This document shows, in pieces, positions 1 through 44,427 of a stretch of 44,427 nucleotides of DNA. The notes beneath the pieces are model-generated. The model made no database searches and was not told the origin of the DNA. It worked only from the letters and a program-made list of their open reading frames with translations. A program made the position numbers and the translations under genes. The stretch comes from a virus. How positions within the stretch are numbered: position 1 is the stretch's first letter; every line of letters begins with the position of its first letter. Location: positions 1 through 44,427 of IMG/VR virus record IMGVR_UViG_3300030061_001157; one strand, 5' to 3'.

Positions 1-3000
1 CATCTACTAGTGTCTCCAGTAGCCTGCTCATAAACCTCATAAGCAGTTTGAGTTTGCGGATTTGTATCAACCAGTTTTGGAATTACAGAGTCCGGTTCAT
101 ACTCAGGGACATTCTTGCGGGAGTAAGCATCCTCCATACCGGGAGGGATCGTAGAGCCTATCTCAGGGTCTCTAGCTACAGCTTGGGCTTCGGGTGAGGC
201 TTTGGTTGAATAGCGAGGAACGGCTCCTGACTTAGCTTCAGCTACGTCCTGAAGGTTCTGCTCAACAGCTTTATCAATTGCGTTCTGAGATATAGGTGAG
301 GGAGGAGGTAGCCTCTCAGAGAGAGGCGCACGAACTAGCTCTTCTACTGTTGGTCTTGCTGTGCTTTCTGGAGTAAATCCGATTCGCGCTGCTGCTTGGG
401 TGTAGGTTTCCCAGAACGGTTTATAAAGCTCACGGTCAAGGGTGTCGAATATACTGGATGATCCGGGGACGCTTCCTTGATCCCTAATTTGCCTAATGTT
501 TTCTGAATAGTTTTTCGATCCAACATAATCGCTCTCCTGATAATATGCTTGAATGTCATATTGTAAACCCGTGTCAAGAGATGTCAACAACTTAGTGCCA
601 AACTCTTCCAGCATATCTTCTGTGTAAGATGCCGCAGTGCTAGGATCAAATGTCCTGCCATCCATAAACACCAACGTGTCTGGCCTGACCGCAGTAAAGT
701 TCATACCATCTGGATCTTTCTCAGGGTTAGCTGTAGTCGATATAGCCTCTAGCTCTGCACGAGTGAAGGCAGAACCATCAGGCTTTCTGACAGCCATACC
801 GACCTGACTACCTGTTTTATATGCTGGCTTAACGGCAATCGCTGCATCTTGAAGAAGAGCATCACCCAATATACTAGTGGCAAGCAAAGCCTGTGGCTTA
901 CTGCCACCTAAAAGTTTGATCTGGAATGAAGGCTCAAGACCTTCAAAAGTTCCAGCAGTAAGTTCTATCTTGTGAGCTATGCCTAACCTTTTGAGGAAAG
1001 GTATCTCTCCATCCTTGTTAGTAATTGCATTTAGTGCCTGCTCGTGAAAGTCAAACATCTCATCTATCGTGACAGTGTCAGGAAAACCATAACCTCTGGC
1101 ATTGCCCGGATTAGCAGACACAGTGACTAGCGGCGCTCTAGCTTCAGCAAGAGCTTCAAGCTCAGGCATATTAATAAAGTTTGTGTAGGCGTTCTGCTTT
1201 ACCTTGACAGCATTGCGTGGCCTAACTCCCTTCCTGAGAGCGGGAGTAACTGATACGTTTCTATCGAACGCGCCGTCAGCAATCTGCTCTTCTATGACGT
1301 TGATCTCTTTTGCAGAATTTTTCTTAGCAGATTCCCAAGTACCAGCTCCTTCCTTTTTGTCCGGCTTTGGACTGAGGTTACTCTTGGCATAAAACCAGAG
1401 AGCAGCCTGCGCCTGATTAGGTGTGATATTGAATTCTTCTGCCAGATATGAAGTAAGATACTGAGCATATCTGTACTGCAAATCTCCGGGGATCATAGCG
1501 GTATCAACAAGGTTTCCAGTTTTCTTGTCGTAACCTTTCCTTCTGAATCCAAAAACCCTAGCCATATGAACATCTTGCACAGAGAAAGGATTAAACTTGT
1601 TCCTAGCCCTGTCCTGAATCAATTGCATATAGGTGCTAGTCTTTAAACCCGCATCGGCAAAACCTTCCTTGTACATTCTAGTAATTCGTTTTATCTGATC
1701 GCCAGTAATCTTTAGCTTCTGGCCTCCGGGCCTTGTCCCTTCAGACACTTCCTCCATAAACTTAGATGTCTGCTCAACAGGATCAATCCGTCTAGCAACA
1801 GACATAATGTGAAGTGTATCGGCTAGGTTTTGTTCGGCAGAGTTCTGCTGAGAGGTTATGCCAAAGATTACAGAGGCTTCTTCTATGTTAGCAGGGCCAA
1901 CAATATCAAGAAGACCAGAACCAAACTGGTCATACCATTGCAGATTCTCAGAACCTTTAAGTCCCTCTCTCATGTATTGACGTAATTCATCCAGAGAGAT
2001 AGCCCTTACCTCGCTATCCCTTTCATTGTCAGGAATTTTGTCACCTTTCTTATTAACCTTGCTGCGCTTTCTGGGAGCGCCGGGAACCTCAGCAAGCTGC
2101 TCAGAGGTAGGGCTACCACCAGTGGCAGAAATAAGCGCATACAATCCTCTCTCTACATCACCAATAGGCAAGACAGGAACATCCGACTCAACAGGAGGAA
2201 CAGTGACCGGAGTGCGAGAGAAGGCGAAGTCTTCCTGACTAGCTCTTATTGATTCACCAGTTGGGCTGACGTTAGCGTTCTGAGCCAGAACCAATGGGCC
2301 TATTTGTATAACCCTATCAGCGGCAACAATTGGTTCGCCGTTAGCCCTGTCGTAGAAATAAGCATGACGCTCAGGATCATAGCCAACCTGTTTCCAGTTT
2401 GTTGGCTTACCTTCCTTCATGTCTTTGAGTATTGCTCTCGATTCTTTAAGCAGAGAGGCATAAGTCTTTTTTGTTTCGGGCCTACCCTCTATGGTGGCAA
2501 AGGTATTTTTTGTAGCAGCGCCAGTCGCTACTCCGCTTGCTACTTTTCTTCCAAAGTCAGACTCTCTTCCAGTACCGAAAGAAACATCATTGACTGACAT
2601 AGCCAACTCATATCCTATAGGCGTACCAGCCTGCCCTTGAAACGCCCCTCTTCCTTCTCTAAGACGAGCAGCTCTTGGCTTATGTGCGGTAACAACCCAA
2701 GCGCCATCTCTAAGATAAGCTGGAATATCTAAACGTAGAGCTATGTACTCAAGATTTTCGTCTTCAATAGTTCTTCTGGTCTTACCAAACATTGATTTCT
2801 TGCTGTCATCAAGAGCATCTACTGCTCTCTTTTTTGTGGTAAGCAAGTTGTCCGGCAATGATTGATAAGAAGTGACAGGCTTAAACTTATTAACAACTGC
2901 ATTGCGTTGCTTTCTAGTTATCAATCCGTCTTTCAAAAGTATGGTAGAGACAGCTATCTCTGGTATCTTTAACGATACATCTTTGTGACTAAGCGCCTCT

Positions 3001-6000
3001 CTCTGAGAAAGCTCATCTCTTCTTAATGTCTTGAAAGATTTATCAAAAGTATCTCTCGGTCTTAGCTTGCCCTTTTGCTCTGGAACAGAGGCTCTGAAAT
3101 CAAGGACAGCTTTCTTAGCCTGAGCCTCCGTGACAGGGGGCTTACGTCCACGCCTTCTATTGACTTCGGGCAGCACTGCACTAACCACGCTATCTATTTG
3201 ATCAGAAAGATTAAGCCTTGCATGAGCTTGATCAGCCTGCTCTGCAACCGCTTGTATCTGACCCACCTCAAGGAAGTCACCAGACGGACGAGCTGCTCCT
3301 CTCATTACCCTAATCTGGTCATCTGATAACTGAGACTCCAAAGCCACTATATTTGGATCTGCACTAGCCTTCATCTCTGACCTTATGCGGGGTATATCTA
3401 TAGCACTTCTTTCTCTGGCTGCACCTCTGGGTGTAGTTCTGTTTCGCGGAAGAATGCCACGATCTGGGGCAACGCCTCGCGCAGCCTCTGTAGCTCTCAG
3501 AGTTCTAACTTCATCTCTGTCTCTTGCTCCAATTGTTCCCGACTCAATATCGCCAATCAATGAATCAAAGCTTGTATACCCTGTACCGCGCAAGAAACTT
3601 AGCATTGACTCAAAGAATGTCTTGATTCTCTGTATCAGAGTTCTTGGCTTGCCAGTAAATTTGTTTCTGCCGTCACGAATTAGTTCAGCTACCGCCTCTT
3701 CCATCTGGTACACGGGAGTCAGGTCACTGTATGTAGTCTGAGCAGCGTCAAGATAAGTTTGACCAAGCGAATTTTTCTTAGTTCTAGCAAGCCTTTCTAG
3801 GCTAGACCATTCATTCGCTGTCCAGAGATCAAGCATACGCATAGCGTGTACCGACTCGTGGTTAAGGAGAGACTTGGCAGTCTCAAACAGTTGCTCTGGA
3901 GTAGCACCCTCATCAGATAATTTTTGCAACCTGTCAACGCCAAAGAATACTTCGTTTAAGTTCCTTGAGTAGAGAGCTTGCTCTTGCTCAGAAATTTCAT
4001 CAGCAACAAAATTACCCTCTTGATCAAGAGTTGTAGCACCCTGATCTCTGCCGGGATCAAACCTTCTTACCCCTAAGACAAGGTTGCCATCAGCATCCCT
4101 GACAACATTAGTTAAGGCATGAAGAACACTGACCCTTACGTCACCAAGGTTAAGCTTATCCATCTCCTCCGAAAGCTGCTTCTCAAGCTGCTGTGTAATC
4201 TCCTCACTGGCGCTTGGCAATCTGCGCTCAACAGGAATGACAGTCTCTTCAGTAACCTCTACAGACTCTACGCCCTGAGCATTAAGATCAGCAGTGATTT
4301 GCTCTATCTTCTTGTCAAAGCGAGGATCAGTTTCACTAATGCCAATAGCCTCGGCTAACAACTCATTAGTGTAGTCTGGGTTCTGTCCAATATATTGAGA
4401 AGCCAGACGGAACTGCTCACTGGTATATATCTTAGGAGTAAATACAGGAAGACTAGTGGATACTTCAAAGCGCGGAAGGGATCTTAACTTAAGGTAAAAC
4501 AGTTTCATCTCAGCGCGAGACATCTTGTCCACGCCAGATTTACCTGTAAATGACTGGGCTAGAGCTTTTATCTGAGGAGAGTTAAGCTCGTCAGTTACGT
4601 TCTTAGCTTCCAATAATCTCTTGATTTCTTCACGCCCGTAAGTTCTATCCTGAAATACAAGTTTATCTACAGCTCTTCCTGCCTTAGTGTTTAAACCAGC
4701 AGCTACAGCCTGAGCTTGTTGCTCTGTCTGCATTCTTGTAGTTCTACCTAGTCCTTTCTTTTCCCTACGCTCTACTAGCGTGGTAGGTCTTTGTGTGATA
4801 ATTTCACCAGCAGAGCTAACGACTACGGGCTTGCCCTTCTTATCTTTATCAACACGATAAGTCTCTGTCTCTATCGTTGCGTCTTCTCTAACATCAGCAA
4901 GATTAGCAACATCATCACCCAGTTCTTTCTTAGCTTCTTCAAAAGTAAAGACATCAGTCTCTGACTGACCACTGCCAAGCCTGCTCCAGTTAGCTCGTTG
5001 TGATGCAGTCATAAGACTCATAGGGTTTACAGGTGCTTTACCCCTTGCAGCCAAGTTACTGATTCTTCTCGCCGCATCAATAGAGGTTTCCTGCTCATTA
5101 AACCCCTGATCAATAGTCGTGCCTGCCGCCATATTTAGGGCGTTAGACGTAACAGTATTGTTCTCTGGGTTTAGGGCAGAGTTGCCCCAGAAGGAAAGGG
5201 TTTGGAATGTAGGTTGGTCATAAGCCTGCGGCGAGGTATCAACGATATCTGACACGGAATTGGTGACAGCTCTATTGATAAGCTGATCATTGAGAGCGCC
5301 AGCAAAGACTGCTGCCTGCTCGTAATTTTGAAATGTCTTGCCGTATATCCTGCCATCAGAGTCAGTCGCTACAAATGCAGGGACTTGTTCTTCTCTTTGA
5401 ATAGTCTCGCCAGCCTGATTGGTTACAGTTCTGGTAACTGTCTCTGTTGTTTCCTGAACACCAAAGCTTGTGGTCAATGGGAAGTTCTGGCCCATATCCC
5501 TAGCTACTTTTCGTGCATAGGAAGGCATACCCTGAACGTCATCTTGGTCAGGCATTATGACTTGAGGTTCAAGGACTTCTTCACGACCTATGTTGCTAAC
5601 AAGTTCAGCTTGATCTTGTGCGGCTTGCGCGTTGGCCTCTCGTAGCTTTGTCTCATACTCTCTTTCGGTCTCACTGGAGACTCCTCTACGCCTGCCAGCA
5701 GCAGCGTTAAGAACTAGGTCAGATACAAAGCCAACAGCACCGCCTACAGTAAAGTCATCGTACAAAGACTCGCCAATTGGCAACTCTTCGTTATATATAT
5801 TCTTTTCAATCAAGTCCTGAGACAAGCCAGCAACAGCTTCTTGCACAGCTTCAACACCGCCAGTACCAAGAGCAGACTTGACTCGACTCCCGATAGTGGT
5901 AAGCACATCATCATTAACAAGATTTTTGTCTAGCTTTCTGAATAACCTTTCGACAGGAGCTAGTTCTGATAGACCAACAATAGAAGCTAAGGCAATAGCT

Positions 6001-6629
6001 GAATCTTCTTGGGCCTGACTTATCTCAATGCCAGAATCTTTAGCCATCTGGATTCTTTGTGCCTGCTCTCCAGCACCAGTTCCTGTAGCGAGAGTTGCAA
6101 CAGTCGCAGCCTCTGCTCCACTTTTAGCTCCGACTAGCTTAGTTAAACCAGTGGTTGCTTTTCCTCCATAACCAGCCAAACGAAAGGCCGCGCCGGGAGT
6201 GAGGAACGTGGCAAACGAACCTAAGCCCTCACCAAACTTGGTAGTCCACAAATCTTGATAGGCTTTGTCAGCGCCTAGTGTAGAGTTGATGGCCTCTTTA
6301 GCCTGCCTAGCTCCATAGACAAGAGCGTTCTCGTCCCCGGAATCTATGAGACCTTCAAGACCTATAGCGTTAGTGGCAGCATCAGAGAGTTCAGCAAGAC
6401 CTTCTGCTGCCGTGAGGAAGCCAGAAGCAAACCCTCTAGGCACAGCCTTAGCTGTCTCAAACATCCTTCCTGTTAGGGTGATGTTCTCTTCTTCTGGGCG
6501 CTTAGAAATAGATGGGTCTTGCCCATACATAGTCGCAGCATATTGAAGAATAGCCTGATCACTGGCTCCTTCAGGATGGTTTACACTTATCACACCGCCA
6601 TCAGGTGCGTTAACACTTGTAGTAGGCAT
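1..6629 (-). CDS. giant virion 'polyvalent' protein with zincin motif (partial, runs off left edge)
   Basis: An unbroken reading frame starts at ATG 6629 and is still open at base 1, giving at least 2209 codons. Its ATG overlaps the stop of the upstream gene (TAATG). Residues about 50-310 are Ala/Gly-rich with several weakly hydrophobic stretches, which suits a segment that could enter a membrane. A zinc-metallopeptidase motif HESVH lies at residues 924-928 (bases 3860-3846), followed by an E-E-x-x-x-E cluster at 977-982 that could supply the third ligand, as in gluzincins. Residues about 1570-1750 (FGITSQQNSAEQNL, then QAQAALWFYAKS) resemble, from memory, a segment that recurs in other giant phage proteins. 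Size, position after the tail genes and the zincin fit the large 'polyvalent' proteins thought to be packaged and ejected with phage DNA. That role is inference. I see no RNA-polymerase motif, but the C-terminus is missing. Confidence 0.88.
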   Translation of the reverse strand, partial: MPTTSVNAPDGGVISVNHPEGASDQAILQYAATMYGQDPSISKRPEEENITLTGRMFETAKAVPRGFASGFLTAAEGLAELSDAATNAIGLEGLIDSGDENALVYGARQAKEAINSTLGADKAYQDLWTTKFGEGLGSFATFLTPGAAFRLAGYGGKATTGLTKLVGAKSGAEAATVATLATGTGAGEQAQRIQMAKDSGIEISQAQEDSAIALASIVGLSELAPVERLFRKLDKNLVNDDVLTTIGSRVKSALGTGGVEAVQEAVAGLSQDLIEKNIYNEELPIGESLYDDFTVGGAVGFVSDLVLNAAAGRRRGVSSETEREYETKLREANAQAAQDQAELVSNIGREEVLEPQVIMPDQDDVQGMPSYARKVARDMGQNFPLTTSFGVQETTETVTRTVTNQAGETIQREEQVPAFVATDSDGRIYGKTFQNYEQAAVFAGALNDQLINRAVTNSVSDIVDTSPQAYDQPTFQTLSFWGNSALNPENNTVTSNALNMAAGTTIDQGFNEQETSIDAARRISNLAARGKAPVNPMSLMTASQRANWSRLGSGQSETDVFTFEEAKKELGDDVANLADVREDATIETETYRVDKDKKGKPVVVSSAGEIITQRPTTLVERREKKGLGRTTRMQTEQQAQAVAAGLNTKAGRAVDKLVFQDRTYGREEIKRLLEAKNVTDELNSPQIKALAQSFTGKSGVDKMSRAEMKLFYLKLRSLPRFEVSTSLPVFTPKIYTSEQFRLASQYIGQNPDYTNELLAEAIGISETDPRFDKKIEQITADLNAQGVESVEVTEETVIPVERRLPSASEEITQQLEKQLSEEMDKLNLGDVRVSVLHALTNVVRDADGNLVLGVRRFDPGRDQGATTLDQEGNFVADEISEQEQALYSRNLNEVFFGVDRLQKLSDEGATPEQLFETAKSLLNHESVHAMRMLDLWTANEWSSLERLARTKKNSLGQTYLDAAQTTYSDLTPVYQMEEAVAELIRDGRNKFTGKPRTLIQRIKTFFESMLSFLRGTGYTSFDSLIGDIESGTIGARDRDEVRTLRATEAARGVAPDRGILPRNRTTPRGAARERSAIDIPRIRSEMKASADPNIVALESQLSDDQIRVMRGAARPSGDFLEVGQIQAVAEQADQAHARLNLSDQIDSVVSAVLPEVNRRRGRKPPVTEAQAKKAVLDFRASVPEQKGKLRPRDTFDKSFKTLRRDELSQREALSHKDVSLKIPEIAVSTILLKDGLITRKQRNAVVNKFKPVTSYQSLPDNLLTTKKRAVDALDDSKKSMFGKTRRTIEDENLEYIALRLDIPAYLRDGAWVVTAHKPRAARLREGRGAFQGQAGTPIGYELAMSVNDVSFGTGRESDFGRKVASGVATGAATKNTFATIEGRPETKKTYASLLKESRAILKDMKEGKPTNWKQVGYDPERHAYFYDRANGEPIVAADRVIQIGPLVLAQNANVSPTGESIRASQEDFAFSRTPVTVPPVESDVPVLPIGDVERGLYALISATGGSPTSEQLAEVPGAPRKRSKVNKKGDKIPDNERDSEVRAISLDELRQYMREGLKGSENLQWYDQFGSGLLDIVGPANIEEASVIFGITSQQNSAEQNLADTLHIMSVARRIDPVEQTSKFMEEVSEGTRPGGQKLKITGDQIKRITRMYKEGFADAGLKTSTYMQLIQDRARNKFNPFSVQDVHMARVFGFRRKGYDKKTGNLVDTAMIPGDLQYRYAQYLTSYLAEEFNITPNQAQAALWFYAKSNLSPKPDKKEGAGTWESAKKNSAKEINVIEEQIADGAFDRNVSVTPALRKGVRPRNAVKVKQNAYTNFINMPELEALAEARAPLVTVSANPGNARGYGFPDTVTIDEMFDFHEQALNAITNKDGEIPFLKRLGIAHKIELTAGTFEGLEPSFQIKLLGGSKPQALLATSILGDALLQDAAIAVKPAYKTGSQVGMAVRKPDGSAFTRAELEAISTTANPEKDPDGMNFTAVRPDTLVFMDGRTFDPSTAASYTEDMLEEFGTKLLTSLDTGLQYDIQAYYQESDYVGSKNYSENIRQIRDQGSVPGSSSIFDTLDRELYKPFWETYTQAAARIGFTPESTARPTVEELVRAPLSERLPPPSPISQNAIDKAVEQNLQDVAEAKSGAVPRYSTKASPEAQAVARDPEIGSTIPPGMEDAYSRKNVPEYEPDSVIPKLVDTNPQTQTAYEVYEQATGDTSR

Positions 6630-8362
6630 TAGTTAATACTGAACCCTGAAGTATCAATAAGCTCATCAACCGCAGACTGATTAGGCGCAGTGACATTAGA
6701 ACTTGGAAGCCCTAATTGTGCTTCAAGAAGACTTCTATAGCCATCAACAAGTTTGGTTATAGCCTGTGGATCTTGAATTCCTACGACAGAAGCTTCTAAA
6801 GTATCTCTCTGCGCCTTCACAAGCTCTTCAATATAACTTCTTATAGATCTTCTTTCCCTGCCTTTCTCTTCTCTCCTCATCTCAATGATGCGATTAGCGT
6901 CATTAACGATATCTGCCTCGTTTTTCATGAGAGTGGCAATGGTAGTGACATCCTCTCTTGCTCCAGAGATCTGATCCATCAATTGTTGTCTAGATACTGT
7001 GTAGTTCTGGAATTCAACAGTGTTTCTGAGCGCCTCTTGATCAGCCTCAAATTGTGACTCTGCCCTTCGTCCAGCAAGTTCTGCTTCTTCGGCAGATAAA
7101 CCTAGCTGAACCGCCTCTCTTTCAGCAGCAGACTTAACATCTCTCATTCCCTTGCGCTCATCAAACACTCTCTGATCAGCTAGTTGCTTAACTTGTTGAG
7201 CAGCCTTGCCGCCTTCATCTAGACCACCACTAAGATCTCCGCCAGCCACACCAGCACCAAAGCTCATAAGGAAAGCACCAAGAGCATCACTCTTGGACTT
7301 CTCTTGAAGTTCATCAATTAAGACTTCTCTAGACGCTATGTCCTCTCCTGCAATAGTGGACAATCTATCTATGTAAGACTGCCTATCTATGTCATCAGGA
7401 ATGAAACTGCGTTCTGTAAAAGTTGATTGATAAGGATCAAGTTCATTAATTTGACCTCTTAATGTTGCAATGTCTTCCCTTCCTGACTTAGTTAAATCCA
7501 TAATCCCTTCCCTATAACTTCCAAGTGCTAGTTGATCTGGATCTAGGACGGGGTCTAGCGACATTCCAAAAGGTAAATCTTTGCTCAAAACTCCGGTAGG
7601 ATCATACTCCGTACCCGGCACAAGATCTAAGCCTGTATAAGCCTCAAGAGAAGCTGCGTCTGCTGACGATAAATTATCTAACGTATCAAGATTTGGTTTC
7701 GTTTCGGGAAGATCAAACTTATTGAGATAATCCTGCGAATAATCAACTCCATATAGTTCATCTCGTGCAATTTTTTCTGCCTGCGCTCTAAGTTCTCGTC
7801 TTTGTTCAGATCTTTCTAATTGATCTCTATAAGTACCTCTACCGCTTGAAATATCCGGCATCGTATCCAGTATCTCTTGGACTCTTCTTTCAAAAACTAA
7901 CGAATCAGAAGGGTTGCGACCCATCTGACCACTAGAGGGAACTCTCATGCCATTACTCATACCCACTATCCCAGCCGGGGCTTGTGAGCGTGGCATAGGG
8001 GGCTGCATAGGAGCTGCCATAGGAGCTTGCATAGGAGGTGGCATAGGAGGCTGCATAGGCATTGGAGCCTGAGCCTGCATAGGAGCTTGAGCTTGCATAG
8101 GGGGAGGAGGAAGCATTGGATTGCCGCCCATCATTCCAGCAACACCTTGACTTGCCTCTGCTACAACCTGTTGAGCAACTGGGACAGTCGGCGCTGAATC
8201 CTGCGTAGCAGCATAGGACTTACGCATCTCATTCCGGCGCTGCAATTCCGAGACAATAAGAAACTGCGGCACACCGCCGCTAGGAAACTGAGCCTCTTTC
8301 ATAAGAGCCTGATCAGGCAAGCCCTTTATTTTATCCTCAACCTCAAGGATGTTATATGTCAT
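6629..8362 (-). CDS. 577-aa putative internal virion protein with Met-Pro-Gln repeats
   Basis: Starts at ATG 8362 behind a good AGGAG site and ends in a TAATG overlap with the giant gene, so the two are probably translated together. Residues about 85-125 are a low-complexity tract of short Met/Pro/Gln/Ala units (PMQAQAPM, PMQPPMPPPM). The central part is acidic and predicted helical. Residues about 360-390 hold a Gly/Ala-rich hydrophobic stretch (FLMSFGAGVAGGDLSGG), and the rest is charged coiled-coil. I recognise no enzyme motif. Its place between tail proteins and the giant protein suggests an internal or ejection protein; the function is unknown. Confidence 0.85.
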   Translation of the reverse strand: MTYNILEVEDKIKGLPDQALMKEAQFPSGGVPQFLIVSELQRRNEMRKSYAATQDSAPTVPVAQQVVAEASQGVAGMMGGNPMLPPPPMQAQAPMQAQAPMPMQPPMPPPMQAPMAAPMQPPMPRSQAPAGIVGMSNGMRVPSSGQMGRNPSDSLVFERRVQEILDTMPDISSGRGTYRDQLERSEQRRELRAQAEKIARDELYGVDYSQDYLNKFDLPETKPNLDTLDNLSSADAASLEAYTGLDLVPGTEYDPTGVLSKDLPFGMSLDPVLDPDQLALGSYREGIMDLTKSGREDIATLRGQINELDPYQSTFTERSFIPDDIDRQSYIDRLSTIAGEDIASREVLIDELQEKSKSDALGAFLMSFGAGVAGGDLSGGLDEGGKAAQQVKQLADQRVFDERKGMRDVKSAAEREAVQLGLSAEEAELAGRRAESQFEADQEALRNTVEFQNYTVSRQQLMDQISGAREDVTTIATLMKNEADIVNDANRIIEMRREEKGRERRSIRSYIEELVKAQRDTLEASVVGIQDPQAITKLVDGYRSLLEAQLGLPSSNVTAPNQSAVDELIDTSGFSIN

Positions 8363-8371
8363 GTCTTTCTC

Positions 8372-9391
8372 CTAACGAGTTGCCCCATATAAGCCAGCAG
8401 CAGCTATACCGCTGCCAAGTAATTGCTGTGCCGTTGTGGGCTGCTGACCATAAAGAACTTGTGTGCTTCCCGGCTGAACAGGCAAGCCTCTAACCAAGTT
8501 ACTGTAAAGGGATAATTGCTCCAGAGGGAACGCTTGCTGACGTAAGAAATCTTGATACCCAGTATCGTAACTCTGTTGCAACAGACCTCTCTGATCCCGA
8601 CCAGCTTTGCCTAACTCAGCAAGTCTTGTGATTTCCATTGCTTGATCTTTAGAGGCAAGGTCGGAAGCCTGTTGTGCAGCTCTCAGACGTTGCTGAAGAT
8701 CCGTTTGAAGTGCGCCATAACCTTGCAAGCCCAACTGCGCGGCAGACTCTCTAGCGCCTCTGTCTGCTTCAAAAGCTCTCTGAGCTGACTCAAATGCTTG
8801 TTGATCGCCCTGAACTTGTATATCAGAAAGTTGTTGTTCTAAATTACGTTCGCGCTCCGACTGCATGATAGCTTCTCGGTATCCACCTAAACCACCAGCT
8901 AAAGCTGCTTGTTGTCCTATGTCTGTACCCTGAATATCAGAAAGTCTCGTTGCCTCACGCTTTGCTATGTCAGTAACCTTCTGCTGATAAGGACTCATAT
9001 AGGTGGTGTAAGTGCTTACATCTCCCAAAGTTCCTAATTGATCTGGTTGGGCTGCACTAATTGTACCCATTAAAGCAGCAGTAATAGGATCTTGTCTGAT
9101 TGCCTCAGCATAAGGATCTTTATAGGCAACATACTGGCTGCCCTGTATGGCAGACTGCATTGCCTCTGGAGTTCCTGTCTGAGCAAGCGCCCCAATTCCC
9201 GACATAGCATCCTGTTCAAATGGAGAGAACTCAGCAAGCCGTTGCTCAGGATAAGGAGTATAGGGTTGTAAAGATTGAAAAGTACCCCTGCCCAGCAGCT
9301 CGTCATAATAGGGAGCTAACTGTTCTGGAATCTCTTGCGTTGTTGTTTGTACGGTATTTGTACCGCCACCTCCGCCACCACCAAAACACAT
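8372..9391 (-). CDS. 339-aa virion-associated protein with poly-Gly N-terminus
   Basis: Starts at ATG 9391 with MCF followed by seven glycines and a Thr-rich stretch. The rest is Gln/Ala-rich and mostly helical (EQQLSDIQVQGDQQAFESAQ), with a Gly/Ala-rich end (LLGSGIAAAGLYGATR). The Cys-Gly start with a Gly run, the Gln-rich helices and the position beside the giant protein match a protein often seen in marine podovirus structural clusters. It is perhaps a tail-tip or internal protein. No catalytic motif is visible and the biochemical role is unknown. The 2-nt gap to the upstream gene implies a shared transcript. Confidence 0.83.
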   Translation of the reverse strand: MCFGGGGGGGTNTVQTTTQEIPEQLAPYYDELLGRGTFQSLQPYTPYPEQRLAEFSPFEQDAMSGIGALAQTGTPEAMQSAIQGSQYVAYKDPYAEAIRQDPITAALMGTISAAQPDQLGTLGDVSTYTTYMSPYQQKVTDIAKREATRLSDIQGTDIGQQAALAGGLGGYREAIMQSERERNLEQQLSDIQVQGDQQAFESAQRAFEADRGARESAAQLGLQGYGALQTDLQQRLRAAQQASDLASKDQAMEITRLAELGKAGRDQRGLLQQSYDTGYQDFLRQQAFPLEQLSLYSNLVRGLPVQPGSTQVLYGQQPTTAQQLLGSGIAAAGLYGATR

Positions 9392-9393
9392 AA

Positions 9394-9852
9394 TTAAACT
9401 CCTGCGGCGAACAATCCGCCAACCGTAATCAATCCAAGTTTGTTCATAATATCAGCCTTAGCAATAGGATCTTCTTTGCTAAAGATACCGATAATCAAAG
9501 GTAACTTTTTTTCTTCAGCAAATTCTTTTGCTTTGTCAATTAACATGCCTGCCACACCGCTTTTTCTATACTCTTGAAGAACATAGAGCCAGCCATCCGC
9601 AATATACTCTGCGTCAGAATACCAAGGAGAGGTTCTGTTCAAGCCAATCGAACCAACAACCTTGCCATCATTATCCTCTACAACAAAAGCAGCCTCTTTA
9701 ATATTGAAGATAACCCAACCAAGAGCTTTCTTAAGATTCAAATTAGAGGCGCTTAGTTTTCCCATCTTATGCTCAGGGACAAAATTTTCTATAAGAAAAT
9801 CAACTACCTTTTTAAAGTCTTCTTCACTAGTTGTAAGTTGTCTTATATGCAC
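9394..9852 (-). CDS. GNAT-family N-acetyltransferase
   Basis: Encodes 152 residues, a normal single-domain GNAT length. The acetyl-CoA-binding motif A is visible as VLQEYRKSGVAGML (residues 91-104), matching the R/Q-x-x-G-x-A/G pyrophosphate loop. It is preceded by the usual beta strands (AAFVVEDNDGKVVGSIGL) and followed by a helix and the strand LPLIIGIF. The start is GTG at 9852, overlapping the upstream stop by one base (TAGTG). The family acetylates amines of small molecules or proteins, using acetyl-CoA in the cytoplasm. The substrate cannot be told here. It sits between two large virion-type genes, so a virion or host protein target is possible. Confidence 0.88.
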   Translation of the reverse strand: MHIRQLTTSEEDFKKVVDFLIENFVPEHKMGKLSASNLNLKKALGWVIFNIKEAAFVVEDNDGKVVGSIGLNRTSPWYSDAEYIADGWLYVLQEYRKSGVAGMLIDKAKEFAEEKKLPLIIGIFSKEDPIAKADIMNKLGLITVGGLFAAGV

Positions 9853-12683
9853 TATGCAGGCATCACCCTGTCATCAATCTTTCCGGGCTGAATAGTCCTG
9901 CCTGTCTTAGCCATCCTGACATCATCCAACATTGTATCTAGTTTATCTGATCCAGCATCACTACTACCATCGCCAAGCGAAGCAACCACATCGGCAGGGA
10001 TTATGTATTCACCGGGAGATACAGCTACTGGCTGTTGATTTCCTATCATGCCCATAATCTCATCATCCATACCTCCACCCTGCCCCTCGATCATACCCTC
10101 TGTCTGGGCATCAGGAACTTGAGTCTGAAGCACTTTCTCTCTTAATTGCTGAAACGCTTCGTTTCCAAATACAGAAATAAACTCTTCTATAATTTCATCA
10201 GCATTCTCAGCATCACCAAGAATTGCATCAACAGTCATTTTAATAAGCTTGTCTAGTTGATCACGACCTATGTAGCCACCTTCAGCTTTTTCAATAACGC
10301 CTCGACCCATCAAGATATCTTCTTGAGTAATCTCTCCATCACCGCTTAGGTCAGGGAACTTACCACCATCAGCCATACCTTTGGCTCTTGCTTGGGCTGC
10401 TTTATCTGTTTCTGAGATAGGATAGTCTGTTGTATATCTTTCTCCATCAAACATAAAAGTATCTTCTCTTGCTTTTCTAGCTTCAGCAAAAGCCTTATTA
10501 AATCTTTCACGAATAGATTTTGACTCTGTAAACCTCGGCGTTGGCTCACCCCTTGATGGCTTTACTGTTGGCCCTAAATAAAATTCTCCGGGGTTTTGCC
10601 CAAAAAAGATTTCTGTATCTTCAGATATATTTACAGGAATGTCATAACCCTGCTTTCTAAGTAAATCAAATTTACCACCCTCAGCCATACCAAGGCTTCT
10701 AACGCCAGACATAATCCCTTTCTTAAGTTCATCCTTTTGGTTTTTTAATTTTTGCACTTCAACAAAATTTGAAAAATTTCTTTTAGATATACCGTTAACT
10801 GCTCCTCCAAATTTTTTTAACGAATCTATCTCTATTTCTATCATCCGTTTTTTATCGGAGTCTTTTGAGATTGGCAAAGAGTTTTCTAACTCAGTTATTT
10901 TATCTACAAGCTCCAAAGATTCTTGCATCCCCTGATCTACCCCATAAGGATAGCCAACGATATCATCACCAACTAAATCAAATTTACCACCCCCAGCCAT
11001 ACCTTGAGCAGCTAAAGCCCTAGCCCTAGATTCTTTTAAATCGTTTAGTTCTTTCAGTAACTCTGGCGGTGGATCTGTTGGAAAGACATTTCCTTTCATT
11101 GGAATATCTATCATTTTTGCTTTTTTACGAGGTCTTGTTATACGAGCTATTTCTCTTTCTAAAAGACGTATTCTCTCTGCAAATTCTTTGCTTAGAGGAT
11201 TCATTGGCCCAGTAGGGTCTTTTGAAGTTATCACGTCAAACATTTCATTCATGTTTTCATTTGTTGTTTGTTTGCCCATTTGGTCAAAAAATCTACCACC
11301 CTCAGCCATACCTACAATACCGCCAGAACTAGCAGCCAAACCTAAAGCAGCCGCTGCATCCTGTGCGCTGCCAGCAGGAGCGTCAAACATAGCATCTATT
11401 TCTGCGTAAGAAATTCCATTCTCTTGAGCGTAAGTGAGAGCTGATTTAATTTGTTCTTCTGAAAGAACAGTGCCAGTATTATAAATCTCAAGGCTCTCTT
11501 CCAACGGAGTCATTTTAGTTGCATTTTCTGCTGCTAGAGCTGTACCTACCGCACCTAATTTTCTTGGCTCATCACCCTTGCTTTTTTCGATGTCAGAAAG
11601 AAGTGTAATAATTTCAGACTCAGGAATATCGAAGTAAGCAGATATGTCTTGTGGAGAAACTTGACCAGCCCTATACAAGTCATAAACTTGATCAGCCTCT
11701 GATTGAGAATAATCCCCATCAACTTCTATGCCTTTTAATGGACTAGCAATTAAACCAGTCGATTCATCTATAATGGGAAGCTGGCGTGAATCAGTAGTAA
11801 CTGGAGCTGTAACCGGAGCTGTAACCGGAGCTGTCGCAGCACCAACATTAGCAGCAATGCCTTCAGCACCTTCTATATCGTTAAGAATACTTTGAACCTC
11901 ATCTTGAGGAATGCCAAAGTAATTGGCTATTCCTGTAGCGCCCATACGACCTGACTTATACAGGTCATAAACCTGTTGAGCTTCATCAGTGCTGTATTCT
12001 TGATCAACAGGAATGTCGCTAAAATATTGTTGTGCTAACGATGATCGAGACTGATCTAAAGGTATTCCAAAAATACGAGATATTTGCTCTGGACTAAACC
12101 CTTGTTGATCCGCTATGCCATAGTATTTCTGAATATCTTCTTCAGAAAGCGTATCAACATCAGGGTTAAATGTTCCCATACCATAAGTATCCTTGAGATA
12201 CCTATTATATGCGCCCATTGCATCTCCTCTGTTTAACTTAAGCTTGTCAGCTAAAGAATAGATGTCGTATTCGCCTGAAGCTATAAGTCCCATAGCATTA
12301 TCAACGTCAGCTTGAGTCAAGTTCTCTAACGTACCAACAGGCAAATTTCCAATATTTGGAACAGCAGGCGCTCCAGCAACGGGCGCTCCAGCAACGGGAG
12401 GTTGAGGGGCAGGAGTTCCAGTAACAGGAGGTGTTCCATAAACCCCCGGAAGAAGAGCTGCATAATCTTCGTACCTTGGGTCTCCAAAGTACAGATACTC
12501 TGGATCAAATCCGGGGCGATAACCCGGAGGGGCTTGATTCGCAGAATATTTTGCACCTGTTAAAATTTCTTGCTGTCTTCTAGCAGCTCCACGACCAAGA
12601 ACTTCTCCTACACCAAACCCGGCAGTGCCGAATCTCTCGTATGCTCCACTGCGGAACTCATCACCTTCTCTTCCATTTGACAT
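9852..12683 (-). CDS. 943-aa modular virion protein with helix-turn-helix-like repeats and GMAxGG spacers
   Basis: Starts at ATG 12683. Residues about 125-450 contain five diverged 35-45-residue helical units. The clearest pair shares QVYDLYxxG, about five residues, then IxxYFxIPxxE, a pattern like small HTH units. The middle holds tandem APVT units. Four copies of GMA-x-GG-K/R-F follow, with their Met at residues 459, 562, 666 and 770, so spaced 103, 104 and 104. After the last copy is a Ca-loop-like DLSGDGEITQEDIL. The C-terminus (SPGEYIIPADVVASLGDG) resembles endings I know from marine phage structural proteins. The role is probably structural or internal virion; no enzyme motif was seen. 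DNA binding by the HTH-like units is only a possibility. Confidence 0.85.
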   Translation of the reverse strand: MSNGREGDEFRSGAYERFGTAGFGVGEVLGRGAARRQQEILTGAKYSANQAPPGYRPGFDPEYLYFGDPRYEDYAALLPGVYGTPPVTGTPAPQPPVAGAPVAGAPAVPNIGNLPVGTLENLTQADVDNAMGLIASGEYDIYSLADKLKLNRGDAMGAYNRYLKDTYGMGTFNPDVDTLSEEDIQKYYGIADQQGFSPEQISRIFGIPLDQSRSSLAQQYFSDIPVDQEYSTDEAQQVYDLYKSGRMGATGIANYFGIPQDEVQSILNDIEGAEGIAANVGAATAPVTAPVTAPVTTDSRQLPIIDESTGLIASPLKGIEVDGDYSQSEADQVYDLYRAGQVSPQDISAYFDIPESEIITLLSDIEKSKGDEPRKLGAVGTALAAENATKMTPLEESLEIYNTGTVLSEEQIKSALTYAQENGISYAEIDAMFDAPAGSAQDAAAALGLAASSGGIVGMAEGGRFFDQMGKQTTNENMNEMFDVITSKDPTGPMNPLSKEFAERIRLLEREIARITRPRKKAKMIDIPMKGNVFPTDPPPELLKELNDLKESRARALAAQGMAGGGKFDLVGDDIVGYPYGVDQGMQESLELVDKITELENSLPISKDSDKKRMIEIEIDSLKKFGGAVNGISKRNFSNFVEVQKLKNQKDELKKGIMSGVRSLGMAEGGKFDLLRKQGYDIPVNISEDTEIFFGQNPGEFYLGPTVKPSRGEPTPRFTESKSIRERFNKAFAEARKAREDTFMFDGERYTTDYPISETDKAAQARAKGMADGGKFPDLSGDGEITQEDILMGRGVIEKAEGGYIGRDQLDKLIKMTVDAILGDAENADEIIEEFISVFGNEAFQQLREKVLQTQVPDAQTEGMIEGQGGGMDDEIMGMIGNQQPVAVSPGEYIIPADVVASLGDGSSDAGSDKLDTMLDDVRMAKTGRTIQPGKIDDRVMPA

Positions 12684-12695
12684 AATAAAATCCTA

Positions 12696-13577
12696 TCAGC
12701 TAAACGCGCTTAGTCCGGGCTTATTAAATACTCCGGCAAAAGGGTTATTTGGTTGAGCAAATTGCGCCGCTCCAGACAGGACACCTCTATCCATCTCCCG
12801 TCTTCTTTTTCTCTTTGCTTCCTGCTCTTTACCTAAAGCATTCTGTATTTCCATAGCTTCCATCTGAGCTAGATTACCAGCACCAATCGCAGTGGGCAGT
12901 ATGGCTTCAGGTTTCATAAAAGCTTCTAATCCAGCCTCTGCGCCTTCTCTAGTAAAGACGGAGCCTATTTGTTTTGTAGGGCTAACGCCCAGCCTTGCTG
13001 TATCTAGTTTTGATTGAGCCGAAGCAAGAGTGTTTCTTGCGGTAACTTCAGCCGCTTGCTCTGGAGTAATGTTTGCCATCATAAGACCCGGAGACTGTGC
13101 CTGAGTGCCTAAAGTCTTAGTAGCATCAGCAAGCCCAGACTCAGCAGCAGCGACCTTCCCAATCTCAGGTTCTAAATTCACCGCATCACTAGCAGCACCC
13201 AAGGCTTTGCCCATACCGAAGCTTGTAAGGCCAGCCAATATGCCTTTCTCAAGATCACCTTCTGCAATACCAGTAATCAAACCAGACGTTGCAGCAGTCG
13301 TTAAACCCGGAGCAGCAGCCGCCGCCGCACCAAGACCACCAAGCCCAACCTTAGTCAACGCAGCAGGTAAAAGCTTTGCAATAAATGGGGCTAGAAAGGG
13401 GAGGAAGGCTTCTGGCTGACCAGTGACGGGGTTGGTTGTTAATTGTCCTGTAGGAGATAGGGCTGCTATTCCTTGAACCTCAGCAGGGTTCATGTGAACT
13501 AGCATTGAATCGCCGTATCTGCCGTATTTTGCTAGATCATTTGCATTCGCCTGTAACGGCGGCATCATGTTGTTCAT
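12696..13577 (-). CDS. 293-aa putative virion protein with hydrophobic Ala/Gly segment
   Basis: Begins at ATG 13577, overlapping the upstream stop (TAATG). Residues about 60-125 are strongly Ala/Gly/Leu-rich (GLGGLGAAAAAAPGLTTAAT), consistent with a membrane-interacting or amphipathic segment. A helical Ala/Glu-rich middle and a basic KRKRRREMDRG stretch near residues 255-265 follow. Its position in the run of large non-enzymatic genes after the tail genes suggests an internal or ejected virion protein. I do not recognise a named family. Confidence 0.82.
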   Translation of the reverse strand: MNNMMPPLQANANDLAKYGRYGDSMLVHMNPAEVQGIAALSPTGQLTTNPVTGQPEAFLPFLAPFIAKLLPAALTKVGLGGLGAAAAAAPGLTTAATSGLITGIAEGDLEKGILAGLTSFGMGKALGAASDAVNLEPEIGKVAAAESGLADATKTLGTQAQSPGLMMANITPEQAAEVTARNTLASAQSKLDTARLGVSPTKQIGSVFTREGAEAGLEAFMKPEAILPTAIGAGNLAQMEAMEIQNALGKEQEAKRKRRREMDRGVLSGAAQFAQPNNPFAGVFNKPGLSAFS

Positions 13578-13906
13578 TAACTTGTCTCCACACCAAATAC
13601 ACTAAAGCTAACATCGGTAGAACTAGAGTAAACTTTCATAACATCGCCTTGCCCTAAAGTTATACCTATTACAGCAGTCAATGTGTCATTAGCACTTAGT
13701 TGCTTATCATAATATAAAAACTGTTTGTTATCTGCACCCGCATTATTGACATGAATACTAAGTCTAAATGTCGGAGTAGAACCACTACGATTACACGCCA
13801 CAAAAGAACTTATTGTTGTGACAGTCAGATCAGGAACTGTATACAAAACCTCAGTGGTAGTCGCAGCAGCATCAAGCTGACCAAGGACTTTTATAACGTC
13901 TGTCAT
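13577..13906 (-). CDS. 109-aa beta-rich tail-associated protein
   Basis: Encodes a 109-residue protein with alternating polar and hydrophobic strands (VLYTVPDLTVTTISSFVACN; TAVIGITLGQGDVMKVYS), as in small beta-sandwich virion proteins. ATG 13906 overlaps the upstream stop by four bases, and its own stop overlaps the next ATG, so it is tightly coupled in the tail operon. Proteins of this look are frequent in marine phage tail clusters. A tail or fibre accessory role is inference. Confidence 0.8.
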   Translation of the reverse strand: MTDVIKVLGQLDAAATTTEVLYTVPDLTVTTISSFVACNRSGSTPTFRLSIHVNNAGADNKQFLYYDKQLSANDTLTAVIGITLGQGDVMKVYSSSTDVSFSVFGVETS

Positions 13907-14100
13907 TTCGCGCCCATAAACATAAAATGATATTTGCGTATGGCAAGGGAAGCATCTTTGTCAGTCTTGTCAGCGACAACATTTAAGGTATCTTGAACTT
14001 CTCTAAAGGATCTTTCTACTGTCCTTCGATTTGTAAGTTCGTTGTTGTAGTCGTATTCCAGCGGAGCAATAGGAAGCACTATTGATCTTTGTTCAGCCAT
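13903..14100 (-). CDS. 65-aa conserved-type phage protein
   Basis: A 65-residue protein whose ATG at 14100 overlaps the stop of the gp10-like tail gene by one base. It is charged, with one likely helix (RRTVERSFREVQDTLNVVAD) and no membrane segment. Similar tiny proteins sit next to the tail needle-base gene in related marine phages, from memory. It could be a connector or chaperone for the tail gene. No motif allows a firmer call. Confidence 0.75.
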   Translation of the reverse strand: MAEQRSIVLPIAPLEYDYNNELTNRRTVERSFREVQDTLNVVADKTDKDASLAIRKYHFMFMGAK

Positions 14101-15947
14101 TACCTTCTCCCGTCAGACCTAAGATCAAACCTAAGATCACCAAGAGTCCAGCCGTAACCAGTCCCGGTGCTTTGTATTCTAATTATAGTCTCTCTTGCTC
14201 TAGCTCGTATAAAAGTTTGTTTGGTGCTTGATGTAACAGTAGAAGATGACAGCGTTTGTGAATCTTCTAGGGGATAATCTTTACCCTTAATTGTAATATC
14301 CATAGCTGCGGATGCTGCTGTCCCACGAAACTCAAAGTCAGGAATCATGCGAGACATAAACATGAACTGATCACCATCGCTAAGTTCTATTCCGCCGGAC
14401 TCAATATACGAGTTCATAGCTTCGCCATCAGCATCAAACCCTCTTTCATGAAAGTAGAGATAGTTTGCATTGGCGCTAGTATTTTCTGCCGCAATTGGAA
14501 AGTTTCTGGTATTAGCAGGAATCCACGCACCCCTATCCAAAGTACCTACAGACCACGAATCCTCTTTAAAATTGTATGTCACATAGTTCGTGCATTCCGT
14601 ATCTCCAGAACCTATCGGGTAAAACCAAGTTATTTCTGAAAAATCTACACTAGTTGTGGCAAACACTTTAAATATTTGCTCTTGATTTATATTGCTAAAT
14701 ACATAATCAAGAACAGAACAAGTGATTCTCTGAATAGCTCCGTTATAAACATAGAAGCCACCACGATCCATAAAGTAAACAACATCTCCCGCACTAGTCG
14801 CAGCCTTCGGAGAGACCATAGAGAATCCTTCACTTACCAGAGAAAACTGGTATGTAAATGGAGACCCAGAAAAACGCATTGAATGAATGCTGTTATCCGT
14901 AAATATTAATATCTCTTGCCTAGTCTTAACTGCTCCCATAATGAAAGAGCCAGCAGGAAGAGAAACTCCGCCCGAAGTGTTTGTTGCAGTTGGAGTCCAG
15001 TCAAAAGGATTTTCTTGATCAGACCACCTAACAAAAAGAGGATCTAATGTTGAAGAACCTATAGCATTTGTTCCAAAAGCTATGACATGTCTGTCTGTAT
15101 CAGAGACCATTATTTGAAGAGATAAGATTGGACAGTTTGATGCAGCGCCGTTACTTGCTAGGGTAGCAGCTCTGACTGCAAGTCCTGAGCTTTCATCCCA
15201 GTAAAATATGTCTCCACCTCTAGGATTTATTATAAGGTCATCGCCAAAAGTATCTTCACTATACAGTCTTAACTGATTGCCAGAGCTTATAGCAGTGGAG
15301 CCACCCCACGCAGACGAACCCCAAGTTCCCGCACCATATCCAGTAGAAGGAACAAAAGTATTAAGACCTATATTTATCTGATAAGCCCCAACAACTGAAC
15401 TCCCGCCATTGCCCGTGTCAGATGCATTAGCTAGAACCTCGGTTCCTCCAGTATCCTTTGCCTCTATCGTATATGAATTACCATCTATGATAGTCGCTAC
15501 CTGATATTCTTGATTAAGAACAGTAGCCGTAATGTTGCCGCCCAAACTAACAGCGCCAGAGTATGTAACAAAATCGCCTTGCTGCGAACCGTGACCAGTA
15601 TCCGCAACAGTAAGGGTTGCATCTCCGTTTGATGCGGAGAATGTAACATCACCCGCAGAAGTGGTCTCTCTAATAGGAGTTATATCGTAGTAAGCATCTC
15701 CACTATTTATATAATACTTTAGAGTAGTACCAAGACCTAAATAGTCTGTGGCAGCCGCAGCCTTCCAGTCGTGGATAGATCTGCATATTCCAAGGAATGT
15801 GTTAGATGAGTATTTCTGCCACCCACCTATCTGCTCTGGACGGCCTTTACGAAATCTAATTTTGTCTGAATCATACCACCCGCTATCAGCGGTGTATTTT
15901 GTGCCTTCTTTATTTACACCCGGAGCAAACTTATATTTTACCAACAT
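14100..15947 (-). CDS. P22 gp10-like tail/DNA-stabilisation protein
   Basis: A 615-residue beta-rich protein. It opens with a conserved-looking MLVKYKFAPGVNKEGTKY and a WYDSDKIRFRKGRPEQIGGW segment, which I associate with phage head-closure/tail-needle-base proteins of the P22 gp10 type. The body resembles a propeller, with repeated blades around residues 255-480, such as FTDNSIHSMRFSG followed by YFMDRGGFYVYNG. In P22 the homologue closes the portal after packaging and holds the needle. The start at ATG 15947 overlaps the SNase-like gene by 17 bases. The fold assignment is from sequence texture only. Confidence 0.8.
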   Translation of the reverse strand: MLVKYKFAPGVNKEGTKYTADSGWYDSDKIRFRKGRPEQIGGWQKYSSNTFLGICRSIHDWKAAAATDYLGLGTTLKYYINSGDAYYDITPIRETTSAGDVTFSASNGDATLTVADTGHGSQQGDFVTYSGAVSLGGNITATVLNQEYQVATIIDGNSYTIEAKDTGGTEVLANASDTGNGGSSVVGAYQINIGLNTFVPSTGYGAGTWGSSAWGGSTAISSGNQLRLYSEDTFGDDLIINPRGGDIFYWDESSGLAVRAATLASNGAASNCPILSLQIMVSDTDRHVIAFGTNAIGSSTLDPLFVRWSDQENPFDWTPTATNTSGGVSLPAGSFIMGAVKTRQEILIFTDNSIHSMRFSGSPFTYQFSLVSEGFSMVSPKAATSAGDVVYFMDRGGFYVYNGAIQRITCSVLDYVFSNINQEQIFKVFATTSVDFSEITWFYPIGSGDTECTNYVTYNFKEDSWSVGTLDRGAWIPANTRNFPIAAENTSANANYLYFHERGFDADGEAMNSYIESGGIELSDGDQFMFMSRMIPDFEFRGTAASAAMDITIKGKDYPLEDSQTLSSSTVTSSTKQTFIRARARETIIRIQSTGTGYGWTLGDLRFDLRSDGRR

Positions 15948-16365
15948 CTAAATTTACCTTTAACCTATTTGATAAGTGAGCTGCCTTTATCTCTTTTTTG
16001 TTCTGACCTTCGTATTCGACCGCATGATAATTCTTGATAAGCTCTTTGCACAACCACTTACTACCTACCTTAATGTCAGCTAACCATCTTCCGTACTTGC
16101 CTTTCTTGTAAGTTCTAAGAGTAACCTCAGTACCTACCGGGGAGAACGCTTGGACAAATGCTTTCGCTGCGAGTCCGTAACGCTTTTCTTCCAAGTCTCT
16201 AGTGCGAGATTCTGGAGTGTCAACTCCATTAAGGCGCAAACAAATACCCCGCCCAGTATCACCACGATTAACAACCCCAAAACCCAAATTGATGTCAGTA
16301 ACATACATTGTGTCTCCGTCTACAATTTTAGATACGGTAGCAGTAAAGATGTACGGATTAGACAT
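15931..16365 (-). CDS. staphylococcal-nuclease-like (SNase) endonuclease
   Basis: A 144-residue protein matching the thermonuclease fold. It has KIVDGDT (residues 13-19), LRLNGVDTPES (43-53) and KYGRWLADI (90-98). By alignment with staphylococcal nuclease the catalytic set is complete: D18, R44, D49, E52 and R93. Such enzymes cut DNA or RNA with Ca2+ to 3'-phosphate ends. There is no signal peptide, so it acts in the cytoplasm or in the virion. It sits between the lysozyme and a tail gene with short overlaps. It may degrade host DNA late in infection or cell-released DNA; the sequence does not distinguish these. Confidence 0.9.
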   Translation of the reverse strand: MSNPYIFTATVSKIVDGDTMYVTDINLGFGVVNRGDTGRGICLRLNGVDTPESRTRDLEEKRYGLAAKAFVQAFSPVGTEVTLRTYKKGKYGRWLADIKVGSKWLCKELIKNYHAVEYEGQNKKEIKAAHLSNRLKVNLDVGKI

Positions 16366-16780
16366 ACGAGCCTTGTCTTAAAATATCTGTTAGCTCCAAA
16401 GAACGCCCACCAACCTGTCTACTCCATTTGCTATCAAGAAATTCAGTTGCAGCAAGGTCATAATCTCCAGCCTCCATAGCAGCAATAGCTTTCTTAAAAA
16501 GCCTAAACCTTGTAGCGCCAAGATTTAAAAAGATATTAATGATTGCCTCTTGTCTTGGCTCAGATTCTATCTTCCCAAACCACGTGTATTCTGAACTCAA
16601 TTCTTTTATGCACCTCAGAATGTCGTTAGACAAAAGATAATCTATCTCTTCCATTGTTAAACCAATGCCTGTCTTAGAGATGTTTCTTCCAACGCCTATA
16701 TGCTCAAGCCCGTTTATATCTTTGTAAACGTGAGTCTTAACACCTTCATGCCTTTTTAATTGTTCTATTAGTTTGTCCAT
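16358..16780 (-). CDS. GH24 (T4-type) lysozyme with His at the usual catalytic Thr
   Basis: I chose ATG 16780 rather than the upstream 16813, because the shorter 140-residue form begins MDKLIEQLKRHEG and avoids a long overlap with the holin-like gene. The T4-lysozyme pattern is clear: E12 in RHEG, D21 in VYKDINGLEHIGVGRN, then a helical C-lobe with TEFLDSKWSRQVGGRS. In T4 lysozyme the third active-site residue is Thr26 (GYYTIG). Here the aligned residue is His27 (GLEHIG). The enzyme should cleave the N-acetylmuramic acid / N-acetylglucosamine bond in peptidoglycan. No export signal is present, so it needs the holin next door. Confidence 0.9.
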   Translation of the reverse strand: MDKLIEQLKRHEGVKTHVYKDINGLEHIGVGRNISKTGIGLTMEEIDYLLSNDILRCIKELSSEYTWFGKIESEPRQEAIINIFLNLGATRFRLFKKAIAAMEAGDYDLAATEFLDSKWSRQVGGRSLELTDILRQGSYV

Positions 16781-16785
16781 TTTAT

Positions 16786-17256
16786 TCACTTTGTACTTGA
16801 GCCAGAGAACCAAAAAGCCGCCATAGTCCCCAGAATACCGCTCAGTTGGCCCAGCACCAACGAGATAATAGTCTCGTCATTTTGATCGTGGGGCATTATT
16901 GTTACTGTCAATACATACGCTCCATACAACAGTAACGCCAACACTCCAAAAACCTTTGGTGTCCAGTCATCTTTAAAAGTCTCTCTGGCATGTTTTCTGT
17001 CTTCTACTTCAACTTTAAAACTGTCTAAATCTATTTCCATTTCTTTAATTTTATTTTTAAAATCTTTATCAGCTTCTTTAATCATTACTGCTTTATCAGG
17101 CTCACGCTCAACAAGGTCTTCTATTTCATTAGCCGTTGCTGTATCTGGTAAACCTAATTTCTTGGCTACCATCTTGACAGCCATACCAGAAAGAGGCCCA
17201 CCAGCCGCATTAGCTATGGTTGGGGCGAGTGATTTGAGCAGTCCACCTAGCTTCAT
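16786..17256 (-). CDS. holin-like membrane protein
   Basis: A 156-residue protein with a weakly hydrophobic N-terminal segment (residues 1-30), a long charged middle (about 45-95), and two clear membrane spans near the C-terminus (PKVFGVLALLLYGAYVLTVT and a second ending GILGTMAAFWF). It lies directly upstream of the lysozyme in transcription order, where holins normally are. The architecture resembles the 'three-TM' phage holin family, though the first segment here is marginal. Expected role: timed permeabilisation of the inner membrane to release lysozyme. Confidence 0.78.
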   Translation of the reverse strand: MKLGGLLKSLAPTIANAAGGPLSGMAVKMVAKKLGLPDTATANEIEDLVEREPDKAVMIKEADKDFKNKIKEMEIDLDSFKVEVEDRKHARETFKDDWTPKVFGVLALLLYGAYVLTVTIMPHDQNDETIISLVLGQLSGILGTMAAFWFSGSSTK

Positions 17257-17299
17257 TGTAGTAACAAATACACTTTTATAAGCGCCTCTAGTTCGTTAA

Positions 17300-17521
17300 T
17301 TACTTTTTTTCTGTATCTTCCTCTACGATAGTATCTATCGTGTCGCATACGTCAGGTACACTTATTCCTGTAGTGACCTCAGTAGCTACGCGACCTACAG
17401 CACGTACTCCTTTGTAAATTCCTGAGCAGTATAATTCCTTATTGGCTATCATATCTTCAGATACGGTACAACCTGTCAACACAAAAACCAGACTAACTAG
17501 CAGTCGGAAAATCAATTTCAT
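17300..17521 (-). CDS. small lipoprotein beside the lysis genes (possible spanin)
   Basis: A 73-residue protein with a classical type II signal: positive start MKLIFR, hydrophobic core LLVSLVFV, lipobox LTGC with C18. The mature part is acidic, with Cys at 32 and 59. The start at ATG 17521 has a GAGG site and overlaps the lipase stop by 29 bases. Small lipoproteins in lysis cassettes are often outer-membrane spanin subunits (Rz1-like). The mature part is not Pro-rich, however, and no Rz partner is obvious unless the membrane protein at 18263-18751 serves. Lipoprotein: confident. Spanin: speculative. Confidence 0.8.
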   Translation of the reverse strand: MKLIFRLLVSLVFVLTGCTVSEDMIANKELYCSGIYKGVRAVGRVATEVTTGISVPDVCDTIDTIVEEDTEKK

Positions 17522-18263
17522 CTTCTATCCTCTTTAGCTCTATGCGTTCTTTTTTACTTAAAGGAATTACTTTGTTTTCTTCTTGTTCTTGCTCTTCTAA
17601 AAATTCTTTTAAATTTTCTTTGTAACCTTCCATCATGTGATCTGTTATACGATCTTTTAATCCGCCTCGGTCAATCTTCCTATAAGGCTTAGTAGGATTT
17701 ACTACATTCGTGCCATCGTTAGAAAAGTACAGCATTGTTTGCGATTTACTAGGGCCGTAGCACAGGCGTGGTATTCTGGCAATCAAATCTGATCCCTGTA
17801 CGCAAGAGATCTGGTTATCTAAAACCATTGGTTTCTTAAAACCTTTGAAAAATACATTTGGTTTACCAAAGGTAACTAAGTTTATGTTCTCGTGTTTGCC
17901 ATTCAACATAGAGGCAGATAACTCTGCTAACGCTCCACCAAGACTATGCCCACAGATTAACGTGCGCTTCTTAGGGTCTATGTGTTCTTTGACTTTCTTC
18001 CATACAGACTTGTGTGCCAAAGCAAAACCACCGTGACATAGTCTCCCCGCATAAGGAACAGGTATAATATTAAGGTCTGTTAAAATATCTAGCTTCTGTC
18101 CGGTTCCTCGAAACGCTATGATATCTATAGACTTTCTTTTAGCTATATATACTGTGGTAGATGTCCACTTATTTTCTATTTTAATCGCGTCTTTATTGCT
18201 ATCACGATATGCCTTCATACTCCAAGAGCAAGCCATATTCAATAAAACTGGATCTAATTTCAT
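17493..18263 (-). CDS. class 3 (alpha/beta-hydrolase) lipase
   Basis: A 256-residue protein with the Lipase_3 signature. It has the oxyanion-hole strand IIAFRGTG (48-55), the nucleophile elbow GHSLGGA with S107, candidate acid D159 in GSDLIARIP, and candidate H209 in ITDHMMEGY. The C-terminal 40 residues are highly charged. No signal peptide is seen. The family hydrolyses acylglycerol or phospholipid esters. Its place immediately before the lipoprotein, holin and lysozyme suggests membrane lipid attack during lysis, or lipid use at entry. Stop and start overlap both neighbours. Confidence 0.9.
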   Translation of the reverse strand: MKLDPVLLNMACSWSMKAYRDSNKDAIKIENKWTSTTVYIAKRKSIDIIAFRGTGQKLDILTDLNIIPVPYAGRLCHGGFALAHKSVWKKVKEHIDPKKRTLICGHSLGGALAELSASMLNGKHENINLVTFGKPNVFFKGFKKPMVLDNQISCVQGSDLIARIPRLCYGPSKSQTMLYFSNDGTNVVNPTKPYRKIDRGGLKDRITDHMMEGYKENLKEFLEEQEQEENKVIPLSKKERIELKRIEDEIDFPTAS

Positions 18264-18751
18264 TACTCTGCACTCAAATTAAAAATTAACAATAAAATTG
18301 CAGCTATCGCGCCCACTCCTAACCCTATAAAAACAAACACTAAAACAACAATTTTTATTAACTCTGCATCGGCATTCTTTTTATTAAACTGCATCTTTCT
18401 TTTTAAAGCTCTCTGCCTCTGCCGTCTATTATTCTCTGCAACGATCTTAGCCCAAGTTGCGCTCTTACCTTGGTCAATATAAAACCATTTTATTTTATGC
18501 TCTAATTTGGCTACAGCCTCTTGTTCTTCTATGTAATCAATTGCTTCACCTAGCGTTGACCCTTCCTCTAAGCCATACTTTGCTTCCCGCTTTTTTTCTT
18601 TCTTAACCGCTTCGTCTATGTCTTCCTTCGCATCAAAAAATTTCCTGACTGTAGACCGCATCTCTCCAATTTCTTTGCCCCGTTCTACTCCAGCTTTCAA
18701 AATAGTATATGCTTTAAAAGCAGCCTGAGCTGCTACTGCGACTTCAATCAT
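18263..18751 (-). CDS. 162-aa charged protein with C-terminal membrane anchor
   Basis: The first 125 residues are highly charged and probably coiled helix (KEDIDEAVKKEKKREAKYGL). Residues about 131-158 form a strong hydrophobic span (VVLVFVFIGLGVGAIAAILL). There is no signal peptide, so the soluble part should face the cytoplasm with a tail anchor. ATG 18751 overlaps the stop of a small upstream gene (ATGA). It adjoins the lipase and lysis genes and could be a lysis regulator, antiholin or anchored assembly factor. I do not recognise the family. Confidence 0.8.
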   Translation of the reverse strand: MIEVAVAAQAAFKAYTILKAGVERGKEIGEMRSTVRKFFDAKEDIDEAVKKEKKREAKYGLEEGSTLGEAIDYIEEQEAVAKLEHKIKWFYIDQGKSATWAKIVAENNRRQRQRALKRKMQFNKKNADAELIKIVVLVFVFIGLGVGAIAAILLLIFNLSAE

Positions 18752-18915
18752 CGTAATTCCTCACAGTAAGCAAATATTTCTGGATCTTCAGGGCGATAAT
18801 TTAGTCTTTGTGCAAACGTCTGACACCTAGACAAATTGTCAAAACACAAATTATCATCACAATTAGCAGAGGTAGTTTGACCTCCTATAACTATTACAAG
18901 AATATAAGTAAGCAT
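18748..18915 (-). CDS. 55-aa Cys-containing small protein with N-terminal hydrophobic segment
   Basis: A short reading frame fills what would otherwise be a 226-nt gap. It begins at ATG 18915 (MLTYILVIVIGGQTTSAN) and ends in an ATGA overlap with the next gene. Residues 1-12 are hydrophobic and followed by T-T-S-A-N, as in a short signal peptide. The remainder has four Cys (19, 24, 31, 51) that could form two disulfides after export. The stop/start overlap and neat fit support a real gene, but the ribosome site is weak. Function unknown. Confidence 0.6.
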   Translation of the reverse strand: MLTYILVIVIGGQTTSANCDDNLCFDNLSRCQTFAQRLNYRPEDPEIFAYCEELR

Positions 18916-18977
18916 AACTGTTAACTAAACTCACTAGTAAGCCTTGCAGCTTTCATAAAACTTTTTCTTCAAAAAAT

Positions 18978-19202
18978 TCATTGCGTAATTACCACCGTAT
19001 CTGTGTCTTCAAAAAACAACATATTTCCCTCACAAACCATATTCCAATCAGGTTCTTCTTGTTCGCTTCTAGAAGGCACTTCTATTATTATGTGTCTAGC
19101 TAACCACTCTGTGTTGCCTTGCAGAACTCGCCAAACATGATCTTTAGTACCGCGCCCCGGTTGGCCTCGGCTTTTATTAAATCTTATACGATACTTAGGC
19201 AC
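18978..19202 (-). CDS. 74-aa conserved-type phage protein (KSRGxPGRG)
   Basis: A 74-residue soluble protein starting at GTG 19202, eight bases inside the upstream gene's end. The N-terminus MPKYRIRFNKSRGQPGRGTK, together with DHVWRV and a C-terminal MVCEGNMLFFEDTDTVVI, matches a small protein I remember as widespread in marine phages and without known function. Predicted all-beta. No ribosome site stands out, so the start relies on the conserved N-terminus. Confidence 0.75.
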   Translation of the reverse strand: MPKYRIRFNKSRGQPGRGTKDHVWRVLQGNTEWLARHIIIEVPSRSEQEEPDWNMVCEGNMLFFEDTDTVVITQ

Positions 19203-19566
19203 TAGGGCTTATAGGTAATTTAGGATCACAATCAAAGTCTGGGGACAAACAAACAGCATCTAAAGCAACTAAATAATCGTTCCAAGCAATTTTACTTTCG
19301 ACAGTTATTGCGGGGTCACTAAGTGCTGTGTTTGCAACTACTTTTTCTATGTTTATTCGTTCCACAATTTTAGAAATTCTATATTCTTTTTGCTCTGTCT
19401 CTGTAAGCTCTACCCAACCTTGATCGACAAAAGAAGAACCTACCCACGATAAGTCTCCTATTTTATCTAAAAAACCACTTAAACCAAAAATCGGCCCCCA
19501 ATTATTTGGTAACGGCCCTGCTTCGCTTAAGGGTTCGTTTGTTGACAGTTTTCTTAGTTGCCACAT
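19195..19566 (-). CDS. 123-aa putative tail-fibre assembly/chaperone-like protein
   Basis: Starts at ATG 19566 with GGAG seven bases before it, overlapping the upstream gene by 65 bases in another frame. The C-terminal half (a helix, then SKIAWNDYLVALDAV) resembles the end of phage tail-fibre assembly chaperones, where an Ala-Trp-x-x-Tyr helix is typical. This is a weak similarity by eye. The protein is acidic and soluble. Its position just after the fibre/adhesin gene supports a fibre-related job. Confidence 0.7.
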   Translation of the reverse strand: MWQLRKLSTNEPLSEAGPLPNNWGPIFGLSGFLDKIGDLSWVGSSFVDQGWVELTETEQKEYRISKIVERINIEKVVANTALSDPAITVESKIAWNDYLVALDAVCLSPDFDCDPKLPISPSA

Positions 19567-19984
19567 TTTTTTTCTCCGCTAAGACTGGATCATTTTTCTC
19601 TTTACCAATTTTCTGGTGAGGACTTATATCATTAGAAAAAGGAGCAAAACCTGCTCCGGGGAGTGCTTGTTCCCCTCGCGCATGAGCTAACTCTTCAGGA
19701 CTAACTTTCCAATCCCGCCAGCTTGCAAAATCATTTCTAGGAACTATTTGAATGTGGCATCCAATGTTTGCAGCTAATTGATTAATTAGCTCCACTACCT
19801 CTACAGGCTGATAAACATTCCACAAAAATTTACCAGAAACACCTCGCATAGTTATTTCTGTAGTACCTCCACCTGAAGTTCCTACCGTTATAGCTTGCGC
19901 TCTAGAAGCGTTTGTTTCTAAGGTTTCAAGTTGGCGAATCCTTTGTCTTGCAGCCAAGGCTTCCTCTAGTTCTTTTTCAGTCAT
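19502..19984 (-). CDS. 160-aa unknown protein downstream of the Gly-rich adhesin
   Basis: Begins at ATG 19984, one base after the adhesin stop. An N-terminal helix (residues 1-30) is followed by a beta region (TEITMRGVSGKFLWNVYQP), a helix ending INQLAANIGC, a DFASWRDW segment, and a basic Lys/Arg-rich tail. I recall similar proteins in marine phages but no assigned function. The long overlap with the next gene is unusual in this compact operon. Co-expression with the adhesin is likely. Confidence 0.75.
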   Translation of the reverse strand: MTEKELEEALAARQRIRQLETLETNASRAQAITVGTSGGGTTEITMRGVSGKFLWNVYQPVEVVELINQLAANIGCHIQIVPRNDFASWRDWKVSPEELAHARGEQALPGAGFAPFSNDISPHQKIGKEKNDPVLAEKKNVATKKTVNKRTLKRSRAVTK

Positions 19985-19985
19985 A

Positions 19986-20945
19986 TTATTGAGTATTCCA
20001 AGATATGTTTATTTGTCCCCCGGTAGGAACAACCACCGGATAGCCACCCGCAGCTACAGGAACGCAGTTAGAGGTACTTGGGTTGGCTGCGCTGCCGGGA
20101 TTTCCCGCAGAGCCACAGCTTCCTGCGTTTCCTCGACCACCGCCACCACCACCGGGAGGGCCAATTCTCTCAGGGGGGAAAGGGTTCTGAAACCCGCCTC
20201 CGCCGCCGCCACCACCGCCACCAGCTCGGCTTAAACAAGCAGCGACTCCGGGGTTTGCATCTCTTTCCCCAAAAAGAGGAGCCAGTGGGCAACCGCTATA
20301 TCCACTAGTTACCCCGTAGTTTCCTCCGGGGCCGCCTCCAGCATTGCCTCCTGCCGCAGCATTAAGGTTAGCACCTTCTCCGGTAGCTCCAGCATTACAA
20401 CGACCAGCACCTCCGCCACCTCTTCCTCCAGTTAAGCGATACTGAGGTGGGGGCGCTCCACTTCCACCGCCGCCAGCACCACCTCCCACTGTTCCAGCAG
20501 CGACTAAGGCTCCCGGCGAAGGGTTACAATTAAGACCACAAGCTCCATCATTTCCAGAATTACCAGCAGCCCCGCCTGCACCAGCATTTCCCGCTGCACC
20601 ACCAGCAAAACTAATACAAAAAACTGTAGACGCAGTTCCCGTGTTTCCAGCAGACCCAGCATTTCCCGTTGAACCCGGCCCAGCTCCTCCTGCTCCACCG
20701 CTTCCACGCCGCATGCGGGAAGGATTAGCCGCATGTTGTCCACCTTGGCCCCCGTCCCCGCCTGAACCTTCACCTCCGGCATTGCCAGAACCTCCTGCAT
20801 TTCCAGCGCCGCCCTTTCCTACAACAGTAACAATTTCAAGACCCTCTGCCGCAGTGAAAGTTCCCGGTGAGTTAAATGTACAACACCCCGCTGCTACTGT
20901 CGGCTTGCCTCCGAATAAACCTACTTTACTTGTCCCAACAGGCAT
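19986..20945 (-). CDS. glycine-rich (Gly-X-Y) putative tail adhesin
   Basis: A 319-residue protein, mostly Gly/Ala/Asn. The first 40 residues are a small beta domain (TFNSPGTFTAAEGLEIVTVV) of the kind that precedes Gly-rich regions in phage glycine-rich proteins. Then come runs of Gly-X-Y triplets (GNAGAGGAAGNSGND; GNAGSCGSAGNPG) and poly-Gly tracts, closing with a short beta end (YPVVVPTGGQINISWN). Such sequences can form polyglycine-II bundles, as known for the S16-type distal adhesin. A receptor-binding tip role is inferred. It is the last gene before four oxygenases and could be their substrate. GC content is clearly higher than in its neighbours. Confidence 0.8.
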   Translation of the reverse strand: MPVGTSKVGLFGGKPTVAAGCCTFNSPGTFTAAEGLEIVTVVGKGGAGNAGGSGNAGGEGSGGDGGQGGQHAANPSRMRRGSGGAGGAGPGSTGNAGSAGNTGTASTVFCISFAGGAAGNAGAGGAAGNSGNDGACGLNCNPSPGALVAAGTVGGGAGGGGSGAPPPQYRLTGGRGGGGAGRCNAGATGEGANLNAAAGGNAGGGPGGNYGVTSGYSGCPLAPLFGERDANPGVAACLSRAGGGGGGGGGGFQNPFPPERIGPPGGGGGGRGNAGSCGSAGNPGSAANPSTSNCVPVAAGGYPVVVPTGGQINISWNTQ

Positions 20946-20954
20946 AGTTAACTC

Positions 20955-21533
20955 CTATAATTGCGGGGAATCTAAGCCTAGACCTAGCCGCTTATCAAAT
21001 TTGTATTCGGCATATGCGCCGTTTTTGTTTATATAATGCAACATAAATTGTACGTTTATCTGACCTTCTGGCAACTTTCTTCGCCAATGGGTAGTCTCAC
21101 ATCCTTTGTATATAACAGCATCTCCGGGGTTAAGAATAAATTTTTCCGGATCGTTATTTTCATATTGCATCCATATGGGCCATACGTCACCTTTACAGGC
21201 TACGTTTACAGTAACACTAACCTCACAAGAAGGTCTGTCTGTGTGAGATTTTAACTCTTCGTTTTCTTGATATACTCTGCTATAGGAGTATGTTGGCTCT
21301 AACTCTAGCCCCGTATGCTCTTCAACAACAGGAAGGCATTCTTTTAAAATAATTTCTATAAGCGGATCAGCGTAGTACCCTAGTTTGCTTGAGTCATATT
21401 CTTCATGCTCTAACTTGGCTAACCACTCTCCACGGCGTATTTTGTTTTCAAAATATTCAGATATAGTTTTTATAGTTTGAGCATCAATTAAACTTTCTAC
21501 TTGAGTATATCCTACGTTTTGAAAGTTATTCAT
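20955..21533 (-). CDS. 2OG-Fe(II) oxygenase, copy 1
   Basis: A 192-residue protein with a double-stranded beta-helix oxygenase pattern. The metal motif is H97-T98-D99 in LKSHTDRPSCEVSVTVNV. The distal His is H149 in YKGCETTHWRR, after the strand-turn FILNPGDAVIY. The 2OG-binding base expected about ten residues on could be one of R151, R152 or K153. The family couples 2-oxoglutarate decarboxylation to hydroxylation using Fe(II). Substrate unknown. ATG 21533 overlaps the upstream oxygenase by eight bases. It lies nearest the Gly-rich adhesin. Confidence 0.83.
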   Translation of the reverse strand: MNNFQNVGYTQVESLIDAQTIKTISEYFENKIRRGEWLAKLEHEEYDSSKLGYYADPLIEIILKECLPVVEEHTGLELEPTYSYSRVYQENEELKSHTDRPSCEVSVTVNVACKGDVWPIWMQYENNDPEKFILNPGDAVIYKGCETTHWRRKLPEGQINVQFMLHYINKNGAYAEYKFDKRLGLGLDSPQL

Positions 21534-22122
21534 GATAAAACCAACCCGTTACAACATACTTAAAATTTTCACCATAGACGGGATTGCCTCTGTGAGCATG
21601 AGTAAACGCAGCAGGCCATAACAACATTACGTTTTCAACAGGATTTATTCTACGCTGTTGATATAAAAATTCTGTTTCTCCGTTAGATTCTAAGGGTAAT
21701 GTATTCAAGTAAAGCATATAAACTAACCCCCGATTAGCACCATCTCCATTGCCTTGCTCTCCGTGCCAAACATGATACCCGCCACCGCTAGAAGTTTTTT
21801 GCATTTTCATGTTGTTGCATAATATTTTAACATCTTGCAAAACAGAAAATTCTTCGCTATAAGATTGAAAACATTCCTGTAAACCTTTAAAAAATAAATC
21901 TTGCGTGTGGTTTCCTTGGAATTTTTCAAAGTTTATATTCTTTCCATTAGAAAAAATATGATAGTCGTTTTTTAAATGCTTATTTGCCCCTTCTCCAGTT
22001 TGGCGATTGTTTCCAACTCCTAATATTTTATTTCTTTCAAACTCGGCTATTAGATGTTCGCAGAAACCTTTCGGATAAACATCAGAAAAAACACCGATAA
22101 AGTCTTTATACTCAATATTCAT
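21526..22122 (-). CDS. 2OG-Fe(II) oxygenase, copy 2 (H-x-E variant)
   Basis: A 198-residue oxygenase-like protein. The metal motif appears as H120-G121-E122 in GGGYHVWHGEQ, with Glu in place of the usual Asp, a known variant in the superfamily. A distal H175 or H177 lies in FTHAHRGNPV, with K188 or nearby residues for 2OG. The core strands RGLVYMLYLN and NVMLLWPAAF fit the jelly-roll. Its start overlaps the previous gene's end by ATGA. Sequence is quite different from the other three, so these are not recent duplicates. Confidence 0.82.
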   Translation of the reverse strand: MNIEYKDFIGVFSDVYPKGFCEHLIAEFERNKILGVGNNRQTGEGANKHLKNDYHIFSNGKNINFEKFQGNHTQDLFFKGLQECFQSYSEEFSVLQDVKILCNNMKMQKTSSGGGYHVWHGEQGNGDGANRGLVYMLYLNTLPLESNGETEFLYQQRRINPVENVMLLWPAAFTHAHRGNPVYGENFKYVVTGWFYHE

Positions 22123-22721
22123 TTAAACGGCGGCCCTGAAATCCAAGATACTAATGTTTGCCGTGTCCCTTTAATTACAGGTGTTACTTGATGCAAAGTG
22201 TAAGAGGGGAAAATAGTTATCAATCCTCTTTTCTTAGGTATATTTGTAACATCGCTGTTAGTAAATAACTGTAGCTGACCACCTTCGTAATCTGCTGGGT
22301 CAGATAATTGCAAAACTATGGATAGCTTCCTAGAAGGACCGGGAGAACCAAAATCTACATGCCATTTATAGTGAGACTGTTGAGTCTCATCGTAATGAGA
22401 CAACTGTATCGGCTCTCCAAAACCTGTTAATTCAAACCCAAAATGTTCTGCGTTAATACTGGAAACTATATGTGATAATTTATCAAAAACCCAAGCATTG
22501 TTTGGTTCTATAAAAATCCAATTTAGCTTAGTGCTTCGCACGTTTTTATCTTTGAAGATACTTTTTTTGTTTTCATTATTAACTCTGCCAATATAAGCTT
22601 CTTCTACCGCCTCTTTAGCTTTTTGCTGTAACCAATTCAGCTCTTGTTCCGTAAACGCTTCATCCCACCAAGCAAACTTTTCTATTTGCCTTGTATAAGG
22701 AGTAAGTAATTGCTGCATCAA
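22119..22721 (-). CDS. 2OG-Fe(II) oxygenase, copy 3 (prolyl-4-hydroxylase/PKHD type)
   Basis: A 200-residue protein and the clearest of the four. It has HYKWHVDF with H121 and D123, then RKLSIVLQLSDP, YEGGQLQL, the distal H177 in SYTLHQVTPV, and R187 in KGTRQTLVSWI as the 2OG-binding arginine. This is the classic P4Hc/PKHD arrangement seen in PiuC-like hydroxylases. Likely reaction: hydroxylation of a protein side chain or small molecule. ATGA overlaps with both flanking oxygenases show one translational unit. Confidence 0.9.
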   Translation of the reverse strand: MMQQLLTPYTRQIEKFAWWDEAFTEQELNWLQQKAKEAVEEAYIGRVNNENKKSIFKDKNVRSTKLNWIFIEPNNAWVFDKLSHIVSSINAEHFGFELTGFGEPIQLSHYDETQQSHYKWHVDFGSPGPSRKLSIVLQLSDPADYEGGQLQLFTNSDVTNIPKKRGLITIFPSYTLHQVTPVIKGTRQTLVSWISGPPFK

Positions 22722-23296
22722 ATAAACCTTTTTCTTTGCGACAACATAAAATGAATAAACTTTGTCGGGTTATTAGATTGGTTTGGTGTAATCATGTGCG
22801 GCAGCCACGAGTTAAATAACATCATAGTCCCAGCTTGCACGTTGTCAAAATATATCTGTGGCGTTGCCATTGTAACTTGATCGCTTGGCGCTGCCCATAA
22901 ATCTGCCATCCGTTTACCCGATCTAGGATCGTCAAATATAGGATAAGAACCTCCTTCCGGTACTTCAAGAAAGTAAAACCCCGATATTTGGCTATCACTA
23001 TGTACATGCATAATGTTACTGCCAGTACAAGCAAACTCTTGCCCCCACATTCCTGATACATAAAAGTCATATTCATCTGTCAAATAACCCTGATCTTTTA
23101 AAATGCTAACACCCTTGTCTCGAAAGTAAGATGTTAGATACCCAAGGTCAGGGTCATTTGCCATATGCTCAGTCTGTTTAACTAACGAAGGTTGAATCTG
23201 ATCGTAGTATTTCTGAGTGTGCTTTAGCGTTTTATCTACCCAATTTATTCGCTCTTCGCGGTATATGAGCGATGAGAAATAAGAATAGGCTTCCAT
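22718..23296 (-). CDS. 2OG-Fe(II) oxygenase-like protein, copy 4
   Basis: A 192-residue protein resembling the putative 2OG-Fe(II) oxygenase family TIGR02466. The motif is H99-S100-D101 in IMHVHSDSQISGFYFLEVP, then GGSYPIFDDPR, and the distal H167 in FNSWLPHMITPNQ. The final strand KFIHFMLSQRKRF has basic residues that could bind 2OG. ATG 23296 overlaps the small upstream gene (TAATG). It is the first of the four in transcription order, directly after the fibre genes. Confidence 0.82.
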   Translation of the reverse strand: MEAYSYFSSLIYREERINWVDKTLKHTQKYYDQIQPSLVKQTEHMANDPDLGYLTSYFRDKGVSILKDQGYLTDEYDFYVSGMWGQEFACTGSNIMHVHSDSQISGFYFLEVPEGGSYPIFDDPRSGKRMADLWAAPSDQVTMATPQIYFDNVQAGTMMLFNSWLPHMITPNQSNNPTKFIHFMLSQRKRFI

Positions 23297-23532
23297 TAAC
23301 TATTTACAAATGTATCTAGCTCTCCCGCTAAAGTAGTTACCGAAGACGAAGTAATAGCAGTAGCTTCCGCCGCAGATTGAGTACGGCGATTTTCAACCAA
23401 TATTTCTTTAGCCATACGCAAAGTTTCTAACTTTGACCTTTTAGCTTCTTGTGTTGATTGGTTTGTGGCACGATTGTCCTCAATTGCATTTTGCAAATCT
23501 ACTTGCGCTTGTTGTTCTGCTGTTAATGCCAT
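23296..23532 (-). CDS. 78-aa helical protein between fibre and oxygenases
   Basis: A 78-residue, Ala/Glu/Gln-rich, almost entirely helical protein (residues 1-60 likely coiled coil), with no Cys and no membrane segment. It starts at ATG 23532, 26 bases after the fibre gene, and its stop overlaps the first oxygenase start. Small coiled-coil proteins in this position may be fibre trimerisation or assembly factors. No family is recognised. Confidence 0.72.
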   Translation of the reverse strand: MALTAEQQAQVDLQNAIEDNRATNQSTQEAKRSKLETLRMAKEILVENRRTQSAAEATAITSSSVTTLAGELDTFVNS

Positions 23533-23558
23533 ATCAATATTCCTTACAATGTATAAAA

Positions 23559-24716
23559 TTAAGTGGTTAGATTTTTAGCTGGGAGTGTAACATACCAAGT
23601 TGTTCCGTTATCTGGCGAAAAGAAAAACCATATATCAGTTGCCGAGGCAGTAGCTGTACGGGTTACAGACCCACCGGGATACTTAAATGTACCTCCAGCA
23701 AAAGCTAAAGTACGATTAGGTGTTCCATCGTTAGTAAGAATTAATGTAAACGAAGTTGCTCTGTTGCTTATAGTATTAGGAGTCGCTAGTGTAAGCGTAG
23801 CATTACCGTTAAGTGTTGCAGTAAAAACATTTCCATCATCACAATCTATAGTTTTAGCAGTTCCTGTGTTTCCTAATGCGGTAACTTTGTCAGAAAATAC
23901 CCCAGTCATAAAACTGGTTGTAACGTCAAACTCACCTGTTCCTTTGGGAGTAAAATTAATACCTACATTAGTGTCATCACCAGTAGCAGAAAACGCTGGG
24001 TTATTTCCCGTAGCTGAGTTAGCCAGCGTAAGTTCGTTTACAGCAGATGTTGTGGCTGTAACCTTAAGCAACTCAGCATTGTTGGTATCGTTAATTCCTG
24101 TACCAACTTTAGGACTTGTAAGAGTTTTAGATGTTAATGTCTGCGTATCACTAGTTCCTACAACATCGCCACTAGGTACGGCCTTAGCACTATCTTTAAC
24201 TAGCTTTCCAGTAGTTCCATCAAAAGCTGTAAAGTTATTGTTAGTAGCACTACCCGGCCCAACAACATCGCCATCAGTAATATCTTCAACTAAGGCAAGG
24301 GCATCAAATACAGCAGCTCCTGCGCCAGCTCCGTCTAAATAAACAACTTTTGTTTTGCCAGTGGCTATTGTTATAGTAGCCCCTGAACCCTGCTTTATAG
24401 TTATGGACTGACTGCCAGTAGTAGCATTCTCTATCCACATAACCCTTGTGTTTGTATTAGGGCCAATGGTTAGCTCTCTGGTTGTCGTAAGAGATGCTCC
24501 AGAAGTAACTTTAAAATAGAGCGCACGAGCAGGGTCTGAAGCACCATCAGCTACTGTGGTAGTAGCATTAGCATCAGAAGCAAAGGCTGCTTGAGTAGCA
24601 TACCCTAGCGATTCTCCAATAAGCTCTAAATTTGTATTTGTACTTGTACCCCAAGTGCCGCTCTCGTCACCTGTAGCAATTTCTTTTAATCTTAGATTGT
24701 TTACATAAGTAGCCAT
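23559..24716 (-). CDS. tail fibre-like structural protein
   Basis: A 385-residue Thr/Ala/Gly-rich protein with the texture of phage fibres. It has a conserved-looking N-terminal YVNNLRLKEIATGDESGTWG and short beta turns such as SGDVVGTSDTQTLTSKTL, a repeat common in phage tail fibres. The C-terminal beta region reads RATSFTLILTNDGTPNRTLAF. The N-terminal GTWG segment is typical of marine phage fibres attached to the tail. The protein lacks the enzymatic motifs of depolymerases. It probably forms a trimeric shaft with the neighbouring proteins. Confidence 0.8.
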   Translation of the reverse strand: MATYVNNLRLKEIATGDESGTWGTSTNTNLELIGESLGYATQAAFASDANATTTVADGASDPARALYFKVTSGASLTTTRELTIGPNTNTRVMWIENATTGSQSITIKQGSGATITIATGKTKVVYLDGAGAGAAVFDALALVEDITDGDVVGPGSATNNNFTAFDGTTGKLVKDSAKAVPSGDVVGTSDTQTLTSKTLTSPKVGTGINDTNNAELLKVTATTSAVNELTLANSATGNNPAFSATGDDTNVGINFTPKGTGEFDVTTSFMTGVFSDKVTALGNTGTAKTIDCDDGNVFTATLNGNATLTLATPNTISNRATSFTLILTNDGTPNRTLAFAGGTFKYPGGSVTRTATASATDIWFFFSPDNGTTWYVTLPAKNLTT

Positions 24717-24731
24717 CTATATCTCCACTGA

Positions 24732-24944
24732 CTATAGCGAAGCGTCACCCGTAGCTGAGGGAACGCTGGTTGCATAAATCGTTGTGTTTTGTCTTAAAGA
24801 CAGAGTCGCTCCGCAATTTGAGCAAGTATCTGCTGCAAGCTCTGACTCATCTAAATCATAACCACAATTAGCACAAAGGATTTCTATTTCGTGCTTAGGG
24901 TCTACAACGCCATCAATTGTTTTTGCTTCATTAACTGTCTTCAT
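24732..24944 (-). CDS. 70-aa zinc-ribbon protein
   Basis: I set the start at ATG 24944, which overlaps the upstream stop (ATGA), rather than the longer frame from 24962. The protein has C24-x2-C27 (LCANCGYD) and C41-x2-C44 (CSNCGATL), a compact zinc ribbon, with a short Thr/Ser-rich tail. Zinc ribbons usually bind nucleic acid or protein. Here it sits between two fibre-type genes, so protein binding during fibre assembly is possible. Function not known. Confidence 0.78.
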   Translation of the reverse strand: MKTVNEAKTIDGVVDPKHEIEILCANCGYDLDESELAADTCSNCGATLSLRQNTTIYATSVPSATGDASL

Positions 24945-25819
24945 GCAGCAATCTCCGTCCAAATAGTTCCGGGGTTAGGCACTATTCTACCCCATACTAA
25001 AGCATCTCCAACCTGACCAGTAGCTTCAACTCCAGTCGCATTAACAATTGCTGCTCCATTTACAGAAACAGAACCTAAAGCTGTAGTGCCTTGAACGCCA
25101 GTCACATTAACAAATAACTGAAGGAATACAGTAGCTGATCCTAAAGCAGTTGTTCCCGTAACTCCTGTTACACTAAACTGTACATCAATTTTTGGTGTAA
25201 CAGTACCAAGAGCTGTTGTTCCCACAACTCCAGTTGGGCTGACAATTACAGAGCCTAGAACTCCAGCAGAGCCAAGACTGGTTGTTCCAACAACGCTCGT
25301 AACAGATACATTCGCATCTGCTTTAACAGATGCTGTTCCTACTTGACCTGTACAAGCATTACCAAGAACATCAATAGCACCATCAGCATTAGCAACAACA
25401 TTTCCAAGAGCTGTTGTTCCCACCACTCCAGTAAGAAATGTTGATCCACCAAGTTGGAAAGTAACTGTACCAACTGCTGTAGTTGCCTCAAAGGACTGAC
25501 TTCCGTCACCCCAAGTTTTCTCGCCCCAACCAACGCTTCCCCATCCGTCAAGGAATATGCTTACATCAAAGACTGGATAGTTCGCAATTCCTGTTGCTGA
25601 TACACCCGTAACGCTAACTGTCGCTCCTGCTGCGGGGGTTTCAGAGCCTAGCGCAGTAGTTCCAGACAAACCTGTCACTGAAACATTAGCGCCAGCAGCA
25701 ACAGTAGCAGTTCCTAGCTGACCAGTACCTAAAGGTAAGGCAGGACTATTAGTGTCCCATTCACCGGAACCCCAATTACCATAGCTCCAGCCGCCTAGTG
25801 GTACAATCGCATCAGCCAT
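24941..25819 (-). CDS. repeat-rich beta tail/fibre protein (VTGVxGTTALG repeats)
   Basis: A 292-residue protein made of many 17-20-residue units of the form V-T-G-V-x-G-T-T-A-L-G-S, separated by short alternating strands. Two Trp/Gly-rich patches (GWSYGNWGSGEW near residues 7-18 and DGWGSVGWGEKTWGDG near 90-105) interrupt the repeats. The regular short beta units suggest a beta-helix or prism fibre. It is located between baseplate-like structural genes and the zinc-ribbon gene. A role in the tail or receptor contact is inferred. Confidence 0.78.
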   Translation of the reverse strand: MADAIVPLGGWSYGNWGSGEWDTNSPALPLGTGQLGTATVAAGANVSVTGLSGTTALGSETPAAGATVSVTGVSATGIANYPVFDVSIFLDGWGSVGWGEKTWGDGSQSFEATTAVGTVTFQLGGSTFLTGVVGTTALGNVVANADGAIDVLGNACTGQVGTASVKADANVSVTSVVGTTSLGSAGVLGSVIVSPTGVVGTTALGTVTPKIDVQFSVTGVTGTTALGSATVFLQLFVNVTGVQGTTALGSVSVNGAAIVNATGVEATGQVGDALVWGRIVPNPGTIWTEIAA

Positions 25820-25829
25820 TTAACACCTA

Positions 25830-26279
25830 TCAAGCGATACGAATAATCGCGTTACTAGAATCCGCCGTAGGGAACACAATAGTAAAATCGCCAGCAGTTG
25901 ATGTCTTATCACCACCAAAATCTAAAATAGCAACAGCAGGATCTGAAGACTGAGTATCATTAAATATCATCGCGCCACGAGCAGTAATAGTAGCTGTGGA
26001 AAACGTCAAATCGTTAAAGTCAGTAAACGCAGTGGTTCCAGAACTAGTAGGGGCTACCGTAGTAAGTGCGGCTCCTTTAGCTGTATATCCTGTTCCTGTT
26101 ACTTCGTTAGAAGTTGTATATGCAGTAGTTGCTGCACCTAGAGATGCAGAGCTTGTATACAAGGCTAAGTTAAATGTATCCGCCGTTGTACCACCACGAG
26201 CAACAGTTGTTCCAAATGCGTGTATACCGTTAAGAAGCTCCACTTTGAAGCTCGTACACATTGCTTGAGTAATAGCCAT
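25830..26279 (-). CDS. 149-aa beta-rich tail structural protein
   Basis: A 149-residue Thr/Ala-rich protein with repeating beta strands (NLALYTSSASLG; ATITARGAMIFND; GDFTIVFPTADSS). The N-terminus MAITQAMCTSFKVELLNGIH and the AIIRIA ending match a small structural protein I recognise across marine phage tail clusters. No enzymatic motif. Probably a tail or fibre base component. Confidence 0.77.
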   Translation of the reverse strand: MAITQAMCTSFKVELLNGIHAFGTTVARGGTTADTFNLALYTSSASLGAATTAYTTSNEVTGTGYTAKGAALTTVAPTSSGTTAFTDFNDLTFSTATITARGAMIFNDTQSSDPAVAILDFGGDKTSTAGDFTIVFPTADSSNAIIRIA

Positions 26280-26291
26280 AATGGGCTTCTC

Positions 26292-26585
26292 CTATAGTTT
26301 ACTTATAATGCCAGCCAATTCAGCGTGGCCTTGTTGATTAAGCTTAGAACAAACAGTTGTCCTGTCAGACCTAATAGCTTCCTTCATGTAAAAAACAAAA
26401 AGGTTTTTCACAGTATCTTTAAATGCAAGGGCTTGAGCTTTTATCAAAGGGTCTGCCGTATCACTAACAGCAATAAACCTTTCCATAGCTCTTTCCGCTA
26501 ACTCCTCTGGAGTCCAGCCTCGATGAGAGGTTGTATGAACTTTAAAATTTATTCCTGAGCTTGCCTCGCCTTCTACTCCGCGCAT
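26292..26585 (-). CDS. 97-aa helical protein of the connector region
   Basis: A soluble protein with four likely helices (EELAERAMERFIAVSD; IKAQALAFKDTVKNLFVFYM), and an N-terminal VHTTSHRGWTPEELAERA that I remember from marine phage genomes. The start overlaps the upstream stop (TAATG). It lies directly after the adaptor gene. A structural or assembly role is likely, but nothing in the sequence proves it. Confidence 0.76.
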   Translation of the reverse strand: MRGVEGEASSGINFKVHTTSHRGWTPEELAERAMERFIAVSDTADPLIKAQALAFKDTVKNLFVFYMKEAIRSDRTTVCSKLNQQGHAELAGIISKL

Positions 26586-27226
26586 TAGCCCCTCCTAATA
26601 AAAACAGCACCACTTCTGTAGTTGTCTGTTGTATTGTAACCTTCGCCAAGTATCTTAAGTTGAGCAAGAGACTCATCAAACTTTGATTGATACAAAGACA
26701 TTAAGTCTGGATCGCCCTTAAGATAAGTATATGCTTCTATGAGAGATCCATACAGCAGTGCATTTTCAGCATTTGTTCCAAGCCAACTTGTTCCACTAGG
26801 CTCTACCGATATAGACAAAGGTTTATATAAATAATGAAGCTCAACAAAATAATTTGAATTTGGCGTAGGGCCAAGTATGAAATTAGAATCATCAAATATC
26901 CCATAATATTTAGGAACGCCAGTAACTGTAACGTCTGGAGATACTTCTCTAATAAAGTTAGTATCTTTAAAAAGAAGGTATTCATATCCTGAGTTATCAA
27001 TTGCCATTGAATACTGAGACAAAAAATCAGACGGCATTGCCAGATATTGATCACCGTTACTTACGTTTGCAGTGACGTTCTTCTTAAAATCTGGGAGCTG
27101 AACAGTTCTAAGTATTCTTTCTTCTGCTTGAGTAACAAACGTAGGAAGATTGCTAACAAAGCTTGACTCAGTCGTTTGCAAGTAATCTTGTATAGCTGTT
27201 TTTAATGTCGTATATGTCCAAGCCAT
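26585..27226 (-). CDS. phage adaptor-type head-tail connector protein
   Basis: A 213-residue protein. It opens with a helix (LKTAIQDYLQTTESSFVSNL), then PTFVTQAEERILRTVQLPDF, a beta core with YLAMPSDFLSQYSM, and a helical end (LLYGSLIEAYTYLKGDPDLM). This layout is one I associate with adaptor or head-completion proteins found next to the portal ring in podoviruses. It likely joins portal and tail. Stop and start overlap both neighbours by one base. Confidence 0.78.
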   Translation of the reverse strand: MAWTYTTLKTAIQDYLQTTESSFVSNLPTFVTQAEERILRTVQLPDFKKNVTANVSNGDQYLAMPSDFLSQYSMAIDNSGYEYLLFKDTNFIREVSPDVTVTGVPKYYGIFDDSNFILGPTPNSNYFVELHYLYKPLSISVEPSGTSWLGTNAENALLYGSLIEAYTYLKGDPDLMSLYQSKFDESLAQLKILGEGYNTTDNYRSGAVFIRRG

Positions 27227-27543
27227 CAGCTTATCTCTACCCTAACAGTGCCAACCTGACCGAACATATCTAGCCCGACAAGACCAACAGGGTTCCAAGA
27301 AAATAACCTCCGACTAGCTGCCAAGCCTCTGTCAGGTCTTGGGTTCCTTAAAGCTTGGGGGTCATTCATTCTTATTCTGCCTAACTGTAATTGAGGCTGA
27401 TCTTTGTCAAGAACATCACGACCAACCAACATACCATTAGGTCTACCATCCTCTATCTGAGGAACTAAATCTCTTAAGTTATATCTGAAGCCAGTGCGAT
27501 CACACATCCCAAAAGCTTTTTTCCCATTAGCATAGCCGCTCAT
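27226..27543 (-). CDS. 105-aa structural protein (CDRTGFRY type)
   Basis: A basic 105-residue protein with an N-terminal FGMCDRTGFRYNLRDLVPQI and later GMLVGRDVLDKDQPQL. This pattern is familiar from small head-tail region proteins of marine phages and resembles a degenerate zinc- or metal-binding start. It overlaps the upstream gene by four bases (ATGA) and lies between two connector genes. Likely structural; exact role unknown. Confidence 0.76.
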   Translation of the reverse strand: MSGYANGKKAFGMCDRTGFRYNLRDLVPQIEDGRPNGMLVGRDVLDKDQPQLQLGRIRMNDPQALRNPRPDRGLAASRRLFSWNPVGLVGLDMFGQVGTVRVEIS

Positions 27544-28235
27544 AGGTACTGATAACCTCCCGGCACAACATATAAAGCAGCTTTCTCTCTATCTGCGTCA
27601 GAAGCTAATTCCCATTGCTCATCATAAACTTGTTTTAGCAAGGGCGCTCTTTCAGAAACTTCAGGTTTCTTTACACTGATCTGATATGCCAAACCAGCAA
27701 CAAGGCAGGGCAACCACCTTGAAGGAACATCCATATTGTTAGAAGAGGGCTTGCCAGAATCTTGTACTCTCTCCATATAGTAATAACATAAAGTATATGT
27801 TTCGGCAGTATCTGGAACAGGCCAAAGATTAATTGCTATCTGCGAAGGATCTTTTTCAATCCAATACTGCAAAGGTCTAGCTTCAGTTAACTTGTTTGTT
27901 AGATGAGAATACTGACTTATGGATATTCTCTGCATCATAAGATCAGATTGGCTAGAGGTATTACCAGCATCTGTCCTTATAAACGCCTCAATAATATCTA
28001 ATTCTTTTGAAGGCAATGCATAACGCCCTGTCCCCGGAGTTAGCACAATGCTGCCAGACTGAACTGTCCAAAGGTTTAACCCTCTGTTCTGCCACTCAAG
28101 CATCATAAGATCCAAGCTTCTCCTAGCGGTTCTGTAATCATAGCCGCTTCTAAGCTCTACTCCAGCCCTCTCATAGGACTCTTCTATGATATCGCCTATA
28201 TCTAGATTGAAAGAGTAAGATCCGCTAGTAGCCAT
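27540..28235 (-). CDS. P22 gp4-like head-completion/adaptor protein
   Basis: A 231-residue protein. Its first half is helical (GDIIEESYERAGVELRSGYD; ARRSLDLMMLEWQNRGLNLW), followed by a beta part (SIVLTPGTGRYALPSKELDI) and a long C-terminal helix ending near DADREKAALYVVP. This matches the P22 gp4-type adaptor that docks under the portal dodecamer to start tail assembly. Position after the head genes supports the call. Identification is by overall pattern, without a catalytic motif to anchor it. Confidence 0.8.
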   Translation of the reverse strand: MATSGSYSFNLDIGDIIEESYERAGVELRSGYDYRTARRSLDLMMLEWQNRGLNLWTVQSGSIVLTPGTGRYALPSKELDIIEAFIRTDAGNTSSQSDLMMQRISISQYSHLTNKLTEARPLQYWIEKDPSQIAINLWPVPDTAETYTLCYYYMERVQDSGKPSSNNMDVPSRWLPCLVAGLAYQISVKKPEVSERAPLLKQVYDEQWELASDADREKAALYVVPGGYQYL

Positions 28236-28489
28236 TATCTGATTACGCCTCTGGTTAATCCACGGACAGCTCTGCCGTCACGGTTAATAATCCTACCACC
28301 ATTAAATTTCTTCTCAACAGAATCAGACTCAGACATAGCAATAGCAATAGCCTGATCACGATTGGTTACTTTTTGACCAGAACCACTCTTAAGATCTCCA
28401 GCTTTATACTCGGACATAACTTTCTTAATCTTTCTCTTCTGAGCAGGCGATTCCATAATCTCTTTACCCATCTGTGATCTACTAATCAT
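28235..28489 (-). CDS. 84-aa basic protein (KKVMSEYKAGxLKSGSG type)
   Basis: A Lys/Ser-rich protein with KIKKVMSEYKAGDLKSGSG and TNRDQAIAIAMSES. This motif pair I associate with a small family (DUF6496, from memory) found in phages and bacteria. Its C-terminus is Arg/Gly-rich (RDGRAVRGLTRGVIR). Net positive charge suggests nucleic-acid or capsid contact. It is the last of four consecutive basic genes. Confidence 0.77.
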   Translation of the reverse strand: MISRSQMGKEIMESPAQKRKIKKVMSEYKAGDLKSGSGQKVTNRDQAIAIAMSESDSVEKKFNGGRIINRDGRAVRGLTRGVIR

Positions 28490-28786
28490 TTAACATTTCC
28501 ATCGTTTTCTAGCTTGACGCAGCCTAGAATTAGGGTCTTTAGCTGCTTTTGGAAACTTTTTCATTTGACCTTCAGAACGAGCGCAGAAAGATTTACGCCG
28601 CTTTGCATCTTTACTACCTTTCTTAACCTTGCCCGTTACTGCTGTTTTCAACTTAGATCCGGGGTTGTCCTTACGATATTTAGCCACACCTTTCTTGGTC
28701 ATGCCTGCGCCAGACTTAGTCGGACGCTTATGACCACCTTTTATGGTGTGGCCTTTCATAGTCCCCTTCTTAGAATCTTTAGGCAT
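28490..28786 (-). CDS. 98-aa very basic protein, Cys-ended (DPNSRLRQARKRWKC type)
   Basis: About 30 percent Lys/Arg. It begins with PKDSKKGTMKGHTIKGGHKR and ends with RRKSFCARSEGQMKKF and DPNSRLRQARKRWKC. The last block is very like a short C-terminal family seen in marine phages and large DNA viruses (DUF6321 in my memory). Two Cys could bind metal or crosslink. It probably binds DNA or the capsid lumen. Its TAA is followed at once by the next ATG. Confidence 0.8.
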   Translation of the reverse strand: MPKDSKKGTMKGHTIKGGHKRPTKSGAGMTKKGVAKYRKDNPGSKLKTAVTGKVKKGSKDAKRRKSFCARSEGQMKKFPKAAKDPNSRLRQARKRWKC

Positions 28787-28788
28787 CG

Positions 28789-29082
28789 CTACTTCTTCTT
28801 AGATACTTTCTTTTTTCTTTTAACAGCAGAAACTCGCCTTGGCTTACCAGCAGGCTGACCAAGTCTTTTCTTCTCTGCCACTTTCTTTTTCTTTTCTGCG
28901 GCGCTCATTTCTCCTGATGTCTTAGGAGTCTTACTAGAAACTTTCTTTGTTGGCCTACAATAAGGAGTGCCTCTCTTATCGCCTTTTTTTCTGCCACAAG
29001 CTTTTCCGGTTTTAACGTCTTTCCAATCTTCTTTAAACCAACGCTTTAAGGCTGCGCCTTTTTCCGTTTTACGAACTGCCAC
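28789..29082 (-). CDS. 97-aa Lys/Cys-rich protein (RWFKEDWKDVKTGK type)
   Basis: I place the start at GTG 29082 (MAVRKTEKGAALKRWFKEDW), because the longer frame to 29109 adds an untypical MLLIGVTNP. The core KDVKTGKACGRKKGDKRG, YCRPTKKVSSKTPKTSGE and a Lys-rich tail match a family I know from phycodnaviruses and marine phages (DUF5872-like, from memory). Two conserved Cys and extreme basicity fit a DNA-associated virion protein. Function unproven. Confidence 0.8.
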   Translation of the reverse strand: MAVRKTEKGAALKRWFKEDWKDVKTGKACGRKKGDKRGTPYCRPTKKVSSKTPKTSGEMSAAEKKKKVAEKKRLGQPAGKPRRVSAVKRKKKVSKKK

Positions 29083-29257
29083 TGGATTTGTTACCCCAAT
29101 TAGCAGCACCTACCTTACGGCATTTAGCTATAGCACCAGACGCATAAGCAGAAGGAAACACCTTGTATCTTGCCTTAACCTTTCGGTAGCAAGCATCCTT
29201 AGTGCTTCCGCCATCTTTGAATTTAGCTATTGTTCCACCGCCGTAGTACCTTCTCAT
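29069..29257 (-). CDS. 62-aa basic protein (KCRKVGAANWG type)
   Basis: A short protein with GGSTKDACYRKVKARYKVFP, SAYASGAIAKCRKVGAANWG and a Ser/Gly tail. The SAYASGA-KCRKVGA block is shared with small proteins of marine phages and giant viruses, and often occurs beside the RWFKEDW protein, as it does here. Two Cys are present. It overlaps the next gene by 14 bases when the GTG 29082 start is used. Likely a virion protein binding DNA. Confidence 0.78.
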   Translation of the reverse strand: MRRYYGGGTIAKFKDGGSTKDACYRKVKARYKVFPSAYASGAIAKCRKVGAANWGNKSSGSS

Positions 29258-29258
29258 A

Positions 29259-29666
29259 TTATCCGTAAGTCTTATTTACAGTCATTACTATTGAGTAGGC
29301 ATCACCGGACGCAGCGCCTGTGGTTGTGAATACGATGTCTCCAGTCTTACCCGAACCAGCGTTATTCGGTATCCCGCTAAAATCCCTGTAATCTAAATCG
29401 TCTGAATAGTTTTCAGGAAGATAAGCAATCAAGGTATTTGTTGTTGCATCAAACTCTATCTTTACATCCATCTTGTAAGTAACAAACTGTATTCTAGATA
29501 CAACAACTGCGGTACACGCCTTTCCTGTCAAAGGATCTGAACCAAGAGCTGACACATCAACCTTAACAACAGCAGCTTCACCAGTGCCGTCACTTACATT
29601 TGTAAACTTCAAGATAGCGACTTTAGCCCCATCTTGAATAGTTTGACTGGTAACTAGATCAGCCAT
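29259..29666 (-). CDS. 135-aa beta-rich head/tail structural protein
   Basis: A Thr/Val-rich 135-residue protein that reads as a small beta-sandwich (GAKVAILKFTNVSDGTGEAA; YKMDVKIEFDATTNTLIAYL). The VKIEFD...TLIAYLPENYSDDLDYRDF segment is familiar from marine phage structural clusters, where it follows the capsid gene. No catalytic residues. Probably a head or connector decoration protein. Confidence 0.77.
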   Translation of the reverse strand: MADLVTSQTIQDGAKVAILKFTNVSDGTGEAAVVKVDVSALGSDPLTGKACTAVVVSRIQFVTYKMDVKIEFDATTNTLIAYLPENYSDDLDYRDFSGIPNNAGSGKTGDIVFTTTGAASGDAYSIVMTVNKTYG

Positions 29667-29682
29667 CTGATTTCTCCTAAAT

Positions 29683-29706
29683 AGAGGGCGAGTTATCCCG
29701 CCCTAT
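29683..29706 (-). promoter_or_regulatory. stem-loop before the 29666 gene
   Basis: In the 43-base gap between the 29710-30165 and 29259-29666 genes there is an inverted repeat, AGGGCG / CGCCCT, with an eight-base loop (arms 29685-29690 and 29699-29704). It is followed in the minus direction by AGGAG and the next ATG, with no U-run. It is more likely an mRNA structure or processing site than a terminator. Confidence 0.45.
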
Positions 29707-29709
29707 ATT

Positions 29710-30165
29710 CTACGAAAGGTTATTGTTCTGAATGTACATAACCGTAACTGTTGCAACGCCTGTTGTGCCATCACCATTAGCTCCGGTGAAATCAGCCAAA
29801 ACCTCTAGGTCAGTAGTTCCAACATCAGTGGCCTCTGTATCTAGTGTTCCGTGAGTAGTGGCAAGAGCCTTAGTATTCACAGCATCTAAAAAAGCATTTG
29901 CATCAGAAGCTGTTCCAACTGAAATAGTAGCAGCTCCACCATCATTTCCAACGGTGGTGACGTTTAAAATCACATCAACAATTTGAGAGTTGGCGGGTAC
30001 TATTGCCATTCTCTGATTGAGTTGGCTTGCGCCTGTGATATTTGGTGCAGCGGATTGGGCCATCACAACAAAACCTACATTGGCTACATCAGTGCCAACA
30101 GTTGTTCCGGTGGTATCTCGAATGGTTCCAGCCTTAATCGGGCCGGAAAAAGTGGTAGTAGCCAT
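29710..30165 (-). CDS. 151-aa capsid-associated structural protein
   Basis: A 151-residue beta-rich, Thr/Ala/Gly-rich protein (MATTTFSGPIKAGTIRDTTG) with strands such as NSQIVDVILNVTTVGNDGGA and TTGVATVTVMYIQNN. It is the first gene after the capsid terminator and has no charge-rich or enzymatic region. The N-terminal TFSGPIKAGTIRD is typical of a small protein that follows the capsid gene in marine phages. A capsid decoration or head-fibre role is plausible. Confidence 0.77.
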   Translation of the reverse strand: MATTTFSGPIKAGTIRDTTGTTVGTDVANVGFVVMAQSAAPNITGASQLNQRMAIVPANSQIVDVILNVTTVGNDGGAATISVGTASDANAFLDAVNTKALATTHGTLDTEATDVGTTDLEVLADFTGANGDGTTGVATVTVMYIQNNNLS

Positions 30166-30208
30166 ATGTTACTCCTGTCGGGGCTAGTGTCTGCTTTCAC
30201 AGTCAGGG

Positions 30209-30239
30209 TAAAAACAGAGAGGGGCAAAGCCCCCCTCTG
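30209..30239 (-). terminator. intrinsic terminator after the major capsid gene
   Basis: Read on the minus strand, AGAGG-GGGGC pairs across a short loop (CTTTG) with GCCCCTCT. The arms lie at 30231-30238 and 30218-30225 with one bulged base. The stem is followed by CTG and a run of five T. It lies 16 bases beyond the capsid stop. The strong GC stem plus U-run is a textbook Rho-independent terminator. It would reduce expression of genes after the capsid gene. Confidence 0.82.
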
Positions 30240-30254
30240 GTACATCTGTACTTC

Positions 30255-31193
30255 TTACGAAGTACCGGGGGAACCGTAAATTCCCAGCGGATCAGATACT
30301 CCAAACGAATAACGCTCACGCGCTTTGTAGCGCACGTTACCAGTATCGAAGTCTCCATCCATTGAAGTCTCAAGCGGAGTACGCTCGAAATGCTTCATGC
30401 CGTTCGGAACATCGGTAATCAAGAAGAAAGCATTGCTGTCAGTCAAATAATGATTGACGCTATACCCTTCAGGAATAGAACCGTTGTTACGAAGTGCGTT
30501 GATGTCGTTATCGGCTGTACCGACTCGACCTTCTGTTTCCAGTAGACGAGTAGCAACAAACATCAATGCAGGCGGAACAATCAAACGCCGAGGACGAGCA
30601 GCGATAAGAAGTCCACGCTCATCAGTAAACGCAGCAATATTAATTACAGCGTCTTCCAAAGAGACTTCATTCAAATCAGCAGCAGTTACCGGACGGTTGC
30701 TGTTAGTACCACCATTAACAAGGGGGTGACCATTACCACCAGCAACACCATCGCCAGCAGCAGTGAACAAGTTTACTCCATCGCCGCCTTGGAAGGCATT
30801 GGTGAAACCATTGTTAAGGGGGAAAGCAGATTTAACTTGCTTAGTGTAAGCCATACCTCGCGCCAATGCTTTGGTGTAACGAGCAGACAGAGAGTCATAG
30901 AGGTTATCCTCCATAGCTTCTTCTGTAATGCTGAAACCCATCGCAACGGTCTCGTGGTTATAACGGGCTGTGAAAGATTCTTGAGCGGAATCGTAAGATA
31001 TCGCGCTACCTTCAGCCTTCACAGGAGCCGCGCCAAAACCACTCAGCTTGACTTCCTCTTCAAACGAACGATCAGATGATTCACTTTCGTAGATCATAGT
31101 GTGTTCGTCTTCGTACTTTTCATACTCTAAGCCAAACAGGGCGTTAAGACCCGGAAGTAGCTCTTTGAGCATTTGCGCTCTTGAAATAGCCAT
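30255..31193 (-). CDS. major capsid protein (HK97-fold, Mu gpT-like family)
   Basis: A 312-residue protein with the landmarks of phage capsid proteins. An N-terminal helical arm (MAISRAQMLKELLPGLNALF) is followed by an E-loop-like acidic region (SSDRSFEEEVKLSGFG), the axial and spine helices (EDAVINIAAFTDERGLLIAA; VPPALMFVATRLLETEG), and a typical C-terminal end with KARERYSFGVSDPLGIYGSP. I recall the VSDPLGIYGSPG ending in this family. The strong terminator behind it and the scaffold-like gene before it fit the highest-expressed virion gene. Confidence 0.88.
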   Translation of the reverse strand: MAISRAQMLKELLPGLNALFGLEYEKYEDEHTMIYESESSDRSFEEEVKLSGFGAAPVKAEGSAISYDSAQESFTARYNHETVAMGFSITEEAMEDNLYDSLSARYTKALARGMAYTKQVKSAFPLNNGFTNAFQGGDGVNLFTAAGDGVAGGNGHPLVNGGTNSNRPVTAADLNEVSLEDAVINIAAFTDERGLLIAARPRRLIVPPALMFVATRLLETEGRVGTADNDINALRNNGSIPEGYSVNHYLTDSNAFFLITDVPNGMKHFERTPLETSMDGDFDTGNVRYKARERYSFGVSDPLGIYGSPGTS

Positions 31194-31205
31194 TCGCTAG
31201 TCTCC

Positions 31206-31793
31206 TTATGTGCCTGTGCCAGTAGTTTGACGATACTGATGGTCACCAAAGTTAAAGAACACTAAGGCATCAGTAAACGCATCACCAACTGCACTGTCTG
31301 GGCCATCAACAAATTCCACAATTCGCAAAGGAAGTGTAGCAGTTGTTGCGGCAGTTGAACTATCCAAAGCATTTTTGCTTCGGCCTATATCAGTTGAACC
31401 AGCAGTCTGGACAACCGCGACATTGTTACCAAGATCAGCTTGAACTAAAGCAGCATCGCCCTGCATCTTGAATACAGCATCGGGATCATCAATGACATAA
31501 GCAACAGCATCAGAAGCTACTGTTCCTGTGGGCCAAATCTGAGAGAACGTCATCTGCTTAGTGGTGGGATCTGTAAAAGCACAGCCCATAAACACACCAA
31601 CAGGTGTCAACGTAGTAGTACCAGTGTCTTTTTCAACAACACCAGCAGCTACCATTTTTACAAAATCGCCATAAAAGATGTTAGCAGCATAGCCACTAGC
31701 AATCTTAATATGCCGCATCTTGCCGGAGAAAGAACCACTGGCAGACAAAGTGCCAACTGGTTCCGCTCCCATAGGGGTTGCGGTTGCAGCCAT
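31206..31793 (-). CDS. 195-aa head protein preceding the capsid gene
   Basis: A 195-residue beta-rich protein with a Ser/Gly-rich start, GDFVKMVAAGVVEKDTGTTT, VGVFMGCAFTDPTTKQMTFS, and a conserved-looking VFFNFGDHQYRQTT ending. It sits directly upstream of the major capsid gene, where decoration or head-stabilising proteins are usual. GAGG lies before ATG 31793. No protease or enzyme motif was seen, so a capsid decoration protein is my best guess. Confidence 0.75.
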   Translation of the reverse strand: MAATATPMGAEPVGTLSASGSFSGKMRHIKIASGYAANIFYGDFVKMVAAGVVEKDTGTTTLTPVGVFMGCAFTDPTTKQMTFSQIWPTGTVASDAVAYVIDDPDAVFKMQGDAALVQADLGNNVAVVQTAGSTDIGRSKNALDSSTAATTATLPLRIVEFVDGPDSAVGDAFTDALVFFNFGDHQYRQTTGTGT

Positions 31794-31831
31794 TAGGAAT
31801 TACCTCAATTATAGGCCGAACCTAAACGGTT

Positions 31832-32284
31832 TCAGCCTTTACCAAAAGAAGTCCTCGTAGTCCTATCAGGTTTTAACATAGGCATACGGGGATCGTTTTC
31901 TCTCATGAAACTATTATCCACAGACTCCATCTGTTGAGCAGCCATTTGCTGATAATACTCTTGTCGTTTTTCCATCTCTTCTTGAGGAGCTTTGCAAAGC
32001 AAAAGCCCACCAACTTCGATGTTGCCAACAAACCGCGAGTTTAAATCAGACATGACTTGCATCTCTGGATGATCATCTGCCTTAACAGGAACCCAGCCTT
32101 CTCTCATTTTCTGAGAGACATTAGTGTTATCAGGTTGTCCCAGAACGCTGGTTCTTATCCATCGGAAAGCCCAGCCGTCTTTAGGTGCAGGAACAGGTAA
32201 CACTGATGCCGGAGTCCAGCTATCAGAATTTCTAGTTTCGGTTTCTCTGCTCTCATTAGAGCGTGGTGTGCGCTGATTAGCCAT
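31832..32284 (-). CDS. 150-aa head-region protein
   Basis: A hydrophilic 150-residue protein. The first 30 residues are Arg/Ser/Glu-rich and disordered-looking. A short folded core follows (DGWAFRWIRTSVLGQPDNTN; VSQKMREGWVPVKADDHPEM; VGGLLLCKAPQEEMEKRQEY), then a Met/Gln helix and a disordered tail. The core resembles a small protein found between scaffold and capsid genes in marine phages. Its role is unknown, possibly assembly. Confidence 0.75.
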   Translation of the reverse strand: MANQRTPRSNESRETETRNSDSWTPASVLPVPAPKDGWAFRWIRTSVLGQPDNTNVSQKMREGWVPVKADDHPEMQVMSDLNSRFVGNIEVGGLLLCKAPQEEMEKRQEYYQQMAAQQMESVDNSFMRENDPRMPMLKPDRTTRTSFGKG

Positions 32285-32287
32285 TAA

Positions 32288-33301
32288 TTACCCCTTCATG
32301 AGTTGTCTGGCGTATTGCTCGTTAGTGAGTCCAAGTCGCTTTGCGAGAGAGACTTGGCTGGGAGTAAGTTCTACTGTGCGTGGTTTTGCGCCATTATTTC
32401 TATTGGCTGGGGCAACCACGTTTACCCTACTAGGTGTAGAAGGAACTTCGCTCCCAGAGCTTACATCTCCACCAAAGTATTCAGGAAACTTTTGACGCAT
32501 TGTCGCGTCAATCCTATTGTAGTATTCATCGCTTGACGGGTCTAATCTTTCGTCTTTAATTAATTTCTCATGCATCCCGTAAGCTAAAGCAGTCATGTCC
32601 TTGTAACTAGGATTAAGAAACCAAGGATTGTTTTCCTTCCAGCTTCTCTGCTTTTCAGAAAGGGGCTGAGGCTGCGCCTGTGCTTGTGCCTGCACTTGGT
32701 TAGCTTGTTGAACCTGAGCCTGTCTAGTTTTTTGAGCAAACTGTCTGCCCTGCTCCTTCCTTTCTATCTCTTTTAACTCATATTGAGCAAGATTTAAAGC
32801 TTCTTGAGTAGCAACTATCTGATCAGTGTTGCCCTCTTCATAAGCAGTTTTATAGCTATTCTTGGCATTTTCATAGTCAAGCTTTGCTTTTTGCTTTACA
32901 GAATCAATAAGAGCTGTCTCGCCACGATCTATCACAGACTGATAGTTCTTGTTCTTTTCAACAAGATCTTGAGCTACACGAACAGCTTCATCGCGCATCT
33001 TCTCAGCATCTTCTCTTTTTCTTCTGTCATCATTGTTGATGGCAACAAGCTTGCTTATTCTTTTCTGAGTAGAACCTTTGTAGCCTTTTAGCTCTTCCTC
33101 AGTAATCCCATCATCGGCTGGAGTGTCATCTCCAAACGTGGGTCTATTCTTGTCTTCCGGCGGAGTGTCATCAACAACCTTGACTTCAATATCACTCGCT
33201 GACTCTTTAGGATCTGGTTCTGACTTCTTCCCAATCTGAGTCCTTACGCCAAAAAATTTATCTTCACTGCTGGTTTCTTCTACTTGATCTGTGTCACTCA
33301 T
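32288..33301 (-). CDS. scaffolding-type head assembly protein
   Basis: A 337-residue acidic N-terminal/coiled-coil protein. Residues 1-85 are disordered and Glu/Asp-rich. About 90-215 is a long coiled coil (DRRKREDAEKMRDEAVRVAQ and on), then a Gln-rich hinge (QVQAQAQAQPQPL). The C-terminal helical end reads TPSQVSLAKRLGLTNEQYAR. This domain plan and its position between portal and capsid genes are typical of phage scaffolds. It starts in an ATGA overlap with the GroES-like gene. Confidence 0.8.
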   Translation of the reverse strand: MSDTDQVEETSSEDKFFGVRTQIGKKSEPDPKESASDIEVKVVDDTPPEDKNRPTFGDDTPADDGITEEELKGYKGSTQKRISKLVAINNDDRRKREDAEKMRDEAVRVAQDLVEKNKNYQSVIDRGETALIDSVKQKAKLDYENAKNSYKTAYEEGNTDQIVATQEALNLAQYELKEIERKEQGRQFAQKTRQAQVQQANQVQAQAQAQPQPLSEKQRSWKENNPWFLNPSYKDMTALAYGMHEKLIKDERLDPSSDEYYNRIDATMRQKFPEYFGGDVSSGSEVPSTPSRVNVVAPANRNNGAKPRTVELTPSQVSLAKRLGLTNEQYARQLMKG

Positions 33302-33711
33302 ATTTTTCTAATGCCTCTTGGATCGTCAACAATAGCTTCTACGCTGTCATCATTAATAAGCCTGAACTCTCGGTCATGTATATTGAACCTAGTTCCAGAA
33401 TAAGATCTCATCAGAATAAAATCGCCTTCTTTACAGTAAGGGCCATTGGGGAACTTACTTTTATCCTGATAGGCATCTGGGCCAAGCTTTATAACAAACC
33501 CGACAATAGAACCAACTTCTTCTAACTGTCTCGTTGCTTGTGCTTTAATGATTCCACCATCAGTTTTTTCGTCAACTTCAGGCAACGCTATTAATAGTTT
33601 ATATCCAGAAGGCTCAGGCAACTGGGTAGGCTTTGACTCGACATCTTTCTCGTCATTTGTCTCCACTTCAGTTTTAACTGATCCAACTTCTACAGTAGCA
33701 GCTTCACTCAT
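33298..33711 (-). CDS. GroES (Cpn10)-like co-chaperonin
   Basis: A 137-residue protein with a Cpn10 core at about 34-130. It has GYKLLIALPEVDEKTDGGII, where the Gly-Gly-Ile-Ile mobile-loop motif corresponds to GGIVL of GroES. Then come VGSIVGFVIKLGPDAY, the beta-barrel region YCKEGDFILMRSYSGTRF and the end DDSVEAIV. The first 30 residues are an acidic extension absent from bacterial GroES. No GroEL gene is present, so it would work with host GroEL, in the manner of T4 gp31. Location between the portal and scaffold genes suggests a capsid-folding client. Confidence 0.88.
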   Translation of the reverse strand: MSEAATVEVGSVKTEVETNDEKDVESKPTQLPEPSGYKLLIALPEVDEKTDGGIIKAQATRQLEEVGSIVGFVIKLGPDAYQDKSKFPNGPYCKEGDFILMRSYSGTRFNIHDREFRLINDDSVEAIVDDPRGIRKI

Positions 33712-33772
33712 TTTATTTCCTTAGCACTGGATATTAGTGTCCAGAGTCACTTGCACCGCACGATGCGGAGAA

Positions 33773-33973
33773 TTAAGCGTTTTCAATCCTTTGATTTATA
33801 TCAAGAATTTCTCTCTCAGCCATAGCAAGACCTTCTATAATCCCGCAGCATTTAGAGTATTCATCAAAAGTCTTACAGCTACCCGTGCTGATGTGATCAC
33901 TTACATCGTTCATCATTGTTCGGATATTTTCTCTAAGAACTTGTAAAGCGTTGTTACTAAAAACTTCACTCAC
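33773..33973 (-). CDS. 66-aa helical protein after the portal gene
   Basis: Starts at GTG 33973, eight bases inside the portal stop region, with GGAG eight bases before it. It is a helical, two-Cys protein (KCCGI) with no membrane segment (SNNALQVLRENIRTMMNDVS). Small genes of this type sit just after portals in many phages. Function unknown. Confidence 0.75.
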   Translation of the reverse strand: MSEVFSNNALQVLRENIRTMMNDVSDHISTGSCKTFDEYSKCCGIIEGLAMAEREILDINQRIENA

Positions 33974-36431
33974 CAGATAGCTCCTTCGCTATTTCAACAC
34001 CGACTTTAACGCCATCAAGCATATCTTTTGACTGCATTCTAGATTTCTCTATATCTTCTCTAGATGCATCTTCAGCTACGCGAACACCAAGTTTAGCGCC
34101 TTCAACCTTGACCTCTTGAGAAAGTTTTTCTCTTTCAAGTTCGTTCTTCTCCTTACTCTTTTGAAGATCAACTTGAATCCTAGCCATATCAGTTTGAGCT
34201 TTGTCTTGAGCTTGCTTGGCCTTGAGCTGCAATTCAGCTTGTTGGAGCTGGATGATTGGATCTTTCATCTGCTCCTGTATGCGTTGGGCTTCCATCTCTC
34301 TCTTGTCCTTTCCGGTGAGTTGTGCAGCGGCAGGGGCAACAAGCTTGGATAACCTGAGTTCAATATCTTCTGGTAATGGTTCATCTGGCGGAGGCAGTTC
34401 AACACCTAGCTCTTTTTCTATCTGTTGTCGATAGAGGAAAGCAACATGCTCTGCTATATGCGCCATCATAGCCGCCTGTTTCACTTTTGCATCTGGAGCC
34501 ATTGCAAGCATCTTAAGAATCTTAGGATCTTCCATAGCAGCCATATGAGTTTGTATGTGGGCCTCGTGATCTTGGTATGCGAAGGCTTTAACAGGCTCTC
34601 CCGTCATGATCATCATGTTCTCAGTGACAGGATCTGTAGGCTTAATATCCTTATCCGTTGGAATAATCTTGTCTGCATCCCTTATGCCCAGCACTTCAAT
34701 CATTTGACGATGAAGTAATGGTAGGTCATACATCTGTGGAGCTGAGGCTGAGAGTTGCAACGCAGCTTGATACTGCATAATGCGTTGAGCCATCGTGCCA
34801 CTGTTCGGATCGCTAACAGGAATGATATCTATGCGATCATCGAAGTCTTCTGCCGCTAGTGGTTGCTCTGAATCGTCATATGGGTAGCGTTGAGGCCCAT
34901 AATCATGCACTAATCGGCTTAATATCTTTAATTCTGCCCCCATTGCAGCGTGAACACGCGCCTGAACCGCGCTTAATACCTTCATTTCGCGCTCAAGTAT
35001 GGCTAATGTCGTGCCAACTGGGGCTTCAGAGTTCATATCAGAGGCTTTTACGTCAGCAGCAGAGGCAAATCGCCTGCCTTCCGACACAATGTCCCCTAAA
35101 AGCTGGTAAAGGACGTTAGATGGCTCCTTATACGGCATAAAACTGATGTTATCGCGTATAGTACCGCCCGGAACGTCCACATCACGGAACTCTCCCGGCA
35201 TAATCGGGGTGTCATCACCCTTAATCTTAAGCCCACGCGCCTTCAAACCACCCGGAAGGTTCGCTAAAGTCCCAGCGTCAACTAATTGACGGAGTAATGA
35301 GGTAGCTGACTTGCTTAATCCACCTATCATGTGGACTAAACCGAAACCGTAGAAGCCTAATCCCGGTAAATAGGTGTAATGAACGAAGTGTTCCACCTTT
35401 AATTTCTGTGGATCTTCCTCATTCCAGTTCCGCTTGATCGATAAAATCTTTCTAGAGCCTTTATCGATAGTAATTACATAGGGTAAAGCTATACCAGTCT
35501 CTTCTCCGCCCTGCATATCCTCAAAACCGGGAAGGTCATAGTCAACAACCATCTCCAGCAAGGTGTGTCTGTGGTCAACTTCATAGTTGGCGCTGTCACC
35601 AGTAAGTCTATTGTACTTTTCTTGGATCTCTCCAATGTCTGGAGAAGGAGAAGGCAGATCAACATCTCTATAAAACCCAGAAACTTGAAGCTTCCTAATA
35701 TCATTAGGGGTTCTTTTCATCACATGAGTTGCACGTTCACAATTCTCAAGATCAGAAGCGCCATAACTAACAACAAAATCTTCTGCCGGAACAAACATAC
35801 TACAAGGTCTATCAAGGTTGGGATCAAAGTAAACTTTTCTAAAAGCAGATCCGGCAATTGGCAGAGAGAACAAGAGCTTCTCAGTCTCAGACCGATACTC
35901 AGACATTCTCTGTGTCATTAAATAATTTAAATAATCTTGAACACGACCAGCTTGCTTAACTTTATTATCAGTAAGCTTGCCTACAACAGACGTTTTTGCT
36001 GGCCCACTGGCAGGAAATATCTCTTGTATTGTCTGCGCCTGAAAACGAACTACAGCCTCAGCAAGCATTGGATGAAAGACACCACAAGCTCCAGCCCAAG
36101 GCATAGTGCGATCTTCAAAGCGAAGACCTAACAAATCTAGCCCTCTGACATAGGACTCTTCCCAGTCAGCTCGACTTTCTTTGTCAGCGTTATACATACC
36201 TACAAGATCTGAACCAATCATCTCTAAGACAGGAGGATCAATGTATTCCGCTAGGTTAGCCCCGTGTTGTATTGAATCATCCATAAAGCCGCCATCTGGA
36301 TTAAAATCCAAAATAACGCCTCCATCTTCAGTCTCAATAGAAACTGCTTCAGGGTTAACTATGCTAACTTCAACAGCCTCCTCGCTATCTACGGCAAGCG
36401 GATTGCTGACTAAAGATTTTTCAATAGCCAT
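33966..36431 (-). CDS. portal protein
   Basis: Start set at ATG 36431 (MAIEKSLVSNPLAV), which overlaps the upstream stop (TAATG) and has a GAGG site. A longer in-frame start at 36482 lies inside the previous gene. At 821 residues it is in the range of large podovirus portals. Typical pieces are the wing region SRADWEESYVRGLDLLGLRF, the core YRSETEKLLFSLPIAGSAFR with FVPAEDFVVSYGASDLENCE, and a long C-terminal coiled coil from about 700 (QIQEQ/K-rich), expected to form the barrel. It forms the dodecameric DNA gate at one capsid vertex and binds the terminase. Confidence 0.9.
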   Translation of the reverse strand: MAIEKSLVSNPLAVDSEEAVEVSIVNPEAVSIETEDGGVILDFNPDGGFMDDSIQHGANLAEYIDPPVLEMIGSDLVGMYNADKESRADWEESYVRGLDLLGLRFEDRTMPWAGACGVFHPMLAEAVVRFQAQTIQEIFPASGPAKTSVVGKLTDNKVKQAGRVQDYLNYLMTQRMSEYRSETEKLLFSLPIAGSAFRKVYFDPNLDRPCSMFVPAEDFVVSYGASDLENCERATHVMKRTPNDIRKLQVSGFYRDVDLPSPSPDIGEIQEKYNRLTGDSANYEVDHRHTLLEMVVDYDLPGFEDMQGGEETGIALPYVITIDKGSRKILSIKRNWNEEDPQKLKVEHFVHYTYLPGLGFYGFGLVHMIGGLSKSATSLLRQLVDAGTLANLPGGLKARGLKIKGDDTPIMPGEFRDVDVPGGTIRDNISFMPYKEPSNVLYQLLGDIVSEGRRFASAADVKASDMNSEAPVGTTLAILEREMKVLSAVQARVHAAMGAELKILSRLVHDYGPQRYPYDDSEQPLAAEDFDDRIDIIPVSDPNSGTMAQRIMQYQAALQLSASAPQMYDLPLLHRQMIEVLGIRDADKIIPTDKDIKPTDPVTENMMIMTGEPVKAFAYQDHEAHIQTHMAAMEDPKILKMLAMAPDAKVKQAAMMAHIAEHVAFLYRQQIEKELGVELPPPDEPLPEDIELRLSKLVAPAAAQLTGKDKREMEAQRIQEQMKDPIIQLQQAELQLKAKQAQDKAQTDMARIQVDLQKSKEKNELEREKLSQEVKVEGAKLGVRVAEDASREDIEKSRMQSKDMLDGVKVGVEIAKELSGE

Positions 36432-36763
36432 TAAACGACCTCGAAATTTCCGCCTTTGGTTGCAGCGCCCATACCACGGCACACTCCGCCAGACTTCATT
36501 TTCTTAAGTTGGTTAACTTTTTTCCCAGATCTCATGCCCATTACTTTCTTGGTAGCAGTCTTTCCAGATTTCATACCCATTGCCTTTTTGGCAACAGTCT
36601 TTCCGCCCATCATTTTCTTTGTGGCTCTTTTCCCACCCATCATTTTCTTGGCAGCTCTCTTTCCAGACTTCATTCCCATAACTTTTTTAGCGGCACGTTT
36701 TCCGCCCATCATTTTTTTAGCAACAGTTTTGCCGCCTCGCATTCCTTTCTTTTTACCTAGCAT
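36431..36763 (-). CDS. 110-aa Lys/Met/Gly-repeat histone-like protein
   Basis: I chose ATG 36763, which has GGAG seven bases before it, rather than the upstream 36808. Residues 1-85 are built from 10-13-residue units of the type AKKMMGGKRA or AKKVMGMKSGKTA, about six copies, with Lys at almost every third position. The end has a single Cys (GGVCRGMGAATKGG). Composition is like histone H1 or bacterial Lys-rich DNA-condensing tails, but with unusual Met. No other motif. Location between the terminase and portal genes suggests DNA condensation or packaging. The repeats are visible at DNA level too. Confidence 0.78.
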   Translation of the reverse strand: MLGKKKGMRGGKTVAKKMMGGKRAAKKVMGMKSGKRAAKKMMGGKRATKKMMGGKTVAKKAMGMKSGKTATKKVMGMRSGKKVNQLKKMKSGGVCRGMGAATKGGNFEVV

Positions 36764-37364
36764 CAAGAAATCTCCTGTAATATTTTTTACGGATTTCGTA
36801 CATGTCAATTATTTCAGGGTTGTCCTGATACACATCATAGTAGCCTTTAAGCTCTAGCTTATTAGAGGCTTCCTGAAGAAAAGAAAGTCTTTGAATAAAA
36901 ACCAACCCATAGCTGTACTCGCTAATAGGCTCAAAACTTTCAGCGTCCAAAACTTCACTCTCATCATCAGAGGGATGAAAACCCATAACCCAAAGATCTG
37001 AATCGCCCCAAGCTCTTTGACTTATTAAATTATTAATTTCACTAAGACTTTCATGAAAGCTATCTTGATCTTCGTTATAGTCAGTCTCAACGACAATAAC
37101 TAACTCATAGTTATCATCATACTTAGAAATGTACTTTAACAACTGATCATCATTGCCATCATGATCAAAAACAATTTTGACCAGATCCTTCTCCCAAGCT
37201 GCTTTAGCATAGGGACAAGTCGGAATATTATTAAAATTAGGGTTAGGCATCTCAATAATATTAGATGACCACTCTCTAATCTCAGCTTCGATCTTCTGCT
37301 CTTCTTCTTCTATATTAATAATAGCTGACTGACTTTCCACCATAGAATGGCTCGTCCTCTTCAT
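36753..37364 (-). CDS. acidic unknown protein next to TerL
   Basis: A soluble acidic protein of about 203 residues. It has a helical start (EEEEQKIEAEIREWSSNII), then NFNNIPTCPYAKAAWEKD, VKIVFDHDGNDDQLLKYISK and ELVIVVETDYNEDQ. The PTCPYAKAAWEKD segment, with a Cys-Pro-Tyr, is conserved-looking in marine phages beside the terminase, but I know no function. The start is uncertain: ATG 37364 overlaps TerL by 50 bases, and ATG 37343 is an alternative. It ends 11 bases inside the next gene. Confidence 0.72.
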   Translation of the reverse strand: MKRTSHSMVESQSAIINIEEEEQKIEAEIREWSSNIIEMPNPNFNNIPTCPYAKAAWEKDLVKIVFDHDGNDDQLLKYISKYDDNYELVIVVETDYNEDQDSFHESLSEINNLISQRAWGDSDLWVMGFHPSDDESEVLDAESFEPISEYSYGLVFIQRLSFLQEASNKLELKGYYDVYQDNPEIIDMYEIRKKYYRRFLDAR

Positions 37365-38835
37365 CACTCTGTAACTTCAGGAAGCCGCCTTGCCTAAACC
37401 TAAGCAGTGCCTGAGTAGATGAGTCAACCAAGTCATCATGCTCTCCTACCGGGAAAGCTGCAAACTCATCGACTACCTCTTCAGCAAAGCGTGTCTCTGG
37501 ACACCAGACTATACCAGAGGCAAACAAATCTGCCACGGCATTAACCCTAGCTATCTTGTCATTACCCCTAGAGGGGGTGTACTCAGCTACGGGAATACCC
37601 ATCGCCCTTAATTCAAAAATCAATGGAGTTCCAGCGGCTTTAGCTTCCACTATAAAAGCGTCAGGCTGCATCATCTGCCACATCTCATATGCCTTTTGTT
37701 TAAGCTCTGGGAACTCCAGACGCTCCTTATAGGCATCAAGCAGTATAATGTTAGGCTGACTCATACCATCATCGTCCGGCGCATAGAAAACGCCCCACGT
37801 TGTACAGGCAGAGTAGTCAGCTCTTTGTGTCTTTAAGAAAGCAGTATCCCAAGACTGAATAACAAATTCGCAGGGAGGAGGTTTCTCATTCTCCCAGATC
37901 TTCCACCACTCCTTCTTAACCAACGCCCCTTCTTCAGCAGTGGGGTTCTGTTGGTACTGTGCGTTCCACTTAGAAGGCGGCAGCTCCGCTTTTAAGGAGT
38001 CCAGCTCTTCTTTACTCCAGAACTGAGGCCATAATGCTTTTTCTTTATCAGTCCCCTCATACATGATGGCAGGAAACTCAATGATCTCCCATTGATCTGT
38101 TCCAGCCCGTTGAGAGGCAGACTTAGTTATCTTTCCGGTCAAATCGCGCATATGCCATCGCGTCATCACGATAACTATAGCGCCTCCCGGTTGAAGCCGT
38201 TGACGAGGCCCGGATGTGTACCATTCATAGGTTCGATCAAACACAGTGGGGTCAGCACTTTGTCCTTCTTGCTCCGAGTGGGGATCATCGATTATGAGCA
38301 GATCTGCACCTTTACCAGTTACAGCACCACCAACACCAATAGCGAAATACTCACCACCAGCACTGGTACTCCATCTCCCAGCAGCCTTGGAGTCGGGCCT
38401 AAGAGTCAACTCTGGGAAAACCTTTTTAAAATCCTCGCTGTCTACGAGGTTACGAACTCGCCTACCAAATCCAACAGAGAGTTCTGCTGTGTGGGCGGTC
38501 TGTATTATCTTCTTATTTGGGTACTGCCCCAAGAACCAAGCCGGGAGCATGTAACTAGCAAACTCGCTCTTAGTGTGTCTGGGCGGCATATTAACTATCA
38601 ACCGCTTTAACTCACCACGAGCTATACGCTCAAAAGCCGAAGCCATTATCTTATGATGCTCACCATCAATAAAAGCAGGCCACATCGTGCGTACAAAATC
38701 TATGTATCCAGCCCTAGCAGCCTCAAGCTTCTTCGCTTCATCAAGCTGCTCAAGAAGACTAAGTATCTCTTGCTTGTCCTCAACAGGGACGCTATCTAAT
38801 GTATTGATTAAATTTTGATCAATATCCAAGCGCAA
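37315..38835 (-). CDS. terL: terminase large subunit (TerL)
   Basis: A 506-residue ATPase/nuclease that packages DNA. The ATPase half has a Walker-A-like NMPPRHTKSEF (residues 82-92), Walker B DLLIIDDPHS (178-187), and the coupling motif VMTRWHMRDLTG (223-234). The nuclease half shows the acidic RNase H-like strand VIQSWDTAFLKTQRADYSAC near 325-345, FIVEAKAAGTPLIFELRAM, and a C-terminal GEHDDLVDSSTQALLRF with the last acidic pair. All key residues are present. The Thr in PPRHTKS replaces the usual Gly of PPRHGKS. It follows a 564-base gap after the small subunit. Confidence 0.95.
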   Translation of the reverse strand: MRLDIDQNLINTLDSVPVEDKQEILSLLEQLDEAKKLEAARAGYIDFVRTMWPAFIDGEHHKIMASAFERIARGELKRLIVNMPPRHTKSEFASYMLPAWFLGQYPNKKIIQTAHTAELSVGFGRRVRNLVDSEDFKKVFPELTLRPDSKAAGRWSTSAGGEYFAIGVGGAVTGKGADLLIIDDPHSEQEGQSADPTVFDRTYEWYTSGPRQRLQPGGAIVIVMTRWHMRDLTGKITKSASQRAGTDQWEIIEFPAIMYEGTDKEKALWPQFWSKEELDSLKAELPPSKWNAQYQQNPTAEEGALVKKEWWKIWENEKPPPCEFVIQSWDTAFLKTQRADYSACTTWGVFYAPDDDGMSQPNIILLDAYKERLEFPELKQKAYEMWQMMQPDAFIVEAKAAGTPLIFELRAMGIPVAEYTPSRGNDKIARVNAVADLFASGIVWCPETRFAEEVVDEFAAFPVGEHDDLVDSSTQALLRFRQGGFLKLQSDEEDEPFYGGKSVSYY

Positions 38836-38867
38836 CTCGCCTTTTTGAAAACAAGGATTTCACTAGC

Positions 38868-38970
38868 AAGGATTACCCTTGAAAGCGTCACCTTTAAATT
38901 TAAAAATTAGGAATACCTAGAAATAGATACTGCAAGCGTATAAGAGTAATCCTTAGTAAGGGTAACCCTT
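38868..38970. repeat. inverted and palindromic AAGGRTTACCCTT-type elements
   Basis: AAGGATTACCCTT at 38868-38880 shares its AAGGATTAC arm, inverted, with GTAATCCTT at 38946-38954. A further AAGGGTAACCCTT at 38958-38970 is a near-perfect 13-base dyad (AAGGGT-A-ACCCTT). Three related half-sites lie within 103 bases just upstream of the TerL start, which looks like an operator for a dimeric regulator. Confidence 0.6.
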
Positions 38971-38975
38971 AAGAC

Positions 38976-39022
38976 ACAAGTGTAAGAAATTTTAACATAT
39001 TGTGCCTATTGACAAGTGTAAG
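38976..39022. repeat. 11-base direct repeat ACAAGTGTAAG
   Basis: ACAAGTGTAAG occurs exactly at 38976-38986 and 39012-39022, 36 bases apart. On the minus strand a TTGTCA box lies at the downstream end of the second copy (39013-39008) and a TAAAAT box 15 bases further on (38992-38987), resembling a weak sigma-70 promoter for TerL with sites around it. Promoter call is tentative. Confidence 0.5.
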
Positions 39023-39049
39023 GTCAATTTTTTTTGCAAAATTTTTGCC

Positions 39050-39076
39050 GGGTACTAGGATTCCTACCCCTTTTCT
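39050..39076. promoter_or_regulatory. palindrome TAGGATTCCTA flanked by GGGTA/ACCCC
   Basis: At 39056-39066 a perfect 11-base palindrome is nested in GGGTA...ACCCC (39050-39070), followed on the plus strand by TTTTCT. As RNA only a weak hairpin is possible because the centre is too tight. As DNA it reads as a binding site. It could also act as a weak plus-strand terminator. Confidence 0.4.
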
Positions 39077-39245
39077 GTACAAAATTTGACCAGCATAAAG
39101 CTAAGTGATTGATATTATTGGGCATTCTAGAAAACATAGGGGGGGTATGCTTAAAAGTAGGTAATTATTTGAGTGTAACACTGTGTACTGGGTACGCACA
39201 CACGGCTGAGCTATAAGGGGGGGTGGGGTATCAAAGTGTGAGACC

Positions 39246-39335
39246 TGTCACGGGGGTCAGGTGTATTATTAAAGGGGGGTCATGTTGCACATACAAAGGG
39301 TGTCACTTGTATTATTATTAAAGGGTCATGTAACT
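39246..39335. repeat. imperfect tandem repeat TGTCAC..TATTATTAAAGGG..TCATGT
   Basis: Two units with the order TGTCAC, a variable piece, TGTATTATT(ATT)AAAGGG, TCATGT. Unit 1 starts at 39246 with long G-runs, unit 2 at 39301 with short ones; a further TGTCAT is at 39347. The 55-base spacing is not a multiple of the helical turn exactly but is iteron-like. It lies directly after the TerS stop, a common place for packaging sites. Confidence 0.55.
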
Positions 39336-39399
39336 TTTGTTAAGCGTGTCATTGTTGAATGATGGGTTAACTATAAGTAGGCATAACCTTGGATTACTT

Positions 39400-39861
39400 T
39401 TAATGCAGATCTTTATTGTCGCTATCCTTGGTTTCTTGGCTGGCTAATAATAATTCTAGCTTGGCCTGTAACTTGGCTTCGATGTCGGCACTAGTGGTCT
39501 CTTGCTTCTGTTCAACCACATCTTTGAATAGGCCGACACTTTTCCCTAGCAACTCTGCTGATCGGATCTTCATACTATCCGCACCCTCCGCTGTATCCAT
39601 CCAAGTCCGAAGCTTACCTAGAACTTTCTCTCTGTCAGAGACCCCAGAGGCTTGTATAGCACGTTCCCTAGCAGCTATTAGCACCTCTACCCTTTGGGCT
39701 ATGTCAGGGTTACTCATAAGCTTGCTTGCTTCAGTCTGTATAGATCCTGCCTTAGTGTCAGGCTTAACGTCATATGCTTCTCTATATGCGTCACTGTAGG
39801 TGCTGCCGGATGCCACGCACCGAGAAAAGTGTAATTGCTTTGGAGTCAATTTAGTTGCCAT
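39400..39861 (-). CDS. terS: terminase small subunit (TerS)
   Basis: A 153-residue protein. The N-terminal helix-turn-helix (TPKQLHFSRCVASGSTYSDA, then YREAYDV) binds the packaging site. The centre has helices (IAQRVEVLIAARERAIQASG) suited to ring formation, and the acidic Gln/Glu-rich C-terminus would contact TerL. Length and domain order are normal for the family. It is the first gene of the leftward late block and lies next to the divergent promoter region; ATG 39861. Confidence 0.88.
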   Translation of the reverse strand: MATKLTPKQLHFSRCVASGSTYSDAYREAYDVKPDTKAGSIQTEASKLMSNPDIAQRVEVLIAARERAIQASGVSDREKVLGKLRTWMDTAEGADSMKIRSAELLGKSVGLFKDVVEQKQETTSADIEAKLQAKLELLLASQETKDSDNKDLH

Positions 39862-40000
39862 TTTAGATACCCTTACTATCAGTTACCTCGATAATACCCG
39901 TAATTGATCAAAATTTAAACAATAGCCGTTAGACGGCCTGAGAGCCTCTCTAAGCCACGATAGAGTGACCCCTACCCATAGCATTGATTTGTTGCTATCG

Positions 40001-40024
40001 TTGATTGCCTTTAATATCAATGAC
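40001..40024 (+). repeat. TTG-NN-TGCC-N-TTAATATCA element, copy 1
   Basis: TTGATTGCC followed by TTTAATATCAATGAC. It shares TTG-x2-TGCC and TTAATATCA with the element 57 bases downstream. It may be an operator half or a relic promoter. Confidence 0.5.
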
Positions 40025-40057
40025 TTACAACAACACAAAAAATAATTAAAGAAATAG

Positions 40058-40094
40058 TTGCAATGCCCGTTAATATCATTAAGATTCGCAATAC
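40058..40094 (+). promoter_or_regulatory. early promoter-like repeat, copy 2 (upstream of 40130 gene)
   Basis: TTGCAATGCC at 40058-40067, then TTAATA, CATTAA and CAATAC within 37 bases. The same 37-base layout recurs at 42724-42760 with 30 of 37 bases identical. Read as sigma-70 it gives TTGCAA, 16 bases, TAAGAT. Its place directly before a gene with a GGAG site supports promoter function. Confidence 0.65.
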
Positions 40095-40097
40095 ATC

Positions 40098-40120
40098 TTG
40101 ATTTTAAAATTTTTATTTGG
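40098..40120 (+). repeat. AT-box TTGATTTTAAAATTTTT before start codon (copy 1)
   Basis: An exact 17-base TTGATTTTAAAATTTTT occurs at 40098-40114 and again at 41402-41418, each followed by T/A and a TTGG-AG ribosome site 5-15 bases later. The TTTTAAAA centre is palindromic. It may be a shared translational enhancer or regulator site. Confidence 0.55.
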
Positions 40121-40129
40121 AGTGACTAT

Positions 40130-40342
40130 ATGAAACAAATTTTTGCCGATACGGGTTCCTGCCCTACTTATAAAACAGCAGCGAATGCCATAGCAGCTAT
40201 CGCTAAAAAAACGCCAGATGCACTTGATGAATTTAGATGGCTTATAGCTTCAAACTCTGACGGTAGGTTTTTTGTAGTATTTGTCGAGCGTAAAGCTTTA
40301 GACCTCTGTCTTTTTAATCATTATTTTATTTGCAATTACTAG
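40130..40342 (+). CDS. 70-aa unknown early protein
   Basis: I chose ATG 40130 with GGAG eight bases before it. A longer frame to 40058 would begin within the promoter-like repeat. The protein MKQIFADTGSCPTYKTAANA is soluble with a helix-strand pattern and two central Cys-poor strands (GRFFVVFVERKALDL). No family recognised. First gene of the rightward early block. Confidence 0.7.
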   Translation: MKQIFADTGSCPTYKTAANAIAAIAKKTPDALDEFRWLIASNSDGRFFVVFVERKALDLCLFNHYFICNY

Positions 40343-40352
40343 GGGATATCTA

Positions 40353-40553
40353 ATGGAAAATCAGGATCACGATTATTTAATCGACTTAGAAGTCGGTGAC
40401 ATAGTCTCTATAAATTCAGACGCACTATGCGATTTTGCGGGTTGCAGTGGCAGAGTGGTTAGACTTGGTGAGTATGTAATTGTTCAGTTGCCAGATCTTA
40501 AAACTAATCTGGCCTATCAAGAATCAGAATTAACTTTATATCGGGAGCAATAG
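40353..40553 (+). CDS. 66-aa acidic SH3/KOW-like protein
   Basis: A small all-beta protein with YLIDLEVGDIVSINSDALCD and CSGRVVRLGEYVIVQLPDL. The 'G-D-I-V ... G-R-V-V-R-L-G ... V-I-V-Q-L' pattern is typical of an SH3- or KOW-like barrel. AGGGG precedes ATG 40353. Such domains bind nucleic acid or protein. Function unknown. Confidence 0.75.
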   Translation: MENQDHDYLIDLEVGDIVSINSDALCDFAGCSGRVVRLGEYVIVQLPDLKTNLAYQESELTLYREQ

Positions 40554-40554
40554 A

Positions 40555-40869
40555 ATGAATTTAAAAGAACTAAATGCTTTAAAAAATCTCATGTCCTATA
40601 GCTTGCACGGTGTGCCGCAAGAGGATAAAGACGCTTTAAATGGATTAATCGAAAAGGCAGCAGATACCGACACGATCTGCGTAGACAAAGAATGTTTAAT
40701 GCAAGCTTTAACTGCGGCCTATTACCAAGGTCACAAGAGCGGCATAGCAGTAGTGAGAAAAGGCAGCAGCCAGACCCATACTGAAACAATGGTAATTTTA
40801 GAAGAACTCGCAAATAGCATGACTAATAAAAAATCAGAATTAACTTTAAGACTAGGAGCAATAAAATGA
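40555..40869 (+). CDS. 104-aa helical early protein
   Basis: A helical soluble protein (NLKELNALKNLMSYSLHGVP; MQALTAAYYQGHKSGIAV), with Cys in DTICVDKECL. It starts one base after the previous stop behind GGAG, and ends in an ATGA overlap with the next gene. The last 15 residues resemble the end of the neighbouring 66-aa protein (NKKSELTLR versus QESELTLYR) by coincidence or shared ancestry. No function. Confidence 0.72.
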   Translation: MNLKELNALKNLMSYSLHGVPQEDKDALNGLIEKAADTDTICVDKECLMQALTAAYYQGHKSGIAVVRKGSSQTHTETMVILEELANSMTNKKSELTLRLGAIK

Positions 40870-41348
40870 CAAATTTTCCAGAGCAATCAGAAACTTATGA
40901 GGCAGCAGCCGCCCGTAATGAGCAGGACAAGCGCGAGTCGTTTGAACGGTGCGACACTGACGGTTTCGTGTCTCAGTGGGCCAGTGGTATCACTGCTGAC
41001 CTGAACCGAGAGAAGGCTCGAATCTCTCGTCAAGAGGGACTCGACACCTTCAACGGCCTTTATTCTGGCGACACTCGCGTTCGCGCAAAGATTGTTGACG
41101 GTCAATATGGATCAGTCTGGCTAGTTGATGAGAGCGACAGAGATCTTACAGGTGGCCGCACCTTCATACCTGAGGGTTCACGATCTCGCGTTCAGCGTGA
41201 GCTAGGACTCTCTCAGCGTCAAGAGATAGCGCCTGCTTGGGCCTGCACGGCAGGCAGCGGTTATGGTCTCTCTGGCGCGTGTTCAGTACATGTCATCACC
41301 TTTAGAACTGGGTGCAAGTGGGGCAGTGATGCCGAACTTGTAAAATAA
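40866..41348 (+). CDS. 160-aa unknown early protein (DTDGFVSQWASG type)
   Basis: A 160-residue soluble protein. The stretch ERCDTDGFVSQWASGITADL, with a following basic helix, is something I remember in small phage proteins without known function. The middle and end are beta-like (RVRAKIVDGQYGSVWLVDES; EIAPAWACTAGSGYGLSGAC) with three Cys near the C-terminus. GC is higher than its upstream neighbours. Start at ATG 40866. Confidence 0.75.
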   Translation: MTNFPEQSETYEAAAARNEQDKRESFERCDTDGFVSQWASGITADLNREKARISRQEGLDTFNGLYSGDTRVRAKIVDGQYGSVWLVDESDRDLTGGRTFIPEGSRSRVQRELGLSQRQEIAPAWACTAGSGYGLSGACSVHVITFRTGCKWGSDAELVK

Positions 41349-41361
41349 TTGAAATTGATAC

Positions 41362-41390
41362 TTGACAACACTATTGCCAAGCCTCATAGT
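41362..41390 (+). promoter_or_regulatory. sigma-70-like promoter for ardC
   Basis: TTGACA (41362-41367), 17 bases, then CATAGT (41385-41390), 51 bases before the ArdC-like start. The perfect -35 and ideal spacing make this the best host-type promoter in the window. The AT-box copy at 41402-41418 and TTGGAG lie between it and ATG 41442. Confidence 0.72.
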
Positions 41391-41401
41391 CCGAATACGG
41401 T

Positions 41402-41418
41402 TTGATTTTAAAATTTTT
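41402..41418 (+). repeat. AT-box TTGATTTTAAAATTTTT (copy 2)
   Basis: Exact copy of the 17-base element at 40098-40114; here it precedes ardC. The pair marks both early transcription starts. Confidence 0.55.
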
Positions 41419-41441
41419 TATTAACTTGGAGTCACACAGAA

Positions 41442-42389
41442 ATGCCTACATCAACTAAGCAAAAAAGAAATCCACAAGCTGATCTTACGCGCAAGGTCTT
41501 AAAGCAAATGAAAGAACACGGCGCGAACTGGGTTAAGCCGTGGATAGGAGTGTCGAAGGGAGCGCACCATAACCCCATCACTAAAAATTATTACACTGGC
41601 GGAAATGTTTTTATACTTTGGGTTGCAGCCGAAAAGCACGGCTTCAGCGACCCTCGTTGGTCTACATATAAGGGTTGGGAATCCACTGACACGCCTGTAC
41701 CTAAAGGTGAGAAGGCCACTGCCTATGTACAAGTGCCTATGCTCACTAAGCTCAAAGAAAAGGGTAAGCCTATGCTCGATAAAAATGGCCGCCAAAAGAC
41801 TGGTCTTTTCTTTAGGACAGTAGCCCTCTGGAATGCCGAACAGGTAGGTGCTGAAGCACTTGTAACAGTAGAGCGCGACCCCGTTGAGACTCTCGCAAAT
41901 GTTGAGGAGTTTATAGCGAACTATATATCCGCCACTGGAGTAAAGCTTGTAATCCAACAAGGCAGCGACAGAGCCTATTACAGCGCGATAAAAGACAAAA
42001 TAGTAGTTCCGGCAATCGAAGATTTTAAAGGTCACACTGAGGCTGAAAAGCAGCAGGGCTACTATGGCACTGAGCTGCATGAAATCGGACATTCTACCGC
42101 TCACAAATCACGCCTAAATCGCGCTGAGATATATGATAGAACCCCAGAGAACTATGCGAAGGAGGAATTATGCGCGGAGTTGTGTGCAGTTTTTGCCTCA
42201 GCCGCTCTGGGCATAGAGCATACGCCTGCCCCTGACCACGCGCAGTACCTCGCAAGCTGGATGAAAGCCCTTGAGAATGATGAACGACTATTCTTTAAGG
42301 CAGCAGGGAAGGCTCAGAAAGCACTGGCCTATCTGCAAGCGCAGCAGCCTAAGCCTGAAGAGGAGGATGCAGCCGAAAAGGTTGCTTAA
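41442..42389 (+). CDS. ardC: ArdC-family antirestriction protein
   Basis: A 315-residue protein with the two ArdC domains. An N-terminal ssDNA-binding domain (about 1-135) includes WVKPWIGVSKGAHHNPITKN, YYTGGNVFILWVAAEKHGFS and FFRTVALWNAEQ. A C-terminal zincin has YYGTELHEIGHSTAHKSRLN, with H213-E214-I215-G216-H217, and EELCAELCAVF (E241, E242, E246) as the third-ligand region. The known relatives protect incoming single-stranded plasmid or phage DNA from host restriction. It is preceded by the best promoter and by the AT-box. Early expression is expected. Confidence 0.92.
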   Translation: MPTSTKQKRNPQADLTRKVLKQMKEHGANWVKPWIGVSKGAHHNPITKNYYTGGNVFILWVAAEKHGFSDPRWSTYKGWESTDTPVPKGEKATAYVQVPMLTKLKEKGKPMLDKNGRQKTGLFFRTVALWNAEQVGAEALVTVERDPVETLANVEEFIANYISATGVKLVIQQGSDRAYYSAIKDKIVVPAIEDFKGHTEAEKQQGYYGTELHEIGHSTAHKSRLNRAEIYDRTPENYAKEELCAELCAVFASAALGIEHTPAPDHAQYLASWMKALENDERLFFKAAGKAQKALAYLQAQQPKPEEEDAAEKVA

Positions 42390-42406
42390 ATCTAACGAAA
42401 TCTAAC

Positions 42407-42422
42407 GCCCCCTTCGGGGGGC
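42407..42422 (+). terminator. GCCCCC-TTCG-GGGGGC hairpin after ardC
   Basis: A perfect six-pair stem closed by the very stable UUCG tetraloop (C-UUCG-G), 18 bases after the ardC stop. No U-run follows, so it may block 3' exonucleases or slow polymerase rather than be a classic terminator. A direct repeat AAATCTAACG (42388-42397 and 42398-42407) precedes it. Confidence 0.7.
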
Positions 42423-42441
42423 ATCACTTGGAGTAAACACT

Positions 42442-42714
42442 ATGAACGATTACATAATCACCAAACATATTAACGCTTTGCTAGATGCTACTCTCATCAG
42501 AAAACGTAGCAATAAAAATGGTCTAGAACTAGACGTTAAACAGAGGAATCAATTGAGGTATGTCATCAGTGCAGGATTAATGTCTAGTCAAAGTTTGGTT
42601 GATAAAGTTATCGACCAAATGAAGTCAGACATAGAATCCAACGATTGGACTTCAATAGAGGGACTGCTAATTCTCATTGAGCCTGACTTACTTAAAGGAT
42701 TCTTGTCTGATTAA
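42442..42714 (+). CDS. 90-aa helical early protein
   Basis: A 90-residue soluble helical protein (NALLDATLIRKRSNKNGLEL; SLVDKVIDQMKSDIESNDWT). GGAG at 42430-42433 precedes ATG 42442. No Cys and no recognised motif. It is followed by 74 non-coding bases with the second copy of the promoter-like repeat. Confidence 0.72.
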   Translation: MNDYIITKHINALLDATLIRKRSNKNGLELDVKQRNQLRYVISAGLMSSQSLVDKVIDQMKSDIESNDWTSIEGLLILIEPDLLKGFLSD

Positions 42715-42723
42715 AGTTAACAC

Positions 42724-42760
42724 TTGCAATGCCGATTAATACCATTAACATAATCAATAC
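42724..42760 (+). promoter_or_regulatory. early promoter-like repeat, copy 3
   Basis: Same 37-base layout as at 40058-40094 (TTGCAATGCC, TTAATA, CATTAA, CAATAC), ahead of the gene at 42789. Read as sigma-70, TTGCAA, 16 bases, TAACAT. Three related elements in 2.7 kb all on the plus strand suggest a shared early regulon. Confidence 0.65.
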
Positions 42761-42788
42761 TTTTTACTAATGAACTTGGAGGTTCCAC

Positions 42789-43073
42789 ATGAAACATCAA
42801 AGCACAGTAGATCAGATAGCTGAATTGTCAGCACAGATTTGTTACTTGAATGAGGAGAAGAAAGCTCTCATCGAAAGCCTCAAGGCTGAGGGTGCGGGTA
42901 GGTACTGCGGCACTGAGCATTACTTACAGGTCTCAGTATCAGAACGCGCCACGCTTGATCCAGTGGCCGTTCGCAACAAACTAAGCAGGCAGTTCATCGC
43001 CGCGCACACTCGCGTCACAGAGGTCGTGACAGCCTCTCTCAAGGGTTACAACAGAGACAGGAGGGTCGCGTAA
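42789..43073 (+). CDS. 94-aa conserved-type phage early protein
   Basis: A 94-residue protein with an N-terminal coiled helix (MKHQSTVDQIAELSAQICYL) and a beta/helix core GTEHYLQVSVSERATLDPVA, then RNKLSRQFIAAHTRVTEVVT. The RYCGTEHYLQVSVSxRATLD...KLSRQFIAAHT pattern is a small protein I recall across phages of several hosts, of unknown function. GGAGG precedes ATG 42789. The stop overlaps the next ATG. Confidence 0.78.
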   Translation: MKHQSTVDQIAELSAQICYLNEEKKALIESLKAEGAGRYCGTEHYLQVSVSERATLDPVAVRNKLSRQFIAAHTRVTEVVTASLKGYNRDRRVA

Positions 43074-43480
43074 TGAAACAACAAATACCATTTGTTGAGC
43101 AGTGCGAATCCTCTATGAGGATCAATCAAAAGTTTAAAGATGACTGCGTAGTCAGGGCGATAAGTAACGCTACTGGTATGGCTTACAAGTTAGTCTTTGA
43201 AGATCTGATGGAGATCGGGTTAGAGATGTACGCTTGGCCTAATCAGGACATTGTCTGGATGGAGTACCTGAGCCGACTAGATTGGCAAAAGAATAAATGC
43301 CCTAGAGATTCTAATGGGAAGCTGATCAAGCTTAAGTATTGGAAGGATCATCCTGATACTGCGATTGTCAGGAACTCAGGTCACCTGACAGCGATAGTTG
43401 ATGGCTGTTGCTTTGACACTTGGGACTGTACCTATAGACCAGTCAACACTTATTGGACACCGGAGGTTCACAATGTTTAG
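43073..43480 (+). CDS. papain-fold-like putative cysteine peptidase
   Basis: A 135-residue protein with a candidate triad: C25 in KDDCVVRAISNATGMAY at the start of a helix, H104 in NSGHLTAIVDG, and D115 or D118 in CCFDTWDCTYRPVNTYW. This Cys...Gly-His...Asp spacing and the 'GHLTAIVDG..DTWD' end are those of small papain-fold or transglutaminase-like phage proteins. An active enzyme could process host or phage proteins or act as an amidase. The assignment is by motif only. Start ATG 43073 overlaps the previous stop. Confidence 0.7.
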   Translation: MKQQIPFVEQCESSMRINQKFKDDCVVRAISNATGMAYKLVFEDLMEIGLEMYAWPNQDIVWMEYLSRLDWQKNKCPRDSNGKLIKLKYWKDHPDTAIVRNSGHLTAIVDGCCFDTWDCTYRPVNTYWTPEVHNV

Positions 43481-43652
43481 TTTGAAAATATTACTGGCTA
43501 ACCTGAACCCATTCCTCCGCCTTGTATCGGTAGACAGAACCTTCTCTGTCTATCGAGGCTACGAGGCTACTGCAAGCAGTGACCTACGCTATGGTCGGAA
43601 GCGAGTGATCAGGCACAAGGGTGTTAAATATACATATCGGAGGGGCGCGTGA
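43473..43652 (+). CDS. 59-aa basic small protein
   Basis: Start ATG 43473 follows GGAGG at 43462-43466 and lies within the end of the previous gene. The longer frame to 43398 is less likely. Basic and aromatic C-terminus (RYGRKRVIRHKGVKYTYRRG), N-terminus hydrophobic (MFSLKILLANLNPFLRLVSV). Possibly nucleic-acid binding. No family recognised. Confidence 0.68.
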   Translation: MFSLKILLANLNPFLRLVSVDRTFSVYRGYEATASSDLRYGRKRVIRHKGVKYTYRRGA

Positions 43653-44008
43653 TGAATAACGAAGAATTCAAGAAAGAAATTTACAGTCTGGCTTTTGGGG
43701 AAGGGGCTTGCGAAAGTCCTGTCCCTTACGACCCTGAAGAAGTTGTAGAACAAATTGAAGCATACACCAATGCTTCTTTTCTGGACGACTGTTTGGAAGG
43801 AAAAGTACATGACGCTATCACACACCTATGGGGTGAGAAGGGTGAAACAGACCCTGACTTGTCACTAGGGCTGCGGTTGAGGGACAACATTGAGAACGAA
43901 GAAAATGAAAAGACTATCAATGCCATCAACACAATCATCCAAGCGTTAAATCAATTCCACACTGTACACAATGACAATGGTGAAACTGACGCTTTTAAAT
44001 ATTACTAA
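43652..44008 (+). CDS. 118-aa acidic early protein
   Basis: Starts at ATG 43652, or at GTG 43649, with GGAGGGG six bases before the ATG and an overlap with the prior stop. The protein is acidic and helical (NNEEFKKEIYSLAFGEGA; EENEKTINAINTIIQALNQF), with no Cys-rich or catalytic motif. Similar proteins are common in early phage regions. Function unknown. Confidence 0.72.
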   Translation: MNNEEFKKEIYSLAFGEGACESPVPYDPEEVVEQIEAYTNASFLDDCLEGKVHDAITHLWGEKGETDPDLSLGLRLRDNIENEENEKTINAINTIIQALNQFHTVHNDNGETDAFKYY

Positions 44009-44016
44009 GGAGAACG

Positions 44017-44406
44017 ATGATGATGAGATACAGGAAGCACAAACCTAACCAAGTAAGCTATGAGTTTGACTGGGAATGCCTCTCAAAAGATGGCGAAGTT
44101 TTAGACCATAGTCACTTCTTTTGGTGTGATAGTAAGACCACGATGTTGGAATACAAGAAAGAGATGCGCAATTACCGCATTGACTTGAGTACCTTAGAAC
44201 CTTACGGGATAAATAAAGAGCGAGAAGATAATGGGGATTACTACCAATTTGTAATCGTTAGGGATGAGTCTAATGAGGATGATGGGTTAGTAGATAGGGA
44301 CTGGGCTTATCTAAATGAGGACAACGAGCTTACTACGTTTGGTTGTGGAACTGAGATACCTAAGTATGTGAAGAAGTTTTTCAAGTTAGTTACAGGAGAA
44401 CGATGA
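44017..44406 (+). CDS. 129-aa early protein, acidic C-half
   Basis: ATG 44017 is followed at once by ATGATG and preceded by AAGGAGAACG. The N-terminus is basic (MMMRYRKHKPNQVSYEFDWE) and the rest acidic with Tyr/Asp (EREDNGDYYQFVIVRDESNE), beta-rich. It resembles small phage early proteins with no known job. The stop overlaps the next ATG. Confidence 0.7.
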   Translation: MMMRYRKHKPNQVSYEFDWECLSKDGEVLDHSHFFWCDSKTTMLEYKKEMRNYRIDLSTLEPYGINKEREDNGDYYQFVIVRDESNEDDGLVDRDWAYLNEDNELTTFGCGTEIPKYVKKFFKLVTGER

Positions 44407-44427
44407 TGACAATACAAGAATTGATTA
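44403..44427 (+). CDS. start of a further early gene (partial)
   Basis: ATG 44403, preceded by AGGAGAACG identical to the leader of the previous gene; the first codons read M-M-T-I-Q-E-L-I and then the window ends. Too short to identify. Confidence 0.55.

Follow-up and report, generated by a model that had tools for sequence, protein, structure and literature searches.

Organization of the locus

The window, by which we mean the whole stretch of DNA analysed here, comprises the 44,427 bases of virus record IMGVR_UViG_3300030061_001157. Its minus strand carries a tailed-phage gene set that includes the terminase large subunit, portal, major head protein and virion proteins, and its terminase is closest to those of the Pelagibacter phages HTVC027P and HTVC023P and of phage DSL-LC04 (51–56% identity). 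The window is DNA of an aquatic bacterial virus. Positions 1–6600 include about 6.5 kb with no open reading frame (ORF) longer than 118 amino acids on either strand, followed by a dense block of minus-strand genes. Elsewhere in the window, positions 41442–42389 encode an ArdC-type anti-restriction protein with ArdcN and zincin-like metallopeptidase domains (PF08401, 2.7e-23; PF18818, 1.1e-34).

Within the structural block, four consecutive minus-strand genes at 20955–23296 form a cassette of 2-oxoglutarate (2OG)-Fe(II) oxygenase-type genes that would be transcribed in the order D-C-B-A. The cassette and its neighbours are, in transcript order:

23559–24716, minus strand: tail-fibre-like protein of 385 amino acids, on the upstream flank of the cassette; its place is kept in relatives
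23296–23532, minus strand: 78-amino-acid gene between the fibre gene and D; directly before D in most relatives
22718–23296, minus strand: oxygenase D, of the PF13759/TIGR02466 family
22119–22718, minus strand: oxygenase C, PF13640, resembling PKHD-type and prolyl 4-hydroxylases
21526–22122, minus strand: oxygenase B, PF13640, with an H-x-E...H motif
20955–21533, minus strand: oxygenase A, phrog_2954, an optional member
19986–20945, minus strand: Gly-rich protein of 319 amino acids, putative tail-tip adhesin and candidate substrate
19502–19984, minus strand: 160-amino-acid gene directly after the Gly-rich gene; its position is kept in relatives
19195–19566, minus strand: 123-amino-acid gene, the anchor of the unbiased scan described below

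Reading frames overlap throughout the cassette, by 1 base between the 78-amino-acid gene and D (TAATG), 1 base between D and C (TGATG), 4 bases between C and B (ATGA) and 8 bases between B and A. The Gly-rich gene starts 9 bases past A and is preceded by GGAG. For C, the ORF list gives a TTG start at 22721; we take the ATG at 22718 because homologues begin there. The initial annotation had described four overlapping oxygenase-type genes lying between a fibre gene and a Gly-rich gene. The coordinates, the genes and the overlaps of 1, 4 and 8 bases are confirmed, and the two flanks are correct except that the 78-amino-acid gene intervenes between D and the fibre.

The 385-residue fibre protein matches two families labelled tail fiber, phrog_9017 (1.8e-6) and phrog_7760 (3.4e-5), as well as phrog_31104 (2.3e-16). 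At the other end of the block, the neighbourhood of the 160-amino-acid gene makes an accessory or chaperone role possible. The 123-amino-acid gene may encode a tail-tip assembly chaperone, judging from a weak Phage_tail_APC match in 2 of 19 family members (best E 0.01). A class 3 lipase domain (PF01764, 1.4e-16) is encoded at 17493–18263, a few genes downstream of the Gly-rich gene, and keeps this place in many relatives.

Four diverged oxygenase-type proteins

B, C and D belong to the 2OG-Fe(II) oxygenase superfamily by profile, and A by predicted structure. In profile searches B and C match PF13640 (1.5e-9 and 6.7e-16, respectively), D matches PF13759 (3.8e-13) and TIGR02466 (1.7e-17, above the NCBIfam cut-off), and A has no Pfam match. 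No two of the four show BLASTP similarity (all pairwise E values are at least 0.95), so they are not recent duplicates, as had been proposed from their divergence. Across relatives, identity at fourfold-degenerate sites is 0.33–0.38 and mean protein identity is 61–68%, with D the most conserved. Synonymous sites are thus near saturation while the proteins are conserved, and these are therefore old genes kept by purifying selection.

Deep alignments reveal invariant metal ligands in three of the proteins: H97, D99 and H149 in A; H120, E122 and H177, together with K188, in B; and H121, D123 and H177, together with R187, in C. K188 of B and R187 of C are candidates for the basic residue that binds 2OG after the second histidine; no such residue was identified in A. 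The invariance of these ligands across deeply diverged sequences argues that A, B and C are probably catalytic. The initial annotation had assigned an H-x-D/E...H site to all four proteins, which is borne out for A, B and C but not for D. In D, H97, H99 and H167 are invariant and position 179, a candidate for the 2OG-binding residue, is K or R, whereas the aspartate of the window's H-S-D is D, N, S or G across relatives; because it is replaced in this way, the H-x-D...H motif of D is nominal. The D family as a whole keeps an H-x-H...H pattern and does not conserve the acidic ligand typical of the 2OG oxygenase triad. It is possible that D has a three-histidine metal site or another ligand set.

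The solved homologues of D (3bvc and 2rg4, in TIGR02466/PF13759) share the H-x-H pattern and are uncharacterised bacterial proteins, from which no function can be transferred to D. For C, the nearest solved structures by sequence profile are PKHD-type hydroxylases and prolyl 4-hydroxylases, a set that includes PiuC (9ghl) and Sbal_3634 (3dkq) and to which C is related in sequence and similar in its ligands. Sequence-profile searches of the PDB with A, B and the Gly-rich family gave nothing useful, and profile comparison of D against A or C was uninformative.

A was characterized through its predicted structure. Its AlphaFold model (pLDDT 93.6, pTM 0.90) has as best PDB match the Pseudomonas putida prolyl 4-hydroxylase, followed by PHD2 and other 2OG enzymes (E down to 2.8e-9, TM-score about 0.7), even though A is only 8–16% identical to these fold matches (P. 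putida enzyme, 4iw3/4j25; PHD2). A prolyl-hydroxylase-like fold is therefore confidently predicted for A. By sequence, A matches phrog_2954 (3e-46), and its PHROG families carry the label ferrochelatase. That label is wrong, because the fold of A is that of 2OG oxygenases, and A has no Pfam or NCBIfam ferrochelatase match. The same label, through phrog_2954 and phrog_3531, recurs for relatives of A in many cyanophage and pelagiphage records and looks like a propagated error.

The Gly-rich protein

In the product of the gene after A, 32% of residues are glycine; the ends of the protein are conserved and its core varies. The AlphaFold model (pLDDT 87.7) places strands close to the two termini and leaves the middle almost without them. 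Fold matches in the PDB are weak (E 0.07–0.29) and include the Bxb1 tail tip and the Pam3 fibre; matches in BFVD are Gly-rich phage proteins (best E 1e-4, low TM-scores). Weak as they are, the fold matches point to phage tail tips, and we treat the protein as a putative tail-tip adhesin. A Pfam search with 52 family members and a tblastn search of phage records with the window protein each returned no match. One relative (L316) has a block with two or three Gly-rich genes; downstream it encodes another Gly-rich ORF, of 441 amino acids and 19% proline.

A collagen identity for the protein was considered and rejected, as its Gly-X-Y tracts are short (15–27 residues), only 24 of its 319 residues are proline, and no collagen profile matches it. 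The initial annotation had doubted collagen-type hydroxyproline on similar grounds. The protein is indeed not collagen-like, but the doubt carries less weight for the enzymes, given that prolyl and PKHD-type hydroxylases are the closest fold matches or solved relatives of A and C.

Linkage between the cassette and the Gly-rich gene

Scanning viral contigs with each protein, anchored on the oxygenases, recovered a fixed block consisting of the fibre gene, the 78-amino-acid gene, D, C, B, sometimes A, the Gly-rich gene, the 160-amino-acid gene and the 123-amino-acid gene. Because they are anchored on oxygenases, such scans are blind to a Gly-rich module that lacks them. An unbiased scan was therefore anchored on the downstream, chaperone-like 123-amino-acid gene, a design that selects for neither partner, with anchor identity down to 38%. 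It returned 76 loci with a Gly-rich ORF just upstream, 60 of which had enough sequence for comparison. All 60 contain the Gly-rich gene together with at least two oxygenases. D-C-B is complete in 56 loci, and the contents are DCBA (30 loci), DCB (26), CBA (2), DB (1) and CB (1). Because the contigs are related to each other, some closely enough to be near-copies, the 60 loci do not amount to 60 independent events. In this phage group the pairing of cassette and Gly-rich gene is near-obligate. The comparison of related phages proposed in the initial annotation thus came out in favour of co-occurrence, and relatives with the oxygenases far from the fibre genes were looked for in this group and not found.

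For a wider view we compared 35 representatives, hand-picked to span lineages, although a few of them belong to the same wider group. A Gly-rich ORF is present in 19 of them, with an oxygenase within 1.5 kb in 17 of the 19 against 5.1 expected under random placement, a test that is biased towards nearness because the loci are centred on oxygenases. Exceptions include HTVC027P, S-SCSM1 and CRP-810, whose examined stretches contain oxygenases but lack a Gly-rich ORF; in HTVC027P, S-SCSM1 and others the oxygenases adjoin fibre genes. Members of the same oxygenase families are also encoded at a distance from the fibre genes in some phages, and next to unrelated genes in bacterial chromosomes.

A is present in 32 of the 60 loci, about half. 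Its presence requires 5 changes on a tree of the conserved ends of the Gly-rich protein, which has few columns, against 9 on the D+C+B tree. Such a pattern would be expected if A were matched to a particular type of Gly-rich protein, although linkage alone could explain it because A and the Gly-rich gene are neighbours. Outside phages, two cellular homologues of A adjoin a TPR-sulfotransferase or a glycosyltransferase gene, each with a C-like oxygenase alongside (bacterial contigs L210:3248-8986 and L206:4784-7561, respectively). These neighbourhoods are possibly cellular surface-modification operons. Other cellular homologues of A adjoin housekeeping genes such as mutS.

Proline content of the Gly-rich protein

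In a first set of 63 Gly-rich proteins, no residue was more strongly associated with A than proline, which made up 8.4% of the core in loci with A and 5.7% in those without. Phylogenetic regression on this set gave p = 1e-9 with the D/C/B tree and 2.7e-6 with the Gly-rich tree (0.0012 and 0.045, respectively, under a Brownian model), and a test by independent pairs was underpowered. Three loci (L133, L135 and L084) are exceptions to the association. In an independent later sample (10 versus 4 proteins), proline content did not differ (6.6 versus 6.8%, p = 0.73), and MPAG-type proteins likewise show no difference (7.0 versus 7.2%). We discount the correlation because it is absent from both the independent sample and the MPAG-type proteins, and proline content was accordingly rejected as evidence that proline is the substrate of A.

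Comparison with known systems

The initial annotation regarded four oxygenases in a row as unusual, a view that does not survive comparison with cultured marine phages, in which runs of three to six near tail genes are common. There are three together in HTVC033P, three plus one in HTVC023P, five or six in Mosig EXVC030M and five in HTVC008M; S-SCSM1 has four and three on either side of its tail-fibre genes, and S-PM2 has several after the short tail fibre. The S-SCSM1 genome is reported to contain 24 oxygenase genes (PMC9602691). All six phages resemble the window in having several diverged, consecutive 2OG oxygenases in the tail region, A-, C- and D-type proteins included, and in HTVC033P, HTVC023P and Mosig Gly-rich ORFs are adjacent or nearby. 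The orders and numbers of genes in these runs differ from those of the window, however, and none has the fixed D-C-B-(A)-Gly block. The enzyme families are known ones in a conserved cassette; the novelty lies in the close bond between that cassette and the Gly-rich gene.

Possible counterparts of the Gly-rich protein are S16 gp38 and Pam3 gp24, which likewise combine a Gly-rich variable core with a conserved frame and have chaperone-like genes alongside. Neither has a sequence match to the window protein, and the fold match to the Pam3 fibre is not significant. Pam3 gp24 is described as having a Gly-rich receptor-binding domain and a dedicated chaperone, and the parts of that description available to us mention no oxygenase cassette, unlike the window (PMC9608196). 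Prolyl hydroxylase and collagen in viral tail fibres are mentioned in general terms in PMC9301287. In the literature accessible to our search, which covered few subscription journals, we found no paper linking an oxygenase cassette to a Gly-rich tip gene.

A virus of a eukaryotic alga reportedly encodes a protein hydroxylase, with evidence for 4-hydroxyproline in viral proteins. It parallels the activity proposed below as a viral protein hydroxylase and differs in coming from a virus of a eukaryotic alga; to our knowledge no tail-tip cassette is associated with it.

Possible functions of the cassette

Our best explanation, to which we assign about an even chance of being right, is that a late, coupled D-C-B-(A) cassette oxidises side chains of a protein of the same phage, the Gly-rich tail-tip protein, most likely by hydroxylation. 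D, C, B and the optional A would be translationally coupled and expressed late in infection, and the enzymes would be active and act before or during assembly. They would modify the adjacent Gly-rich protein and not the fibre or a host molecule, with proline a leading candidate residue for A and C, and the modification may affect tip stability or receptor binding. The proposal draws on the order and overlap of the genes, their families, the metal ligands conserved in A, B and C, A's predicted fold and the near-obligate co-occurrence of the cassette with the Gly-rich gene. A more specific form, in which core D, C and B and an allele-matched A each hydroxylate the hypervariable Gly-rich tip and receptor binding or tip stability depends on that chemistry, is tentative, and we think it somewhat more likely to be wrong than right.

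The initial annotation had already suggested a tip-hydroxylation module, and the part of that suggestion that stands is the attachment of the cassette to a putative virion tip (60/60 loci; 17/19 representatives). The overlapping frames inside the structural block, the prolyl-hydroxylase-like fold of A, the kinship of C with PKHD-type and prolyl 4-hydroxylases, the smaller number of changes of A on the Gly-rich tree, the purifying selection on these old genes and the weak likeness of the Gly-rich protein to tail tips also speak for tip hydroxylation. Against it are the phages with oxygenases near fibres and no Gly-rich ORF, the occurrence of the same families elsewhere, the lack of a conserved acidic ligand in D and the absence of the proline association from the independent sample. 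The first of these observations would suit enzymes that instead modify a host surface molecule (a glycan, lipid or outer-membrane protein), for example blocking superinfection, and that lie in the fibre region since receptor-related genes are exchanged together. The two cellular A homologues found with a C-like oxygenase beside sulfotransferase and glycosyltransferase genes point the same way. Such a role nevertheless seems unlikely to us: the cassette stays with a single structural gene and shares bases with structural genes, and in relatives it is accompanied by neither a glycosyltransferase nor a transporter.

Phage 2OG oxygenases have been proposed to act in DNA repair or in 2OG and nitrogen control, notably in cyanophages (PMC3037559, PMC9146016). 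The four genes might accordingly be accessory metabolic or DNA-repair genes, or might alter nitrogen signalling by consuming 2OG, and lie in a variable region by the fibres with no link to the tip; some oxygenase runs are indeed found near uvsW-type helicases and away from fibres. In the 60 loci, however, the cassette has one place and one order, unlike freely exchanged accessory genes, and it sits among structural rather than replication genes. We consider this reading improbable and rank both DNA repair and 2OG drainage below tip hydroxylation. There is still less reason to think that some or all of the four proteins have no catalytic role and serve as parts of the fibre or in its assembly, with the double-stranded β-helix fold put to a new use. 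D would suit such a role in having no conserved acidic ligand, and fibre chaperones with β-sandwich domains exist, Pam3 gp25 being one (PMC9608196), but deeply diverged sequences keep the metal ligands of A, B and C unchanged, and H-x-H...H is likewise invariant in D, which makes the idea very unlikely.

Among the genes of marine phages that still lack an explanation, those for 2OG oxygenases rank with the most common. A cassette of fixed form that stays with a single structural gene provides a concrete candidate substrate for part of this puzzle. If tip hydroxylation is correct, host recognition can depend on hydroxylation of the tail tip, and predicting hosts from sequence would overlook that layer.
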